Assembly (NCBI RefSeq): GCF_030813495.1
Contig: NZ_JAUSUI010000012.1
Coordinates: forward strand, 62,001 to 126,000
From: Ancylobacter polymorphus
Lineage (GTDB): Bacteria; Pseudomonadota; Alphaproteobacteria; Rhizobiales; Xanthobacteraceae
Length of the DNA: 64,000 bases
Direction of reading: 5' to 3'
Shown: one piece after another, positions 1-64,000 of the stretch
Position numbering within the stretch: position 1 is the stretch's first letter
How the letters are laid out: each line of letters opens with the position of its first letter
Translations under genes and position numbers: made by a program
The notes under the pieces: generated by a model
Database searches by the model: none
What the model saw: only the letters and a program-made list of their open reading frames with translations
What the model was told of the DNA's origin: nothing

Positions 1-1053
1 GGCCTCGGCCTCGGCGGCAGCCTTCGGCGCCTTGGCGCTCGCATAGGCGGCGATGGACGCGCCCTCGACCACCGAACCGTCGACGCGGGTGTACTTGGCC
101 CGATAGATCGAGGCGATGCCGACCTCGTCGTAATAGTGCGAATTGTGGGTGTTGTCGGAGAAGCAGTCATGCTCCTCCTCGGGGTCGTGCAGGATGAGGC
201 CGAGCTTCATCCGCTCGCCCGCCAGTTCGCCATAGGACAGCGAGCCGAGGCCGGTGAGAATGGTCGCGAGCGCGGTCTTGTCCTTCTGCTTCACCACGGC
301 GGCGCGGGCCTTGCCCTTCTTGCCCCACCACTTCGCCATGTCCGCGAGGTCGCTCACCAGAAGATCGGTGGCGGCCTTGAGATAGGCGGCGCGGCGCTCG
401 CAATGGCCGTTGCTGCAGTTCTTGGTGTCGTAATCGGTCGCCGGGCGCTTGCCGGCACCGGGGCCGGTGCCGTTGAGGTCCTGGCCCCAGAGCAGGAATT
501 CGATCGCGTGATAGCCGATGGCGACGTTGGATTCGACGCCGCCGGCCTCCTGCAGGCTGTCGAGCAGCTTCGGCGTGATGGTGGTGGCGTCGATGGTCTT
601 CTTGCCGACGCGGATCTTGGTGTTGGCGATCACGTTGGCAGTGTAGAGCGGGTTCTCGTCGGACGCATCGCCATAGCTCTTGTCGACATAGTCGATCAGG
701 CCTTCATCCAGCGGCCATGCATTCACGCGGCCTTCCCATTCATCGACGATGGGATTGCCGAAGCGAAAGCCTTCGGTCTGCTGGTAGGGCACGCGGGCGG
801 CCTTCCAGGCGGCCTTGGCGGCGTCGAGATTGGCCTCGGTCGGCGTGGCGATGAGGGTGTTCACCGCGCTTTGCAGCGCCTTGGCGGTGGTCAGGCTGTC
901 CGTGTACATCGCCTCGGCGATGTCGGCATAGGTGGCGACGATGTCGCGCACCTTCGGCGCCGGGGTATCGGCAGCGGCGGGACCGACGGCGAAAGCCGCT
1001 CCCAGCGCGATGGCCGCGACGAGCGGCGTGGCGAACAGTGATCTGACTCGCAT
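1..1053 (-). CDS. Imelysin family periplasmic protein (peptidase M75-like), 3' end cut by window edge
   Basis: The gene runs off the left edge, so 351 codons are visible and no stop is seen. The N-terminus is a typical Sec signal peptide: basic start MRVR, a hydrophobic core, and a likely cleavage around residues 27-29 (AAA). The imelysin/EfeO-type signature GYHAIE lies near residue 180 and is followed by FLLWGQD, which is the family hallmark. Imelysin-like proteins are exported and in known cases take part in iron acquisition; no peptidase activity should be assumed. The start at 1053 is set by a strong ribosome-binding site (GGGAGGAG) just upstream. The promoter candidate at 1145-1172 contains a perfect palindrome, so repression is likely, possibly by metal status (inference). 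Downstream partners lie outside the window. Confidence 0.9.
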   Translation of the reverse strand, partial: MRVRSLFATPLVAAIALGAAFAVGPAAADTPAPKVRDIVATYADIAEAMYTDSLTTAKALQSAVNTLIATPTEANLDAAKAAWKAARVPYQQTEGFRFGNPIVDEWEGRVNAWPLDEGLIDYVDKSYGDASDENPLYTANVIANTKIRVGKKTIDATTITPKLLDSLQEAGGVESNVAIGYHAIEFLLWGQDLNGTGPGAGKRPATDYDTKNCSNGHCERRAAYLKAATDLLVSDLADMAKWWGKKGKARAAVVKQKDKTALATILTGLGSLSYGELAGERMKLGLILHDPEEEHDCFSDNTHNSHYYDEVGIASIYRAKYTRVDGSVVEGASIAAYASAKAPKAAAEAEA

Positions 1054-1144
1054 CGTTGGTCTCCTCCCGCGCCCCAGGGCGCCTCAGCGGGAGACTCCTA
1101 CGCCACGGCCGAAATCACCTGCAAGTGTTCGGTCGCAGATTGGA

Positions 1145-1172
1145 ATTGTTTCACTTTGAAACAACAATCCAA
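1145..1172 (-). promoter_or_regulatory. Candidate promoter with embedded 19-bp palindromic operator upstream of the imelysin gene
   Basis: An 8-bp perfect inverted repeat TTGTTTCA / TGAAACAA with a 3-bp spacer occupies 1146-1164. Read on the minus strand it sits between a possible -35 (TTGGAT, 1172-1167) and a possible -10 (AACAAT, 1150-1145) with 16 bp between them, about 95 bp before the imelysin start. A palindrome in that place is the usual position for a repressor. It does not match the Irr consensus, and I cannot name the regulator. Confidence 0.5.
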
Positions 1173-1213
1173 ATCTCATCATCCGACCCAGGCGCGCGGG
1201 AGAATACTTATTT

Positions 1214-1513
1214 TCAACCCGCCGCGGATGACGCAACGTCATGAAGCGGCTGCAAGGCGTCGGCGAGTTCGGCGTCGGTGACGGTGGCCAGCGGTTTCAT
1301 CAGCTTGGCAGCTTCGGTGCGGCGGCCGGGACGCATCACCAGCACCACGGTCTCCGCACCACCGCAGGCGGGGTCGCCACAGGCGATCTCGCTGATGGAA
1401 ATGGTGGTGTCTTCGCCCACCCCGAGAATTGCCCGCGCCTTGGCGGCGAGTTCCCGTGCGGCATCGGGCGCGGATTCCGCGCTGGCGCCACGGCGAAAAA
1501 ACAGACGTGCCAT
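1214..1513 (-). CDS. Small cytoplasmic protein of unknown function with clustered cysteines
   Basis: A 99-residue protein with no signal peptide or membrane segment. Its middle carries a CGDPACGG motif (two cysteines three residues apart) followed by a hydrophobic strand ETVVLVM and a basic turn RPGRRT. This looks like a small alpha/beta fold with a possible metal or redox site. I recognise it only as a conserved alphaproteobacterial hypothetical; no function can be assigned. The start at 1513 is chosen because AGGGAG lies just upstream; the frame stays open further 5' (to 1621) but the added residues look non-coding. It is codirectional with the imelysin gene, 160 bp upstream of it, and the palindrome in that gap suggests the two are transcribed separately. 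Confidence 0.7.
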   Translation of the reverse strand: MARLFFRRGASAESAPDAARELAAKARAILGVGEDTTISISEIACGDPACGGAETVVLVMRPGRRTEAAKLMKPLATVTDAELADALQPLHDVASSAAG

Positions 1514-1822
1514 CGTCACTCCCTGCGGCCCCGTTGCATCCCCCGGCAGGCTCGCGTCACAGCAGGTAAGCCCGCTTGCCAGGCGGCGCAAGCGGCGCTG
1601 GCAGCGGGACGCACTTCGCAAGTAAAAGTCGATACGTCTAGTTTAGAACTGTAACAATACCGGAAGATAAATGTTGTGAGCCGAACGGAACAAGAGTATC
1701 CACACTCACAACACCGCAGATGAGACGCGAATACATGACGCGCCACGACGTGCGGTGACGATTTCGCGAGGCCACTTCCCGGCAGGTCTCGTGAACCACG
1801 CGGGACGACGGCACGCGCTCCC
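1514..1822. other. AT-richer intergenic region with a 9-bp inverted repeat
   Basis: No gene is seen in these 309 bases. They are clearly less GC-rich than the neighbours and should hold the promoter of the small minus-strand gene that starts at 1513. A perfect inverted repeat TGTTGTGAG (1672-1680) / CTCACAACA (1705-1713) with a 24-base spacer could be two half-operators or a long hairpin. Near 1640-1647 there is TTTAGAA, half of an Irr-type box, without a convincing second half. Confidence 0.5.
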
Positions 1823-1840
1823 TCAGCCGTCGTCCCGCGT
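1798..1840 (-). terminator. 15-bp perfect inverted repeat across the flavoprotein stop codon
   Basis: The arms 1798-1812 and 1826-1840 are exact reverse complements with a 13-base loop that includes the stop codon of the minus-strand flavoprotein gene (1823-1825). No run of T follows on the minus strand, so it may stall transcription or protect the mRNA 3' end rather than act as a classical intrinsic terminator. Confidence 0.5.
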
Positions 1841-3223
1841 CTCCTCCGCGGCGGGAGCCGCCGTCTCCCCCGCCTCCCATGTTCCGTCCCAAAGCGCCGG
1901 CGTCGGCAGGCCGAGATGGGCGAGCACGCCGCAGGCCGCCGCATGGCCGGTGGCGAACGAGGCCTGCAGCAGATAGCCGCCGGTCGGCGCCTCCCAATCC
2001 AGCATCTCGCCAGCGACGAATACGCCCGGGCACGCGCGCAGCATCAGCCGATCATCGACCATATCCCGCCTGACGCCGCCGGCCGTGGAAATCGCCCGTT
2101 CCAGACCGGCCATGGCGGCGACGTTGAGCGGCACGGCCTTGATCCGCGCCGCCAGCGCGGCCGGTTCCGGCGAAAGCGGGCCCGCCTCGCGCAGCAGGCC
2201 GGCAGCGGCGGGCGAAAGGCCGGCCGCCTTGCGCAGGCGGTTCGCCAGGGACTCGCCCTTGCGGGCGGCGGCCAAGCGCGCGGCAAGCGCGGCCTCGCTC
2301 ATATCCGGCCGCAGGTCGACAAGCAGCGCCGCGCGGCCCTCAGCGGCGATCGCCTCGCGCAGCGCGGCGGAGAGCGCATAGACCGCGCCGCCCTCCAGCC
2401 CGGCGGTGTCGATCATCGCCTCGCCCCGCACCCGGCGCGTGCCGAGCGACAGCGCGATGCGCTTGAGCGGCGCGCCGGCGAAGCGGGTGCGGAACGGTTC
2501 CGACCAGGCGATGCGGGCGCCGCTATTGGCCGGGCGCAGCGGCGCGACCTCCCCCCCCTGCCCGCTCAGAATCTCCACCCAGCCGCCATCGCCGCCGAGA
2601 CGCGGCCAGCTGGCGCCGCCGAGCGCGAGCAGCACGGCGTCGGCCACCACCTCCACCTCGCCCGTCGGCGTGGCGAAGCGCAGCGCGCCGGCTTCGCTCC
2701 AGCCGCGCCAAAGATGATTCCGGTTCAACGTGACGCCGAGCCTGTCGAGCCGCGCCAGCCACGCGCGCAGCAGGGGCGACGCCTTGAAGCTGCGCGGGAA
2801 GACGCGGCCGGAGGAGCCGACAAAGGTCGGCTCGCCCAACCCCTCCGCCCAGTCGCGCAGACGGGCGGGAGGAAAAGCGTCGAGCATCGGCGCCAGCCAG
2901 TCGGCAGCGTCGCCATAGCGGGCGAGGAAAGGCGAACGGGCCTCCGAATGGGTAAGGTTGAGACCGCCGCGCCCGGCAATGAGGAATTTGCGCGCCGGCG
3001 AGGCCATGCGCTCGAACAGCGAGACGCGACAGCCGGCCTGCGCCAGCCCCTCGGCGGCGATCAGCGCTGCGGGGCCGGCGCCGATGATGGCGATATGGGG
3101 AATTGCCGAGTCGCGGCAGGACTCTGCGGTCACCGGCTGACAGCCCGATTCAGCGCGGGCGGCGTTCCACCGTCCCATTCGCGATCCGACTCCGGAAGGC
3201 CGCCCAAGCTCATGATCCTTCAC
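1823..3223 (-). CDS. FAD-dependent oxidoreductase of the HI0933/BaiN type (TIGR03862-like)
   Basis: A flavoprotein of up to 466 residues. A Rossmann FAD-binding motif (IIGAGPAAL) lies near residues 46-54. The family motif RKFLIAGRGGLNLTHSE follows about 35 residues later. The C-terminal GGV, then FVAGEMLDWEAPTGGYLLQ, is the usual second FAD-contact region. This family reduces unsaturated or ketone substrates in the few studied members (BaiN); the substrate here is unknown. The reading frame opens with GTG at 3223, which overlaps the recJ stop as GTGA, so translation is probably coupled to recJ. About 40 residues precede the FAD motif, more than in relatives, so the true start could be ATG at 3178 or GTG at 3133. 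It probably forms an operon with recJ. Confidence 0.85.
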   Translation of the reverse strand: MKDHELGRPSGVGSRMGRWNAARAESGCQPVTAESCRDSAIPHIAIIGAGPAALIAAEGLAQAGCRVSLFERMASPARKFLIAGRGGLNLTHSEARSPFLARYGDAADWLAPMLDAFPPARLRDWAEGLGEPTFVGSSGRVFPRSFKASPLLRAWLARLDRLGVTLNRNHLWRGWSEAGALRFATPTGEVEVVADAVLLALGGASWPRLGGDGGWVEILSGQGGEVAPLRPANSGARIAWSEPFRTRFAGAPLKRIALSLGTRRVRGEAMIDTAGLEGGAVYALSAALREAIAAEGRAALLVDLRPDMSEAALAARLAAARKGESLANRLRKAAGLSPAAAGLLREAGPLSPEPAALAARIKAVPLNVAAMAGLERAISTAGGVRRDMVDDRLMLRACPGVFVAGEMLDWEAPTGGYLLQASFATGHAAACGVLAHLGLPTPALWDGTWEAGETAAPAAEETRDDG

Positions 3224-5040
3224 CCGATTTCCGGCGCGCAGGCATCGGTGATGCGCAAGCTCACCTGCGTGCGGCCCTGCCAGGAATCGAGGTCGAGCGT
3301 GCCGGCGACATGGAGCAACTGCCCCCGCGCCTCCAGCAGCGCGGCGCCGAGCGGGGTATCCACCGCACGGAAGGCGACGGCGGAAATCACCGCGCCATCG
3401 CTGCCGCGCAGCCGCACCCGCATCTGCCCGGCGCTGCCGGGCTCGGCATAGACGACGCGATGGGCGGGAAAGGCGAAGATGGGCTGCGGGTTGCCGGCAC
3501 CGAACGGTCCCGCGCGCTCGACCAGCTCCACCAGTTCCGGCGTCGCCCCAGCGGCGGACAGCGCGCCGTCGATCAGCAGTTCATCCACCGCCCGCGCCTC
3601 TTCCACCGTGGCCGCCAGCGCCTGTTCGAGATAGGCGCGCAATTCGCCCAGCCGCTCACGCGCCACGGTGAGGCCGGCTGCCATGGCATGGCCGCCCCCC
3701 TTCACCAGAATGCCGGCCTCCACCGCGCCGCGCACCGCCCGCCCGACATCGACGCCGGGGATGGAGCGGGCCGAGCCGGCGCCGGTCTCGCCGGTGAAGG
3801 CGATGGCAAAGGCGGGGCGGCCGAACTTCTCCTTCAGCCGCGCCGCCACCAGCCCGACCACGCCGGGATGCCAACCCTGCCCGCTGGAGAGCACCACCGC
3901 GCCCGCGCCGGCGAGGCCCAGCGCGGCGTCAGCCTCCGCCTCGGCCTCGGCGACGATGGCGCGCTCCACCTGCTGGCGCTCCGTGTTGAGGCGGTCGAGC
4001 TCGGCGGCGATGGCCTGCGCCTCGATGGGATCGCGGGTCAGCAGCAGCTTGGTGCCGAGCGTCGCATTGCCGATGCGCCCGCCGGCATTGATGCGCGGGC
4101 CGAGCAGAAAGCCGAGATGCCACGCCTTGGGCGGGCCGGAGAGGCGCGCCGCGTCCATCAGCGCGGTGAGCCCCGGCCGCTCGCGCTTGCGCAGCTGGAT
4201 CAGCCCCTTGGTGACATAGGCGCGATTGAGCCCAAGCAGCGGCACCACATCCGCCACCGTGCCGAGCGCGACGAGATCGAGGCTGGCGAGCAGATCCGGC
4301 GCCGGGCGCTCTTTGGTCCACCAGCCGCGGTTGCGCAGTTCGCGCAGCAGCCCGACGGCAACGACGAAGACCAGCCCGACGGCACAGAGATGGCCGAGGC
4401 CGGAAAGATCGTCGGCGCGGTTGGGGTTCACCAGCGCCGCCACCTCGGGGAGCGCCTCGCCGGCCTGATGATGGTCGATGACCAGCACGTCCAGCCCGAT
4501 GGCGCGGGCACGGGCGAAAGGCTCGAAGCTCATCGTGCCGCAATCGACCGTCACCAGCAGCGTGGAGCCGCGCTCGGCCAGCGCCTCGATAGCGGGAATG
4601 TTCGGCCCGTAGCCCTCGAAGATGCGGTCGGGAATGTGGAAAGCAGGGTCGAGCCCGCCGGCGCGCAGCACTTCCACCAGCAGGGCAGTGGCCGTGGCGC
4701 CGTCGACATCATAATCGCCGAACACCGCCACCTTCTCGCCCGCCATCACCGCATCGGCGAGGCGGGCGACGCAGGCCGGCATGTCGGTCAGCGTGTCGGG
4801 ATCGGGCAGCAGGCGCTTCACCGTCGGGTCGAGCCAGGCCTCGACCTCGTCGATGGCGACGCCGCGCCCGGCGAGAATGCGGGCGAGGATCTCCGGCACA
4901 CCATGGCGCTGGACGATGGCGAGCGTGGTCTGGGCGCCGCGCACGTCGAGCCGCTCGCGCCAGAAGCGACCGGTGGCCGAACGGGTCACGCCGAGAAACG
5001 GACGCGGCGGCGGGGCGGCGGTGGGAAGGACGAGACTCAT
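3220..5040 (-). CDS. recJ: Single-stranded-DNA-specific exonuclease RecJ
   Basis: A 606-residue member of the DHH phosphoesterase superfamily, near the usual RecJ length. Motif I, GDYDVDG, is at residues 108-114 and the name-giving DHH is at 189-191 (IDHHQ). A DHHA1-type domain follows with GGGHAMAAG, and a C-terminal OB-fold region ends the protein. RecJ degrades single-stranded DNA 5' to 3' in RecF-pathway recombination and mismatch or base-excision repair. The start at 5040 (MSLVLPT) is preferred over the upstream 5064 codon because family homology begins shortly after. Its stop overlaps the flavoprotein start. In many Hyphomicrobiales recJ directly follows glpX; here they are 4.2 kb apart. 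Confidence 0.97.
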   Translation of the reverse strand: MSLVLPTAAPPPRPFLGVTRSATGRFWRERLDVRGAQTTLAIVQRHGVPEILARILAGRGVAIDEVEAWLDPTVKRLLPDPDTLTDMPACVARLADAVMAGEKVAVFGDYDVDGATATALLVEVLRAGGLDPAFHIPDRIFEGYGPNIPAIEALAERGSTLLVTVDCGTMSFEPFARARAIGLDVLVIDHHQAGEALPEVAALVNPNRADDLSGLGHLCAVGLVFVVAVGLLRELRNRGWWTKERPAPDLLASLDLVALGTVADVVPLLGLNRAYVTKGLIQLRKRERPGLTALMDAARLSGPPKAWHLGFLLGPRINAGGRIGNATLGTKLLLTRDPIEAQAIAAELDRLNTERQQVERAIVAEAEAEADAALGLAGAGAVVLSSGQGWHPGVVGLVAARLKEKFGRPAFAIAFTGETGAGSARSIPGVDVGRAVRGAVEAGILVKGGGHAMAAGLTVARERLGELRAYLEQALAATVEEARAVDELLIDGALSAAGATPELVELVERAGPFGAGNPQPIFAFPAHRVVYAEPGSAGQMRVRLRGSDGAVISAVAFRAVDTPLGAALLEARGQLLHVAGTLDLDSWQGRTQVSLRITDACAPEIG

Positions 5041-5208
5041 GGCGCGCAGGATAAGCCCGAACAACGCGCCCGCGTCGAGAGCCGCGCACGCAAAGAGGGA
5101 CGCGGGGGCGTCATCGCGCCGTCACGCCGCCGTAACGCGAGGGACATGGGTGGCGGGCAGAAGGCGGGCTCCGGCCTCGCGCCGCATGCTGCTGACAAGG
5201 AGCCCCCC

Positions 5209-6567
5209 ATGAATCGCCGCCTCCGCCTGTCCCTGCTCGCCGGCGCCGCGCTCGCGCTGCTCGCCACCGACGCCCGCGCCGACCAGACCTATCCCGCCAC
5301 CCTCGCCGGCCATGCCGTGCTGCCGGCGGAAACCTTCATCGCCATGCCGGAGGACGCGCCGGAGGACCTCAAAGTGTCCGGCAAGTTCACGACCGGCACG
5401 CGCGTCGATGCCGTCGGCACGGTGGAAGGCAAGTCCGCCGGCCGCCCTACCGGCGTGAAGCTGCCCTTCAAGGGCCAGCCGGTGCAGGGCCACTCCGGCA
5501 TCAAGGTGATGCCGGACGGCAGCTTCTGGATCATCACCGACAACGGCTTCGGCTCCAAGGCCAACAGCCCGGACGCGGCGCTGTTCCTGCGCCACTACAC
5601 GGTGGACTGGGCCACCGGCACGTTCCAGCCGATCGAGACGGTGTTCCTCACCGATCCCGACAAGAAGGTGCCGTTCCGCATCGTTCATGAAGGCACGCAG
5701 AAGCGCTATCTCACCGGCGCCGATTTCGACATTGAGAGCTTCCAGATCATCGGCGACCACATCTGGATCGGCGAGGAATTCGGCCCCTATCTCATCAAGG
5801 CCGACAAGACCGGCAAGGTGCTCGGCCTGTTCGAGACCGTTGCCGGCGAGACGCCGGTGCGCTCGCCCGACCATTACGCCGTCGCCTCCCAAGCCGCGCC
5901 GAACGCGCCGGCCGCCTTCAACGCCCGCCGCTCCAAGGGCTATGAGGGCATGGCCGCCTCCAAGGACGGCAAATATCTCTACGCCCTGCTCGAAGGCCCG
6001 CTGTGGGACGCGGAGAAGAAGGACTGGCAGAAGACCGCGGACGGCAAGGAGTTCCTGCCGATCCTCGAATTCGACGTGGCGAACCAGAAGTGGACGGGCC
6101 GCATGTGGCAGTACGTTCTGGAGCAGAACGGCAATGCTATCGGCGACTTCAACATGATCGACGGCACCACCGGCCTGATCATCGAGCGCGACAATGGCGA
6201 GGGCACGGCCGACAAGGCCTGCGCCGCCGGGACCAAGGGGCCGGACTGCTTCCACGACCTCGCCAAGTTCAAGCGCATCTACAAGATCGAGCTGACCGAC
6301 GCCAATGCCGGCCAGAGCGTGCGCAAGATCGGCCATATCGACCTGATGAAGATCGCCGACCCGGACAAGAAGGCGCGCAAGCCGCTGAATGACGGCGTGC
6401 TGACCTTCCCGTTCTTCACCATCGAGAATGTCGACGTGGTCGACGCCACCCACATCGTGGTCGGCAACGACAACAACCTGCCCTTCTCCTCCTCGCGCGA
6501 TCCCGCGAAGGCGGACGACAATGAGCTGATCCTGCTCGAAGTGGGCGAGTTCCTGAAGGCCAAGTAA
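5209..6567 (+). CDS. Exported esterase-like/phytase-like beta-propeller protein (PF13449 type)
   Basis: A 452-residue protein with a clear signal peptide (about residues 1-24, ending DARA before DQTYP). The body has repeated short beta segments typical of the esterase-like phytase family. Landmarks are GHSGIKVMPDGSFWIITDNGFGSK, then FDIESFQIIGDHIWIGEEFGPYL, then YEGMAAS, and ENVDVVDATHIVVGNDNN near the end. Proteins of this family are periplasmic and are thought to hydrolyse phosphate or other esters, but substrates are rarely proved. The start is set by AAGGAG seven bases before ATG. It stands alone, divergent from recJ and convergent with the EamA gene. Confidence 0.85.
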   Translation: MNRRLRLSLLAGAALALLATDARADQTYPATLAGHAVLPAETFIAMPEDAPEDLKVSGKFTTGTRVDAVGTVEGKSAGRPTGVKLPFKGQPVQGHSGIKVMPDGSFWIITDNGFGSKANSPDAALFLRHYTVDWATGTFQPIETVFLTDPDKKVPFRIVHEGTQKRYLTGADFDIESFQIIGDHIWIGEEFGPYLIKADKTGKVLGLFETVAGETPVRSPDHYAVASQAAPNAPAAFNARRSKGYEGMAASKDGKYLYALLEGPLWDAEKKDWQKTADGKEFLPILEFDVANQKWTGRMWQYVLEQNGNAIGDFNMIDGTTGLIIERDNGEGTADKACAAGTKGPDCFHDLAKFKRIYKIELTDANAGQSVRKIGHIDLMKIADPDKKARKPLNDGVLTFPFFTIENVDVVDATHIVVGNDNNLPFSSSRDPAKADDNELILLEVGEFLKAK

Positions 6568-6618
6568 GCCGAGCGACGAAAGACCGGCCGGGGCGGCGAC
6601 GCTCCGGCCGGGCCTCGC

Positions 6619-7494
6619 TCACGCGGTATCGGGCAAGGTCGGGTCGGGCAGGTTGCGCGGCCGGCGCAGGATGAGCGCGACGCCCGCCACCATGATGAGG
6701 CCGCCTATGACCTTCAGCAGCGAAGGATCGTCGCCGATCAGCAGGATGCCGAAGGCGACGGTGAGCAGCGGGTTGAGCATCGAATAGGGCACGACGGCAT
6801 TGATCGAGTGGCGCTGCAGCAGCCAGTACCAGATGCCATAGGCGAGGATCGACGAGGCGATGGCGCTGTAGGCGACGCAGAACCAGCCATGCCAGCCTGC
6901 CGTCGCCACCATGCCCCAGCGGTCACCCTCGAAGAACCACGACATTAGAAGGATCTGCGGAATCGCGAACAGCGACGACCAGCCCATGATGGTCATCGGC
7001 GTGATGTCCTTGAGCTGCTTGATGATGAGATTGGTCACCGCCCAGCCGGTGGCGCTCACCACGAGCAGAAACAGCGCCAGCGGCGGCGGCAGGGTTGGAC
7101 CGAGCGCGAGCACGAAGATGCCGGCGACCGACACGGCCAGCCCGGCGAGGCGCACCCGGCCGAGCGGCTCCTTCAGCACGAGACAGGCGAGCAGCGTGGC
7201 GATCGGCGCGCCGAGCTGAATGATGACGGCGCTGGTGCCGGCCTCCGAATCGGCCAGCGCGGCGAAGAGCAGGCCGAAATGCACGGTGCCGAAGGTGAAG
7301 GACACCAGCAGCACGCCCGGCACCTGGTCGCGGCGCAAATGCAGCACCGGGCACAGCAGCGCCGCCACCAGCGTGAAGCGCAGCGCGCTCATCAGCATCG
7401 GCGGAATTTCCGCGATGCCTTGCTTGATGACGATCATGTTGAGGGCCCACACGCAAATGACGGTGAGCGCGAGCAGCTTGTGCTTGAACGGCAT
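6619..7494 (-). CDS. EamA (DMT) family inner-membrane transporter
   Basis: A 291-residue, highly hydrophobic protein with about ten membrane helices in two EamA repeats. The first starts WALNMIVIKQGIAEIPPMLM and the second near WAVTNLIIKQL. This drug/metabolite transporter group exports amino acids, amino-acid derivatives or similar small molecules (YdcZ/EamA/RhaT-like); the substrate cannot be told from sequence. The C-terminus is short and basic (LRRPRNLPD). The start at 7494 (MPFKHKLL) is chosen because the upstream extension to 7659 is not membrane-like and lacks family character. It is convergent with the phytase-like gene and divergent from the hydrolase that follows. Confidence 0.88.
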   Translation of the reverse strand: MPFKHKLLALTVICVWALNMIVIKQGIAEIPPMLMSALRFTLVAALLCPVLHLRRDQVPGVLLVSFTFGTVHFGLLFAALADSEAGTSAVIIQLGAPIATLLACLVLKEPLGRVRLAGLAVSVAGIFVLALGPTLPPPLALFLLVVSATGWAVTNLIIKQLKDITPMTIMGWSSLFAIPQILLMSWFFEGDRWGMVATAGWHGWFCVAYSAIASSILAYGIWYWLLQRHSINAVVPYSMLNPLLTVAFGILLIGDDPSLLKVIGGLIMVAGVALILRRPRNLPDPTLPDTA

Positions 7495-7688
7495 GGGACC
7501 GGGACGGCAGGAGCGGAGAGACGACCCGGAAACGGGCAGGAGGCGCCAGCGAGTCGCCGGCCCTTTCGCTGATAGGCCACAGCCGTGACGCTGCAAAGTC
7601 CCGGCCGGCCATGCCTGCCCTGCGCCGCTCTCATGACGCCGGCCGCCACCGGCTTGCACCGGCGCGCCGGCCCATTATGGTGCGCGCC

Positions 7689-8384
7689 ATGCTGAACCTG
7701 TCCCTGCTTGGTCGCCTCTCCTTCTCCCATGCCGCGCCGTCGAAGCCCGCGCTGCCGCCCGGCCGTCACGATCTCGGCCTGTTCGAGACTCGCGATGCCG
7801 TGCTGATCGTGCCGGAGGGCCTCGACCCCGCCCGCCCGACGCCGCTGGTGACGCTGTTCCACGGCGGCGGCGGCAGCGCCGAGAAAATCCTGCCCATGCT
7901 GCGGCGGCACGCGGAGGAACGCGGCTTCCTGCTGCTGGTGCCGCAATCGCTGCTGCCGACCTGGGACATCGTCATCGCCGGCAACGGGCCGGACCTGGAG
8001 CGGCTCGACACGGCGCTGGCCGAGGTGGCGGCGCGCTTTGCGCTCGACCCCACCCATTTCGCCTTTGCCGGCCATTCGGATGGCGGCAGCTACTCGCTTT
8101 CCACCGGGCTCAGCAATGGGCGGATCGTCACCCATATCCTCGCCTTCTCCGCCGGCTTCATGACCGTGCTGGCGCAGGAAGGCGCGCCGAAAGTGTTCAT
8201 CGCCCACGGCCAGAACGACACCCAGACGCCGATCGCAACCGCCGGCCGCTCACACGCCGCCAAGCTGCGCCCGGCGGGCTATGAGCTGACCTATGTCGAG
8301 CACCCCGGCCCGCACGCCTCGCAGCCGGACATGGTGCAGCTCGGTGTCGACCATTTCCTGAAGGATGTGGCAAAGGCGGCGTGA
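7689..8384 (+). CDS. Alpha/beta hydrolase, phospholipase/carboxylesterase (PHB depolymerase-like) type
   Basis: A 231-residue single-domain serine hydrolase. The oxyanion-loop motif is LFHGGGG (56-62). The nucleophile elbow is GHSDGG with Ser130. Asp177 (GQNDTQTP) and His209 (PGPHAS) complete the triad. Length and motif order fit the small esterase group related to carboxylesterase and PHB-depolymerase-like proteins; it has no signal peptide, so it is cytoplasmic. A role in short ester hydrolysis is inferred and the substrate is unknown. Two in-frame ATGs compete (7677 and 7689) and neither has a strong ribosome-binding site. A palindromic repeat follows the stop. Confidence 0.82.
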   Translation: MLNLSLLGRLSFSHAAPSKPALPPGRHDLGLFETRDAVLIVPEGLDPARPTPLVTLFHGGGGSAEKILPMLRRHAEERGFLLLVPQSLLPTWDIVIAGNGPDLERLDTALAEVAARFALDPTHFAFAGHSDGGSYSLSTGLSNGRIVTHILAFSAGFMTVLAQEGAPKVFIAHGQNDTQTPIATAGRSHAAKLRPAGYELTYVEHPGPHASQPDMVQLGVDHFLKDVAKAA

Positions 8385-8399
8385 GCGGCCACGCTCCCG

Positions 8400-8487
8400 C
8401 GTCATCCCGGAGGCCTAAGGCCGATCCGGCATCGCAAGCCGGTCTCGGGCGATCCCGGCTCCCCGCTGCGCTTCGGCCGGGATGACG
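8400..8487. repeat. Palindromic intergenic repeat, family B (ends CGTCATCCCGG / CCGGGATGACG)
   Basis: An 88-bp element bounded by the 11-bp inverted repeat CGTCATCCCGG (8400-8410) / CCGGGATGACG (8477-8487), with GATCCCGGCT internally. Closely related copies are at 37689-37781 and, shortened, at 30717-30748. It is a REP-like extragenic palindrome typical of rhizobial-group genomes. Confidence 0.8.
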
Positions 8488-8545
8488 GACGGATGTCTCC
8501 GATGACCGCCTGCGGTGAAGCCGGAAGCGGCCCTGCCCTGACGAA

Positions 8546-8570
8546 AAAGGCCGGCAAGATGCCGGCCTTT
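8546..8570 (-). terminator. Intrinsic terminator for the small gene at 8647-8988
   Basis: A 10-bp stem AAAGGCCGGC / GCCGGCCTTT with a 5-base loop. On the minus strand it continues into a run of five T, so it is a textbook rho-independent terminator for the minus-strand gene that ends at 8647. Confidence 0.8.
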
Positions 8571-8598
8571 CCGCAGAACATGCGCAGCCTGAGAGTGC

Positions 8599-8640
8599 GA
8601 TCCGGTCAGCTTGCGATGCAAGCTGATCGGCGCGTGCTCT
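8599..8640. repeat. Short imperfect palindrome, family C (copy 1)
   Basis: A 42-bp sequence beginning GATCCGGTCAGCTTGCGATG and ending CGGCGCGTGCTCT. Its middle folds as a hairpin (CAGCTTGC / GCAAGCTG). A near-identical 40-bp copy lies at 21385-21424. Both sit at the 3' end of a minus-strand gene, here six bases past the stop. Confidence 0.7.
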
Positions 8641-8646
8641 CGCGGC

Positions 8647-8988
8647 TCACGCCACCTTCTTAGCGGTCTTGGCGATCTCGGCCACTTCGCCCTCATAGGT
8701 CGCGACCTTGGCAGCGAACTCGGCGGGGCCCGCCTTCAGCGCGGCCTTGACGTCCGACGCCCAGGTGGTGTTGCGCAGGGTGAAGGTGTTGGTGGCCGAG
8801 GAGCCGTACTTCTTCGAGAACGCCACGTTCAGCTTGAACGGGATCGGCTCGGAAGCGAGATAGTTGGTGGTCGGGTGCTCCTTCACGAAAGCCGTATAGG
8901 CCTCGGCGACCTCCTGGTACTTCTCGGCGGCGATCAGCGCGTCGATCTGGGACAGCAGGGGCGGAAGCAGCGAATGAGGAGCGGTCAT
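8647..8988 (-). CDS. Small soluble protein of unknown function
   Basis: A 113-residue protein without signal peptide or membrane segment. Residues 1-45 are predicted helical (QIDALIAAEKYQEVAEAYTAF). The middle has a polar, Thr/Asn-rich stretch (NTFTLRNTTW), and the end is a short Ala/Lys-rich helix (EIAKTAKKVA). I do not recognise a family. The start at 8988 (MTAPHSL) is preferred because GGAACG lies upstream and the longer frame to 9180 reads like shadow coding. The gene has its own terminator and probably its own promoter, so it is a single-gene unit. Confidence 0.7.
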   Translation of the reverse strand: MTAPHSLLPPLLSQIDALIAAEKYQEVAEAYTAFVKEHPTTNYLASEPIPFKLNVAFSKKYGSSATNTFTLRNTTWASDVKAALKAGPAEFAAKVATYEGEVAEIAKTAKKVA

Positions 8989-9140
8989 GATGGGTCGTTC
9001 CCTTGGCAATTGGCTTGGCGTTCGGGTGCGGGGCGCCCCTGACGGGCGCGCCTGCGCACGGCTCTGGTATACAACACACCGGGCTGACGCCAAAGCGCGC
9101 AGTTGACACCAGCGGAGCGCAGCCCCCGCGCGCCGGGCGA

Positions 9141-9167
9141 AACGAAAACGGGGCGCCTGAGCGCCCC
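9141..9167 (-). terminator. Intrinsic terminator after glpX
   Basis: A GGGGCGC / GCGCCCC stem (9150-9167) with a 4-base loop, followed on the minus strand by GTTTTCGTTT (9149-9140). It lies about 30 bases past the glpX stop and closes the aminotransferase-hom-glpX unit. Confidence 0.85.
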
Positions 9168-9195
9168 GTCCATGTGTCATCCGCGTCTCGAAAAC

Positions 9196-10191
9196 TCAGC
9201 CGAGATGGAACTTGGAGAGGTCGCGATGCTCGGCTTCGATCCAGCGCACCGTGCCGGTGGCGGAGCGCATGACGACGGTGTGGGTCTTCACCACGCCCTT
9301 CTCATACTTCACGCCCTTGAGCAGATTGCCGGTGGTCACGCCCGTGGCCGCGATCAGGCAGTCGCCGCGCACCATGTCGGTGATGGTGTAGATCTTCTTG
9401 GGGTCGGTGACGCCCATCTTCTTGGCGCGCTCGCGCTTGGCTTCGCTGTCGAGGATGAGGCGGGTGTACATCTCCCCGCCGATGCAGCGCAGCGCCGCCG
9501 CCGCCAGCACGCCCTCGGGCGCGCCGCCCGTGCCGAGATAGATGTCGACGCCGGTCTCGTCCGGGTTGGTGGTGTGGATGACGCCGGCCACGTCGCCATC
9601 GGTGATGAGCTGCACGGCGGCACCGGTGCGGCGCACCGCCTCGATGATGGCGGCATGGCGCGGACGGTCGAGGATCAGCGCGCTGATCTCCGAAGGCTTC
9701 ACGCCCTTCGCCTTGGCCAGCGACTGGATATTGTCCTCGGGGCTGGCGTCGATGTCGATCGTGCCCTTGGGGTAGCCGGGGCCGATGGCGATCTTGTCCA
9801 TGTAGACGTCGGGCGCGTAGAGCATCGTGCCGCCCTCGGCCATCGCCATCACGGCGATCGAGCCGGGCATGTTCTTGGCGCAGAGCGTGGTGCCTTCCAG
9901 CGGATCGACGGCGATGTCCACCGCCGGGCCCTTGCCGGTGCCGACTTCCTCGCCAATGAACAGCATCGGCGCCTCGTCGCGTTCGCCCTCGCCGATGACG
10001 ATGCGGCCGGCGATGGGCAGGCGGTTCAGTTCGCGGCGCATGGCGTCCACCGCCGCCTTGTCCGCCGCCTTCTCGTCGCCCCGGCCGCGAAGGCTGGCCG
10101 ACGCCACCGCCGCCCGCTCGGTGACCCGCACCAGCTCGAGCGTCAGAATGCGCTCCAGCACCTGGTCCTCTTTGACCGTGATCCCCGACAT
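9196..10191 (-). CDS. glpX: Class II fructose-1,6-bisphosphatase GlpX
   Basis: A 331-residue protein, the usual GlpX length, hydrolysing fructose-1,6-bisphosphate to fructose-6-phosphate in gluconeogenesis (and in the Calvin cycle where present). Diagnostic motifs are GEGERDEAPMLFIGE (residues 68-82), the metal-binding DPLEGTT, and GTGGAPEGVLAAAALRCIGGEM. It starts 13 bases after the hom stop, so the two are co-transcribed. A terminator follows. This hom-glpX pairing is common in Hyphomicrobiales. Nothing unusual is seen in its residues. Confidence 0.97.
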   Translation of the reverse strand: MSGITVKEDQVLERILTLELVRVTERAAVASASLRGRGDEKAADKAAVDAMRRELNRLPIAGRIVIGEGERDEAPMLFIGEEVGTGKGPAVDIAVDPLEGTTLCAKNMPGSIAVMAMAEGGTMLYAPDVYMDKIAIGPGYPKGTIDIDASPEDNIQSLAKAKGVKPSEISALILDRPRHAAIIEAVRRTGAAVQLITDGDVAGVIHTTNPDETGVDIYLGTGGAPEGVLAAAALRCIGGEMYTRLILDSEAKRERAKKMGVTDPKKIYTITDMVRGDCLIAATGVTTGNLLKGVKYEKGVVKTHTVVMRSATGTVRWIEAEHRDLSKFHLG

Positions 10192-10204
10192 CGTCCCTGC
10201 CCCC

Positions 10205-11524
10205 TCAGTCCTTCTCGATCCGTATCACCTGCGGCGGCGAGGCGATGACGCCATCGATCTCGATGGCGGCGATCGCGCGGCGCACCGCGTCCTCATTGGT
10301 GGCGTAGGTGATCAGCACCACCGGTGCCGGATCCTCCGCGCTCTCCGCCCGGTCGCCCCCATGGGGACGGCCGCGACGGTGCTGCATTATGGACTCGAGC
10401 GAGATGTTCTGCTCGGCCATATGGCGGGCAATGGCGGCGGCCGTTCCCGGGCGGTCGACCGCGGCGAGGCGGATGTAATAGCCGCCCTCATGGCGCCGGA
10501 TGGCGGCCTTTTCCGCCGGCTGCAGGCTCTCGGCCGTCCAGCCGAAGGGCGCGCCGGCCTTGCCGGCGGCCGCGTCGCAGAGATCGGCCACCACCGCCGA
10601 GGCGGTGGCGTCGCCGCCCGCACCCGGCCCGACGAGGGTGAGCGCGACGGCATCGCCGTCGATCGCCACCGCATTGGTGACGCCGGAGACCTGCGCGATC
10701 GGCCAGTGCTTCGGCACCATGGTCGGGTGCACGCGCAGTTCCACCTCGGTGCCGATGCGGGCCGCGACGCCGAGCAGCTTGATGCGATAGCCGAGCTCGT
10801 CCGCCGCCTCGATGTCGGCCAGCGTGATCGAGCGGATACCCTCGATATGGATCGCCTCCGGGTCCGGCTTCACGCCGAAGGCAAGCGAGGCCAGAAGGGC
10901 GAGCTTGTGGGCGGTGTCGAAGCCGTCGACATCGAAGGTCGGATCAGCCTCGGCATAGCCGAGCTTCTGCGCCTGATCGAGGCAGGTGTCGAAGGACAGC
11001 CCCTCTTCCTGCATCCGGGTGAGGATGTAGTTGCAGGTGCCGTTGAGAATGCCGGAGACGCGGGCGATCTCGTTGCCGAGCAGCGCCTCGCGCAGGGTCT
11101 TGATGACGGGAATGCCACCGGCGACCGCCGCCTCGAAATGGATGGCGACACCCGCGGCTTCCGCCGCGCGGGCGAGTTCCACGCCGTGATGGGCGAGCAG
11201 CGCCTTGTTGGCGGTGACGATGGAATGGCCGGCGGCAATCGCCGCCTCCACCGCCGTCTTGGCGATGCCGTCCGGGCCGCCGATCAGCTCGACGAACACG
11301 TCGATGTCGGGGTCGCGCGCCAGTTCGACCGCGTCGTCGTACCAGCGAAGGCCGGTAAGGTCGCAGTCCCGGTTGCGCGAACGGTCGCGGGCGCTGACAG
11401 CCACCACTTCGACCGGCCGTCCCACCCGCGCGGCGATCGCTTCCGCGCGGCGGGCCAGCATGCGCACCACACCCGCGCCGACCGTACCGAGGCCGGCGAT
11501 GCCAATTTTCAGCGGCGGCGCCAT
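10205..11524 (-). CDS. hom: Homoserine dehydrogenase
   Basis: A 439-residue NAD(P)-dependent enzyme that reduces aspartate-semialdehyde to homoserine, the branch point to threonine and methionine. The Rossmann motif GIAGLGTVGAG is at residues 8-18. The catalytic-domain motif VTANKALLAHHG and the homoserine signature GILNGTCNYIL are both present. The last roughly 85 residues form an ACT domain (IRLAAVDRPGTAAAIARHM), consistent with threonine feedback inhibition. The start at 11524 (MAPPLKIG) is chosen over the longer frame because the Rossmann fold then begins at once. It is 58 bases downstream of the aminotransferase gene and 13 bases upstream of glpX. Confidence 0.97.
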   Translation of the reverse strand: MAPPLKIGIAGLGTVGAGVVRMLARRAEAIAARVGRPVEVVAVSARDRSRNRDCDLTGLRWYDDAVELARDPDIDVFVELIGGPDGIAKTAVEAAIAAGHSIVTANKALLAHHGVELARAAEAAGVAIHFEAAVAGGIPVIKTLREALLGNEIARVSGILNGTCNYILTRMQEEGLSFDTCLDQAQKLGYAEADPTFDVDGFDTAHKLALLASLAFGVKPDPEAIHIEGIRSITLADIEAADELGYRIKLLGVAARIGTEVELRVHPTMVPKHWPIAQVSGVTNAVAIDGDAVALTLVGPGAGGDATASAVVADLCDAAAGKAGAPFGWTAESLQPAEKAAIRRHEGGYYIRLAAVDRPGTAAAIARHMAEQNISLESIMQHRRGRPHGGDRAESAEDPAPVVLITYATNEDAVRRAIAAIEIDGVIASPPQVIRIEKD

Positions 11525-11582
11525 AATGTGTCCGAACTCAACAAACGTTCCGAATGCGGCGCCGCCCGAAAGGGCCGGGCCT

Positions 11583-12800
11583 TTAGCGCGCCGCGGCGAG
11601 AGGGACGACGTTGTGCAATGTTTCCGCGCCGGTTTCAAGGAAGCGGCGGATGTTGCGCGCGGCCTGGCGGATGCGCTGCTCATTCTCCACAAGGGCGATG
11701 CGCACATACTCGTCGCCATGCTCGCCGAAGCCGACACCCGGCGCGACGGCGACATCCGCCTTCTCGATCAGAAGCTTGGAGAATTCGAGGCTGCCGAGAT
11801 GACGGAACTTCGGCGGAATCGGCGCCCAGGCGAACATGGAGGCGGTGGGCACGGGAATGTCCCAACCCGCCTTGCCGAAACTGTCCACCAGCGCGTCGCG
11901 GCGCTTCTTGTAGACGCTGCGCATCTCGGCGATGCAGTCCTGCGGGCCGTTCAGCGCCGCGGTGGCGGCCACCTGGATGGGGGTGTAGGCGCCATAATCG
12001 AGATAGGACTTCACCCGCGCCAGCGCCGCGATCAGCCGGTCATTGCCGACCGCGAAGCCCATGCGCCAGCCGGCCATGGAGAAGGTCTTGGACATGGAGG
12101 TGAATTCCACCGTCACATCCATCGCGCCCGGCACCTGCAGCACCGAGGGAGGCGGGTTGTCGTCGAAATAGACCTCGGAATAGGCGAGGTCGGAGAGCAC
12201 GATCAGATCGTGCTTCTTCGCGAAGGCGACGACATCGCGGTAGAAGTCGAGGTCCGCCACCTGAGCGGTGGGGTTCGAGGGATAGCAGAGCACCAGCGCC
12301 AGCGGCGAGGGAATCGAATGCGCCACCGCGCGCTCCAGCGCGTGGAAGAATTCCGGGCCCGGCTCGCAGGGCACGGAGCGGATCGCGGCGCCGGCCATCA
12401 GGAAGCCGAAGGCATGGATGGGGTAGCTGGGGTTCGGCACCAGGATCACGTCGCCGGGGGCGGTGATGGCCTGCGCCATATTGGCGAAGCCTTCCTTAGA
12501 GCCGAGCGTCGCCACCACCTGGGTGTCGGGGTTCAGCTTCACACCGAAGCGGCGCTCGTAATAGGCCGCCTGGGCGCGGCGCAGGCCGGGAATGCCCTTG
12601 GAGGCGGAATAACGGTCGGTGCGCGGGCGACCGATCGTCTCCTTGAGCTTTTCCACCACATGGTCCGGGGCATCGAGGTCCGGATTGCCCATGCCGAGAT
12701 CGACGATGTCGGCGCCGCCATTGCGGGCGGTAGCCTTCACGCGGTTGACCTGCTCGAACACGTAAGGCGGCAGCCGGCGAATGCGATGGAAATCGGTCAT
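11583..12800 (-). CDS. PLP-dependent class I aminotransferase (AlaC / LL-DAP-aminotransferase-like)
   Basis: A 405-residue fold-type I aminotransferase. The Schiff-base lysine is Lys238 in SMSKTFSMAGWRMGF. The substrate/PLP motifs NPSYPIH, YPSNPTAQ and SDLAYSEVYFD are intact. It resembles the alanine/glutamate-pyruvate transaminase group (AlaC) that automated annotation often calls LL-diaminopimelate aminotransferase. Its place directly before hom suggests a role in aspartate-family or alanine metabolism, but the exact substrate is not settled. The start at 12800 (MTDFHRIRRLPPYVF) agrees with the family. It is the first gene of the aminotransferase-hom-glpX operon. Confidence 0.9.
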   Translation of the reverse strand: MTDFHRIRRLPPYVFEQVNRVKATARNGGADIVDLGMGNPDLDAPDHVVEKLKETIGRPRTDRYSASKGIPGLRRAQAAYYERRFGVKLNPDTQVVATLGSKEGFANMAQAITAPGDVILVPNPSYPIHAFGFLMAGAAIRSVPCEPGPEFFHALERAVAHSIPSPLALVLCYPSNPTAQVADLDFYRDVVAFAKKHDLIVLSDLAYSEVYFDDNPPPSVLQVPGAMDVTVEFTSMSKTFSMAGWRMGFAVGNDRLIAALARVKSYLDYGAYTPIQVAATAALNGPQDCIAEMRSVYKKRRDALVDSFGKAGWDIPVPTASMFAWAPIPPKFRHLGSLEFSKLLIEKADVAVAPGVGFGEHGDEYVRIALVENEQRIRQAARNIRRFLETGAETLHNVVPLAAAR

Positions 12801-12937
12801 GGGTCTCAAGCTCCAGGCCGCCCCGTTCCTAGGAGACGGCGTCACGCGCGCTTCATATCACCTCTCGCGCGCCCGCACAGCGAGGGATGTCAGACTAAAG
12901 GGGCAGAAGGATGGTAATCGCGCGCCCCGCGGCGCGC

Positions 12938-13333
12938 TTACTGGCCGGCCTGCCCGTCCTGTCCGTCCTCGATCTGGCGGAGCATCTCCTTCTCGCGCTG
13001 GCTGGCGAGATTTTCGAGGTTCTTCTGCATTGCCTGCTGCTGTTGCGGGGTCATCACCGGCCGGTCGCCGATCTGCGCCGGGGCCCCGAAAGTCGGATAG
13101 GCCGGCTCCGGCAGCTTCTGGCGACCGACCGGAGCTGGCGCGGCCCGCGAGGAATCCGCCGAGGCTGCCGCCGATTCGCCCGATCCCGAGGTCTCCGCCG
13201 CGCCGGGCCCACTGGTGGACCTTTCCAGCGAAGCACAGCCGGCAAGCGCCAGCGCGGCAAGCGCGGCGCCAGCGAGAAGAAATGTGCGCGCGACGGACGT
13301 GCCGCCCTGCCTGCCCTGCCCGTGATCCACCAT
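12938..13333 (-). CDS. Small putative lipoprotein, Gln/Glu-rich C-terminus
   Basis: A 131-residue protein with a lipobox LAGC at residues 30-33 after an alanine/leucine-rich signal, so Cys33 should be lipidated. Ser/Ala/Gly/Pro-rich disorder covers about residues 35-75. The rest is a charged helical stretch with [20 protein letters not shown], which could be a coiled coil. The function is unknown. The start at 13333 has a GGGGAGGG ribosome-binding site; it adds a rather long n-region of about 15 residues before the signal. It is divergent from phaC, with about 85 bases between them. Confidence 0.75.
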
Positions 13334-13418
13334 GCCCTCCCCTCAGGCGTCGGCCATCTCCCGCTGCCGCGCGGAACCGGCCGTTACGCACTCGCTAGCA
13401 CCGGATGGCGCGTCTATT

Positions 13419-15815
13419 ATGGCCACCTATGAACGTACCAACCCGCGGGGACAAGCGGTGAGCAGCCGACGCAGCAGATCGATACCGTCCGCCCCGGCAA
13501 AATCCACGCCGGCGAAAACGATTGAGGCGCAGCGCACAGCGCCGGCCGACGCGCTGGCGGCTCCGCCGAAGCCGGCGGCGCGCAAGCGTGTGACCAAAAC
13601 GGTCGCGGCGGCACAGCCGACCGTACCCGCACCGGCGGCGGCGGCGCCAAAGGCGTCGACCCCGGACGTAGCGGCGAAAATACCGGCGGCGAAAAAACCG
13701 GCGGCGAAAAAACCGGCCGCCAAGAGCCCGGCCGCCAAGAGCCCGGCGCAGCCTAAGGTGGCGGTCGAAAAGCCGGCGACAGCAACTCCGGCGCGCACGC
13801 CCGCACGGAAAAAGCCGCTCACCGCCATCGCCGCCGAAACGTCCGCGACGGCCACCGTGCCCCGCACGCGACCGGTGAAGGCTGGCGGCGCCGCGCCGAA
13901 GCCAGTTTCCGCAGCGCCGCCCCCGCCCCCCAAGGCGCCGGAAGCGGCGGCCCCCTCCTCCCAGGCCGAACCTTCTGCGTCAAAGCCCTCGCCATCCAAA
14001 CCGGCCCCGGAAGCCGCCGCGCCGGAGACGCCGCGCCCCGGCGCGATCGATCTCGAAGCCTTCGCCGCCAATCTCGCGCGGATGATGGAGGAAGGTGGGC
14101 GGGCCATGGCCGCCTATCTGCGCCCGCGCGAGGAAGGCCGCATTCGCGACGATGTGGCGGAAGAACTGACCGAGGTCGCCAAGACCATTGGCAATGTCGC
14201 GGAATATTGGCTTGCCGATCCGCAGCGCACGGTGGAAGCGCAGTCACGGCTGATCGGCGGTTATCTCGAACTCTGGACCACGGCGCTGAAACGCCTCGGC
14301 GGCGAGAAGACCCGGCCAGTGGTGGAGCCCGCCACCCGCGACTCGCGCTTCGCCGACCCGGAGTGGAACTCGAATCCATTCTTCGATGCGCTCAAGCAGG
14401 CCTATCTCCTCACCGCCAACTGGGCGGCGGACATGGTGGAAGAGGCCGAGATCGACGCTCGCACGAAGCACAAGGCGGAGTTCTATGTGCGCCAGATCGC
14501 CGGCGCGGTCTCGCCCTCCAATTTCGTCCTGACCAATCCGGAGCTGCTGCGCACCACGCTCGCCTCGAATGGCGAGAACCTCGTGCGCGGCATGAAGATG
14601 CTGGCCGAGGACATCGAGGCCGGCGGCGGCGACCTGAAGATCCGCCAGACCGACGATTCCAAGTTCCGTGTCGGGGAGAATCTCGCGGTCACGCCCGGCA
14701 AGGTGATTTTCCAGAACGAGCTGATGCAGCTCATCCAGTACGCGCCGCAGACCGAAAGCGTGCTGGCGACGCCGGTGGTGATCATCCCGCCCTGGATCAA
14801 CAAGTTCTACGTGCTCGACCTGACGGCGGAGAAATCCTTCGTACGCTGGGCGGTGGAAAGCGGGCTCACCGTTTTCATGGTGTCCTGGGTCAATCCCGGC
14901 CCCGAACTCGCCGCCAAGGGCTTCGAGGACTATATGAAGGACGGTGTGCTCACCGCCTTCGACGTGGCGAAGAAGGCGACAGGCGCCAAGGACTTCCACG
15001 CGGTGGGCTATTGCGTCGGCGGCACCATGCTGGCGATGACCCTGGCCTGGCTGGCCGCCACCGGTGCCAAGCCCGGCCTCGCCAGCGCCACCTTCCTCAC
15101 CACCCAGGTCGATTTCACCTATGCCGGCGACCTCAAAGTGTTCATCGACGAGGAGCAGGTCGCCAGCCTTGAACGCAAGATGCTGGAAGCGGGGGTTATG
15201 GAAGGCAGCAAGATGGCTAATGCCTTCAACATGCTGCGTGCCAATGATCTTATCTGGCCCTATGTGGTGAACAACTATCTCAAGGGGCAGGCACCGTTTC
15301 CGTTCGACATTCTCTACTGGAACGCGGATTCGACCCGGCTGCCGGCGGCCAACCATTCCTTCTATCTGCGCAATTGCTATCTCGACAACAAGCTGGCGCA
15401 GGGTAGCCTGATGCTGGCCGGCAAGACGCTGGACCTGAAGGCCATCGACCTGCCGATGTACAGCGTAGCGACGCGCGAGGACCACATCGCCCCGGCGGCC
15501 TCGGTGTTCCTCGGCCTGCAGAAATTCGCCCGGCCCGGCCGCTTCGTACTGGCCGGCTCCGGCCATATTGCCGGTGTCATCAACCCGCCGGCGCGCGGCA
15601 AGTACCAGTACTGGACCGGCGGGCCGGCAGCGGGAAAGCTGGAGGACTGGATCGCCAAGGCCGAAATGCACCCCGGCTCCTGGTGGCCGGACTGGCGCGG
15701 CTGGATCGAGGAACGCGGTAGCGCACGCGTGCCCGCCAGCACCCGCATCCCGGGCGAGGGGCCCTACAAGGCGATCGAGGACGCACCGGGCAGCTATGTG
15801 AAGGTGCGCTCGTGA
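13419..15815 (+). CDS. phaC: Class I poly(3-hydroxyalkanoate) synthase PhaC with a long basic, histone-H1-like N-terminal region
   Basis: The protein has 798 residues, while class I PhaC is usually about 580-620. Residues from about 208 on are an ordinary PhaC: the N-terminal domain, then the lipase-box-like GYCVGG with catalytic Cys532, Asp688 (TREDHIAP) and His716 (GSGHIAG). It polymerises hydroxyacyl-CoA into storage polyester at the granule surface. The first roughly 205 residues are Ala/Pro/Lys-rich with [20 protein letters not shown] repeats, like histone H1 tails and the DNA-binding tail of the phasin PhaF. The start MATYERTNP resembles the beginning of other alphaproteobacterial PhaC proteins, so the basic region looks inserted rather than a mis-called start. 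No frameshift is seen. Confidence 0.95.
13683..13742 (+). repeat. 15-bp tandem repeats inside phaC encoding PAAK[K/S] units
   Basis: Two exact copies of CCGGCGGCGAAAAAA are followed by two exact copies of CCGGCCGCCAAGAGC. Each unit is 15 bp and encodes one pentapeptide (PAAKK or PAAKS), so gain or loss of units stays in frame. It lies in the disordered N-terminal region of PhaC. Confidence 0.9.
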
Positions 15816-15872
15816 TGCGGGCCACCGCCTCCGCCCACACCCGCCGCGCGGCGCGCCGGCCAAGAGCCTGAC

Positions 15873-16541
15873 GTGGACGAGTGGCTCGCCCTGACCATCT
15901 CTGCCGTCGGCGCGGCGAGCACCGCTGTCGGCGTGCTCGCCGCGCTCTGGCAGTATCGCCGCAACAGCCTGGAGAGCCGGCGCCGTGACCGGCGCGACAA
16001 GGCCGTGGTCGCGGCCAACGAGATGGAAGTTTTCGGACAGGACCCCTCCGTCAAGAACGCGCTGGCGATGCTCGACTGGGACCCGCCAGTGCTCCAGCTC
16101 GCCCTGGCCGACGGCACGTCACGGGCGGTGCGGGTCGACAGCGACCTTTTCATCGCGGCCCTCCGCTCCAGCCAGGCGCCGGCGCCTGGGGGCTGGCCCT
16201 GGCTACCGGACGATGATCGCCGCCGCCTCGCCGAGATCGCCCGCAGGGGCCCCGGCTTCACACTCGAAGAAACCGCGATCCGCAGTATTTTCGACCGTTT
16301 TCTTGACCGGCTCGAACGCATCGAGACGCTGATCGAGCGCGACGTGATCTCAGCCGAGGATTTCGAGACCCACTTCGCCTATTGGCTCGACCTCATGGGC
16401 GAGATCCCGTCGGCTTCGCTCAGCCACTTCGCCGCGCTCAAGCGCGCCGCGCTGTGGGGCTATATCGACCATTACCGCTTCTCGAACACGCGCAAGCTGT
16501 TCGCGCGCTACAAGCGGGCGACACTGCGGCCGGTCGGCTGA
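15873..16541 (+). CDS. Membrane-anchored protein of unknown function
   Basis: A 222-residue protein with one N-terminal membrane helix (about residues 5-27, LTISAVGAASTAVGVLAALW) and then a long charged cytoplasmic part. That part begins with a strongly basic helix (RRNSLESRRRDRRDK) and later holds amphipathic helices (FDRFLDRLERIETLIERD). It has no catalytic motif I can name. The start is GTG at 15873, 57 bases after phaC, which suggests co-transcription. Its stop at 16541 lies only three bases from the argC-like stop in the duplicated fragment that follows, i.e. the two ends are convergent. Confidence 0.7.
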   Translation: MDEWLALTISAVGAASTAVGVLAALWQYRRNSLESRRRDRRDKAVVAANEMEVFGQDPSVKNALAMLDWDPPVLQLALADGTSRAVRVDSDLFIAALRSSQAPAPGGWPWLPDDDRRRLAEIARRGPGFTLEETAIRSIFDRFLDRLERIETLIERDVISAEDFETHFAYWLDLMGEIPSASLSHFAALKRAALWGYIDHYRFSNTRKLFARYKRATLRPVG

Positions 16542-16542
16542 T

Positions 16543-16624
16543 CCTCACGGGAACCGCGCGATCTGCTCCAGACCCAGCGTCTCGGGATAGCCGAGCACGA
16601 AGTTCATGTTCTGCACCGCCTGGC
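16543..16624. repeat. Direct repeat, distal copy: duplicated argC 3' end
   Basis: These 82 bases match 17673-17754 at 80 positions. They contain the argC stop codon and the last 26 codons in antisense. The copy reads QAVQNMNFVLGYPETLGLEQ, then IARFP, where argC has L for F and L for R. Identity begins at the two bases beside the stop and ends abruptly at 16624. Confidence 0.93.
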
Positions 16625-17617
16625 ATTCAGCACACCAACCACATTGTCGTAGCCGCACTGAGCGGCGAAAGAGAGCGGGAAGATAAGAAATACGACCGCT
16701 GCCAGCATATAAACGATCTGCATCGCGGGAGCTTCCGGAAAATAAATATACTTTACAACCAAGAATACAATTCTGTGCCCGAGATACATGAAGAAGCTGG
16801 CATAGGCCACATATCGAAACAACGTCGCGAATTTCACGGCCCGCACCCTCGTCACCGTGACCGCAAAGACCAATGACGCAAAAAAGAGGGCGAAGGGCGT
16901 CGCACGCAAATCCGTCTCCAATTCGGTAAAATCGGAACGCGTTGAAAGAACAAGCGCGGCCAGTGTTCCAACGCCGACCGCGATCGGCAGCGCAGCACCG
17001 GTTGACAGGACGCGGCCAGCCATGAATACGCCGGCTGCGAAAGAAGGGAAGTAGATCAGCAGCCTGACATCCAGTCGCCCCGTGGCAAAATTGTATAAAT
17101 ATCCAGAAACCATGAATGAAAAACAAACAAATACATACAAAATAGTATCTCTGCGAAATTTAGCCAATACAGGGACAGTGCAGTAGCATATAATCAGAGC
17201 AGTTATGAACCACAAAGTCATCGGAGCCGGCTTCGCGAACATTGATATCAAAAATACACTTCGTATAAAAACGCCAATGCTTTCAAGATTAAGAATCAGG
17301 AAGAAAATCGATGCAACCAGGTACGGCGGATAGATTCTAATGAACCGCTCGGCAAGGAAACGGAACGTACCGCCACTTTCCAGGCCCGACACCTTTTTCG
17401 CGGGCGACACCATGTAACCGGAGATCAGAAAAAAAAGCGCCAACGCCCCGACGGTGAGATGGGTGGTGATGGCATTCTGATAGCTGGCGTTGGAGATGTA
17501 ATTCCCGAGATGCCAGAACGCGACAATGTAGAGAACGCTGACGCAACGCAGCACGTCGATCGACTCAATCCGACGCCTCTGCAACGCGGCAGGGAAGGCT
17601 GTCAATTCGCGCCACAT
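16604..17617 (-). CDS. Acyltransferase 3 (OafA/NodX-type) integral membrane protein, probably horizontally acquired
   Basis: A 337-residue protein with about ten membrane helices. It has acyltransferase-3 features: IDVLRCVSVLYIVAFWHLGNY at the start with the conserved His, LFFLISGYMVS, then the RFIRIYPPYL motif. Such enzymes move acetyl or other acyl groups onto surface sugars (O-antigen, Nod factor, capsule). Base composition is visibly lower in GC, with codons such as AAT and ATA that are rare in the neighbours. The start at 17617 has a GGAG site. The last seven codons and the stop lie inside the argC duplicate, so the native C-terminus may have been replaced. It sits 57 bases after argC on the same strand and may rely on that promoter. 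Confidence 0.85.
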   Translation of the reverse strand: MWRELTAFPAALQRRRIESIDVLRCVSVLYIVAFWHLGNYISNASYQNAITTHLTVGALALFFLISGYMVSPAKKVSGLESGGTFRFLAERFIRIYPPYLVASIFFLILNLESIGVFIRSVFLISMFAKPAPMTLWFITALIICYCTVPVLAKFRRDTILYVFVCFSFMVSGYLYNFATGRLDVRLLIYFPSFAAGVFMAGRVLSTGAALPIAVGVGTLAALVLSTRSDFTELETDLRATPFALFFASLVFAVTVTRVRAVKFATLFRYVAYASFFMYLGHRIVFLVVKYIYFPEAPAMQIVYMLAAVVFLIFPLSFAAQCGYDNVVGVLNARRCRT

Positions 17618-17672
17618 GATCGCTCCGCGGTCCCGGACGGATAAAACTGTGGCTCCCGCAGGCACGCCGCCC

Positions 17673-17754
17673 CCTCACGGGAACAGCGCGATCTGCTCCA
17701 GACCCAGCGTCTCGGGATAGCCGAGCACGAGGTTCATGTTCTGCACCGCCTGGC
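17673..17754. repeat. Direct repeat, proximal copy: the argC 3' end itself
   Basis: The partner of 16543-16624, offset exactly 1130 bp. This copy is continuous with the rest of argC and encodes its functional C-terminus. Confidence 0.93.
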
Positions 17755-18730
17755 CGGAGGCGCCCTTCACCAGATTGTCGGTGGTGGAGATCACGATCAC
17801 CCGGTCCGGCGCGCGGTCCTTCACCACGCCGATGAAGGCCATATTGGAGCCCTTCACGAAGCGCGACTGCGGCACCTGGCCGAGCGGCAGCACATGCACG
17901 AAGGGCTCGCTCTTGTAGAAATCCGCCAGCACGCGGTGCACGCCCTCCGCACCGACGCCGGCGCCGGTCTTGAGGTAGATGGTGGCATAGATGCCTCGCG
18001 TCATCGGCACGAGGTGCGGGGTGAAGCTCGGCGCCACGCTGCGGCCGGCGGCCTTGGAGAATTCCTGATCCAATTCGGCCATGTGGCGGTGGCTGCCGAC
18101 GCCATAGGCGTGCATGCCCTCCGTCACCTCGGTGAACAGCAGGTTCTCCTTCGCCGAACGGCCCGCCCCGGTCACGCCGCTCTTGGCGTCGATGACGATA
18201 TGCTCGGACTCAATGGCGCCGGCCTCGATCAGCGGCACCACGGGCAGGATGGCTGTCGTGGTGTAGCAGCCGGGGTTCGCGACCAGCCGCGCCTTGCGGA
18301 TGTCGTCGCGGTACAGCTCGACGACGCCGTAGACGGCTTCCTGCTGCAGCTCCAGCGCCTGGTGCGGATGGCCGTACCAGCGCTCATAGGCGCCATCGTC
18401 GCGCAGCCGGAAATCGGCGGAGAGATCGACCACCTTCACATGCGGCGCGGTCTCGAACACGTTCTTGATGACAAGCTGCGTGGTGCCATGCGGCAGGGCG
18501 CAGAAAACCAGGTCCACGTCCTTCCACGCCACCTGTTCGATGGTGATGAGATCCGGCAGCTTGAACGGCGCGAACTGCGGGAACACATCCGCCACCGCCT
18601 GCCCCGCCTTGCGGTCGGCAGTCAGCGCGACGATCTCGACGCGGGGATGGCGCAGCAGCAGGCGCAGCAGTTCCGAGCCGGTGTAGCCCGAGGCCCCGAG
18701 GATGGCGATCCGCGCCTTGCTGTCCGTCAT
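17675..18730 (-). CDS. argC: N-acetyl-gamma-glutamyl-phosphate reductase
   Basis: A 351-residue enzyme of arginine biosynthesis that reduces N-acetylglutamyl-phosphate to the semialdehyde. The NADP-binding GASGYTGSELLRLLLRHP lies at residues 10-27. The catalytic cysteine is in VANPGCYTT. The conserved SADFRLRD, GVVELYRDDI and HRHMAELDQE are also present. It is a complete, normal-length protein. The start at 18730 has AAGG upstream and fits the family start. Its last 26 codons are duplicated 1130 bp downstream, flanking a foreign acyltransferase gene, yet its own frame is intact. Confidence 0.97.
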   Translation of the reverse strand: MTDSKARIAILGASGYTGSELLRLLLRHPRVEIVALTADRKAGQAVADVFPQFAPFKLPDLITIEQVAWKDVDLVFCALPHGTTQLVIKNVFETAPHVKVVDLSADFRLRDDGAYERWYGHPHQALELQQEAVYGVVELYRDDIRKARLVANPGCYTTTAILPVVPLIEAGAIESEHIVIDAKSGVTGAGRSAKENLLFTEVTEGMHAYGVGSHRHMAELDQEFSKAAGRSVAPSFTPHLVPMTRGIYATIYLKTGAGVGAEGVHRVLADFYKSEPFVHVLPLGQVPQSRFVKGSNMAFIGVVKDRAPDRVIVISTTDNLVKGASGQAVQNMNLVLGYPETLGLEQIALFP

Positions 18731-18930
18731 GGTGGCGACCCTTCCTGCTGGCGCGCCCGCTGAACGACAGGGGGCGCGCATGGAGCTGCGCCCTTACACC
18801 TTTCGCATGTCCGACGAAAGACAAGAGCGTCCCCGGCTGACGCATGGCGGCTGCGCGCGCCGGGCGGGAACCGGATGGAACCCCCGCCGCTTCTCCTCCG
18901 GCCTCTCCACGGACAGCCGGAGCCCACGCC

Positions 18931-19215
18931 ATGAACGCCCCCCTCGCCTGGTTTGAAACCGGCCTCGCCATGACGCGGCTCGGCATGGACATGCAGGTGG
19001 TGATCACCGAGCGGCTCAGTCGTCTCGCGCGCGGCGACGCCGCCGCCGGCGTCGAGGCGATGCGGATGATGACGGAAAAGACGCTGGCGCTGGGTGAGGT
19101 CAATGCCCGGCTGTGGAAGGCGGCGGCTGCCGGGCGGCTGGGTGCGGTCGGGCCGGAGATCGTCGCCCTTTACGGCGCCAAGGTGCGCGCCAACCGCAAG
19201 CGACTGAAGCGTTGA
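18931..19215 (+). CDS. Small helical protein of unknown function (phasin-like size and character)
   Basis: A 94-residue, almost entirely helical protein rich in Ala, Met and Arg, with no signal peptide, ending in a basic tail (RANRKRLKR). Methionine-rich amphipathic helices (LAMTRLGMDMQVVITERL) recall short phasins that coat PHA granules, which would suit the nearby phaC, but I cannot show homology. The start at 18931 follows GGAGCCCACGCC. It lies between argC (divergent) and parE (114 bases downstream, same strand). Confidence 0.65.
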   Translation: MNAPLAWFETGLAMTRLGMDMQVVITERLSRLARGDAAAGVEAMRMMTEKTLALGEVNARLWKAAAAGRLGAVGPEIVALYGAKVRANRKRLKR

Positions 19216-19329
19216 GCCGGCTGCGCGCATGGCGCCCATGTTCACGGAGCGTTCCGGTTTCGCTCTGGCGCTGTCATAGTGCTAAGGAAACCGAATCGGT
19301 TCCTGACTCTGACGAGACCGCCCGCGCCC

Positions 19330-21363
19330 ATGTCGAATTCTGACGACCTCTTCGCCGCTGTTCCCGCCCCGCGTCCGCGCGCCGCTGCGCGCCCCGCCGC
19401 GCCGCGCGAGGGCACGCCCGGCGAGGCCGGCTACACGGCTGCCGATATCGAGGTGCTGGAAGGGCTGGAGCCGGTGCGGCGCCGGCCGGGCATGTATATT
19501 GGCGGCACGGACGAGAAGGCGCTGCACCATCTCTTCGCCGAAGTGGTCGACAATTCGATGGACGAGGCCGTTGCCGGCCATGCCAGTTTCATCGAGGTGG
19601 AACTGACCGAGGATGGCTTCCTCACCGTTACCGACAATGGCCGCGGCATCCCGATCGAGGAACACCCGAAATATCCCGGCAAGTCGGCGCTGGAAGTGAT
19701 TCTCACCACGTTGCACGCGGGCGGCAAGTTCGACAGCAAGGTCTACGAGACCTCCGGCGGCTTGCACGGCGTCGGCGTTTCCGTGGTCAACGCTCTGTCA
19801 GACGTGCTGGTGGTCGAGGTCGCACGCGGGCAGACGCTCTACCGCCAGACCTATTCGCGCGGTGTGCCGCAGGGTGCTATCCAGGAGGTCGGGCGCATCC
19901 TCAACCGCCGCGGCACGCGGGTGAGCTTCCACCCGGACGCGCAGATCTTCGGCGAGAATGCCCGTTTCAAGCCGGCCCGCGTGTTCAAGATGGCCCGCTC
20001 AAAGGCCTATCTATTCGGCGGGGTGGAAATACGCTGGAGCTGCGACGCCTCGCTCGTCGCCGGCACGGACATCCCGGAGAAAGCGGTGTTCCGCTTCCCC
20101 GGCGGCCTGCGCGACTATCTCGCCGCCGATATTGACGGCCATACGCTGGTCCATCCCGACATCTTCTCCGGCAAGACCCAGCGCCCCGGCGGCCATGGCT
20201 CGGCGGAATGGGCGGTGGCCTGGCTGGGCGATGCCGATGGCAGCATCTCCTCCTATTGCAACACCATCCCGACCGCCGAAGGTGGCACGCATGAGACCGG
20301 CCTGCGTGCCGTGCTGCTCAAGGGGCTGCGCGACCATGCCGAGCGCACCGGCGCGGCCAAGCGCGCCGCCATCGTCACCGCCGACGACGTGATGGCCGGC
20401 TGCGCCGCGATGCTCTCCGTCTTCGTGCGTGAGCCGGAATTCCAGGGCCAGACCAAGGAGAAGCTCGCCACCGCCGAAGCCACCCGCATCGTCGAGGCGG
20501 CGCTGCGCGATCCGTTCGACCATTGGCTCGGCGGCAATCCGGCGCAGGCCAACCGTCTGCTCGACTGGGTGGTGGAGCGCGCCGAGGAAAGGCTGCGCCG
20601 CCGGCAGGAGAAGGAAATCTCCCGCAAGACCGCCGTGCGCAAGCTGCGCCTGCCGGGCAAGCTGGCGGACTGCTCCAACAATTCGGCGGCGGGGTCCGAG
20701 CTCTTCATCGTCGAAGGCGACTCGGCCGGCGGCTCGGCCAAGCAGGCGCGCGAGCGCCAGACCCAGGCGGTGCTGCCGCTGCGCGGCAAAATCCTCAACG
20801 TCGCGAGCGCCGGCCGCGACAAGCTCGCCGCCAACCAGCAGCTCGGCGACCTCGTGCAGGCGCTCGGCGCCGGCACCGGGGCGCAGTATCGCGAGGAAGA
20901 TTTGCGCTATGAGCGGGTCATCATCATGACCGACGCCGATGTCGACGGCGCGCATATCGCCTCGCTGCTCGTCACCTTCTTCTACCGGCAGATGCCGAAG
21001 CTGATCGAGAACGGCCATCTCTTCCTTGCGGTGCCGCCGCTCTACCGCATCAGCCAGGGCGCCAAGACGCTCTATGCCCGCGACGAGGCGCATCGCGACG
21101 AGTTGCTGCGTACGGAATTCTCAGGGCGCGGCAAGGTCGAGATCGGCCGCTTCAAGGGCCTTGGCGAAATGATGCCGGCGCAGCTGAAGGAAACCACGAT
21201 GAGCCGCAAGACGCGGACCTTGCTGCGCATCACCGTGGAGGAAGCCGAACGCGCGGCCACGGCCGATATTGTCGAGCGGCTGATGGGCAACAAGCCGGAA
21301 AGCCGCTTCACCTTCATTTCCGAGCGTGCCGCCTTCGCGAGCGAAGAACTGCTGGATATCTGA
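19330..21363 (+). CDS. parE: DNA topoisomerase IV subunit B
   Basis: A 677-residue type IIA topoisomerase ATPase subunit. The GHKL ATPase motifs are present: EVVDNSMDEAVAGH, then DNGRGIP, then the GGLHGVGVSVVNALS lid. The TOPRIM motifs are EGDSAGGSAKQ (Glu462) and DADVDGAHI. Together with ParC it decatenates replicated chromosomes. It is shorter than GyrB and lacks the GyrB insert, so ParE is favoured. The N-terminus is an Ala/Arg/Pro-rich tail of about 30 residues. The start at 19330 (MSNSDDLF) is the natural one. Confidence 0.95.
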   Translation: MSNSDDLFAAVPAPRPRAAARPAAPREGTPGEAGYTAADIEVLEGLEPVRRRPGMYIGGTDEKALHHLFAEVVDNSMDEAVAGHASFIEVELTEDGFLTVTDNGRGIPIEEHPKYPGKSALEVILTTLHAGGKFDSKVYETSGGLHGVGVSVVNALSDVLVVEVARGQTLYRQTYSRGVPQGAIQEVGRILNRRGTRVSFHPDAQIFGENARFKPARVFKMARSKAYLFGGVEIRWSCDASLVAGTDIPEKAVFRFPGGLRDYLAADIDGHTLVHPDIFSGKTQRPGGHGSAEWAVAWLGDADGSISSYCNTIPTAEGGTHETGLRAVLLKGLRDHAERTGAAKRAAIVTADDVMAGCAAMLSVFVREPEFQGQTKEKLATAEATRIVEAALRDPFDHWLGGNPAQANRLLDWVVERAEERLRRRQEKEISRKTAVRKLRLPGKLADCSNNSAAGSELFIVEGDSAGGSAKQARERQTQAVLPLRGKILNVASAGRDKLAANQQLGDLVQALGAGTGAQYREEDLRYERVIIMTDADVDGAHIASLLVTFFYRQMPKLIENGHLFLAVPPLYRISQGAKTLYARDEAHRDELLRTEFSGRGKVEIGRFKGLGEMMPAQLKETTMSRKTRTLLRITVEEAERAATADIVERLMGNKPESRFTFISERAAFASEELLDI

Positions 21364-21384
21364 GCGGAGCGGGCTTTACCGCCT

Positions 21385-21424
21385 GATCCGATCAGCTTGC
21401 GATGCACTGATCGGCGCGGGCTCT
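21385..21424. repeat. Short imperfect palindrome, family C (copy 2)
   Basis: A 40-bp near copy of 8599-8640, differing by two substitutions and a two-base gap. Its last bases overlap the stop codon (21423-21425) of the minus-strand LysE gene, and it lies just past the parE stop, so it sits between two convergent genes. Confidence 0.7.
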
Positions 21425-22052
21425 AGCGCCGCTCGAAGGCGAGGCGGGCCGCGAGGCTGAGAAAGATCAGCCCGGTGAGACGCTGAAAGCCGCGGGCGAG
21501 CCGCTTGCGCGTCCGAAGCCAGCCACTGATCCGGCCGGCGAAGCCGCCGACCAGCGCATTCACCACCGTGCCACCGGCATTGAACACCGTGCCGAGCAGC
21601 AGGAACTGCACAAAGCCCGAGCCGCGCGCGGGATCGACGAATTGCGGCAGGAGGGCAAGGATGAACACCGCCACCTTCGGGTTCAGCACATTCACCAGCA
21701 CCGCCTCGCGGAAGGCGCGCCAGGGCGTGTGCCGGCGGCCCGAACCCGGCTCCAGCACCAGACCCGGGCTGCGCAGCGCCTGCACCGCCAGCCAGACGAG
21801 ATAGGCAACGCCGGCCCAGCGCAGCACCTCGAACGCGCCGGGATGCGCGGCGAGCAGCGCCGCCAGGCCAAGGGCGGCGGCGAACACATGGATGAAGCCA
21901 CCGGCAGCGATGCCGAGGCTGGCGGCGATGCCGGCGCGGGGACCGGACTTCATCCCCTGGCCGAGGCAGAACAGCATGTCATTGCCGGGGGTGAGGTTCA
22001 GCGCCAGCGCCGCCGGCACGAAGAGCAGCAGCGTTTCCAGCGAAACCGGCAT
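21423..22052 (-). CDS. LysE/RhtB family amino-acid exporter
   Basis: A 209-residue inner-membrane protein with about six helices. The family signature is the NLTPGNDMLFCLGQGMKSG segment near residues 18-36, followed by GIAAGGFIHVFAAALGLAALL. The middle has FREAVLVNVLNPKVAVFILALLPQFV, which is diagnostic. It exports amino acids or homoserine-lactone-like compounds; the substrate is undetermined. ATG at 22052 is favoured because GGAGGGG lies at the right distance; a GTG at 22061 overlaps the stop of the upstream GreA/B gene. The two genes are close enough to be an operon. Confidence 0.9.
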   Translation of the reverse strand: MPVSLETLLLFVPAALALNLTPGNDMLFCLGQGMKSGPRAGIAASLGIAAGGFIHVFAAALGLAALLAAHPGAFEVLRWAGVAYLVWLAVQALRSPGLVLEPGSGRRHTPWRAFREAVLVNVLNPKVAVFILALLPQFVDPARGSGFVQFLLLGTVFNAGGTVVNALVGGFAGRISGWLRTRKRLARGFQRLTGLIFLSLAARLAFERR

Positions 22053-22057
22053 GGCGC

Positions 22058-22540
22058 TCACCCCTCCGCCGCCTCGGGACGCGGGTCGACGGCAATGATG
22101 TCCATGACCCCGCCCGGGAGCGTCACCTCGTCGCCGATCCACTTGCCGGTCAACGCACGGGCGACCGGCGAGACCCAGCCGATACGGCCCTGCGCCGGAT
22201 CGGCCTCATCTTCGCCGACGATGCGGAAGGTACGGCGGCCGCCCTTTTCATCCTCCAGCGTCACCGCCATGCCGAAGGTGATGGCCTCGCCCTCCTGCGG
22301 CGGGTCCACCGGCTCGGCATTGGCACGCCGCGCCGACCAGTAGCGCAGCTCGCGCGAGGCGGCGGCGACGGCGTCGCGCTCGCCCCGAGCCCCGGCGGCA
22401 GACAGCGCCTCGCGCTGGCGGGCGATTTCGGCGTCGATCTGTGCGAGGCCCCGGCGGGTGACGAGGTTGCGATTCGGGCTGACGGGCCGTTCGGGCAGCG
22501 TATCCGCGCCGCTGTCTTCTTTCACGAAAGCGCGGCTCAT
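22058..22540 (-). CDS. GreA/GreB family transcription factor
   Basis: A 160-residue protein. The N-terminal half is a coiled-coil-forming region (IDAEIARQREALSAAGARGERDAV). The C-terminal half is the FKBP-like GreA/B domain: ITFGMAVTLEDEKGGRRTFRIVGEDEAD, then IGWVSPVARALTGKWIGDEV. Gre factors rescue backtracked RNA polymerase by stimulating transcript cleavage. Shortness of the coiled coil and the long start (MSRAFVKEDSG) resemble the paralogue found in many alphaproteobacteria beside the main GreA, so transcript cleavage is not certain. It is divergent from the DEAD-box helicase. Confidence 0.88.
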   Translation of the reverse strand: MSRAFVKEDSGADTLPERPVSPNRNLVTRRGLAQIDAEIARQREALSAAGARGERDAVAAASRELRYWSARRANAEPVDPPQEGEAITFGMAVTLEDEKGGRRTFRIVGEDEADPAQGRIGWVSPVARALTGKWIGDEVTLPGGVMDIIAVDPRPEAAEG

Positions 22541-22616
22541 CGCGCGACCTGCCTTCCCCTGCGGGGCCGCGCCGGGCCGGAACATGCCGAAAAGCCCTTG
22601 ACAGCGGCCGAATACG

Positions 22617-22644
22617 TTGACTTTCCGGGCATTATGCCTATGGT
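22617..22644 (+). promoter_or_regulatory. Candidate promoter for the DEAD-box helicase gene
   Basis: TTGACT (22617-22622) and TATGGT (22639-22644) with a 16-base spacer, about 115 bases before the helicase start. A second TTGACA lies at 22598. A leader of roughly 110 bases would result. This is a motif match only. Confidence 0.4.
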
Positions 22645-22759
22645 GCAACGCGTCGTCATACCATATCCGACTGAGGCGCTCCGCGCGACGACGATGCAAC
22701 CATCCCCGGTTACGGCTCGGGGGTTCGGTGTGCGGTGCGCAGCCGCAGAATTGATCCAG

Positions 22760-24367
22760 ATGCCTTTTAACGAACTGGGCCTGAGCGACAAGGTGCTCGC
22801 GGCCGTTGCCGATACCGGCTACACCGAGCCGACGCCGATCCAGGCGCAGGCCATTCCGCATGTGCTCGCGCGCCGCGATGTGCTGGGCCTCGCGCAGACG
22901 GGCACCGGCAAGACCGCCGCCTTCACCCTGCCGATGCTGACCCTGCTGGAGCAGGGGCGCGCCCGGGCCCGCATGCCCCGCACGCTGATCCTCGAACCCA
23001 CGCGCGAACTCGCGGCGCAGGTCGAAGAGAACTTCACGCGCTACGGCAAGAACCACAAGCTGAACGTCGCCCTGCTGATCGGCGGCGTCTCCTTCGGCGA
23101 CCAGGATGCCAAGCTGCTGCGCGGCGTCGACATCCTCATCGCCACGCCGGGCCGGCTGCTCGACCATGTGGAGCGCGGCCGCCTGCTGCTCTCGGGCATC
23201 GAGATCCTCGTCATCGACGAAGCCGACCGCATGCTCGACATGGGCTTCATCCCGGACATTGAGCGCGTGTGCAAGCTGGTGCCGTTCACCCGCCAGACGC
23301 TGTTCTTCTCCGCGACCATGCCGCCGGAAATCCAGCGCCTCGTCGCGCAGTTCCTGTCAAACCCGGTGCAGATCGAGGCTTCCCGCCCCTCCTCCACCGC
23401 CTCGACCATCACCCAGCTGCTGGTCGCCTCTCCCAAGGAGGATTTCGCCAAGCGCGAGGTCCTGCGGGGGCTGATCGACAGCGCCGAGAACCTGCAGAAC
23501 GGCATCATCTTCTGCAACCGCAAGAGCGAAGTCGCGGTGGTTCACAAGTCGCTGCTGCGCCATGGCTACAAGGCGGTGTGCCTGCATGGCGACATGGACC
23601 AGCGCTCGCGCATGCAGGCGCTCGACCAGTTCCGCACCGGCGAGGCCACGCTGCTGGTGGCGTCCGACGTTGCCGCGCGCGGGCTCGACATTCCCGCCGT
23701 GAGCCATGTGTTCAATTATGACACGCCGCATCACGCTGAGGACTATGTGCACCGCATCGGACGCACCGGTCGCGCCGGGCGTGCGGGCGCGGCCTTCACC
23801 ATCGTCACCGCAGGCGAGGTCAAGTCGCTGGCGGCGATCGAGAAGCTGATCGGCCGTCCGATCGACTGGAAGGACGGTGCCGGCCTCGACACCGTGCCGG
23901 CAGTGGAGACGCGCGCCCGGCCGGGCCGCGAAAAGACGAGTGGCGAGAAGCCTGCCCGCGAGAAGGGCCGTGGCGGCCGCAATCGCGAGCGGGAAGATGG
24001 CGGCGAGAGCCGTGGCGCCCGCCCCGCCCGCCGCCGCGAGGCCGAGCCGGCCAGCCCGCCGGTCGAGGCTGTCGAGACGAAGGTAGCGGCTGAGGCTCCG
24101 ACCAAGCCGGCACGGCGCCGCTCTCGCGCGGCCGAAGCGGAAGCCGCTCCGGCCGCCGTCGCGCCCGCCGCTCCACCTGTGGCGGCCTCGGCTCCGGCGA
24201 ACGCTCCGCGCGGGCGTGGTCGCGAGAAGGCAGCCCCCACTCCGGCGCGCGCGCCGGTTACCCCGCTCACCCATCGCCGCCCCGACCGGGCGCCGATGGA
24301 CGAGCCGGCCGATACCTCGCATCTGCCGGCCTTCCTGCTGCGGCCGGTGAAGATCAAGGCCGGCTGA
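22760..24367 (+). CDS. DEAD-box ATP-dependent RNA helicase (RhlE-like) with long basic tail
   Basis: A 535-residue RNA helicase. The Q motif region YTEPTPIQAQAIP is followed by Walker A AQTGTGKT (45-52), DEAD at 153-156, SATMP, and HRIGRTGR in the second RecA domain. From about residue 385 the tail is Arg/Lys/Pro/Ala-rich and disordered (GREKTSGEKPAREKGRGGRN), typical of RhlE-group helicases that bind RNA non-specifically. A likely job is RNA decay or ribosome assembly, perhaps with the RNase E encoded at 48601 (inference). The start at 22760 (MPFNELGL) is the family start; upstream in-frame ATGs lack homology. Its 3' end overlaps the mscS-like gene by 14 bases on the other strand. Confidence 0.93.
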   Translation: MPFNELGLSDKVLAAVADTGYTEPTPIQAQAIPHVLARRDVLGLAQTGTGKTAAFTLPMLTLLEQGRARARMPRTLILEPTRELAAQVEENFTRYGKNHKLNVALLIGGVSFGDQDAKLLRGVDILIATPGRLLDHVERGRLLLSGIEILVIDEADRMLDMGFIPDIERVCKLVPFTRQTLFFSATMPPEIQRLVAQFLSNPVQIEASRPSSTASTITQLLVASPKEDFAKREVLRGLIDSAENLQNGIIFCNRKSEVAVVHKSLLRHGYKAVCLHGDMDQRSRMQALDQFRTGEATLLVASDVAARGLDIPAVSHVFNYDTPHHAEDYVHRIGRTGRAGRAGAAFTIVTAGEVKSLAAIEKLIGRPIDWKDGAGLDTVPAVETRARPGREKTSGEKPAREKGRGGRNREREDGGESRGARPARRREAEPASPPVEAVETKVAAEAPTKPARRRSRAAEAEAAPAAVAPAAPPVAASAPANAPRGRGREKAAPTPARAPVTPLTHRRPDRAPMDEPADTSHLPAFLLRPVKIKAG

Positions 24368-25262
24368 ACGGCTCGCCCGCCTTGGGCTGCGGAAGGGCGG
24401 AAGCGGCTTCCGCCCGATCCACAGCCGCCACGGGCTTCGCCGCGCGCACGCGGCGCGGCGATAACGCGGCCGGCGCCTCCATTGGCGTGGCCGGCGCGCG
24501 GACAGCCTCACGCAGACGCTTGATCAGGTCGCCCCGCACCCCGCCGGCATCGCCCGACGCGGCCCAGCCGGAGAAGCCGATCTCCACCCGGTCCAGCGCC
24601 ATCTTGGCGATGGACGCGGATGGGCCGGGTTCCTTCGTCACGCGCGGGTCGTTCTTCAGGAAGGTCAGGCCCTTTTCCATCACGCCCTCGATGTCGTCGT
24701 CCGGCTTCAGTTCCAGCGCGAAGCTGAAGCTGCGGGCGCCATAGACCGAGCGGTTGACCATCGGCGAGCCCCAGACCCGGCCGTTCGGCATCAGCACCTG
24801 CACATTGTCGCCGGCGGCAAGTTCGGTGGTGAACAGGGTAATGGCCTTCACCGTGCCGCTCTGCCCGCCGACTTCGACGGAATCGCCGACCTTGAACGGG
24901 CGGAACAGCAGCAGCATCACCCCGGCGGCGACATTGGACAGCGTGCCCTGCAAGGCGAGCCCCACCGCCAGCGAGGTGGCCCCCAGCACCGCAATCAGGC
25001 TGGTGGTCTGAATGCCGAAGCGCTGCAACACGGCGAGCCCGACGAACACCAGCACAGTGTAGCGGGCGAGGCTGGAAAGGAAGCCGACAATGGTCGGGTC
25101 GACACGATGCGTGGCGTTCAGGGCGCGGGTCACCAGCCGGTCGACCACGCTCGCCAGCCACCAGCCGATGACGAGCAGCGCCAGGGCGTAGAGCATGTTC
25201 AGCCCGTATAGAATAATGAGATCGCCCAGCCCGTTCAGGCCGCGATAGCTGTCGAGATCCAT
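24354..25262 (-). CDS. Small-conductance mechanosensitive channel (MscS family)
   Basis: A 302-residue channel. Three N-terminal membrane helices end in the pore-lining TM3 with its Gly/Ala pattern (LGATSLAVGLALQGTLSNVAAGVMLLLFRPF). The beta domain follows (VGDSVEVGGQSGTVKAITLFTTEL, then MPNGRVWGSPMVNRS). It opens under membrane tension to release solutes during osmotic downshock. The C-terminal roughly 45 residues are a Pro/Ala-rich tail beyond the core. The start has GGAG upstream. The gene is convergent with the helicase gene, with a 14-base antisense overlap. Confidence 0.95.
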   Translation of the reverse strand: MDLDSYRGLNGLGDLIILYGLNMLYALALLVIGWWLASVVDRLVTRALNATHRVDPTIVGFLSSLARYTVLVFVGLAVLQRFGIQTTSLIAVLGATSLAVGLALQGTLSNVAAGVMLLLFRPFKVGDSVEVGGQSGTVKAITLFTTELAAGDNVQVLMPNGRVWGSPMVNRSVYGARSFSFALELKPDDDIEGVMEKGLTFLKNDPRVTKEPGPSASIAKMALDRVEIGFSGWAASGDAGGVRGDLIKRLREAVRAPATPMEAPAALSPRRVRAAKPVAAVDRAEAASALPQPKAGEPFSRP

Positions 25263-25355
25263 CGGTCATCGCTCCGTGCGCATCAGGGAGCCCGGCACCG
25301 CCGGGACCATCGGCAAACACATGCGACGCGGGAGGGTTCCCGCCGCGCACGTGTT

Positions 25356-25706
25356 TCAGCGCCGGCTGGAACGACGCGGAGCGGCGGGAGCACCGGCCGC
25401 GCGGGCGATGGCAAGAGCGCGATGGGCGAGCGCGGCGGCGAGTTCGCCATCGTCGAGCGCCGGCTCCGGCAGCGACCAGTAACCCACGCTCACCTGCCTG
25501 CCGTCCTTGCGGGAATAGGTGAACGGCTCGGCGCCCGCAGCGGCGAGATCAGCGGCGAAGGCCGCGTCGGTCTTGAGATAGATGCGCGCGTCGATCACGA
25601 GGCCGAACATCACGCCATCGGCATAGAGGCCAAGCCCGCCGAACAGGCGGCGGGTACGCACAGGCCCAAACGAGGCGAAGAGATCGGCGATGTCGGCCTC
25701 ACCCAT
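25356..25706 (-). CDS. TfoX/Sxy N-terminal-domain protein
   Basis: A 116-residue protein consisting of one TfoX N-terminal domain: IADLFASFGPVRTRRLFGGLGLYADGVMFGLV, then YLKTD and SVGYWSLPE. In gammaproteobacteria full Sxy/TfoX promotes competence genes with CRP. Stand-alone N-domain proteins in alphaproteobacteria have no proved role. It lacks the C-terminal TfoX domain. It starts 16 bases after the sufA stop on the same strand and may be the last gene of the suf transcript. Confidence 0.88.
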   Translation of the reverse strand: MGEADIADLFASFGPVRTRRLFGGLGLYADGVMFGLVIDARIYLKTDAAFAADLAAAGAEPFTYSRKDGRQVSVGYWSLPEPALDDGELAAALAHRALAIARAAGAPAAPRRSSRR

Positions 25707-25722
25707 CGCACACCGCGAGGGA

Positions 25723-26109
25723 TCAGGCGCTGGCGCCGGCGGTCTCGGGCCGTACGGGGGTGATGGCGACAGATTCGCCGCAGCCGCAGGCCGAGGTCTG
25801 GTTGGGGTTGTTGAACACGAACTGGGCAGCGAACTTGTCGGCCTTGAAGTCCATTTCGGTGCCGAGAAGATACAGGATCGCCTTGGGGTCGATCAGCACC
25901 TTCACGCCCTTATCCTCGACCACCTCGTCAAATTTGCCCGCCTCTTCGGCAAATTCCATCGTGTATTCCATGCCGGCGCAGCCGCCATTCTTGACGCCGA
26001 TGCGAAGCCCGGCAACGGGCTTTTCCGAGCGCGCGATCACCTGCCGCACGCGCTCGGCGGCGGCGTCGGTCAAGGTCATCACCTTGGGGCGGGGGCGGGG
26101 CTGGGTCAT
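25723..26109 (-). CDS. sufA: Fe-S cluster A-type carrier (SufA/IscA family)
   Basis: A 128-residue A-type carrier with all three cluster ligands: Cys44 (GGCAGMEY), Cys108 and Cys110 (ACGCGES). It accepts Fe-S clusters from the SufBCD scaffold and passes them to apo-proteins. The ATG at 26109 is chosen because a GTGGAGACAG site lies upstream; an in-frame GTG at 26124 would add five residues. It closes the suf gene set, separated from the VOC gene by a palindromic repeat (26226-26333), so its expression may be uncoupled from the rest. Confidence 0.95.
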   Translation of the reverse strand: MTQPRPRPKVMTLTDAAAERVRQVIARSEKPVAGLRIGVKNGGCAGMEYTMEFAEEAGKFDEVVEDKGVKVLIDPKAILYLLGTEMDFKADKFAAQFVFNNPNQTSACGCGESVAITPVRPETAGASA

Positions 26110-26225
26110 GTTCACTGTCTCCACATCGACGCCGGTTCAAGGCCGGCGGATCGGTCCCGCCTAATGTGGGGGATGCGCCGGGCCCCGGCAAGGGCGAAGG
26201 CGCGGTGCTTCGCCGGGTCACGCCA

Positions 26226-26333
26226 CGTCATCCTGAGATGCGAGCGAAGCGAGCCTCGAAGGATGGTCGCTCGGGCGCACCCAACCGATCATCCTCCGAG
26301 GCCCGGCCCATGGCCGGGCACCTCAGGATGACG
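26226..26333. repeat. Palindromic intergenic repeat, family A, between the VOC gene and sufA
   Basis: A 108-bp element ending in the 12-bp inverted repeat CGTCATCCTGAG / CTCAGGATGACG. The inner part carries GCGAGCGAAGCGAGCCTCGA. A related arrangement sits at 28437-28534 and a degenerate copy at 53848-53887. Confidence 0.85.
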
Positions 26334-26355
26334 GCGCCAACGCAAACGAGCCGCT

Positions 26356-26790
26356 TCAGTAATTCGGCCACAGGCCGGGCGTGGCGAGTTCGACCATGTG
26401 ATTGTCCGGGTCGCGGAAATACAGGCTGACCCCGCCCCCCTTCCAGTTCACCCGGCCTTCCACCGGCACGCGATGGGCGGCGAGATGCTGCTCCCAATGC
26501 GCCAGAGAGCTCTCGGGGATCGCCAGCGCGTAATGCAGCGCGCCGCTGCCGTCATGCGGCGGGATGGTGCCCTCCGCCATCACCACCGGCTCCAGCGTCG
26601 CGCCGCGCAGGAACAGCAGCAGCACGCTGCCCGGCCCGGCGCGATAGGCGCAGAACCGGTCATCGGCGACCATCGGCTCCAGCCCCAGCACCCGCTCATA
26701 AAACGCGCGGGCGCGGGGCATGTCGTCGACATAGAGACCGGTTTCCAGCACGCCGGACAGCGGCGGCGCGACGGGCGTTTCGCTTACCAC
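26356..26790 (-). CDS. Glyoxalase/bleomycin-resistance (VOC) superfamily protein
   Basis: A 144-residue protein with the VOC fold. VLETGLYVDDMPRARAFYERVLGLEP starts the first beta-alpha-beta unit, and VSLYFRDPDNHMVELATPG ends the second, with His and Glu in the usual metal positions. Substrates of such proteins vary widely (methylglyoxal adducts, fosfomycin, aromatic diols). GTG at 26790 overlaps the end of the sufT-like gene, so it is translated within the suf operon. A link to Fe-S assembly is not established; it may simply be a passenger. Confidence 0.82.
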   Translation of the reverse strand: MVSETPVAPPLSGVLETGLYVDDMPRARAFYERVLGLEPMVADDRFCAYRAGPGSVLLLFLRGATLEPVVMAEGTIPPHDGSGALHYALAIPESSLAHWEQHLAAHRVPVEGRVNWKGGGVSLYFRDPDNHMVELATPGLWPNY

Positions 26791-27158
26791 AGATTCAGCG
26801 CCAGCCGCGCCTCTTCCGACATGCGGCCCTGATCCCATGGCGGATCGAAGGTGAGGTTGACGGTCGCGCCGGCGACACCGCCGACGCTGGCCACCGCGCC
26901 TTCCACCATGCCCGGCAGTTCGGCCGCCGAGGGGCAGTTGGGCGTGGTCAGCGTCATTTCCACCGCGACCTGACGGTCGTCGGCGATGTCGACCTTGTAG
27001 ATGAGGCCGAGCTCGTAAATGTCGACCGGGATTTCCGGGTCATAGACGGTCTTGAGCGCCGCGACGATGTCGTCGGTCAGGCGCTCAAGCTCCGCTTCCG
27101 GAATGGCGGCGTTCACAGCCGGGGTGTTCGGCGTGTCGGAGGTCTGGGCTTCGCTCAT
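26784..27158 (-). CDS. SUF-associated MIP18/DUF59-family protein (SufT-like)
   Basis: A 124-residue protein with a MIP18/PaaD-like domain: LKTVYDPEIPVDIYELGLIYKVDI, then MTLTTPNCPSA, whose cysteine is the conserved one, and VNLTFDPPWDQGRMSEEAR at the end. Proteins of this group in suf operons help mature or deliver Fe-S clusters. The start ATGA overlaps the sufS stop (27155-27158), so the two are translationally coupled, and it overlaps the VOC start in turn. Confidence 0.92.
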   Translation of the reverse strand: MSEAQTSDTPNTPAVNAAIPEAELERLTDDIVAALKTVYDPEIPVDIYELGLIYKVDIADDRQVAVEMTLTTPNCPSAAELPGMVEGAVASVGGVAGATVNLTFDPPWDQGRMSEEARLALNLW

Positions 27159-28405
27159 GCGAAAAGATCCTGAGCCTTGATGAGGGCGTCGGCGAGAATG
27201 TCGACTTCCTCATGCGTGTTGTAGAGCGCGAACGACGCCCGGCACGTCGCCGTCACACCATATCGCCCTAGAAGCGGCATCGCGCAATGGGTGCCGGCGC
27301 GCACCGCTACGCCGGCGCGGTCGATCACGGTGGCGATGTCATGCGCATGCGCGCCCTTCACGTCGAAGGCGAAGATGGCGCCCTTGCCCGGCGCATCGCC
27401 ATAGACCTGCACGGAATTGATCTGCGCCAGACGCTCGCGGGCATAGGCGCCCAGAGACGCCTCATGCGCGGCGATACGGTCGCGGCCGAGGCTTTCCATA
27501 TAGGCCAGCGCCGCGCCGAGCCCGATCGCCTGCACGATGGGCGGCGTGCCGGCCTCGAAGCGGTGCGGGGGCTCGCCATAGGTGACGCCCTCTTCGGTGA
27601 CGGTGCGGATCATCTCGCCGCCGCCCTCATAAGGGGGCATCTTCTCCAGCAGCGCCCGCTTGCCATAGAGCAGGCCGATGCCGGTCGGCCCGTAGAGCTT
27701 GTGGCCGGTGACAGCGTAGAAATCGACATCGAGGTCCACCACGTCCACCGGCATGTGCACGGCGGCCTGCGACCCGTCGACCACCACCATTGCGCCGGCG
27801 TCATGGGCGAGGCGCGCGATCTCCTTGATCGGCGTTACCGTGCCGAGCACGTTCGACATGTGGGTGATGGCGACGATCCTGGTGCGCTCGGTAAGCAGCG
27901 CCTTGAAGGCGGCGAGGTCGAAGGCGCCGTCCTCGGTCACCGGCGCCCATTTGATGACCGCGCCCTTGCGCTCGCGCAGATAGTTCCACGGCACGATGTT
28001 GGAATGGTGCTCCATGATCGAGAGCACGATCTCGTCACCCTCGCCGATCGACTGGCCGAGCGAGGAGGCGACGAGGTTGAGCGCGCCGGTGGCGGAGCGG
28101 GTGAAGATCACCTCGTCCAGCGTCGGGGCATTGAGAAAGGCGCGGCAGCGTTCGCGCGCCTCCTCATAGGCTTCGGTCATCGCATTGGCGAGGAAGTGCA
28201 GGCCGCGATGAACGTTGGAATACTCGTTCTCATAGGCGAAGCGCATCCGGTCCAGCACCTGCACCGGCTTCTGCGCCGAGGCCGCATTGTCGAGATAGAC
28301 CAGCGGCTTGCCATAGATCTGCTTGGACAGGATGGGAAAATCCTGCCGCACGCGGGCAACGTCATAGGTGCCGTCGGTGACGGCGGGATGGAGGGTGATG
28401 GTCAT
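27155..28405 (-). CDS. sufS: Cysteine desulfurase SufS (class II)
   Basis: A 416-residue PLP enzyme that takes sulfur from cysteine for Fe-S assembly. The PLP lysine is Lys236 (TGHKLYGP). The persulfide cysteine is Cys374 in RAGTHCAMPLL, the class II context. VDGSQAAVHMPVDV and EHHSNIVPW are conserved. The start at 28405 (MTITLHPAV) avoids a spurious upstream extension into repeat DNA. It is preceded by the double palindromic element 28437-28534 and followed by coupled sufT-like and VOC genes. It is the second desulfurase of the operon. Confidence 0.96.
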   Translation of the reverse strand: MTITLHPAVTDGTYDVARVRQDFPILSKQIYGKPLVYLDNAASAQKPVQVLDRMRFAYENEYSNVHRGLHFLANAMTEAYEEARERCRAFLNAPTLDEVIFTRSATGALNLVASSLGQSIGEGDEIVLSIMEHHSNIVPWNYLRERKGAVIKWAPVTEDGAFDLAAFKALLTERTRIVAITHMSNVLGTVTPIKEIARLAHDAGAMVVVDGSQAAVHMPVDVVDLDVDFYAVTGHKLYGPTGIGLLYGKRALLEKMPPYEGGGEMIRTVTEEGVTYGEPPHRFEAGTPPIVQAIGLGAALAYMESLGRDRIAAHEASLGAYARERLAQINSVQVYGDAPGKGAIFAFDVKGAHAHDIATVIDRAGVAVRAGTHCAMPLLGRYGVTATCRASFALYNTHEEVDILADALIKAQDLFA

Positions 28406-28436
28406 CGGTCGACCTTTCTGGCGCCACACGGGCGAA

Positions 28437-28534
28437 CATCCTTCGAGGCCGGCCTCTGGCCGGCGCCTCAGGATGACGTGGTGCACAAAGGCAACGTCAT
28501 CCTGAGGTGCGAGCGAAGCGAGCCTCGAAGGATG
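28437..28534. repeat. Double (nested) palindromic repeat, family A, between sufD and sufS
   Basis: Two family-A units face each other. The outer arms are CATCCTTCGAGGC (28437-28449) and GCCTCGAAGGATG (28522-28534). The inner arms are CCTCAGGATGACGT (28466-28479) and ACGTCATCCTGAGG (28494-28507). In RNA this would fold into a long stable stem between the sufD and sufS messages. Confidence 0.9.
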
Positions 28535-28554
28535 CTCGCTCCGTCCAATCCGCC

Positions 28555-29868
28555 TCAGGCCCGCGAAGCGAGCCAGGCTTCCGCGCGCTCGACCAGCGCC
28601 TCGCGCAGGCCGTCATGCTCGACGGTTTCCACCGCCTCGCCGACAAAGGCCTGCACCAGAAGGCTCTGCGCCTCCTTCATCGGAATGCCGCGGGCGCGCA
28701 GATAGAACAGAAGTTCGTCATCGATGGCGCCGCAGGTGGCGCCATGGCCGCACTGCACATCGTCGGCGAAGATCTCCAGCTCCGGCTTGTTGTCCATCTC
28801 TGCGTCGTCGCCGAGCACCAGCGCGCGGCTCATCATCCGCCCGTCGGTCTTCTGCGCCGCCTGACGGACGACAATCTTGCCCTGGAACACGCCACGCGAG
28901 GAATCGTCGAGCACGTGCTTGAACAGTTCCCGGCTCTCGCAGCCTGGCACCTGATGGTCGACATAGAGCGTGGTGTCGGCATGCTGACGGTTCTTCAGCA
29001 GCGAGGCGCCGTTGAAGCCGACATGGCTGTTCTCGCCCGACAGCGTGGCATAGAGCGAGGTCCGCGCCACCCCGGCGCCGAGCGAGAAGCTGAAGGTGTG
29101 AACTTTCGATTCCCGGCCGACCGCGAACAGCATCGTCGCGAGGTGGAAGGCGCCCGTGCCATCCTCCTGCAGCCTCACCACGTCGAGATGCGCTTCATCG
29201 CCGACCACGAACTCGGTGGCGGCGTTCGCCTGATAGGCAAGCCCGTCCGGCCCCTCGAAGCTCTCGGCATAGGTGAAGGCGGCGCCCTCCCCGACGACGA
29301 CCAGCGAACGGGCATAGCTCGCCGCCGCATGGGCGCCAGCGAACACATGCGCCACATGCAGCGGCCGCTCGATTGTCGCCCCCGGCGCGACGGTGACCAC
29401 CACGCCATCCTTGGCCAGCGCGGTGTTGAGCGCCAGCGCGGCATCATAGCGGCCCGGCTGGATGCCGCCGAGACGGCTGAGCACCTCGTCGCCCGCCGCA
29501 ATCGCGGCGGACAGGGTAGTGACGGTAAGCCCGGACTCCAGATCGGCGAGGTCGGACAGTTCCGGCACCACGGCGCCATTGGCGACGACGATGCGGCGGG
29601 CTTCAACGCCGCGCAGCAGGCGCGCGCGCGCATCCGCCTCGGCCACAGCGGCCGCGCCGGCAACAGGAACCGCCTCGCGCATAAGGCTGCGCAGGTCGGT
29701 ATATTTCCATTCCTCAACCCGCCGATGCGGCAGGCCGTTCTCCTCGAAGGCGCGGGCGGCGGCGCGGCGCAGATCGGCCAGCCGGTCGCCGCCTTCCGGC
29801 ACGGTGCCGAGCGAGGCGAGGATCGCCTGTTCGGCCGGCGTGCGGATCGGACGGATGTCTGCGTTCAT
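28555..29868 (-). CDS. sufD: Fe-S cluster assembly protein SufD
   Basis: A 437-residue beta-helical scaffold partner of SufB and SufC. The N-terminal region has the conserved RRVEEWKYTDLRSL. The C-terminal SufB/D core has SRELFKHVLDDSSRGVFQGKIVVRQ, NKPELEIFADDVQCGHGATCGAIDDELLFYLRARG, with the conserved cysteine-histidine segment. It works in the SufBC2D complex in the cytoplasm. The start at 29868 (MNADIRPIR) has GAGGTGG upstream. It lies 10 bases after sufC. Confidence 0.95.
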   Translation of the reverse strand: MNADIRPIRTPAEQAILASLGTVPEGGDRLADLRRAAARAFEENGLPHRRVEEWKYTDLRSLMREAVPVAGAAAVAEADARARLLRGVEARRIVVANGAVVPELSDLADLESGLTVTTLSAAIAAGDEVLSRLGGIQPGRYDAALALNTALAKDGVVVTVAPGATIERPLHVAHVFAGAHAAASYARSLVVVGEGAAFTYAESFEGPDGLAYQANAATEFVVGDEAHLDVVRLQEDGTGAFHLATMLFAVGRESKVHTFSFSLGAGVARTSLYATLSGENSHVGFNGASLLKNRQHADTTLYVDHQVPGCESRELFKHVLDDSSRGVFQGKIVVRQAAQKTDGRMMSRALVLGDDAEMDNKPELEIFADDVQCGHGATCGAIDDELLFYLRARGIPMKEAQSLLVQAFVGEAVETVEHDGLREALVERAEAWLASRA

Positions 29869-29878
29869 GTCAGCCACC

Positions 29879-30643
29879 TCACGCCGCGTCCTGCTGATAC
29901 TCGGCATAGCCATTGGCTTCGAGCTCCAGCGCCAGTTCCTTGCCGCCGGAGCGCACGATGCGGCCCTTGTTCATCACATGCACGAAGTCGGGCACGATGT
30001 GGTTCAGCAGGCGCTGGTAATGAGTGATGACGATCATCGCCCGGTCGGGCGAGCGCAGGGCGTTGACGCCCTCGGAGACGACTTTCAGCGCGTCGATGTC
30101 GAGGCCGGAATCGGTCTCGTCGAGCACGCAGATCTTCGGCTCCAGGATCGCCATCTGCAGGATCTCGGCACGCTTCTTCTCGCCGCCGGAGAAGCCGACA
30201 TTGACGCCGCGCTTCAGCATGTCCTGGTTGATGCCGAGATGAGCGGCCTTGTCCTTGACGAGGCGGAGGAAATCGGGCGTGGAGATTTCCGCCTCGCCGC
30301 GCTTCTTGCGCTGCGCGTTCAGCGAGGCGCGCAGGAAGGTCATGGTGGCGACGCCGGGCACTTCCACCGGATACTGGAAGGCGAGGAACACACCCTTGGC
30401 GGCGCGCTCGTCGATTTCCATCTCCAGCAGGTCCTCGCCGTCGAGAGTGACGGAGCCGTCCGTCACCTCATAATCCTCCTTGCCGGCGAGGATGTAGGAG
30501 AGCGTGGACTTGCCGGAACCGTTCGGCCCCATGATGGCGTGCACCTCGCCCGGGTTCACCTTGAGCGAAAGGCCCTTGAGGATCTCCTTGCCGTGTTCGC
30601 CGTCGATCTTGGCGTGGAGATTGTCGATGTCGAGCATAGCCAT
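29879..30643 (-). CDS. sufC: Fe-S cluster assembly ATPase SufC
   Basis: A 254-residue ABC-type ATPase. Walker A GPNGSGKS is at 39-46, the signature is FSGGEKKRAEILQMA, and Walker B is ICVLDETDSGLDIDAL. It powers the SufBCD scaffold. Two in-frame ATGs (30643, 30637) are close together and either may be used. It is separated from sufB by 120 bases that contain a strong hairpin repeat (30717-30748), unlike the tight spacing to sufD. Confidence 0.97.
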   Translation of the reverse strand: MAMLDIDNLHAKIDGEHGKEILKGLSLKVNPGEVHAIMGPNGSGKSTLSYILAGKEDYEVTDGSVTLDGEDLLEMEIDERAAKGVFLAFQYPVEVPGVATMTFLRASLNAQRKKRGEAEISTPDFLRLVKDKAAHLGINQDMLKRGVNVGFSGGEKKRAEILQMAILEPKICVLDETDSGLDIDALKVVSEGVNALRSPDRAMIVITHYQRLLNHIVPDFVHVMNKGRIVRSGGKELALELEANGYAEYQQDAA

Positions 30644-30716
30644 GTCATCTGTTCCGTGTCTGGGCGCGTCGACCGGCGGCAGCGGTGAGCCGGGAGCGCG
30701 CTGAAATCTGCGAGCG

Positions 30717-30748
30717 ATCCCGGAGCGCGGCGCCGCCGCGTCCGGGAT
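30717..30748. repeat. Short palindrome, family B core, between sufB and sufC
   Basis: ATCCCGGA and CGCGGC on the left pair with GCCGCG and TCCGGGAT on the right, giving a near-perfect 14-bp stem with a tiny loop. No T run follows on the minus strand, so it is more like an mRNA processing or stability element than a full terminator. Confidence 0.75.
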
Positions 30749-30763
30749 GACGATGAAAGGGCG

Positions 30764-32236
<1,473 letters not shown>

Positions 32237-32350
32237 CGTCTCATCTCCTCTCCCACGCGGGGTCAAGGCCCGCGGGTCAGGTCAACCACTCCGCGGAAGC
32301 CGCCGAAGCCGCTCCCGCGCCGTCTCGCCGCCCACAGGCGGCGCCTTGCC

Positions 32351-33520
32351 TCACGCCGCCGCGCGGCGACGCAAAAGACCGGGCAACACCCGGCGAAGCA
32401 CGCCGAGCGCCCGGTCGACATCCTCTTCCCCGCTCGACCAGCCGAAGGACAGGCGGAACGCGGAACGCGCAATGCGCTCGGGCACGCCCATCGCCCCCAG
32501 CACATGCGAGGCCGCGACCTTGCCCGACGAGCAGGCGGCACCGGCGCTCACCGCGAGGCCCGCGAGATCGAGGGCGATCACGGTGGTCTCGGCCGGCACG
32601 CCCGGCAGCGCGAAACACGAAGTGTTCGGCAGCCGGTCGACATCGCCCACGAGCAGGACAAGCTCGGGAAACTCGCACCTTAGAGCGTCTTCAAGCCGTT
32701 CGCGCAAGCCATTGATGCGCACGCCGTCGGCGTCCACAGAAGCGCCCGCGCGCTCGGCCGCCGCGCCGAAGGCGGCGATGGCGGGCACGTTCTCGCTGCC
32801 TGCCCGCCGGCCACGCTCCTGCGCACCGCCGCCAATGAGCGGGGCGGGGCGCAGATCCGGCTCGGCGAGGATGAGCGCCCCCGCCCCCGGCGAGCCGCCA
32901 AGCTTATGCGCAGACACCGACATCAGATCGACGCCGAGTGCAGACATGGAGAGCGGAATGCGCCCGGCCGCCTGCACGGCATCGGTATGAACCAGGGCGC
33001 CCTGCTCATGGGCGCGGCGGGCGGCTTCCGCCACCGGCTGCAACACGCCCGTCTCATTATTCGCCACCATCAGCGACAGCAGCACCCGACGCCCGGCGGC
33101 GGCGTGGCGCGCCAGGGCCGCATCGAGCCCGTCGAGCCGAAGCCTTCCGCGCGCATCCACGGGCAGAACTTCGACCTGCTCCGGCGCAAAGCGATGGCCG
33201 CGCAGAACGGCGGCATGTTCCACCGCGCTCACCAGCAGCGCGTCGAAGACGAGAGGCGTTTCACCGCGCCGGTAGTCGGGCGTGAGCGCCAGCACGTCCG
33301 CCTCCGTGCCGCTGGAGGTGAAGACCACCCCCGCCGGACTCGCCCCCACCAGAGCCGCCACCCGTGCCCGCGCCGCATCCATCGTGCCGCGCGCGGCGCG
33401 GCCCTCGGCATGCACGGAGGAGCAGTTGCCAGTGGCGTCGAGTGCCGCCAGCAGGGCCTCCCGCGCTTCCGGGCGCACTTGCGAGGTCGCGTTATGATCG
33501 AGATAGGTGCGTGCGTTCAT
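32351..33520 (-). CDS. Cysteine desulfurase, class I (IscS/NifS type), first gene of the suf operon
   Basis: A 389-residue PLP enzyme. The PLP lysine is Lys206 (SAHKLGGS) and the persulfide cysteine is Cys330 in AGAACSSGK, the class I loop. NNETGVLQP and HTDAVQAAG are conserved. It supplies sulfur together with the class II SufS encoded downstream; having both types in one operon is usual in rhizobial relatives. An Rrf2 regulator gene (iscR/rirA) often precedes this gene in relatives, but none is present here. The upstream region instead holds the Irr-type box at 33708-33724, about 190 bases away. A palindrome TCCTATATAGGA lies at 33552-33563. Confidence 0.94.
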   Translation of the reverse strand: MNARTYLDHNATSQVRPEAREALLAALDATGNCSSVHAEGRAARGTMDAARARVAALVGASPAGVVFTSSGTEADVLALTPDYRRGETPLVFDALLVSAVEHAAVLRGHRFAPEQVEVLPVDARGRLRLDGLDAALARHAAAGRRVLLSLMVANNETGVLQPVAEAARRAHEQGALVHTDAVQAAGRIPLSMSALGVDLMSVSAHKLGGSPGAGALILAEPDLRPAPLIGGGAQERGRRAGSENVPAIAAFGAAAERAGASVDADGVRINGLRERLEDALRCEFPELVLLVGDVDRLPNTSCFALPGVPAETTVIALDLAGLAVSAGAACSSGKVAASHVLGAMGVPERIARSAFRLSFGWSSGEEDVDRALGVLRRVLPGLLRRRAAA

Positions 33521-33695
33521 GGGTTCGGAGGCTCGCAGTTCCTTTTCCGTCTCCTATATAGGAAGGCGCGGCGGCGTCTGCCCCTTCCCTTCGGCTAATG
33601 CTTGCAAATTCAGGCGCCGTCCGTCATAGCTGACCGTCCCGTCTTCTTCGTTGGGCTTTCGGTCGCGCGCTGGTTGACTGCGACGCAACCGCAAC

Positions 33696-33724
33696 TTGAC
33701 GTAGATGTTTAGAATTATTCTAAT
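33696..33724 (+). promoter_or_regulatory. Promoter overlapped by an Irr-type iron-control box
   Basis: TTGACG (33696-33701), 17 bases, then TCTAAT (33719-33724) reads as a good sigma-70-type promoter for the plus-strand hydrolase. Over its 3' half lies TTTAGAA-TTA-TTCTAAT (33708-33724), which matches 16 of 17 positions of the rhizobial Irr box as I recall it (TTTAGAA-N3-TTCTAAA) and holds a perfect 6-bp inverted repeat. Irr is the haem-responsive Fur-family regulator of this order; suf operons are known targets in related bacteria. Confidence 0.65.
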
Positions 33725-33753
33725 AAGTTAGGGCTCCCGCCCCAGGTCGTCAA
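33725..33753 (-). promoter_or_regulatory. Candidate minus-strand promoter for the suf operon, abutting the Irr box
   Basis: On the minus strand TTGACG (33753-33748) is followed after 17 bases by TAACTT (33730-33725), which ends where the Irr-like box begins. Transcription would cross the box and give a leader of about 200 bases before the cysteine desulfurase. The -10 is a weak match, so this is tentative. Confidence 0.35.
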
Positions 33754-33857
33754 GGCGCATGCGGTAAGGCGGTCTTTCGGGACGCAATCCGGTACGGGTT
33801 CAGCGGCCCACCGGACCACTTTCGCCTTGCCCCGCCGCAGTCAAGGTCTCGAACTTC

Positions 33858-34523
33858 ATGCCTGAGGTCATCTTCACCGGCGAGAAGGGGCGGCTGGAAG
33901 GCCGCTACCAGCCGGCCAAGCAGCGCCACGCGCCCATCGCCATCATCCTGCACCCGCACCCCCAGTTCGGCGGCACGATGAACAATCCGGTCGTCTACAA
34001 TCTCTATTACCAGTTCGTGAACCGCGGCTTCTCGACCCTGCGCTTCAACTTCCGTGGCGTCGGCCGCTCGCAGGGCGCGTTCGACCACGGTCAGGGCGAA
34101 CTGGCGGATGCCGCCGCCGCGCTGGACTGGGCGCAGTCGATCAACCCGGATGCGCGCGCCTGCTGGATCGCCGGCTTCTCCTTCGGCGCGTGGATCGGCA
34201 TGCAGCTGCTGATGCGTCGCCCGGAAGTGGAAGGCTTCATCTCCATCGCCGCGCCGGCGAATCTCTACGACTTCTCCTTCCTCGCCCCCTGCCCGTCCTC
34301 CGGCCTGTTCGTGCATGGCGACAAGGATGCGGTGGTGCCGTTCTCCGCCGTCACCGGCCTCGTCGAGAAGCTGAAGACTCAGAAGGGCATCGTCATCGAC
34401 CAGCAGACCGTGCCCGGCGCGAACCACTTCTTCGACGGCCGGACCGAGGAACTGATGGAAGTCGTCGGCGCCTATCTCGACAAGCGCCTGCCCGATACCG
34501 CCAAGAAGACCAGCGCCGCTTGA
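33858..34523 (+). CDS. Alpha/beta hydrolase of the short PF02129/UPF0227-like type
   Basis: A 221-residue serine hydrolase. The N-terminal HPHPQFGGTMNNPVV block is the group's hallmark, then RFNFRGVGRSQG. The nucleophile elbow is GFSFGAW with Ser108, followed by Asp157 (HGDKDAVVP) and His190 (GANHFF). It is cytoplasmic. Its natural substrate is unknown. It is divergent from the suf operon and the Irr-type box overlaps its best promoter, so iron control is possible. A strong terminator ends it. Confidence 0.88.
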   Translation: MPEVIFTGEKGRLEGRYQPAKQRHAPIAIILHPHPQFGGTMNNPVVYNLYYQFVNRGFSTLRFNFRGVGRSQGAFDHGQGELADAAAALDWAQSINPDARACWIAGFSFGAWIGMQLLMRRPEVEGFISIAAPANLYDFSFLAPCPSSGLFVHGDKDAVVPFSAVTGLVEKLKTQKGIVIDQQTVPGANHFFDGRTEELMEVVGAYLDKRLPDTAKKTSAA

Positions 34524-34547
34524 GGCGTCGGTCTCGGCCCGGACACG

Positions 34548-34580
34548 AAAAAGCCCGGCGCAGCACGCGCCGGGCTTTTT
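34548..34580. terminator. Bidirectional intrinsic terminator
   Basis: A perfect 13-bp stem AAAAAGCCCGGCG / CGCCGGGCTTTTT with a 7-base loop. It has A and T runs at both ends, so it can stop the plus-strand hydrolase transcript and the minus-strand gene that ends at 34605. Confidence 0.95.
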
Positions 34581-34604
34581 GCTTTTGCGGGAGACGGTGG
34601 GGGA

Positions 34605-34973
34605 TCAGTTCAGCACGAGGCGCGGCGGGTTGGTTACCGTGACCACGTCGCCCTCGCGGGCGATCTCGACGATGCTCGCCGCCGTGTCGACGGCACCGGG
34701 AACAGAAACGCTGACCGCCTGGTCGGGCTTGAGCGTGGCGGCAACGCGGACGGGGGCGCCGCCGGCGACGCTCAGCGTCGCGACGACGTGATAGCCGTCA
34801 TTCTGCGGGGTGTAATACGCAACGCCATTCACATAGCCGATATTTATCGTCTGGGCGGTGGCCGGCTTCAGGCCGGCAGCCTTATCGGCGGCACGGACGG
34901 GGGCGATGACGGCGACGGCGATGAGGCCGCCGGCGACGGCAAGCGGCAGGATATCGCGGCTGAGGCTGCGCAT
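34605..34973 (-). CDS. Small exported protein of unknown function
   Basis: A 122-residue protein with a signal peptide (about residues 1-28, ending PVRAADK). The mature part of roughly 94 residues is beta-rich: QTINIGYVNGVAYYTPQNDGYHVVATLSV, followed by VRVAATLKPDQAVSVSVP. No catalytic residues or cysteines are seen. It is probably periplasmic. The gene stands alone with an AT-rich upstream region and shares the bidirectional terminator with the hydrolase gene. Confidence 0.75.
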   Translation of the reverse strand: MRSLSRDILPLAVAGGLIAVAVIAPVRAADKAAGLKPATAQTINIGYVNGVAYYTPQNDGYHVVATLSVAGGAPVRVAATLKPDQAVSVSVPGAVDTAASIVEIAREGDVVTVTNPPRLVLN

Positions 34974-35174
34974 GTCGAAGGCTCCAAAGTTTCTGTCCAG
35001 GCGTGTTGAAGAGGAAGCTGCCTGCCTGGCGAGCCGGACTTCCGGGAGCCCTCAAACTACATGGAATATTGTGCACCGCATCATCAGATTGCGCATCGCA
35101 CCATTGCATTTCAGGAATACTGCGACATTCTGTGTGCCTATTCAGTTTTTCTGAATTATGCCTTCAGCTTCTCT
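34974..35174. other. AT-rich intergenic stretch
   Basis: About 200 bases of unusually AT-rich sequence (for example around 35085-35160, with TTCAGTTTTTCTGAATTATG). TTCAG and CTGAA flank the T run as a small inverted repeat. It separates two minus-strand genes and likely carries the promoter of the small exported protein. No gene is seen. Confidence 0.5.
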
Positions 35175-36305
35175 TCACGCCGACGCGATCACCCGGCCGC
35201 CGCTCAGCGGGATCCCAACACCGGTCGTGGTGGGAAAGCTCAGCGGCAGGCCGCGCAGCGCCCGCACCGCGAGGAAGGCGAAGGCCTGCGCTTCCAACGC
35301 GTCGGTCGACCAGCCAACGGCCTCCGCGGTCAGCACGCGCAGCCCGAGACGCCCGCCGAGCATGCGCAGCAGCGTCGGGTTATGCGCCCCTCCCCCCGCT
35401 GCGATCAGGAGTTCCGGCCGGCGCGGGAGATGCGGCAGCACGGCGGCGACACAGGCGGCGCTTAGCGCCGTCAGCGTCGCGGCACCATCGGCGGTTTTCA
35501 TCGCCTCAACCCCGCCCCGCTCCGCCACCCAGGCGCGGAAAGCGTTACGGTCGAGCGATTTCGGCGGACGCTGCCCAAAGAAGGGGTGGTCGAGCAGCCG
35601 GGCCAACGCGGCCTCGTCCGCCGTGCCGGCGGCGGCCATCGCGCCATCGCGGTCGAGCGGTTCGCCGGTGCGCGCCTGCATGAAATCGTCGATCAGCGCA
35701 TTGGCCGGGCCGGTGTCGCAGGCGATCGGGTCGGCGTCCCCGTCGAGATAGGTGATGTTGGCGACGCCACCGAGATTGAGCACCAGCAGCGGGCCCTTTT
35801 CCGCCAGCCCCCGCGCCAGCGCTCGGTGATAGACCGGCACCAGCGGCGCTCCCTGCCCGCCCGCCGCGACATCGGCGGCGCGCAGGTCGTAGACCAGTGC
35901 CGGCCCCGGCGCGACAGTCATCGCACGCACGGCCCGCGCCAGCGCCGGCCCGTCGCCGATCTGAACCGTAAGCCCGATCTCCGGCCGGTGCAACACGGTC
36001 TGGCCATGGAAGCCGATGGCGGCCACGTCCCGATGCTGCGGATGGGCTGCGAGGAAGGCTGCCAATGCCTGCGCGTGCCGCGTGGTGAGGAGCGCTTCAG
36101 CGTCGGCGAGAACACCCGGACGGGCGTCACGATCGGTCAGCGCGCGCGCTCCCTCCAGCGCCGCGACGAACAGGGCGCGGTCTTGCGCGCTATAGGGATA
36201 GGTCGACGCGGGTCCGAAGGCGGCGACAGCCTCGCCATCGGTGTCGATCAGCGCCACGTCGACCCCATCGAGCGAGGTGCCGCTCATCAGCCCGATCGCC
36301 TTCAC
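35175..36305 (-). CDS. anmK: Anhydro-N-acetylmuramic acid kinase
   Basis: A 376-residue ASKHA-fold kinase that converts anhydro-MurNAc from cell-wall turnover to MurNAc-6-phosphate. The start [17 protein letters not shown] is diagnostic. [36 protein letters not shown] and the C-terminal [10 protein letters not shown] are in place. The start codon is GTG at 36305. It is divergent from tyrS with about 107 bases between them, a neighbourhood frequent in Hyphomicrobiales. Confidence 0.96.
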
Positions 36306-36412
36306 CGCGCGTCCTCCCGCGTCCTGCGCCCACCGTCCGGGGTGCGTTCGCGGCGGGAAGCTGATACATGACCGGCCAATCCTAACATGGCGTTGATGTC
36401 CGCAGGCCCGAG

Positions 36413-37672
36413 ATGAGCAGCTTCAAATCCGATTTCCTCCGCACCCTCAGCGAGCGCGGCTTCATTCATCAGATCTCCGATGAACAGGGGCTCGACGCTC
36501 TCTTCGCCAAGGAAACGGTGACGGCCTATATCGGCTTCGACCCGACGGCGCCGAGCCTGCATGCCGGCGGGCTCATTCAGATCATGATGCTGCACTGGCT
36601 GCAGAAGACCGGCCACCGCGCCGTCTCGCTGATGGGCGGCGGCACCGGCATGGTGGGCGATCCCTCTTTCAAGGACGATGCCCGTCAGCTGATGACGGTG
36701 GAGACGATCGAAGCCAACATCGCCTCGATCAAGCGCGTGTTCTCCAACTACCTCACCTATGGCGAGGGCCCGACCGACGCGCGGATGATCAACAATGCCG
36801 ACTGGCTGCGCGAGCTCAACTACCTCGAATTCCTGCGCGATGTCGGCCGGCATTTCTCGGTCAACCGCATGCTGTCCTTCGACAGCGTGAAGACGCGGCT
36901 CGACCGCGAGCAGTCGCTGTCCTTCCTCGAATTCAACTACATGATCCTGCAGGCCTATGACTTCGTCGAACTGGCCAAGCGCTACGATGTGCGGCTGCAG
37001 ATGGGCGGCTCGGATCAGTGGGGCAACATCGTCAACGGCATCGACCTCGGCCACCGCATGGGCACCAAGCAGCTCTACGCGCTGACCTCGCCGCTGCTCA
37101 CCACCGCTTCCGGCGCCAAGATGGGCAAGTCGGTCAATGGCGCGGTGTGGCTGAACGCCGACATGCTCGGCCCCTATGAGTTCTGGCAGTACTGGCGCAA
37201 CACCGAGGACGCCGATGTCGAGCGCTTCCTCAAGCTCTACACCACCCTGCCGATGGACGAGATCGCCCGGCTGGCGCAGGAGGCGAAGGGCTCGGCGATC
37301 AACGAGGTGAAGAAGCTGCTCGCCACCGAAATTACCGCCCTTCTCCACGGCCGCGCGGCGGCGGAAGCGGCGGCGGAGACGGCGCGCAAGACCTTCGAGG
37401 AAGGCGGCATCGCCGCCGACCTGCCGACCGTGGAAGTGCCGGCGGCGGAACTCGCGGGCGGCATCGGCGTGCTCGCCGCCTTCGCCGAGAAAACCGGCCT
37501 CGTCGCCTCCAATGGCGAGGCACGCCGCCAGGTGAAGGGCGGCGGGCTGAAGGTGAACGACGCCACCGTCACCGACGACAAGGCGGTGCTGAGCGAGCGC
37601 GACCTCACCCCCGAAGGCGTCATCAAGCTCTCGCTCGGCAAGAAGAAGCATGTGCTGCTGAAGCCGGTGTGA
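36413..37672 (+). CDS. tyrS: Tyrosyl-tRNA synthetase
   Basis: A 419-residue class I aminoacyl-tRNA synthetase. The HIGH-equivalent is PSLHAG after [10 protein letters not shown]. The KMSKS-equivalent is [21 protein letters not shown] binds tyrosine. The C-terminal S4 RNA-binding domain ([23 protein letters not shown]) is complete. It charges tRNA-Tyr. A palindromic repeat follows the stop. Confidence 0.97.
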
Positions 37673-37688
37673 GGGCTTCGCCTCCACG

Positions 37689-37781
37689 CGTCCTCCCGGA
37701 CGGCCCATAGGCCGATCCGGGATCGCGCCCAGCTGGGAGATCGATCCCGGCTCTACGGCTTCGCCTCCGGCCGGGATGACG
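37689..37781. repeat. Palindromic intergenic repeat, family B
   Basis: A 93-bp element with ends CGTCCTCCCGG / CCGGGATGACG and inner GATCCGGGATCG and GATCCCGGCTC. It is the sister of 8400-8487 and lies between two convergent genes (tyrS and the AsmA-like gene). Confidence 0.8.
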
Positions 37782-37805
37782 ACGTGCGCGGTGTAGGACC
37801 GATCC

Positions 37806-40800
37806 CTACCGCGTCGGCACCACCGCCGGCGGGGTCGGGTCTGGCGCCTGGCGGAACTCGAAGATCTTGCGCAGGAAGCCCGGCGCCACCGCCGAGATCG
37901 GGTTGACCCGCAGCGTCGGGCCCGACACCGGGCCGACGATCTCATAGGTCACGCCGACCAGCCCCTCATTCGGCCCGCCGCCGAGGAAGAAGCCGACGAC
38001 CGGCAGCCGGCTGAACAGATTGTTCAGACCATAGGCCGGCACATAGGTGCCGCGCACCGACACGCGGTCATTGGCGAGATCGAGCGTACCGTCGAAGGTC
38101 GAGCCGATGGACGGCCCCCAGATGGCGCCGTCGCGCAGGGTGATCTGCTGCGCCGAGCGCTGGAAATTGACCTGCAATTTGCGGAAGGCGATGGCCGATC
38201 CCGGCTGCGGGCGTCCGTCGCGCACGGTCTGCGGCGCGGCGGCGATCAGCCGGTCGAGGCCGGCTTCGCCACGGATGACGAAATCGCGCACATTGATGAC
38301 GCCGCTCTGCGGCCGGCCGCCACCGGGGGCGTCGACATCGACCCAGAGGTCGCCACCCTGGATCTTCGGGTAGAGATCGATGAAGCGCAGCAGCGCCCCG
38401 GCATCGCTGGTGGCCACGCGCAGCTGCGGGCGGCCATTGCCCTGCGTTCTCAGCTCGCCGGTCACGCCGCCGGAACGGCCCACAAGCGCGCCAAGCGAAA
38501 AGCTGCGCAACTCGCCCGCGCGGCGCGAGAGCACCAGCACGAGGTCGCGCATGGTCTCGCCATTATTGCCCGCGACCACGCCGAGCTTCACGTCGAGGTC
38601 GACATCGGGCGGCCGCGCCGTGCCGGGACCACTGGGCGGCGTGTCGGTCAGCTGCTTGAGGAAGGCACGGGCCTCGATCACCTCGCCGCGCACGGTGACC
38701 TTATAGGTACCGTCGACATTCTCCAGCTTCAGATTGGCCTTGTCGCCATCGGCGAGCTTGAAGGTCGGCAGATTGGCACTCAGCACCCCACCCTTGGGAT
38801 CGAGATCAACCGTGCCGCGTATGTCGACCCCCTGCCCGCTCACCACGAGATCGTCGAGCCGGGTGACCTTGTCGGTGATGTGGGCCTTGGCAGTCATCTT
38901 GGCCGCCTTGCCGGCGGGCTTGGTCCAACCCGGCACGAGGTCGACCAGCTTGGTCTTGGTGAGGTCGAGCTCGACATCCACCGTCTTCACCTTGGCGCCG
39001 ACCACGCCGGCAAGCTTGACGCCGAGCGGGCCCGCCATGCCCGGCAGTTCGAAACCGAGCTTCTGCCGCGCGGAATCGTCGAGCGAAGCGGCGACGGCGA
39101 AAGTGACATCCCCCGTAGCGGGGCGATTATACTCGAAGCTGGCCGGCGCGCCGCCGAACTTGCCCTCGCCGCGCGCCACCGTCGCCGCCTGGGTCACGAA
39201 AGCCCGCACGGTGGCGTCGGTGAGATTCTGGTTGAACACCATTTTGGCGGCGGCGAAGTCCTCCAGCGTGGCGTCGAACGCATAGTCGATATCGGAAGGC
39301 TGGATGTTGTCGGACAGCTTCACGCTGATCTGCGCCGTACCGTCGACCGTACCGGAAACGGCCTGGGGATCGATCGGCACATAGGTCGGCCCGCGCAGCG
39401 GCGGGATGCCCGCCAGTTCGATGGCCGCGGCCGCCGGACCGCTCACCTTGACCTGGACCTTCGCCTCCGGCTTGGGCGGAGCGGTGTCAGAGATGTCGAA
39501 GATGCTTTCAGCGATTTCCAGCCGGCGTTGGCCGGGCGTCTCCATGGCCGCCTTCGCCACCGACACATGCGCGGTGCGGCCGGTGATCTTGACCACGACG
39601 TCAGCATCGATGACCGGCGGCAAGCCGGGCACCGGGATGAAGCGCCCCTTGGTGCCGGAGATGGCGATGTTCAGCCCGTCATCGGCGAGCGGGTTGTCCT
39701 TCTTGCCGATCGAATCCAGCGGCGCGTTGAAGAAGATGCTGGCCTGGCTGACATCGCCGGAGATCAGATGATCATAGACCCATTTGCGCGGTGCCGGTGC
39801 GGCCACGGCCGGCCAGAGCCGGATCAGCGAGGTGGCTGTCATGGGCGTCGCATTGACGTTCATGGACAGCGAGGGTGTCGGCCCGGCGAGTTCCAGCGCC
39901 CCGCCAAGGGTGATCCCGCCCTGCGGCCCCTTGAGGTCGCCACGGTCGATGCTGGCGCGCTGCGCCACCGGATCGAAGGAGAGATCGATCACGATGTCGT
40001 CCAGCACGAAGGGGGGCACCTCGTTCTGATGCGGCCCGCCACCAAGGAAACTGGCGCGCGCCGCCTGGGTGTGCAGCCGCCACAGGCCGGCACGATCGGC
40101 GGGAATCTCCACCGTGCCGGCGAGATCCATGGCGAAGGGACCGGCCTGCGCCGTCACCGAGGTGAGGTTGATCCGCCGCGCCGCCGGATCGAGCGTGAAG
40201 ACCAGCGACGCCTCGTCGATCAGCATCCGCCCTTCTTCGTCGGAGCCAAGCTGCAATTCGCCGGCCCCGACAGCGAGCCGGCCGTTGGCGGCGAGCACGA
40301 CGCCGCGCGCGTCGATGGTGGCGGCGAGGTACGCCGAAAGCGGCGAGTCGGCGAGAATGTCCGCGCCTGCCTTGCCGGCGGCGATCAGCAGATCGCGCGG
40401 CGCGAGGTCACGAACGTCCAGTTCGAGGTCGCGCCGGCCTTCGACCAGCGCGCCGAGCGTGGCGCGTGCCGACCAGGGCCCGTCCATGCCGCCGGCTTTG
40501 ATATCGAAGGTAACGCCCCCCTCCGCCGGCCGCGACAGCGACAGGTCGATATCGTCGAACGTCCATTCCCGGCCGCTGACCTCGTTGCGGATGACGACGA
40601 TGCCTTCCTTGAGGCCGATCTCGCTCAGCGTGCCGCCATCAAGCCCGCCTTGATCGAACTGACGGGCGAGCGCAGCAAGGCTGGCGATGCGCAGCGGGCC
40701 GAACGGCGTGTCCACCTGCGCTTGCGGGGCAGCGTCCGCCGCGCCGGGATCGGTCGGAGCCGTCGCCTCGGCGGGCGCCGCCGCGGCGGGCTCGTCCGTC

Positions 40801-41363
40801 GGCACGGTGGCGAGGAGTTTGGGCTGCGCGCGGGCCCCGTCCGGGGCGTTGGCCTCGGTGGAGATGGCGAGCTGGCCCTCCGCGTCGATGAACACGTTCA
40901 GCCGCACGCCGACCAGATCGACCCGTTCCGGCTGCATCAGCCAGGGCAGCCAGCTGTCCTGCAGCGCGACTTCGGCCTGCGGCGCGGTGGCAATGAGGTC
41001 GCCATCGTCGTCGCGCACGGTGATGTCGTTGGCGTGAAGCACGATGCCGCCGCTTTTCGCCCGCTCGGCGATGATGGCGCCGATCTGCACCGTGCGCCCG
41101 GCGCCGAGACGCGCCTCCAGCGTGCGCTCGACATAGGGCCGCGCCATGTCGACGGTGAGAATGCCGGCGCTGAACAGCAGATAGACGCTGACGATGGTCG
41201 CCGCAGCGATGAGGAAGGCCGAGCCGCCCGACCAGGCGCACAGCCGCAACCAGCGCCGCCGGCGCGCGGGCGCCGCGCAGACCCTGGGCGGTCGCTTGAC
41301 GCGAAGGCGCTTCACCTGGCGCTTGCCGGCCGTCGGCGACCTGTGCGTCGTCTGCTCTCTCAT
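37806..41363 (-). CDS. Giant AsmA/YhdP-like envelope protein (DUF3971 family)
   Basis: An 1185-residue protein. A basic cytoplasmic N-terminus of about 38 residues precedes one membrane helix (about 43-68). The rest is a long periplasmic, beta-repeat-rich region typical of AsmA-like proteins. The C-terminal AsmA-like part has FLGGGPNEGLVGVTYEIVGPVSGPTLRVNPISAVAPGFLRKIF. In enterobacteria TamB, YhdP and YdbH of this clan carry phospholipids to the outer membrane; the same is inferred here. The Ala/Pro-rich linker near 165-210 is low complexity. The start at 41363 fits the topology. It is divergent from bcp. Confidence 0.85.
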   Translation of the reverse strand: MREQTTHRSPTAGKRQVKRLRVKRPPRVCAAPARRRRWLRLCAWSGGSAFLIAAATIVSVYLLFSAGILTVDMARPYVERTLEARLGAGRTVQIGAIIAERAKSGGIVLHANDITVRDDDGDLIATAPQAEVALQDSWLPWLMQPERVDLVGVRLNVFIDAEGQLAISTEANAPDGARAQPKLLATVPTDEPAAAAPAEATAPTDPGAADAAPQAQVDTPFGPLRIASLAALARQFDQGGLDGGTLSEIGLKEGIVVIRNEVSGREWTFDDIDLSLSRPAEGGVTFDIKAGGMDGPWSARATLGALVEGRRDLELDVRDLAPRDLLIAAGKAGADILADSPLSAYLAATIDARGVVLAANGRLAVGAGELQLGSDEEGRMLIDEASLVFTLDPAARRINLTSVTAQAGPFAMDLAGTVEIPADRAGLWRLHTQAARASFLGGGPHQNEVPPFVLDDIVIDLSFDPVAQRASIDRGDLKGPQGGITLGGALELAGPTPSLSMNVNATPMTATSLIRLWPAVAAPAPRKWVYDHLISGDVSQASIFFNAPLDSIGKKDNPLADDGLNIAISGTKGRFIPVPGLPPVIDADVVVKITGRTAHVSVAKAAMETPGQRRLEIAESIFDISDTAPPKPEAKVQVKVSGPAAAAIELAGIPPLRGPTYVPIDPQAVSGTVDGTAQISVKLSDNIQPSDIDYAFDATLEDFAAAKMVFNQNLTDATVRAFVTQAATVARGEGKFGGAPASFEYNRPATGDVTFAVAASLDDSARQKLGFELPGMAGPLGVKLAGVVGAKVKTVDVELDLTKTKLVDLVPGWTKPAGKAAKMTAKAHITDKVTRLDDLVVSGQGVDIRGTVDLDPKGGVLSANLPTFKLADGDKANLKLENVDGTYKVTVRGEVIEARAFLKQLTDTPPSGPGTARPPDVDLDVKLGVVAGNNGETMRDLVLVLSRRAGELRSFSLGALVGRSGGVTGELRTQGNGRPQLRVATSDAGALLRFIDLYPKIQGGDLWVDVDAPGGGRPQSGVINVRDFVIRGEAGLDRLIAAAPQTVRDGRPQPGSAIAFRKLQVNFQRSAQQITLRDGAIWGPSIGSTFDGTLDLANDRVSVRGTYVPAYGLNNLFSRLPVVGFFLGGGPNEGLVGVTYEIVGPVSGPTLRVNPISAVAPGFLRKIFEFRQAPDPTPPAVVPTR

Positions 41364-41552
41364 CTACGGCACGAATCCTTGAATTCGAGGCATAATGCCC
41401 GTGTGCGCGGCGGGCGGCGACAGCTTATCCACGCCCGTGCTGACATCCCGCTCATCGCCCGGCACAATGTGCGTCCGGCGCGTCATGGGCCCTCCCCCTC
41501 AGCACCGTTCCCCCCCTGCCGATCACCCCCAAACACGCCGAAAGGAAGGCAC

Positions 41553-42020
41553 ATGACCGAGATTGCCGTGGGCGCCCCCGCTCCTGACTTCACCCTGACC
41601 ACCGATTCGGGCGAGGTGCTGTCGCTCGCCGGCTGCCGCGGCCGAAAGCTGGTGCTTTATTTCTACCCCAAGGCCGGCACCTCCGGCTGCACGGTGGAAG
41701 CGCATGATTTCAACCGGCTGAAGCCGGATTTCGACGCGGCCGGCACGCTTGTCGTCGGTGTCTCGCCCGACCCGGACAAGGCGCTCGCCAAGTTCCGCGC
41801 CAAGGAGGGGCTGACCTTCCCGCTCGCCGGCAATGAGGACCACGCCATGCTCGAAGCCTATGGCGTGTGGGCGGAGAAATCCATGTACGGCAAGAAGTAT
41901 ATGGGCGTGGAGCGCACCACCGTGCTGATCGACGCCGAGGGCAAGGTCGCCCGCCTTTGGCCGAAGGTGAAGGTCGCCGGCCATGCCGAGGAGGTTCTGG
42001 CGGCGGCGCGGGCACTGTGA
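41553..42020 (+). CDS. bcp: Thioredoxin-dependent peroxiredoxin (Bcp/PrxQ family)
   Basis: A 155-residue peroxiredoxin. The peroxidatic cysteine is Cys46 in the segment TSGCTVEAHDF, a Bcp context after FYPKAGT. The frequent resolving cysteine five residues later is absent (His51-Asp52 there), so this is a 1-Cys-type or atypical enzyme; another cysteine, Cys28, sits in the preceding segment. It reduces peroxides. AAAGGAAGG precedes the start. Confidence 0.93.
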   Translation: MTEIAVGAPAPDFTLTTDSGEVLSLAGCRGRKLVLYFYPKAGTSGCTVEAHDFNRLKPDFDAAGTLVVGVSPDPDKALAKFRAKEGLTFPLAGNEDHAMLEAYGVWAEKSMYGKKYMGVERTTVLIDAEGKVARLWPKVKVAGHAEEVLAAARAL

Positions 42021-42057
42021 GGCGCGGCGGGGCGCAGCGCGCGCCCCGCCTCCGCCC

Positions 42058-43188
42058 TCAGTCCACATCCTCGACGCTGGCCGGCCCGCCGCCATAGGCG
42101 CGCTGTGCCAGCGCCGCTTCCATGAACGGATCGAGATCGCCGTCGAGGACCTCCTGCGGGGTGCCCGAGGTGACGCCGGTGCGCAGATCCTTCACCAGCT
42201 GATAGGGCTGGAGCACATAGGAGCGGATCTGGTGGCCCCAGCCGATATCGGTCTTGGCGGCCTGGTCGGCGGCGGCCTGCGCCTCACGCTTCTTCAGCTC
42301 GATCTCATAGAGCTTGGCACGCAGCATCTCCCACGCCGTGGCGCGGTTCTTGTGCTGGGAACGGTCGCCCTGCGCCACCACGGCGATGCCGGTGGGAATA
42401 TGGGTGAAGCGCACGGCGGATTCGGTCTTGTTGACGTGCTGGCCGCCCGCGCCGCCGGAGCGCATCGTGTCGATGCGCAGGTCGCTTTCCTTGATGTCGA
42501 CGACGATGCGGTCGTCGATGACGGGATACACATCGACGCTGGCGAAAGAGGTCTGGCGGCGGGCATTGGAATCGAAAGGCGAGATACGCACCAGCCGGTG
42601 CACGCCGGCCTCGGTCTTCATCCAGCCATAGGCATTGTGGCCCTTCACCAGAATGGTCGCGGATTTGAGCCCGGCGGTTTCGCCGGCCTGCTCGTCCACC
42701 AGCTCCACCTTGAAGCCCCGCCCTTCCGCCCAGCGCGTGTACATGCGCAGCAGCATCAGCGCCCAGTCCTGGCTGTCGGTGCCGCCGGCACCGGCATGGA
42801 CTTCGAGATAGCTGTCATTGGCGTCCGCCTCGCCCGACAGCAGCGCTTCGAGCTGGCGGCGCGCGACCTCGGCCTTCAGCTTGACCAGGGCAGAGGCGGC
42901 CTCGTCGACGATGGACGCGTCGCCCTCGGCCTCGCCCATCTCGATCAGCTCGACATTGTCCGCCAGTTCGCGCTCGATGCGCTCCAGCGCGCCGAGACCG
43001 TCCTCCAGCGTGCCGCGCTCCTGCATCAGCTTCTGCGCGCGCTCGGGATCGTTCCACAGATTCGGGTCCTCGGCGAGCGCGTTCAGCTCGGCAAGGCGGG
43101 CCTTGGAACGGTCGAAATCGATGTGCTGCCGCAGCAACTTTGCGGCTTCCCGGATTTCGTCGACGCTCGCGGCGAGCTCGGCGCGCAT
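42058..43188 (-). CDS. prfB: Peptide chain release factor 2
   Basis: A 376-residue class I release factor that ends translation at UGA and UAA. The tripeptide SPF (203-205) is the RF2 codon-reading motif, and GGQ is at 248-250 in SGGAGGQHVNKTESAV. The frame is continuous: there is no in-frame UGA near codon 26, so the +1 frameshift control known from E. coli prfB is missing, as is common in alphaproteobacteria. It lies convergent to bcp. Confidence 0.97.
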   Translation of the reverse strand: MRAELAASVDEIREAAKLLRQHIDFDRSKARLAELNALAEDPNLWNDPERAQKLMQERGTLEDGLGALERIERELADNVELIEMGEAEGDASIVDEAASALVKLKAEVARRQLEALLSGEADANDSYLEVHAGAGGTDSQDWALMLLRMYTRWAEGRGFKVELVDEQAGETAGLKSATILVKGHNAYGWMKTEAGVHRLVRISPFDSNARRQTSFASVDVYPVIDDRIVVDIKESDLRIDTMRSGGAGGQHVNKTESAVRFTHIPTGIAVVAQGDRSQHKNRATAWEMLRAKLYEIELKKREAQAAADQAAKTDIGWGHQIRSYVLQPYQLVKDLRTGVTSGTPQEVLDGDLDPFMEAALAQRAYGGGPASVEDVD

Positions 43189-43365
43189 AATGGCTACTCT
43201 CGATAGGACGTTGAAGGCGGCGGAAAATAGAGGCGTTGCCCCCAGGTGTAAACGCCCCGGCCCCGGCTTGACGGCTCAGGGCTGCCTTGCACGTGAGTTG
43301 CGGGCGGCTTGCAGGTGCCGGCGGCGGTTCTAGGATGTGGCCCCCGTTGCAACAAGGAACGTCCG

Positions 43366-43983
43366 ATGCACCTCGTCGGCATGCTCGATTCGCCCTATGT
43401 GCGCCGCGTGGCGGTGTCGCTCACCACTCTCGGCCTGCCCTTCACCCATGAATCCGTGTCGGTGTTCCGTCATTACCCCCGGTTCCAGGAGATCAATCCG
43501 GTGGTGAAGGCCCCGTCCCTGGTGACCGATGCCGGCGTGGTGCTGATGGACTCGACCCTCATCCTCGAACATGCCGAGAAACTGGCGGCGCCCGGCCGCT
43601 CGCTCGCGCCCAACGATCTTGCCGAGCATGCCCGCGCGCAGCGCATCATCGGGCTGGCGCTCGCCGCCTGCGAGAAGAGCGTGCAGATCGTCTATGAGCA
43701 TCAGCTACGGCCGGCGGAGAAGCTGCACCAGCCCTGGCTCGACCGGGTGAAGGAACAGCTCTTCGCCGCCTATCGCCTGCTGGAACACGAGATCGGCACC
43801 ACGGAAGGCTGGCTGTTCGGGGCGAGCCCGCTGCAGGCCGACATCACCGCCGCCGTCGCCTGGACCTTCACCACACGGATGATCCCCGAGGTGATGCCGG
43901 CTGACGCCTTCCCGGCCGTCGCCCGGCTCGCCGCCCGCGCCGAGGCGCAGGAGGCGTTCAAGGCGTGGCCCTATGATGGCTGA
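43366..43983 (+). CDS. Glutathione S-transferase-like protein
   Basis: A 205-residue protein with the thioredoxin-like N-domain (MHLVGMLDSPYVRRVAVSL, Ser9-Pro10 in the active-site area; cis-Pro segment APSLVTDAGVVLMDSTLIL) and an all-helical C-domain (WLFGASPLQADITAAVAWTF). It probably conjugates or binds glutathione; the substrate is unknown. The start at 43366 has AAGGAACG upstream. It is convergent with the PBP1A gene, 18 bases apart. Confidence 0.9.
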   Translation: MHLVGMLDSPYVRRVAVSLTTLGLPFTHESVSVFRHYPRFQEINPVVKAPSLVTDAGVVLMDSTLILEHAEKLAAPGRSLAPNDLAEHARAQRIIGLALAACEKSVQIVYEHQLRPAEKLHQPWLDRVKEQLFAAYRLLEHEIGTTEGWLFGASPLQADITAAVAWTFTTRMIPEVMPADAFPAVARLAARAEAQEAFKAWPYDG

Positions 43984-44001
43984 GGCGCCGCCGGGCGTGG
44001 C

Positions 44002-46440
44002 TCAGTAGAGCCCGCCCGTGCCACTGGCACCAACCGCGCGGTCGGCATCCGGGTTGATGCCGATCGGGTTGCCCGCCGCATCGGTGGCGCCGATGATCGA
44101 ATAGCTGTCCGGCGGCGCGGTGCCGGGCTTGAAGGCTTCGAGGATGGACGCTTCGCCCGGCCCGGCGCGCAGGCCGGTCTTCGGGTTGATGCGGATCAGC
44201 TTGATGCCGGGCGGCACGCGGAACGGCACCGCCGGACGGTCGGCCAGAGCGAGCTTCATGAAGTCGCGCACGACCGGGGCGGCAATCAGGCCGCCGGTCG
44301 AGCCCTTGCCCATGGGCTTGGGCGTATCGAAGCCGAGATAGACCGCCACCACCAGTTCCGGGGTGTAGCCGACGAACCAGGCGTCCTTTTCCTCGTTCGT
44401 GGTGCCGGTCTTGCCGGCGATCGGCTTGCCCAGCACCTTCAGCGCCGTGCCGGTGCCACGCTGCACCACGCCTTCCAGCATCGAGGTGATCTGGTAGGCG
44501 GTCATCGGGTCGAGCACCTGCTCGCGGCGGTCGACCAGCACCGGCTCGCTCTGACCCTGCCAGCCGGCGGCGTCGCAGCCGCGGCATTCGCGCTCGTCAT
44601 GGCGGTAGATGGTCTTGCCGTATCGGTCCTGAACGCGGTCGATCAGCGTCGGCTTGATGCGCTTGCCGCCATTGGCGAACATCGAATAGCCGCCGGCCAT
44701 GCGCAGCGCCGTGGTCTCGCCGGCGCCGAGCGACATGGAGAGAACGGGGAGCAGATTGTCGGAGACGCCGAAGCGCTTGGCATATTCCACGATCAGCGGC
44801 ATGCCGAGATCATTGGCGAGCCGCACCGTCATCACGTTGCGCGACTGCTCGATGCCGAAGCGCAGGGTCTGCGGCCCGTAGAACTTGCCGGAATAATTCT
44901 CCGGCCGCCACGTCGCCTGCCCCTGCTGCGCGAGTTCGAACGGCGCGTCCATGATGACGCTGGACGGCGTGTAGCCATTGTCGATGGCCGCCGCATAGAC
45001 ATAGGGCTTGAAGGACGAGCCGGGCTGGCGCATCGCCTGGGTGGCGCGGTTGAACTGGCTTTCGTCGAAGGAGAAGCCGCCCGCCATGGCCAGCACACGC
45101 CCGGTGGAAGGGTCCATCGCCACCAGCGCGCCCTCGATCTGCGGCTGCTGGCGCAGGCGCCACTGGTCGGGCTTGCCGTCGACCGGCTCGACATAGACGA
45201 CATCGCCGGGCTTGAGCACGCCGGCGACGCCGCCCTTGGCGTTGCGGATCGCCCATTTGGCGCCGTCGGCGGTGATCATGCCGACATCGCGCTGCGAACT
45301 CAGCACGCCGGAACGGTCGCGCTGCGGCTGCAGGCCGATGCGCGCGCCCTTGGCGTCGGAATCGAGCACCACGGCGAGGCGCCAGGGAATGTCGGTGAAG
45401 GTGCGCACATCCGCGAGGCGCGCGCCCCAGTCGCCCGTGGTCTCGATGCGGGTCACCGGGCCACGGAAACCGCGCTGCTCGTCATAGCGGGTCAGACCGT
45501 CGAGCAGCGCCTGCTTGGCATATTGCTGGAGCTTGGGGTTGAGCGTGGTGCGCACCGACAGGCCGCCGCCATAGAGCTTGTCCTCGCCATAGCGCTCGAA
45601 GATCTCGCGGCGCACTTCCTCGGCGAAATATTCGGCGGAGAAGATGTGGGCGCCGGTCGGACGCACGGTGACGGCGAGGTCGGTCTTCTTCGCCTCCTCG
45701 GCCTGCTGCTCGGTGATGTAGCCGTTCTCGGCCATGCGGTCGATCACCCAGTTGCGGCGCTCGACGGCGGCGTCGTGACGGCGGAACGGGTGATAATTGT
45801 TCGGGCCCTTGGGCAGGGCGGCGAGATAGGCGGCCTCGGCGATGGTCAGCTCGGAAACCGACTTGTCGAAATAGAGCAGCGAGGCGGCAGCGACGCCATA
45901 GGAGCCGATGCCGAGATAGATCTCGTTCAGATAGAGTTCGAGGATCTTGTCCTTGGAATAGGCGCGCTCCATGCGCAGCGCCAGCAGCGCCTCCTTCACC
46001 TTGCGGTCGATGGAGACCTCGTTGGTGAGAAGAAAGTTCTTCGCCACCTGCTGGGTGATGGTCGACGCGCCCTGCGGGCGGCGGCCGGAGCCGTAATTCT
46101 GCACGAAGGCATAGACCGCACGGCCGATGCCGGTGAGGTCGATGCCGCCATGGGAATAGAAGTTCTTATCCTCGGCGGAGATGAAGGCTTCCTTCACCAG
46201 CGGCGGAATGTTCTGGATCGGCAGATAAAGCCGGCGCTCGCGGGCATATTCGGCCAGCAGCGAGCCGTCCGCCGCGTGAACGCGGGTCATGACCGGCGGC
46301 TCGTAATTCTGCAGCTGGCTGTAGTCTGGCAGGTCCTGCGAGAATTTCCACGCAAAATAGCCGGCCGCCGCGCCACCGACCACGAAGACGATCGTGCCCA
46401 GCGCGAACATGAAACCCAGAAACCGCAGAAGCAGCCGCAT
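44002..46440 (-). CDS. mrcA: Penicillin-binding protein 1A, bifunctional
   Basis: An 812-residue class A PBP. After one N-terminal membrane helix comes the GT51 glycosyltransferase domain (FISAEDKNFYSHGGID with the catalytic Glu, then GASTITQQVAKNFLL). It continues through an OB-like insert to the transpeptidase domain: QPGSSFKPYVY with the SxxK serine, SRN as SxN, and GKTGTTNEEKDAWFVGY as KTG. It makes and cross-links peptidoglycan. The start at 46440 (MRLLLRFLGF) is taken because the upstream extension lacks homology. It lies 117 bases after the amidase gene, on the same strand. Confidence 0.96.
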   Translation of the reverse strand: MRLLLRFLGFMFALGTIVFVVGGAAAGYFAWKFSQDLPDYSQLQNYEPPVMTRVHAADGSLLAEYARERRLYLPIQNIPPLVKEAFISAEDKNFYSHGGIDLTGIGRAVYAFVQNYGSGRRPQGASTITQQVAKNFLLTNEVSIDRKVKEALLALRMERAYSKDKILELYLNEIYLGIGSYGVAAASLLYFDKSVSELTIAEAAYLAALPKGPNNYHPFRRHDAAVERRNWVIDRMAENGYITEQQAEEAKKTDLAVTVRPTGAHIFSAEYFAEEVRREIFERYGEDKLYGGGLSVRTTLNPKLQQYAKQALLDGLTRYDEQRGFRGPVTRIETTGDWGARLADVRTFTDIPWRLAVVLDSDAKGARIGLQPQRDRSGVLSSQRDVGMITADGAKWAIRNAKGGVAGVLKPGDVVYVEPVDGKPDQWRLRQQPQIEGALVAMDPSTGRVLAMAGGFSFDESQFNRATQAMRQPGSSFKPYVYAAAIDNGYTPSSVIMDAPFELAQQGQATWRPENYSGKFYGPQTLRFGIEQSRNVMTVRLANDLGMPLIVEYAKRFGVSDNLLPVLSMSLGAGETTALRMAGGYSMFANGGKRIKPTLIDRVQDRYGKTIYRHDERECRGCDAAGWQGQSEPVLVDRREQVLDPMTAYQITSMLEGVVQRGTGTALKVLGKPIAGKTGTTNEEKDAWFVGYTPELVVAVYLGFDTPKPMGKGSTGGLIAAPVVRDFMKLALADRPAVPFRVPPGIKLIRINPKTGLRAGPGEASILEAFKPGTAPPDSYSIIGATDAAGNPIGINPDADRAVGASGTGGLY

Positions 46441-46557
46441 GCGGCCAGGCCCCCATAAGCTGAGGACGCCACCGCGCGCCAGCACGATGCGAGTCCAGTG
46501 TCCGTCGTCGCCCTAAGGGCAGCGTGTGCGCGGCAACTATGGCCTAATCGCGACCGT

Positions 46558-47847
46558 TCAAGGCACGGTCGCGGCCAGGGGGTCGCCGCCTGTCCGGCCC
46601 GCGCTGACCGGCAGAGCCACGGGGGTACCCTCGACGGATCCCTGAGCGGCGAAATAGGCATCGATCGCCACGACCATGGCCTCGGTGACACTAGCCTGCC
46701 ACGCGGCCGATGTCATGAGTTCGAGGTCCTTGGCGCTGGAGAGATAGCCGAGTTCGAACAGAACGGAGGGCACGTCCGGCGCCTTCAACACCTTGAAGCC
46801 GGCCGATTTCAACGGCGATTTGTGCATCCGCGCCACGCCGCTGACGCTCCCCGCCAGGCTGCGGGCAAAAAGCGAGGAGAAATTGCGCGTTTCGCGCTGG
46901 GCGAGGTCGAACAGGATGCCGGCGACATCCGCCGGCTCCTCGGAAAGGTCGATTCCCGCGATGAGATCCGCCTTGTTTTCCGAATCCGCGAGGCGCTGCG
47001 ATTCGGCGTCGGAGGCACGGTCGGAGATGGTGTAGATCGTCGCCCCGCGCACATCGCCGTCCTTCGAGCCGAGCGAATCGGCGTGCAGCGAGATGAACAG
47101 CCGGGCGCCGTTTTCGCGGGCGAAGCGCACGCGCTGGCCGAGCGACACATAGGTGTCCTTGGTGCGGGTCATCAGCACGCGGTAGCGGCCGGTGTCTTCA
47201 AGCCGCCGCTGCAGCTGGCGGGCGATGACGAGCACCAGCTGCTTCTCATTGACGCCGAACTTGGCGTTGACCGCGCCGGCGTCGATGCCGCCATGGCCGG
47301 GGTCGAGCACGATGACCGGGCGCGTATCGCCCGCGACGGCGGCCTCGGCCTTCGGCATGTCCGGCTGTTCCGCGGCGCGCTGCGGGGCCGCAGCGGCCTG
47401 CAGGAAGCTGGCGCGGTCGGTCTTGACGAGATCGATGACGAGCCGCGCCGGCTGGTCGTCCATGGGGTCGAGCACGAAGGCCTTGTCCACCTTCACCGGC
47501 GCCGTCGCGTCGAGCACGATGCGCGCCTTGCCCGGCGCAAACAGGCCGAAGCGATAGGCCGAGACGAGGCCCCGCCCCTCCTGCCCCGCCGAGGCCGGCA
47601 GGGCGAAGATGACATCGGGAATGTCGATGACGACGCGATAGGGATCGGCCAGCGTGAAGGCGCCGAGCGGGACCGAGCGCGAGAGATCGATCACCAGCCT
47701 TGTGCGCTGGTCGTCGCCGGCAAGACGCGCATCGGTCGCCACCACCGGCTCGCTGGCGCCGGCGGCTTGGGACGTGGAGAACCACGCCGGCAGCAGCGCG
47801 AGCGCCACTGCGAGCCAGATCGTCCGCATACCCCTTGGCCACGCCAT
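46558..47847 (-). CDS. N-acetylmuramoyl-L-alanine amidase with AMIN domain (AmiC type)
   Basis: A 429-residue exported hydrolase. A signal peptide (about 1-28) precedes an AMIN domain (TRLVIDLSRSVPLGAFTLADPYRVVIDIP), which targets septal peptidoglycan, and an Amidase_3 domain: VLDPGHGGIDAGA (zinc His and Glu region), LFISLHADSLG, then the C-terminal VPSVLFELGYLSSAKDL with the catalytic Glu. It cuts the amide between MurNAc and the stem peptide during cell separation. Amidase then PBP1A is a gene order common in this order. Confidence 0.96.
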   Translation of the reverse strand: MAWPRGMRTIWLAVALALLPAWFSTSQAAGASEPVVATDARLAGDDQRTRLVIDLSRSVPLGAFTLADPYRVVIDIPDVIFALPASAGQEGRGLVSAYRFGLFAPGKARIVLDATAPVKVDKAFVLDPMDDQPARLVIDLVKTDRASFLQAAAAPQRAAEQPDMPKAEAAVAGDTRPVIVLDPGHGGIDAGAVNAKFGVNEKQLVLVIARQLQRRLEDTGRYRVLMTRTKDTYVSLGQRVRFARENGARLFISLHADSLGSKDGDVRGATIYTISDRASDAESQRLADSENKADLIAGIDLSEEPADVAGILFDLAQRETRNFSSLFARSLAGSVSGVARMHKSPLKSAGFKVLKAPDVPSVLFELGYLSSAKDLELMTSAAWQASVTEAMVVAIDAYFAAQGSVEGTPVALPVSAGRTGGDPLAATVP

Positions 47848-48600
47848 GGCTGCCCGTGTCTCCTCATATCCCGGTTGTCCGCCATGAAGGTGGAGCGCGT
47901 GCCCCGCCTTTCTAGCGAATTACGCAGGAAGGGTTAACCAGCCCTTGCGCCCAACCCCGTTTCGCCGGCCGGGCGTGGCCGGCGGGCAACGCCCGGCGCG
48001 CGGCATGTCGGACGCGATCCTTGCCAAATCGCCATGCGTGCCGCTATTAAGAGCATGCATATGGTTCGCATTCCGGTCGCTCGTCGACGTCCGGCTTTCG
48101 CGGCCCCTGCGGCGAAGGGCTATCCAGCGATGGTGGGCCCGGCACAAGGCGCGATTTCCGTTCAGGACCCGTAGCCGTGCCTCGGCGGTCGTCATGACTG
48201 CGCGCCCGGGGAACGCGGTCCGGCTTTGTCATTCACGGACGATTGGACGTGGGGCTTGCGCGCGGTGCTTTTCGCCGTGTCGTGTTCCACGGTCTTCGCG
48301 GCCATCTGACGTGAGCCGGACCGCGCGCGGTCGCGGCTCGCCCTGTTCGGTCGTGTAAGGACGGCAACCAACGATGATGCGTCAGCCGGCAAGTGTGGGT
48401 CTCGTGCGCAAGGCGGTTCACCGCTGCGCACCTGCCCGCAGGCCCGCGACCTGCGCACCGCGTCGGCGCCCCGCCTGCGAGGCTCCCCGTCCTGCCCGCC
48501 GCATCCCCTTCGCGCTTTCAGTTTCCGCTTACTGGCACGGTCCGAGCCGTCCGGCGTCGCTGGCGACGTCGACGCGGCCGCTGCCCCATATGAGAGTTCA
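47848..48600 (+). promoter_or_regulatory. Long non-coding leader and promoter region of rne
   Basis: About 750 bases without a credible gene lie between the amidase and rne starts. A promoter candidate, TTGCCA (48021-48026) and TATTAA (48045-48050) with 18 bases between, would give an rne 5' leader of some 540 bases. In several bacteria RNase E binds its own long leader to limit its level, so autoregulation is likely here (inference). GC-rich inverted stretches such as 47968-48004 could fold. A possible amidase promoter lies at the other end. Confidence 0.5.
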
Positions 48601-51423
48601 ATGGCCAACAAGATGCTCATCGACGCCACCCATCCCGAGGAGACTCGGGTGGTGGTGGTGCGCGGCAACCGAGTCGAGGAATTCGACTTCGAAGCCGCCA
48701 ATCGCAAGCCGCTGCGCGGCAACATCTACCTCGCCAAGGTCACGCGGGTAGAACCTTCCCTCCAGGCCGCCTTCGTCGAATATGGCGGCAACCGGCATGG
48801 CTTCCTCGCCTTCAGCGAGATCCATCCCGATTATTACCAGATCCCGGTCGCCGACCGGCAGGCCCTGCTGGCCGAGGAAGAGCGCCAGCAGCGGCGCGAC
48901 GCCGAAGCCGAGAACGAGGACAAGCCCAAGGGCCGGCCCCGCCGGCCGCGCGGCGCCGCCAAGTCCGCCGAGGGCGACGAGAGCGTTTCCGAGGAAGCCA
49001 CGACCGAAACGTCCGGCGAGACCGAGGGCGACGCCGCCCCGGCGCGGCGTTCGCGCCGTCGCCGCTCGTCCGATGAAGAGGGCGGTGGCGAGGGCGGCGA
49101 GGTCGAGGAGATCGCCGACGAGGAAGAGATCGTCGACGAGGTCGGCTCCGACGACGCCATGGAAGAAATGCCGGAGCGCGCCCCGCCGCGCGGCCGGGCC
49201 CGCACCTACAAGATCCAGGAAGTGATCAAGCGCCGGCAGGTGATGCTGGTGCAGGTGGTCAAGGAAGAGCGCGGCAACAAGGGCGCGGCGCTCACCACCT
49301 ATCTCTCGCTCGCCGGCCGCTATTCGGTGCTGATGCCCAACACCGCGCGCGGCGGCGGCATCTCCCGCAAGATCACCTCGGCCGAGGACCGCAAGCGGCT
49401 CAAGGAGGTCGCCTCCGACCTCGAAGTGCCGGAGGGCATGGGCGTCATCCTGCGCACCGCCGGCGCCAACCGCACCAAGCCGGAGATCAAGCGCGACTTC
49501 GAATATCTCCTGCGCCTGTGGGAGAATGTGCGCGAGCTTACTCTGGGCTCCACCGCACCGTCGCTGGTCTATGAGGAAGGCTCGCTGATCAAGCGCTCCA
49601 TCCGCGACCTCTACAACAAGGATATCGACGAGGTTCTCGTCGCCGGCGAGGATGGCTACCGCGAGGCCAAGGACTTCATGCGCATGCTCATGCCGAGCCA
49701 TGCGAAGAACGTGAAGATCTACAAGGACCTGCAGCCGGTGTTCACCCGCTTCGGGGTGGAAAGCCAGCTCGACGCGATGTTCCTGCCGCAGGTGCAGCTG
49801 AAGTCTGGCGGCTATCTCGTCATCAACCCGACCGAAGCGCTGGTCTCCATCGACGTGAACTCCGGGCGCTCGACCCGCGAGCACAATATCGAGGACACGG
49901 CGCTGAAGACCAATCTGGAGGCCGCCGAGGAGGTGGCCCGCCAGCTGCGCCTGCGCGACCTCGCCGGCCTTGTCGTGATCGACTTCATCGACATGGACGA
50001 GAAGCGCAACAACCGGGCGGTGGAGCGCAAGCTCAAGGACTGCCTGAAGAACGACCGCGCCCGCATCCAGCTCGGCCGCATCTCGCATTTCGGCCTGATG
50101 GAGATGAGCCGCCAGCGCATCCGCACCGGCGTGCTCGAATCCTCCACCGAGGTCTGCCCGCATTGCGGCGGCACCGGCCATGTGCGCTCGTCCGCGTCCG
50201 TCGCGCTGCAGATGCTGCGCGGCGCCGAGGACATTCTCCAGCGCTCCAACACGCATAACCTCATCATCCGCACCCGCGCTGAAAACGCGCTCTATGTGCT
50301 CAACCACAAGCGCGCGCATCTGCACGAGCTGGAAGAGCGCTTCGGTGTCCTGATCACCATCGCGGCCGACCCGTCGCTGACCGGGCTCACCCCGTTCGCC
50401 ATCGACAAGGGCGACGCGGTGCCGAATCCGATCCCGCTGCCGCGTCCGCCCGAGCTGGTGTTCGAGCCGGAGGAAGAGATCGTCGGCGAGGAGAGCGAGG
50501 ACGAGGTCGAGACCGAGGCGCCGGTTGAAGCCGCCGCCGAGCCCGAGGCCGGCGAGACCCGCGACCCGGCACCCACCGCCTCCGGCGACACGTCCGGCGA
50601 AGGCGGACGCCGTCGGCGCCGCCGGCGCCGGCGTCGGCGCGGCGGTGGCGGCAATGGCGAGAATGGCGAGCGCCATGCCGAGGGCGAGGCCGGTTCGGAC
50701 ATGTCCGGCGTCGAGTTCGAGGATGACGGCGAGGACGGCGAAGGCGACGAGCCCGCAGAGACCACCGCGGTCGCGGGCGAGGTGACTGCGGAAGCCGTCG
50801 CCGAGGTGCCGGCAACCGACGCGCCGGCCGAGGCTCTGCCCGAGGACACGGCGATCACGCCGGCCGAGGCGCAGGACATGGCTGCGGCGGAGCCGGCCCC
50901 TGAAGCCGTGACCGAGGCCGCGGCGGAAGCCGCACCCGTCGAGGACGAGAAGCCGCGTCGCGGCCGTCGCGGCGGCGGACGCCGCACCAAGGCGGCGGCG
51001 GCCGAGGCCAGCACGGAGGCAGCCGAAGCGCCGGCTGCCGAAGCCCCTGCCGCGGAAGCGCCGGCTGTGGAAGCGCCGGCTGTCGAAACCCCGGCGGCCG
51101 AAGCGGCGGAAGCTGCCGACGCGAAACCCAAGCCCCGCCGCCGCCGTTCGACGGTGCGCGAGAAGGCACCGGCCGCAGTGGAAGGCGATACGGTGAGCGA
51201 AAGCGTGAGCGAGACGCCTGCGGAAGCGGCCGCGCCGGAAGCCCCGGTCGCGGAAAGCGCGCCGGAGTCGTCCGTTGCCGCGGAGTCGGCGCCGGTGGAG
51301 GCTCCGCCGGCGGCGGACTCCCCCGCGTCCGGCGAATCCGCTGCCGCCGATCCTGCTCCGGCACCGGAGCCCGACCGCCCGCGCCGTACCGGCTGGTGGC
51401 AGCGCAAGATCTTCGGCGAGTGA
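48601..51423 (+). CDS. rne: Ribonuclease E/G family endoribonuclease with long disordered tail
   Basis: A 940-residue endoribonuclease for mRNA decay and rRNA/tRNA processing. The S1 domain (about 40-90, resuming near 200) is split by an acidic/basic insert of about 110 residues. The catalytic aspartates are Asp418 (SIDVNSGR) and Asp461 (IDFIDMD), 43 apart as in E. coli (303/346). The zinc link is Cys519/Cys522 (CPHCGGTGH). From about 620 the tail is disordered, with an Arg-rich run near 668-680 and then Glu/Ala/Pro-rich sequence; the extreme end RTGWWQRKIFGE is the conserved alphaproteobacterial C-terminal motif. The tail should bind RNA and degradosome partners. A strong terminator follows. 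Confidence 0.95.
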   Translation: MANKMLIDATHPEETRVVVVRGNRVEEFDFEAANRKPLRGNIYLAKVTRVEPSLQAAFVEYGGNRHGFLAFSEIHPDYYQIPVADRQALLAEEERQQRRDAEAENEDKPKGRPRRPRGAAKSAEGDESVSEEATTETSGETEGDAAPARRSRRRRSSDEEGGGEGGEVEEIADEEEIVDEVGSDDAMEEMPERAPPRGRARTYKIQEVIKRRQVMLVQVVKEERGNKGAALTTYLSLAGRYSVLMPNTARGGGISRKITSAEDRKRLKEVASDLEVPEGMGVILRTAGANRTKPEIKRDFEYLLRLWENVRELTLGSTAPSLVYEEGSLIKRSIRDLYNKDIDEVLVAGEDGYREAKDFMRMLMPSHAKNVKIYKDLQPVFTRFGVESQLDAMFLPQVQLKSGGYLVINPTEALVSIDVNSGRSTREHNIEDTALKTNLEAAEEVARQLRLRDLAGLVVIDFIDMDEKRNNRAVERKLKDCLKNDRARIQLGRISHFGLMEMSRQRIRTGVLESSTEVCPHCGGTGHVRSSASVALQMLRGAEDILQRSNTHNLIIRTRAENALYVLNHKRAHLHELEERFGVLITIAADPSLTGLTPFAIDKGDAVPNPIPLPRPPELVFEPEEEIVGEESEDEVETEAPVEAAAEPEAGETRDPAPTASGDTSGEGGRRRRRRRRRRRGGGGNGENGERHAEGEAGSDMSGVEFEDDGEDGEGDEPAETTAVAGEVTAEAVAEVPATDAPAEALPEDTAITPAEAQDMAAAEPAPEAVTEAAAEAAPVEDEKPRRGRRGGGRRTKAAAAEASTEAAEAPAAEAPAAEAPAVEAPAVETPAAEAAEAADAKPKPRRRRSTVREKAPAAVEGDTVSESVSETPAEAAAPEAPVAESAPESSVAAESAPVEAPPAADSPASGESAAADPAPAPEPDRPRRTGWWQRKIFGE

Positions 51424-51498
51424 TCGCCGGCGCGGAAGCTCCGACCCGCAATTCGGCGACAGGGCGCGCGCATGCGCGCCTACCTCGCCTCGACACTG

Positions 51499-51530
51499 AA
51501 AACGGCGCCTCGCGGCGCCGTTTTGCTTTT
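51499..51530 (+). terminator. Intrinsic terminator of rne
   Basis: An 11-bp stem AAAACGGCGCC / GGCGCCGTTTT with the loop TCGC, followed by GCTTTT. It begins 75 bases after the rne stop. Confidence 0.92.
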
Positions 51531-51614
51531 CCTACCCGCCTGCGCTCCTGCCGGCCGGAACCTCCGTCCTTGGGCGGTGTTCTGCTCTGGGATCACAGCG
51601 ATGCGGGGCCTTTC

Positions 51615-52442
51615 ATGATTACCCTCCAGTGCGGCTACCGGATCGAAATCGTCTGTGACCGGCCAACCGCCGGCATCACCCAGCTCGACCCGCATCCGGA
51701 ACGGCAGGTCGACATCCTTGATGTCGTCACCATGAGCGTCGTGGCGCTCGGCGATGGCAGCCCGGTCCCCTGCGACACCTATGAGGATGGCTTCGGCAAT
51801 ATCTGCCGGCGACTGGTCATCCCGCCGGGCGGCGCGCGCTTCGAGAGCCGGATCAATGTCGCCGACCCCGGCACGCTTGATGTGTTCGACCTCAACGCCG
51901 TCGAGCACAACCCGGCCGAGCTCCCGCCCGGTGTGCTGCAATTCCTGCTGCCGAGCCGGTATTGTGAGGTGGACGAACTGTCCAATACGGCGTGGGGCCT
52001 GTTCGGCAGCTGCGCTCCCGGCTGGAACCGGGTGCAGCAGATCTGTAATTTTGTCCACGCGCAGATCCGCTTCGACTATCAGTGCGCACGCAGCACCCGC
52101 ACCGCCGCGCAGGCGTTCAACGAGAGGGTCGGCGTCTGCCGCGACTTCACCCATCTCGCCGTGGCGCTCACCCGGGCGATGAACATTCCCGCCCGGTACT
52201 GCAACGGCTTTCTCGGCGATGTCGGCGTGCCGCCCAACCCGGCGCCGATGGACTATAATGCGTGGTTCGAGGCCTATATTGGCGGGCACTGGCACACCTT
52301 CGACGCCCGCCACAACGTGCCGCGCATCGGCCGTGTGCTGGTGGCGCGCGGGCGCGATGCCGCCGATATCCCGATGCTCCACACCTTCGGCCCGCATGTG
52401 CTGCAGCGCTTCGAGGTGATCACCGAAGAAATCGGGGCGTAG
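51615..52442 (+). CDS. Transglutaminase-like cysteine-protease-fold protein
   Basis: A 275-residue protein. An N-terminal beta-rich part is followed by the transglutaminase core: ERVGVCRDFTHLAVALTRAMNIPARY with the presumed nucleophile Cys175, then YNAWFEAYIGGHWHTFDARHN with Asp230. The position of the usual catalytic His (HAW) is Asn215 here, so classical triad chemistry is doubtful unless a nearby His takes over. This NAW/SAW variant seems typical for the subgroup. No signal peptide is seen. The function is unknown. It is preceded by the rne terminator and ends 26 bases from a convergent gene. Confidence 0.85.
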   Translation: MITLQCGYRIEIVCDRPTAGITQLDPHPERQVDILDVVTMSVVALGDGSPVPCDTYEDGFGNICRRLVIPPGGARFESRINVADPGTLDVFDLNAVEHNPAELPPGVLQFLLPSRYCEVDELSNTAWGLFGSCAPGWNRVQQICNFVHAQIRFDYQCARSTRTAAQAFNERVGVCRDFTHLAVALTRAMNIPARYCNGFLGDVGVPPNPAPMDYNAWFEAYIGGHWHTFDARHNVPRIGRVLVARGRDAADIPMLHTFGPHVLQRFEVITEEIGA

Positions 52443-52468
52443 CGCCCGCGCGCCGGGATTTGCGGGTG

Positions 52469-53311
52469 TCAGGCCCGCAGCGCCGCCGCGTGGTCCTGCG
52501 CCCACTGCGCCACGCTGCGCGGCTCCTTGCCGGTCAGCGTCTTTACCGCGTCGGTCACGCCGGCCGTCCATCCCTCACGCACGGGATAGAAGATGCTGGC
52601 GAGGAAGCGGGCATAGTCTTCGCCGATGCCGGCGCCGGTGAGAATGCCGACGAAGGTGTCGTCATCGACCGGGGCATAGGCAACCGGCTTGCCGATCACC
52701 TGCGCGAGGAGCGCCGCCGCCTCGGCATAGCTCAGCGCCTCCGGGCCGGTGAGATTGAACGCCTTGTTGTCGAAGGCGTCGGTGGTTAGCGCGCTCGCGG
52801 CGCTGGCGGCAATGTCGCGCCCATCGATGAAGCTCGACTTTCCCTCGCCCGCCGGCACGGCGATGGCGCCGGCATGGTCGATGCCCGGCTTCCAGAAATT
52901 GAGGAAATTGTCGGTGAACCAGTTCGGCCGCAGGATCACATAGGGCGTGCCGGAGGCGATGAGGGCGAGTTCGACCTGGCGATAGGGGATGGAATCGTCG
53001 GCATCGACGCCGAGCGCGGTCTGCAGCACCACCTTCACCTTGCGGGCGGCCGCGGCCTCGATGACCGGGATCAGCCATTCCCGCGGCGTGGTGATGCCGC
53101 CCGGCAGCAGCACATAGGCGCGGTCGACCCCCTCGAACGCCGCCGCGTACGTCTCCGGGCGGTCGAAGGCGAAGGCGACGCCCTCCGCGCCCTCGATCGG
53201 CGCGCCGCTGCGCGAGGCGGCCTTTACCGCCTCGCCGCGCGCCAGCAGCTCTTTCACCAGCGGCCGCCCCACATGACCGCTCGCGCCGAGAACCAGAATC
53301 TTGCCTGTCAT
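52469..53311 (-). CDS. NmrA-like NAD(P)H-binding oxidoreductase (quinone oxidoreductase YtfG/QorB-like)
   Basis: A 280-residue atypical short-chain dehydrogenase. GASGHVGRPLVKELLARG (9-26) binds NAD(P). The body has NWFTDNFLNFW, typical of the NmrA/YtfG group, which reduces quinones with NADPH. It is divergent from an HxlR regulator gene, the same arrangement as ytfG-ytfH in E. coli. Probable role: quinone or aldehyde detoxification under control of its neighbour (inference). Confidence 0.88.
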   Translation of the reverse strand: MTGKILVLGASGHVGRPLVKELLARGEAVKAASRSGAPIEGAEGVAFAFDRPETYAAAFEGVDRAYVLLPGGITTPREWLIPVIEAAAARKVKVVLQTALGVDADDSIPYRQVELALIASGTPYVILRPNWFTDNFLNFWKPGIDHAGAIAVPAGEGKSSFIDGRDIAASAASALTTDAFDNKAFNLTGPEALSYAEAAALLAQVIGKPVAYAPVDDDTFVGILTGAGIGEDYARFLASIFYPVREGWTAGVTDAVKTLTGKEPRSVAQWAQDHAAALRA

Positions 53312-53455
53312 CGTCTGTCTCCTTAGTATCTATTAGAAACCATGTTTCGGATGACAACCTACGCTCGTCTCCCATGTACGCAAGAGAGCACTTTGCGCTC
53401 ACATGGTGGCGTCGAGGAAACCGGCCCGCCGGTGTCAGCCGCGAGGGAGACCGCG
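53312..53455. promoter_or_regulatory. Divergent operator region of the ytfG/ytfH-like pair
   Basis: A 144-base spacer with a raised AT content near 53325-53350. Candidate operators are the inverted repeat GAAAC-CAT-GTTTC (53336-53348) and the wider pair CCATGT (53372-53377) / ACATGG (53401-53406). One of them may bind the HxlR protein. This is motif reading only. Confidence 0.4.
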
Positions 53456-53827
53456 ATGCGCTACGCCTATAATGTCTATGAAGACCGCTGCCCGACCCGG
53501 ATGGTGCTCGACCGGCTCGCCGACAAATGGGCGCTGCTGATCCTCGACCGGCTGGAAGACGGGCCGGTGCGCTTCAACCATCTGCGCCGCGACATCAAGG
53601 GCATCTCGCAGAAGGTGCTGTCGCAGACGCTGAAGAAGCTGGAGCGCGACGGGCTGGTGACGCGCACGGTGTATCCCACGGTGCCGGTCACGGTGGAGTA
53701 CGCCCTCACCCCGTTGGGGCGCGCGCTGGGGGAGACGGCCGCCGCCCTCACCCATTGGGCCGAGCACAATATGGACGCCATTCTCGCCGCCCAGGCCGCC
53801 TATGACGCGGCGCTGGCGGAGCGGTAG
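53456..53827 (+). CDS. HxlR-family transcriptional regulator (YtfH/QorR-like)
   Basis: A 123-residue winged-helix regulator. CPTRMVLDRLADKWALLILDRL starts the domain, FNHLRRDIKGISQKVLSQTLKKLERDGLV holds the recognition helix, and VEYALTPLGRAL ends the wing. Cys12 stands at the position of the redox-sensing cysteine of YodB/QorR-type members, so the protein may release DNA when thiol-modified by quinones or aldehydes. The start at 53456 has GAGGGAG upstream. It faces the NmrA-like oxidoreductase gene, its likely target. Confidence 0.92.
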   Translation: MRYAYNVYEDRCPTRMVLDRLADKWALLILDRLEDGPVRFNHLRRDIKGISQKVLSQTLKKLERDGLVTRTVYPTVPVTVEYALTPLGRALGETAAALTHWAEHNMDAILAAQAAYDAALAER

Positions 53828-53847
53828 TCGCGGGCAGACGCCGCCCC

Positions 53848-53887
53848 CGTCATCGTGAGGCACGAGCACAGTGAGCCTCGAAGGACG
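53848..53887. repeat. Degenerate single unit of palindromic family A
   Basis: A 40-base stretch, CGTCATCGTGAGGCACGAGC and on to GAGCCTCGAAGGACG, clearly related to the family A half-units at 26226 and 28494 but without the inverted partner. It lies between two convergent genes. Confidence 0.7.
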
Positions 53888-53908
53888 CAGGGCCATGCCG
53901 CCCTGTCC

Positions 53909-55111
53909 TCACCCCTTGCGCAGAAAATCGCCGATGCGCTGCACCGCCTCGCGCATCTCGTCCGGGGCGCCGGCATAGGAGAGGCGCAGATAATGGTGGC
54001 CGCGATGCGGGTCGAAATCGACGCCCGGCGTCGCCGCCACATGCGCCTCGTCGAGCAGCCGCCGGGCGAAGGCGGCGGAATCGTCGGTGAAGCGCGCCAC
54101 ATCGGCATAGAGATAGAACGCGCCGTCGACGGGCAGGAATTCCGGCAGGCCGGCGGCGGGCAGGCCCTGCGTCAGGATCAGCCGGTTCTCCTCATAGCCG
54201 TGCTTGACCGCCTCCATCTCGCCCGCGCCGTCAAAGGCCGCCTCGGCGGCGATCTGCGAGAGGGTGGGCACGGAGATCATCAGGTTCTGCTGCAGCCGCT
54301 CCACCGCGCGCACGAGCCCCGTGGGCATCACCATCCAGCCGACCCGCCAGCCGGTCATGCAGAAATATTTCGAGAAGGAATGGATGATGGTGGCCTCCGG
54401 GCTCACCGCCGCCGCCGTGGTGGCGGGGAAGGCGTAGTCGAGCCCGTGATAGATCTCGTCGGAGATGAAGCGGATGCCCGCCTCCTCGGCGGTGCGGATC
54501 AGCTCCGCCAGCGCTTCCGGGCGCATCATCGTGCCGGTGGGGTTGGCCGGGCTCGCCACCAGCACGCCCTTGAGCGGGGCGCGGCGGTGGGCGTCGAGCA
54601 GCGCCTCGGGGGTGATGACCCAGCGCGACGCCGCGTCGGTCTCGATCAGCACCGGCTCGCAGCCGAGCGCGGTGAGGATGTGGCGGTAGGGCGGATAGCC
54701 GGGATTGGCGATCGCCACCCGGTCGCCGGGCTCGAACCGGGCGAGGAAGGTGAGCAGGAAGCCGGAGGAGGAGCCGGTCGTCACCACCACACGTCCGGGA
54801 TCGAGGTCGAGCCCGTAGGTCTCGCCATAGTGCCGGGCGATGCGGGCGCGCAGCGAGGGAATGCCGAGCGCGGTGGTGTAGCCGATGCGGCCATGGTCGA
54901 GGGCGCGCCGCGCCGCCTCGCGCGCAGTGGAGGGGGCCGGCGCCGCCGGCTGGCCAACCTCCATATGGATGACATGGCCGCCCGCCGCCTCGATGCGCGC
55001 GGCCCGTTCCATCACGTCCATGACGATGAAGGGGGCGATCTCGCTGCGGCGGGAGGCGCCGGCGAGCCGCGCGGCGGCTGCGAGGCGATCTGACGGGAAC
55101 GATGTATCCAT
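53909..55111 (-). CDS. PLP-dependent class I/II aminotransferase
   Basis: A 400-residue fold-type I enzyme. The PLP lysine is Lys248 in HSFSKYFCMTGWRVGW. The usual NPGYPPYRH, SPANPTGT and FISDEIYHGLDY segments are intact. It is closer to the valine-pyruvate/aspartate-type aminotransferases than to the hom-linked enzyme at 11583; the substrate is undetermined. The start at 55111 (MDTSFPSDRL) is chosen over 55150 because the extension is non-conserved. It is divergent from the M48 protease gene. Confidence 0.88.
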   Translation of the reverse strand: MDTSFPSDRLAAAARLAGASRRSEIAPFIVMDVMERAARIEAAGGHVIHMEVGQPAAPAPSTAREAARRALDHGRIGYTTALGIPSLRARIARHYGETYGLDLDPGRVVVTTGSSSGFLLTFLARFEPGDRVAIANPGYPPYRHILTALGCEPVLIETDAASRWVITPEALLDAHRRAPLKGVLVASPANPTGTMMRPEALAELIRTAEEAGIRFISDEIYHGLDYAFPATTAAAVSPEATIIHSFSKYFCMTGWRVGWMVMPTGLVRAVERLQQNLMISVPTLSQIAAEAAFDGAGEMEAVKHGYEENRLILTQGLPAAGLPEFLPVDGAFYLYADVARFTDDSAAFARRLLDEAHVAATPGVDFDPHRGHHYLRLSYAGAPDEMREAVQRIGDFLRKG

Positions 55112-55257
55112 GATGCCGAACCTTGCCCACGCGCCGCACGCGTGCCGCATTGTTTCGCGCGTGTCGGCGGACGTTCAATAGAAGATGATAACGGGTAGGC
55201 TTGACCCTGCCGTCACGACAGCGTCAGTTCGCCCCCGGAAACAATTCGTGTCGATGG

Positions 55258-56724
55258 ATGATGCCTTCGCTGCTGCTTGACAACCCCTCCTGCGCCACCC
55301 GCCGCCCGAGCGGTCGCCTTGTCGCGCGCATCGGCGCCCGTCTTTCGCGCGGCGCCACCTTCCTTGCCGCCGCCGCGCTGCTCGCCCCGGCCGCCCCGGC
55401 ACAGGCGCAGAGTCGCCAGCCCGGCATCATCCGCGACGCCGAGATCGAAACGCTGATGCGCGATTACACGCGCCCGATCTTCAAGGTGGCCGGCCTGCAA
55501 CAGCAGAACATCCAGGTGGTGCTGGTCGGCAGCGACAGTTTCAACGCCTTCGTCGCCGACGGAAGGCGCATCTTCATCAATACCGGCGCGCTCCAGCAGT
55601 CGAAGACGCCGAACGAGATCATCGGCGTGCTCGCGCATGAGACCGGCCATATCGCCGGCGGCCACCTCGCCAATATGCGCCAGCAGCTGGAGTCAGCGCA
55701 GACCGCCGCCATTGTCGGCATGCTGCTCGCCGCCGGCGGCGTCGCGGCCGGCGCGGCGAGCGGCGCCAATATGGGCGGAGCTGCCGCTGGCGCCCTGATG
55801 GCGCCGCAGGAAATCGCCCGCCGCACGCTGCTCTCCTATCAGCGCGGTCAGGAAGCCTCGGCCGACCAGGCCGCGGTGAAGTACCTCACCGCCACCAAGC
55901 AGTCCGCCAAGGGCATGCTGACGACCTTCGAGCGCTTCCAGAACGACCAGATCTTCCTCAGCCAGCGCGTCGACCCCTATGTGCTGAGCCACCCGATGGC
56001 GACGGAGCGCATCGCGCTTCTGTCGGAGATGGCGCATAAGAGCCCCTATTTCGACGCCAAGGACCCGCCTGCCCTGCAGGCGCGGCACGATATGATGCGG
56101 GCGAAGCTCGTCGGCTTCACCCAGCCGCCGGACACGGTGAACCGTACCTATTCGCGTTCCGACAATTCGCTGCCGGCGCGCTATGCGCGGGCGATTTCCG
56201 GCTACCGCTTCGGCAGCATCCCGGATGCGCTGAACCAGATCGATTCGCTGATCGCCGAGCAGCCGAACAATCCCTATTTCTACGAGCTGAAGGGCCAGGC
56301 GCTGCTGGAGGCCGGGCGGGCGCGGGAGGCGGTGCCGCCGCTGCGCCGTGCCGTCGCGCTGTCCGATGGCAACCCGCTGATCCGCATGCTGCTGGGCCAG
56401 GCGCTGGTCGCCAGCGACGACAAGGCGTCGATGGAGGAGGCGGTGCGCGAGCTCACTTTCAGCCTGCAGCGCGAGCCGACCTCGCCGGCCGGCTGGCGCT
56501 ACCTCGCCATGGCCTATGGCCGCAAGGGCGACATTCCCAATGCCGACCTCGCCTCGGCGCAGGCCGCCTATATGAGCGGCGACTTCCGCCTGTCGCGCGA
56601 GCTTGCCACCCGCGCCCGCAACGGCTTCAAGCTCGGCTCGCCGGGCTGGCTGAAGGCGGACGACATCGTCAACTACAAGCCGCCGGTGGACCCAAACGCC
56701 CGCCGCAAGCAGGCCGGCCAGTGA
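55258..56724 (+). CDS. Periplasmic M48 metalloprotease with TPR tail (BepA-like)
   Basis: A 488-residue protein. An N-terminal signal peptide ends near residue 51 (PAQAQS). The zinc motif HETGH is at 127-131 and the third ligand lies in GQEASADQAAVKY. The last roughly 170 residues are TPR-like helices (YFYELKGQALLEAGRAREAV). BepA-type proteins are chaperone/proteases for outer-membrane protein assembly. Two adjacent ATGs (55258, 55261) are possible starts. The DsbA-like gene follows 35 bases later, so they are an operon. Confidence 0.93.
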   Translation: MMPSLLLDNPSCATRRPSGRLVARIGARLSRGATFLAAAALLAPAAPAQAQSRQPGIIRDAEIETLMRDYTRPIFKVAGLQQQNIQVVLVGSDSFNAFVADGRRIFINTGALQQSKTPNEIIGVLAHETGHIAGGHLANMRQQLESAQTAAIVGMLLAAGGVAAGAASGANMGGAAAGALMAPQEIARRTLLSYQRGQEASADQAAVKYLTATKQSAKGMLTTFERFQNDQIFLSQRVDPYVLSHPMATERIALLSEMAHKSPYFDAKDPPALQARHDMMRAKLVGFTQPPDTVNRTYSRSDNSLPARYARAISGYRFGSIPDALNQIDSLIAEQPNNPYFYELKGQALLEAGRAREAVPPLRRAVALSDGNPLIRMLLGQALVASDDKASMEEAVRELTFSLQREPTSPAGWRYLAMAYGRKGDIPNADLASAQAAYMSGDFRLSRELATRARNGFKLGSPGWLKADDIVNYKPPVDPNARRKQAGQ

Positions 56725-56759
56725 CGGCCGGCACCGCCTCTTTCCCGCTGGAGACTCCC

Positions 56760-57545
56760 ATGCTGCCCCTTCGCCTCCTCCGCCGCGCCGGCCGCGCGAC
56801 CCTTGCGCTCGGCCTTGCCGCCGGCCTGCTGCTCGGCGCGGCGCACACACCGGCCTCCGCGCTCGACGATGCCCAACGCAAGGAATTCGAGAGCGTCATC
56901 CGCGACTATCTCTTGAACAATCCCGAGGTGATCCAGGAAGCGATCATGGTGCTGCAGCAGCGCCAGGCTGCGGCCGCGGCCAAGCAGCGCGAGGCGGCTG
57001 TGGCCGAACTCAAGCCCCGCATCTACGACACCACGCGCGGCGTCGTGGTCGGCAACCCGCAGGGCGACGTCACCCTGGTCGAGTTCTTCGATTACAATTG
57101 CGGCTACTGCAAGCGCGCGCTGGGCGACATGGTCGACCTCATCAAGGGCGACCCAAAGCTCAAGGTGATCCTCAAGGAATTCCCGGTGCTCGGACCGGGT
57201 TCGGTGGAAGCGGCACGCGTGGCGGTTGCCGTGCGCCTGACCGCGCCGGACAAGTATTTCGACTTCCACAAGAAGCTGCTCGGCGAGCGCGGGCAGGCCA
57301 ACAAGGACAAGGCGATCGAGGCCGCCGTCGCGGCGGGCGTCGACAAGGCGGCGCTGGAGAAAGCGCTCGACAACCCGGAAGTCAACGCCACGCTGCAGGA
57401 CGACCTGCAACTGGCCGAGGCGCTCGGCATCGACGGCACGCCGAGCTATGTGCTGGGCGACCAGGTGGTGGTCGGCGCGGTCGGCCATGACCAGCTGAAG
57501 GAGGCCATCGCCTCCGTGCGCAAGTGCGGCAAGACCCAGTGCTGA
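56760..57545 (+). CDS. Periplasmic DsbA-family thiol-disulfide oxidoreductase with N-terminal extension
   Basis: A 261-residue protein. The signal peptide is about residues 1-34. A helical extension ([26 protein letters not shown]) recalls the ScsC/Com1-type trimerisation stalk. The thioredoxin fold carries CGYC (Cys114, Cys117), the segment [12 protein letters not shown], and the cis-Pro GTPSYVLGD. An extra C-terminal CGKTQC pair ends the protein. It may form or shuffle disulfides in envelope proteins. GGAG lies eight bases before ATG; a GTG at 56721 overlaps the protease stop. Confidence 0.92.
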
Positions 57546-57655
57546 ACGTCCATGGTTGAACCTCCGGCGCGGACCGCACCCACGGACCGCGCCGGACGTG
57601 GCCCCGGCACGGGGCCCGCCGGCCGGGGATAATCCCCTGGAAAACACGGCAGGGC

Positions 57656-57684
57656 TTGGCGCGGGGCCAGCCATTGCCTATAAA
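57656..57684 (+). promoter_or_regulatory. Candidate promoter of aroQ-accB-accC
   Basis: TTGGCG (57656-57661), 17 bases, TATAAA (57679-57684), about 50 bases before the aroQ start. It is the best sigma-70-like match in the window's plus-strand spacers. Confidence 0.6.
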
Positions 57685-57735
57685 CCCGCGGCCGTCCCGG
57701 CATGGGGCCGCCGGCGGCTGGCTCAACGAGGCGCG

Positions 57736-58179
57736 ATGCCCGACACGGTGCATGTTCTCAACGGACCGAATCTGAACCTGCTCGGCACGCGCGAGCCGGA
57801 GATTTACGGCCGTTCGACCATCGCCGATGTGGAGGCCGCCTGCCGCTCCGCCTGCGAGCGCCATGGCCTCGACCTCGTCTTCCGCCAGACCAACCATGAA
57901 GGCGAGCTCGTCACCTTCCTCCAGGAAGCGCGCGGCTCGCGTGGCGTGGTGCTGAACGCGGCGGCCTATACCCATACATCCGTCGCCATTGCCGACGCCA
58001 TCAAGGCGGCCGGCCTCATTGTCGTCGAAGTCCACCTGTCCAACGTCTTCGCGCGCGAAGCCTTCCGCCATCATTCCTTTATTTCGCCGGTCGCCCGTGG
58101 GGTGATCTGCGGTCTGGGGATCGACGGCTACCGGCTCGCCATCGACGCGCTCGCCACCGCCGGTGGCAAGATCAGCTGA
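57736..58179 (+). CDS. aroQ: 3-Dehydroquinate dehydratase, type II
   Basis: A 147-residue enzyme of the shikimate pathway. [19 protein letters not shown] holds the catalytic tyrosine and [17 protein letters not shown] the substrate loop. [31 protein letters not shown] includes the catalytic His. All are intact. It precedes accB by 30 bases, as in many alphaproteobacteria, so aromatic and fatty-acid precursors share a transcript. Confidence 0.97.
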
Positions 58180-58209
58180 GGGAGACGGGCGAGCGACCGT
58201 CACGGGATC

Positions 58210-58692
58210 ATGATGAAAACCAACAAGCCGAACATCGACCCCGCGCTCGTGCGCGAGATCGCCAACCTGCTGTCCGAAAGCGACCTCACCGAGATCGAGG
58301 TTCAGCACGAGGATCTGCGCATCCGCGTCGTCCGCGCCGCGCCCACCGTCTATGCCGCCCCGGTTTCGGTCGCGCCGGCCCCCGTGGCCGCCGCCGCTCC
58401 GGCACCGGCCGCCGCCGCGCCGGCTTCTGCCGCGCCCGTGGCCGACCTGTCGAAGCATCCCGGCCTCGTCACCTCGCCGATGGTGGGCACCGCCTATCTC
58501 GGCCCCGAGCCCGGCGCGAAGTACTTCGTCGAGGTCGGCTCGGTGGTGAAGGAAGGCCAGACGCTGCTCATCGTCGAGGCGATGAAGACCATGAACGCGA
58601 TTCCCGCGCCCCGCGCCGGCACCGTGACCCGTATCATCGTGGAGAATGCGCAGCCGGTCGAATATGGCGAGCCACTCCTGATCATCGAGTGA
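58210..58692 (+). CDS. accB: Acetyl-CoA carboxylase biotin carboxyl carrier protein
   Basis: A 160-residue BCCP. The biotinylated lysine is Lys126 in VEAMKTMN. An Ala/Pro linker (about 48-76) joins an N-terminal helical part ([20 protein letters not shown]) to the C-terminal biotinyl domain. It carries the carboxylated biotin between AccC and AccAD in the first step of fatty-acid synthesis. Two ATGs in tandem (58210, 58213) are possible starts. accC follows 10 bases after the stop. Confidence 0.97.
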
Positions 58693-58702
58693 GGCGCGCC
58701 TG

Positions 58703-60055
58703 ATGTTCGGCAAGATCCTGATTGCCAATCGCGGCGAGATCGCCCTGCGCGTGCTGCGCGCCTGCAAGGAAATGGGCATCGCCACCGTGGCGGTGCATTC
58801 CACCGCCGACGCCAACGCCATGCATGTGAAGCTGGCGGATGAGAGCGTGTGCATCGGCCCGCCGCAGGCCCGCGACAGCTATCTCAACATTCCGGCCCTG
58901 CTCGCCGCCTGCGAGATCACCGGCGCCGAGGCGGTGCATCCCGGCTACGGCTTCCTGGCCGAGAATGCACGCTTCGCGGAAATCCTCATCGACCATGGCG
59001 TGCAGTTCATCGGGCCCAAGCCCGAACACATCCGCATCATGGGCGACAAGATCGAGGCGAAGAAGACCGCCAAGCGGCTCGGCATTCCCTGCGTGCCCGG
59101 CTCGGATGGCGGCGTCACCTCCGACGACGAAGCGATGAAGGTCGCCAATGAGATCGGCTATCCCGTGCTGATCAAGGCCGCCGCCGGCGGTGGCGGGCGC
59201 GGCATGAAGGTGGCGCGCTCGGAGCAGGAACTTTCCGCCGCCCTCTCCACCGCCCGCTCGGAGGCCCGCGCCGCCTTCGGCGACGACGCGGTCTATATCG
59301 AGAAGTATCTCGGCACGCCCCGGCACATCGAAATCCAGGTGCTGGGCGACGGCAAGGGCAACGCCATCCATCTCGGCGAGCGCGACTGCTCGCTGCAGCG
59401 CCGTCACCAGAAGGTGCTGGAAGAGGCCCCCTCGCCCATCCTCACGCCGGAACAGCGCGCCCGCATCGGCGGCACGGTGGCGCAGGCCATGCGCGACCTG
59501 AAATATCTCGGCGCCGGCACCATCGAGTTCCTGTACGAGAATGGCGAGTTCTACTTCATCGAGATGAACACCCGCATCCAGGTGGAACATCCGGTGACCG
59601 AGGCCATCACCGGCGTCGATCTCATCAATGAGCAGATCCGCGTCGCCGCGGGCCTGCCGATGAGCGTGACGCAGGACGACATCAAGCTCGGCGGCCACGC
59701 CATCGAATGCCGGGTGAATGCCGAGCATCCGCGCACCTTCCGGCCCTCGCCGGGGCGCATCGACTACTGGCATGTACCGGGCGGGCCGGGTGTGCGCATC
59801 GATTCGGCGGTGTATCAGGGCTATACGATCCCGCCCTATTACGACAGCCTCGCCGGCAAGCTCATCGTCCACGCCGCCACCCGCGAGGAGTGTCTCGCCC
59901 GGCTCAAACGGGCACTGAACGAGTTCGTGGTGGAGGGCATCGAAACCACGCTGCCGCTGTTCCGCGAACTGGTCGAGAATGACGACATCAAGCGGGGCGC
60001 CTACGACATCCACTGGCTGGAACATTTCCTCGCCGAGGGCGAGCCGGGCGCCTGA
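58703..60055 (+). CDS. accC: Acetyl-CoA carboxylase biotin carboxylase subunit
   Basis: A 450-residue ATP-grasp enzyme that carboxylates the biotin of Acc[15 protein letters not shown] at the start, [12 protein letters not shown] as the nucleotide loop, [20 protein letters not shown], and [14 protein letters not shown] as the metal/biotin region are all intact. Length is typical. It is the last gene of the aroQ-accB-accC unit; a hairpin follows at 60088. Confidence 0.97.
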
Positions 60056-60087
60056 GACGGCTTCAGGATCACCTCTCGAACGACATC

Positions 60088-60113
60088 ATGGCCGGGCAAG
60101 TCCCGGCCATTTT
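60088..60113 (+). terminator. Probable terminator after accC
   Basis: A 9-bp stem ATGGCCGGG / CCCGGCCAT with a 5-base loop followed by TTTC. The T run is short, so it may be partial. Confidence 0.6.
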
Positions 60114-60201
60114 CATGTCCGCCGTTTCATCTCGGCCCCGTCGCCTCGGGACACGGCGCCGGCGCCTTCACAGCGCCGCGCATCTCGGTCATGCTGGCGT
60201 C

Positions 60202-60882
60202 ATGTCACACCCGCGCGAACATCAGGTCGAAATCACCCCGGACGTGCTGCTGAAGGCCTATGCCTGCGGCATCTTCCCGATGGCTGAGAGCGCCGACGAT
60301 CCCGGCCTCTACTGGATCGAGCCGGAGCGGCGCGGCATCATTCCGCTGGACGACTTCACGATTTCGAGCCGCCTCGCCCGCACGGTGCGAGCCGACCGTT
60401 TCGAGATCCGCATCGACCATGACTTCGAGGCGGTGATCGATGGCTGCGCCGCCCCCGCCGAAGGGCGCGGCTCGACCTGGATCAACCGGCGTATCCGCAA
60501 GCTCTATTGCGACCTGCACGCACGCGGCTACTGCCACTCCGTCGAGGCCTGGCAGGATGGGGCGCTGGTCGGCGGCCTCTATGGCGTCCGGCTGGGGCGG
60601 GCCTTCTTCGGCGAGAGCATGTTCCACATCGCCCGCGACGCCTCGAAGGTGGCGCTGGTGCATCTGGTGGCGCGGCTGAAAAAGGGCGGCTTCACACTGC
60701 TCGACACCCAGTTCGTCACCGACCACCTGCGCAGCTTCGGCGCCATCGAGGTGCCCAAGCGCCAGTACAGCCGGCTGCTGGCCCAGGCGCTGGAAGCGGG
60801 CGAAGGGGATTTCTACTGCTGGCCGCCGGGCGAGGCGATCACCGGGGCGGTCTGCTTGCAGTCGGTCAGCCACACGTCATAG
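60202..60882 (+). CDS. aat: Leucyl/phenylalanyl-tRNA-protein transferase
   Basis: A 226-residue enzyme that adds Leu or Phe to basic N-termini, marking proteins for ClpAP via the N-end rule. [37 protein letters not shown] and [16 protein letters not shown] are the family blocks. The start at 60202 is the family start; the upstream frame reads into the accC terminator. Its last 70 bases overlap the convergent DUF2155 gene. Confidence 0.97.
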
Positions 60883-61469
60883 ATCGGGTGCTCGACCCCG
60901 TGCAGGCCGGGGCTGGAGGCGAACATCCAGCCACCGAACAGCGGCTGCACCTTGCCGTCGAGCGCGATTTCCTGGATCTCGACGAAGCCCGTAGTGTTCT
61001 GCTGCTCGCTCTCCGGCCGCGTATAGCAGGCGCGCGGCGTGATCCGCAGCGCACCGAACTGCACGGTCTCGTTGATCGCCACGTCGAAGCTGGTGATGCG
61101 GCCGGTGATCTTGTCGAGGCCGGAGAACTCGGCGGTGCGGTTCTCGATCTTCTGCTCCGGCGGCTGGATCACCTCGATGTCGCCGCTCGGACCGACGGTC
61201 GCCTGCCCCGGCACTTCCGCCGGCGCCTGAGCGGGCGCGCGCGGCCCACCCGCGTCGGGATCCTCCATGATGGAGGGCACACCCGCCCCGCCGGGCGGCG
61301 AATCGGGGTCTTCGACCGGCCCTTCCATCTGCGGCGGCGCCAGCGGCTGCGATTCCACCCCGCCCTGCCACCCCTGGGCGGCGAGAGGCGCGGCGGCAAA
61401 GCCTGCCAGCATCACCCCGGCGAGAAGCGCGGAGCGCAGGAACGGTCGGAAAGCGGAAATGCCGTGCAC
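60813..61469 (-). CDS. DUF2155 exported protein
   Basis: A 218-residue protein with a signal peptide (about 1-30). A Pro/Gly-rich, disordered middle (about 35-110) leads to the DUF2155 domain: [36 protein letters not shown], then [28 protein letters not shown], with two cysteines. It is periplasmic and of unknown function. It lies in the conserved aat-DUF2155-NDUFA12 cluster of this order. GTG at 61469 is the start, with GAGG upstream. Its 3' end lies inside aat on the other strand. Confidence 0.85.
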
Positions 61470-61600
61470 CGGAAAGCCTCGCGAAGCGCACTGCCCCTCC
61501 GGCGCGCGCAGGGGGCCAAGATGCCGGGCAATGCGGCGATGTCGGGGCAGGCGCGAAAATCCCGCGCGTGGCCCCACCTGCCCCGCCGGCGCGGCGGGCG

Positions 61601-62014
61601 TCACTCGGGCGTCCAGGCCTTGTAGTCGCCCGTCACGGCGGGGCGATGGCCGAAGCCGATGGCCGAGCCCGGCGGATGATAGGCATTGACGGTGCCGGTG
61701 GGGTTCGGCCGGTGCGGCTTCTCCCACTCGCGGGCGACATAGGTTTCCTCGCTCGGCGGCACGTCAGAGCGCTGGTGCATCCAGGCGTGCCAGCCGGGCG
61801 GAATGGCGGTGGCTTCGGCATAGCCGTTATAGATCACCCAGCGGCGCTCGAAGCCGAGCGAGGGGTCGATCTTGCGGCCCTTGGTCCGGTAGTAGCGGTT
61901 GCCGAACTCGTCCGTGCCGACGAACTCTCCATGCCGCCAGGTGTGGAAGCGCGTGCCCATGGTCTGGGCGTTCCACCAGGTGAAGGTCTCGGTGATGAAG
62001 TCGGAAATCTTCAC
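61601..62014 (-). CDS. NDUFA12-like accessory subunit of complex I
   Basis: A 137-residue protein homologous to eukaryotic NDUFA12/B17.2. WWNAQTMGTRFHTWRHGEFVGTDEFGNRYYR is the signature, then RRWVIYNGYAEATAIPPGWHAWMH. In alphaproteobacteria it is a supernumerary subunit at the peripheral arm of NADH:ubiquinone oxidoreductase. The start is GTG at 62014 because homology begins at once there; an upstream ATG at 62056 would add 14 residues. It is codirectional with and 131 bases upstream of the DUF2155 gene. Confidence 0.92.
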   Translation of the reverse strand: MKISDFITETFTWWNAQTMGTRFHTWRHGEFVGTDEFGNRYYRTKGRKIDPSLGFERRWVIYNGYAEATAIPPGWHAWMHQRSDVPPSEETYVAREWEKPHRPNPTGTVNAYHPPGSAIGFGHRPAVTGDYKAWTPE

Positions 62015-62104
62015 GGAATTCGTCCCTGCGCCGGCCGTCGATCTCGCGCGGAACATGCCACCCGCTCCGCGCGAAGTCCAGCCGCGCGCGCCCCGGCGCG
62101 GCGC

Positions 62105-63334
62105 TTAACCACGGCTGCGGAACTCCGTGGCATAATAGACGAGCGCCAGCAGCAGCAAGGCGCCGCCCGCCACCGTCACCGCCCACCAGCCGCCGAGCTC
62201 ATAGAGCGGGCTCGCCACGGCGGAGCCCAGAGCGCCACCGAAGAAGAAGGTCGCGATATAGAGCGCGTTCAGCCGAGCCCGGATTTCTGGTGCCAGCATG
62301 AAGATGGCGCGCTGGCCGAACACCAGATTGGCCGTCACCGCGCAGTCGAGCACGATGGCACCGATCGCCAGCACGATCAGCGAGGACGTGCCGCTGCCGA
62401 ATTCGGTCAATAGAAGGCCGGCGAGCGCCAGGGCCAGCGCCGCACCTGTCGCGATCCTCGACCATCCACGGTCGGCGAGCCAGCCCGCGACCGGCGAAAT
62501 GACGACGCTGGCGGCGCCCGCCAGGGCGAACAGCGCGATCCCCTGCTGACCGAGCCGGAATTCCGGCCCGGCGAGTTCCAGCGGCACCGCCGTCCAGAAC
62601 AGGGTGAAAACGGCGAACATGGCCGCCTGATAGAGCGCGCGGCGGCGCAGCACCGGCTGCGCCCGCAGCAGGGGCAAGAGCGAGCCGACGAGGCGGGCAT
62701 AGCTGGTGCGCCCGCCGGGATGGCGGGGCGGCAAGGCGAGACGCAGGCCGACCGCCAGCGCCAGCATTGCCAGCGCGGCGATGAGAAACACCGAGCGCCA
62801 GCCGAACCAGTGGGCGAGCAGGGAGGACACCGGCCGTGCCAGCAGGATGCCGGTCATCAGCCCGCTCACCACGCTGCCGACCTTGCGGCCGCGCTCCTCC
62901 GGCCGAGCGAGATGCGCCGCGAAGGGCACGGCGACCTGCGCCACCACCGAGCCGATGCCGAACACCAGCGCCGCCAGAAGGAACACGGCCGGCGCGTTCG
63001 CGAGGAACGCCAAACCGAGACCCGCGGCGGCGCACAGCAGGATCGCGGAGATGAGGCGCCGGTTCTCGACGATGTCGCCCAGCGGCACCAGCAGCAGCAG
63101 GCCGGCGATATAGCCGAGCTGGCCGACGGTGACGACGAGGCTGGCCAGTGTCTCGTCGAGGCCGATGTCGTCGGCGATCAGCGCGATCAGCGGCTGGGCG
63201 TAATAGAGATTGGCGGCGCCGAGCCCCGCCGCCAGCGCAAGCAGGAAAAAGGTCGGGGCGCCGGCGGCGGGGCGCGCGTCGGGGATCGAGGTCATCGGGG
63301 CATGCCGGGTTGGAACAATGGTGTTGGCAGCCAT
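62105..63334 (-). CDS. Major facilitator superfamily exporter
   Basis: A 409-residue transporter with about twelve helices. QLGYIAGLLLLVPLGDIVENRRL is the loop 2-3 MFS motif (GD-variant). The first helix ends with AANLYYAQPLIALIADDIGL, a form found in drug and sugar-efflux members of the YnfM/AraJ-like kind. The exported compound is not known. The start at 63334 is moderately supported; 63295 (MTSIPDARP) is also possible. Confidence 0.87.
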   Translation of the reverse strand: MAANTIVPTRHAPMTSIPDARPAAGAPTFFLLALAAGLGAANLYYAQPLIALIADDIGLDETLASLVVTVGQLGYIAGLLLLVPLGDIVENRRLISAILLCAAAGLGLAFLANAPAVFLLAALVFGIGSVVAQVAVPFAAHLARPEERGRKVGSVVSGLMTGILLARPVSSLLAHWFGWRSVFLIAALAMLALAVGLRLALPPRHPGGRTSYARLVGSLLPLLRAQPVLRRRALYQAAMFAVFTLFWTAVPLELAGPEFRLGQQGIALFALAGAASVVISPVAGWLADRGWSRIATGAALALALAGLLLTEFGSGTSSLIVLAIGAIVLDCAVTANLVFGQRAIFMLAPEIRARLNALYIATFFFGGALGSAVASPLYELGGWWAVTVAGGALLLLALVYYATEFRSRG

Positions 63335-63546
63335 TTGGGACCCGGCGCCGCCGCTGTCCAGATGCCGATGGGTCAGCGCGCCCTTGCCGGCGTGCGAAGC
63401 GAAAATGGCAAAGGCGCAAAGTGCGGTGATGCCCGTCATCCCCACTGTTCACCGACCGTTTCCGAGGACGCGGATTGGCGCTGGACTCAGCGGCCGAATC
63501 CCCTCTCGATTGGGGTTCGCCCCTGGCGGGCGACGTGTGGCGTCAC

Positions 63547-63594
63547 CATCTAGATTTAGCGATTTTTTCACACACTCCACACTAGAGTTTGTGA
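63547..63594 (+). promoter_or_regulatory. Pair of NrdR-like boxes in the nrdJ control region
   Basis: Box 1 at 63579-63594 (ACACTAGAGTTTGTGA) agrees at 11 or 12 of 16 positions with the NrdR pattern I remember (ACACWATATATWGTGT). Box 2 at 63547-63562 (CATCTAGATTTAGCGA) is weaker but shares 11 of 16 bases with box 1. Their 32-bp centre distance is three helical turns, the spacing expected for paired NrdR sites. NrdR represses ribonucleotide reductase genes when dATP is high. Confidence 0.6.
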
Positions 63595-63876
63595 CGCAAG
63601 GTTGACGCGCACGAGGGAGTCGGACAGTTTGGCGCCGTCGGTCGCAGCGTGATTTTGGCGGGCCGGCTCATCCAGATTGAAGCGGGCTCCATCGCCGGTA
63701 CCACATTCCGGCGGGGCGTTTATGCGTTCCACGTGCGTACCAACAACACACCGGAACGCAGCGGTCGCTCGGCCGTTCGATTTCGGATGACGGGGTATGC
63801 GGACGCAGGTCCGAGGCTTTGAAAAATCGCTGCGCAGGCCGGAGGACGGGCCTGCCACGAACCGGGGACGACGAGA
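63595..63876 (+). promoter_or_regulatory. Leader of nrdJ with a hairpin carrying an anti-SD-like loop
   Basis: A leader of roughly 280 bases. A 7-bp stem GCAGGCC (63834-63840) / GGCCTGC (63849-63855) exposes GGAGGACG in its loop, 20 bases before the GGGGAC ribosome-binding site. I looked for a cobalamin riboswitch core here and did not find one. Confidence 0.4.
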
Positions 63877-64000
63877 ATGCGCATCCAGCGCCGTTATACG
63901 CAGGCCGGCCGTTCACCCTATGCGGACATCGCGTTCCGCAAGGCGACGAGCGAGATTCGCAATCCTGACGGATCGGTGGTGTTCCGCCTCGAATCCATCG
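63877..64000 (+). CDS. nrdJ: Vitamin B12-dependent (class II) ribonucleotide reductase, start only
   Basis: Only the first 41 codons are inside the window. The sequence MRIQRRYTQAGRSPYADI and on through RKATSEIRNPDGSVVFRLESI is nearly a family constant for the large alphaproteobacterial class II enzyme (about 1200 residues). It reduces ribonucleotides with adenosylcobalamin and needs no oxygen. The start has GGGGACGACGAG upstream. The paired NrdR-like boxes fit the gene. Confidence 0.9.
   Translation, partial: MRIQRRYTQAGRSPYADIAFRKATSEIRNPDGSVVFRLESI

Follow-up and report, generated by a model that had tools for sequence, protein, structure and literature searches.

In the genome studied here (G000; 4.71 Mb in 22 contigs, completeness 100, contamination 0), the 3' end of argC is found twice. 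The window, which is the whole stretch of 64,000 nucleotides that was analysed, contains two direct repeats of 82 bp at an offset of 1130 bp. Comparison of the window sequence revealed that 80 of the 82 bases are identical, as a preliminary description of this DNA had stated. The stop codon of argC (TCA on the plus strand) occupies 17675-17677 and its counterpart in the distal copy 16545-16547. When the argC protein was used as a query, two places in its own genome were matched, namely argC itself and the distal fragment. The gene order is phaC, gene X, argC fragment, acyltransferase, flank and argC (Table 1). The alignment of G000 to its nearest relative (G002, at locus L035) ends at 15818; the genome-specific segment that follows includes gene X and extends past the repeat-bounded stretch which the preliminary description had considered. 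No tRNA is present in the window and no Rfam match was found. Inverted repeats are absent from the two segment ends, the single pair being 15840-15856 with 16442-16458. A 193-aa open reading frame on the minus strand (16545-17126), which starts within the acyltransferase gene in another frame and ends at the old argC stop of the fragment, is probably meaningless.

Table 1. Features of the phaC-argC region in G000 (window positions).
Feature	Position	Strand	Evidence and remarks
phaC, class I PHA synthase	13332..15815	+	TIGR01838, 750 bits; conserved left neighbour, left limit of the segment
Segment seen in G000 alone, ~1.85 kb	~15819..~17661 (limits approximate)		Empty phaC-argC sites in 29/29 congeners
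Gene X, 222 aa	15873..16541	+	DUF4760 match below threshold; composition like that of the host
Distal copy of the argC 3' end, fragment	16543..16624	-	Two private nonsynonymous changes
AT3 (acyltransferase-3) gene, 337 aa from ATG	16604..17617	-	PF01757; phrog_3333 O-acetyltransferase
13 nt beside the proximal argC stop, common to congener G026	17662..17674		Last two (17673-17674) belong to the repeat
Proximal copy, real 3' end of argC	17673..17754	-	82 bp same as in G023 and G007
argC, intact	17675..18730	-	Above cut-off for PF01118, PF22698 and PF02774; protein 99% identical to that of G002

The acyltransferase matches its Pfam family with 82.4 bits against a cut-off of 31, over profile positions 2-321 of 326, and the phrog match is also to an O-acetyltransferase. 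AT3 proteins are described as carrying an RxxR motif in the first cytoplasmic loop and an R/K-X10-H motif in TM1 (PMC9558356). By eye, the acyltransferase has RFIR where its homologues have RLLR, RFLR and RMLR, and its TM1 motif reads R-X11-H, as it does in the four best order-level homologues (L053-L056). With a nearly complete domain and RxxR in place, the enzyme is probably active in principle. The reading frame begins with an ATG at 17617 and its stop (16604-16606) falls within the distal repeat, where the C-terminal residues ARRCRT and the stop codon are the argC fragment read in another frame. The C-terminus is thus chimaeric, as had been proposed. The four homologues (about 30-33% identity) terminate near this position, so the native C-terminus has probably lost little. 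No PDB sequence match was found for the acyltransferase, and neither it nor gene X has a PADLOC match.

The acyltransferase gene shares the strand of argC and begins 57 bp behind it, with a GGAG 5 nt upstream of its ATG (by eye); it may be co-transcribed with argC and read from the argC transcript. A consensus scan of 15700-17800 gave no promoter-like site on the acyltransferase strand and no terminator excess. AT3 proteins acylate surface sugars, and in Shigella a phage-borne AT3 protein blocks superinfection (PMC9558356). The acyltransferase product would acylate a cell-surface glycan; the idea that it might thereby change a phage receptor derives from the general role of AT3 proteins, and no finding at this locus links the gene to phage.

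The base composition of the acyltransferase (GC 0.507, GC3 0.605) is atypical, as the preliminary description had it, against 0.666 and 0.903 for argC and a GC of 0.678 for the window. Gene X is host-like (GC 0.680, GC3 0.861) and close to argC and phaC. The difference in GC3 between the two genes suggests that they probably came from different sources and not from one. Gene X has no Pfam match over cut-off and was found in only one of the 61 genomes searched, G000 itself; wider samples that include G000 gave 3 matching genomes out of 397 for the order and 2 out of 385 for the class. One weak plasmid match and one viral-contig match of 20 residues were also obtained. A relative with 39% identity lies at L051:1489-2214 in one other genome of the order, where it adjoins a reading frame resembling glutamyl-tRNA synthetase (by eye). 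Gene X is possibly membrane-anchored, also by eye.

The acyltransferase query (E up to 0.001) matched 3 of the 61 genomes, which are G000 and two weak matches in other genera; the wider samples, again including G000, gave matches in 25 of the 397 order-level genomes and in 12 of the 385 class-level ones, most of them weak. Four Rhizobium plasmid matches were found, all below 60% identity, and two of them cover 80% or more of the query; one Rhizobium plasmid match has 44% identity over 47% of the acyltransferase. Phage records and viral contigs held no match. An origin of the gene from a phage or a plasmid was considered and rejected. No donor was found for either gene, the best long matches being about 39% identical for gene X and 35% for the acyltransferase. 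A genome-contig scan with the argC query, which names two congeners among 80 loci, likewise gave no donor.

The argC query itself matched all 61 genomes, with weak and partial matches in some of the more distant ones. When a DNA query covering 15800-17800 was run over the 30 genomes of the genus, with 10 candidates per genome scored, one argC-end place was found in each of the 29 congeners; G019 gave one further match, of 48 bases, at another place and with the gene X portion of the query. The argC protein query, which does detect the fragment in G000, also showed a single argC end in each congener. The 82-mer likewise occurs at one place in each of the 29 congener stretches around argC. In all 29, argC adjoins phaC, and the distance from the end of phaC to the end of argC is 68-1652 bp. 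In the six nearest relatives this gap measures 68-232 bp and holds no intervening open reading frame of at least 80 aa. The acyltransferase is absent from all 29 congeners, which bears out the earlier proposal that it is lineage-specific with empty-site relatives. The empty site had been predicted to show the convergent gene X directly beside argC, and here the prediction failed: with phaC beside argC in 29 of 29 congeners and gene X in none, gene X is not the ancestral neighbour. On the sequences compared, the empty site is phaC-argC and not gene X-argC.

The phaC-argC gap varies among the congeners, and in 17 of the 29 it holds at least one open reading frame of 80 aa or more. At L157:11363-12067 a carbonic anhydrase gene (PF00484; one such frame was submitted to Pfam) lies between phaC and argC, and similar-looking frames occupy the gaps of several congeners further away, in many cases with an LprI-like reading frame (recognised by eye) as neighbour. 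These two are the commonest contents of the gap; three LprI-like frames submitted to Pfam gave no match. Neither kind of frame was seen in the gaps of the six nearest relatives. As both look common to the more distant congeners, much of the gap variation may be explained by loss. A 126-aa gap frame in G022 has no Pfam match, and in L036, L037, L047, L048 and L049 the gap is filled by short palindromic repeats of the type GATCCCGGATCGGCC...GTCCGGGATGACGG (by eye).

Further comparison concerned which of the two copies is the original. The nucleotides beyond the proximal argC stop read GCACGCCGCCCCC, the last two being part of the repeat. This flank was found to be identical to that of G026 over a run of 13 nt, to that of G019 over 9, to those of G015 and G023 over 4 and to that of G002 over 1, and the flank of the distal copy shares a run of 3 at most with any of the 29 congeners. 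None of 8572 sampled window stretches reaches a run of 13 with the congener flanks. Among the 6181 window stretches ending in CC, a run of 13 occurs in the flank itself only, one other stretch reaches 12 and 22 reach 9, so that the G019 match alone would be weak. The proximal end is thus placed in surroundings known from a congener.

At both sites where the copies differ, it is the distal copy that has the private base: at the first site A is found in 29 of 29 congeners, and at the second G in 27 and C in 2. The changes replace a leucine by arginine and a leucine by phenylalanine, and neither replacement occurs in 54 rows of argC homologues, which have 42 Leu, 10 Met and 2 Val at the first site and 42 Leu, 5 Val, 4 Ile and 3 Ala at the second. 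The rows were drawn from the 29 congeners together with 28 of the 80 genome-contig scan loci (57 tried, three dropped for not reaching the end); two of the 28 loci, L076 and L089, lie in genomes already counted as congeners G023 and G008. Because its two amino-acid changes are absent from all 54 rows, the distal copy appears to be a decaying fragment without function as argC. The proximal 82 bp have no differences from G023 and G007, and 5 sites differ from G002. As the same 82 bp are found unchanged in these two congeners, the 80/82 identity of the copies is by itself no proof of a recent copy.

To one reading we give about an even chance: a lineage-specific insertion between the convergent phaC and argC that involved no dedicated recombinase and by which the distal argC end was added. 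The two genes of the segment would have arrived separately. Incoming DNA that carried phaC, gene X and a broken argC end would have recombined homologously in phaC, while illegitimate joining would have linked it to the 3' end of an acyltransferase gene that was present behind argC beforehand; alternatively, the 82 bp may have been copied in as filler during end joining. The argC fragment would then by chance have supplied the stop codon of the acyltransferase. One homologous crossover and one illegitimate junction suffice for the observed order, whether the insertion was anchored in phaC or in argC. For homology at one end with illegitimate joining at the other, precedents are given in the literature (PMC5361080; PMC2884548; PMC3240628): an insertion that shifts back the old 3' end was proposed for Vibrio T6SS loci (PMC5361080), the same type of event was proposed for many small variable segments (PMC2884548), and homology-facilitated illegitimate integration was reported as rare during E. 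coli conjugation (PMC3240628). The genome has two Ku genes on opposite strands, separated by about 4 kb (G000:C3:207669-212411), which make end joining possible; that they acted in this insertion is a guess.

Insertion anchored in phaC leaves argC among its neighbours, and it fits weak signs of a foreign tract on the phaC side. At the phaC end, G000 is 0.906 identical to G002, 0.901 to G019, 0.899 to G026 and 0.893 to G023, a pattern unlike that further upstream. At sites where G002 agrees with G015 against the clade of G023, G026 and G019, G000 follows the clade in 5 of 9 cases within 15300-15599, against 28 of 274 within 9000-21300. The best run of such clustered sites, 6 of 9, was reached in 53 of 5000 permutations. 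In trees, G000 stays beside G002 both at the phaC end (78) and in argC (77 and 84), so the foreign tract is a possibility only, and many of the sites which G000 shares with G023, G026 and G019 turn out to be private changes of G002 once polarised by G015. Insertion anchored in phaC is also weakened by the flanks, since that of G002 differs (a run of 1) and G015 and G023 share 4 nt. As the searches gave no donor of either gene, the junctions are not readable against parental sequences.

It is also possible, at somewhat less than even probability, that the insertion was anchored in argC. A recipient with gene X beside argC would have received a congener argC end with its flank and the acyltransferase, which recombined in argC; illegitimate joining into the old argC end would have left that end outward as the distal copy. 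The flank in G002 matches neither copy, and the proximal one in G000 may be either the old flank, lost in G002, or one that came in from the G026 side; in the latter case the proximal end could be the incoming one. A donor from the G026 side would account for a flank common to G026 and not to G002, the proximal 82 bp are the same as in G023 and differ from G002 at 5 sites, and in the Vibrio precedent old 3' ends are likewise shifted back (PMC5361080). However, this account requires that gene X was first placed 3 nt from the argC stop, a state found in no congener. Moreover, of the argC-end sites at which G000 departs from G002 and which G015 can polarise, most changed in G002 itself, and the trees cited above place argC beside that of G002. 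The interval 17660-17960 holds no informative sites, and a short foreign tract there could escape detection.

The preliminary description had taken the distal copy as the ancestral argC end and argC as an integration hot spot, with the gene restored by the proximal copy. That a small element integrated site-specifically at the 3' end of argC, with the 82 bp as attL and attR, is now very unlikely, even though direct repeats flanking the acyltransferase beside a restored gene are the usual signature of an island (Islander, PMC4383910). After circle integration or target-site duplication at the argC end, the old flank would be expected beyond the distal copy; the congener-type flank beside the proximal copy falls inside the would-be element and speaks against integration into argC with restoration of the gene's 3' end. 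In addition, neither gene X nor the AT3 gene matches an integrase or other recombinase family, the acyltransferase frame overlaps the repeat, and the single argC end in each of the 29 congeners speaks against recurrent use of the site around other cargo. The hot-spot proposal therefore did not hold. The polarity proposed for the copies fails together with the recombinase, while it may still be right in the form anchored in argC that needs none. That the 82-bp argC end serves as the attachment site of a minimal cassette lacking its own recombinase, with the enzyme supplied in trans and the cargo expressed by read-through from argC, is extremely improbable. An assembly artefact, which a draft of 22 contigs might invite, is likewise extremely improbable, as the copies differ at two sites and in their flanks, completeness and contamination are 100 and 0, and a single reading frame crosses one junction.

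The finding opens no long-standing question. It provides an example of a likely surface-modifying gene gained between convergent core genes, with no mobile element seen and with 29 empty-site relatives for comparison. It also illustrates that finding a gene between two copies of another gene's end is insufficient to call an integration site and that the flanks need to be read as well. In the available parts of the literature on integration sites and gene-end restoration, nothing was found on argC as such a site.

Several known systems resemble parts of this locus. As in the stand-alone AT3 acyltransferases OacA, ExoZ and ExoH, PF01757 covers nearly the whole protein and RxxR is present (PMC9558356), although the likeness is to the family description, and the long matches of the acyltransferase reach no more than about 30-35% identity. 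Islands at gene 3' ends, described for tDNA (PMC4383910) and for trmE and yicC (PMC8409611), likewise have a gene and a displaced gene end flanking foreign DNA; here, in contrast, no integrase was found, the congener-type flank lies on the inner side and the arrangement is not recurrent in relatives. Small strain-specific segments between conserved genes with a direct repeat are also described in PMC2884548, where 10-18% of the variable segments in the species studied are flanked by direct repeats. Those repeats are mostly under 30 bp, whereas the present one is 82 bp long and flanks only part of the segment. In the Vibrio T6SS immunity arrays, as described in PMC5361080, a gene end is similarly displaced beside acquired DNA with no need for a site-specific recombinase, but the gene here is the housekeeping argC, the fragment is 82 bp and gene X has no known immunity logic. 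Set beside these systems, the locus looks like a small insertion specific to this lineage, with a displaced gene end as its scar, of the ordinary type left by imprecise DNA uptake and without a dedicated insertion system.
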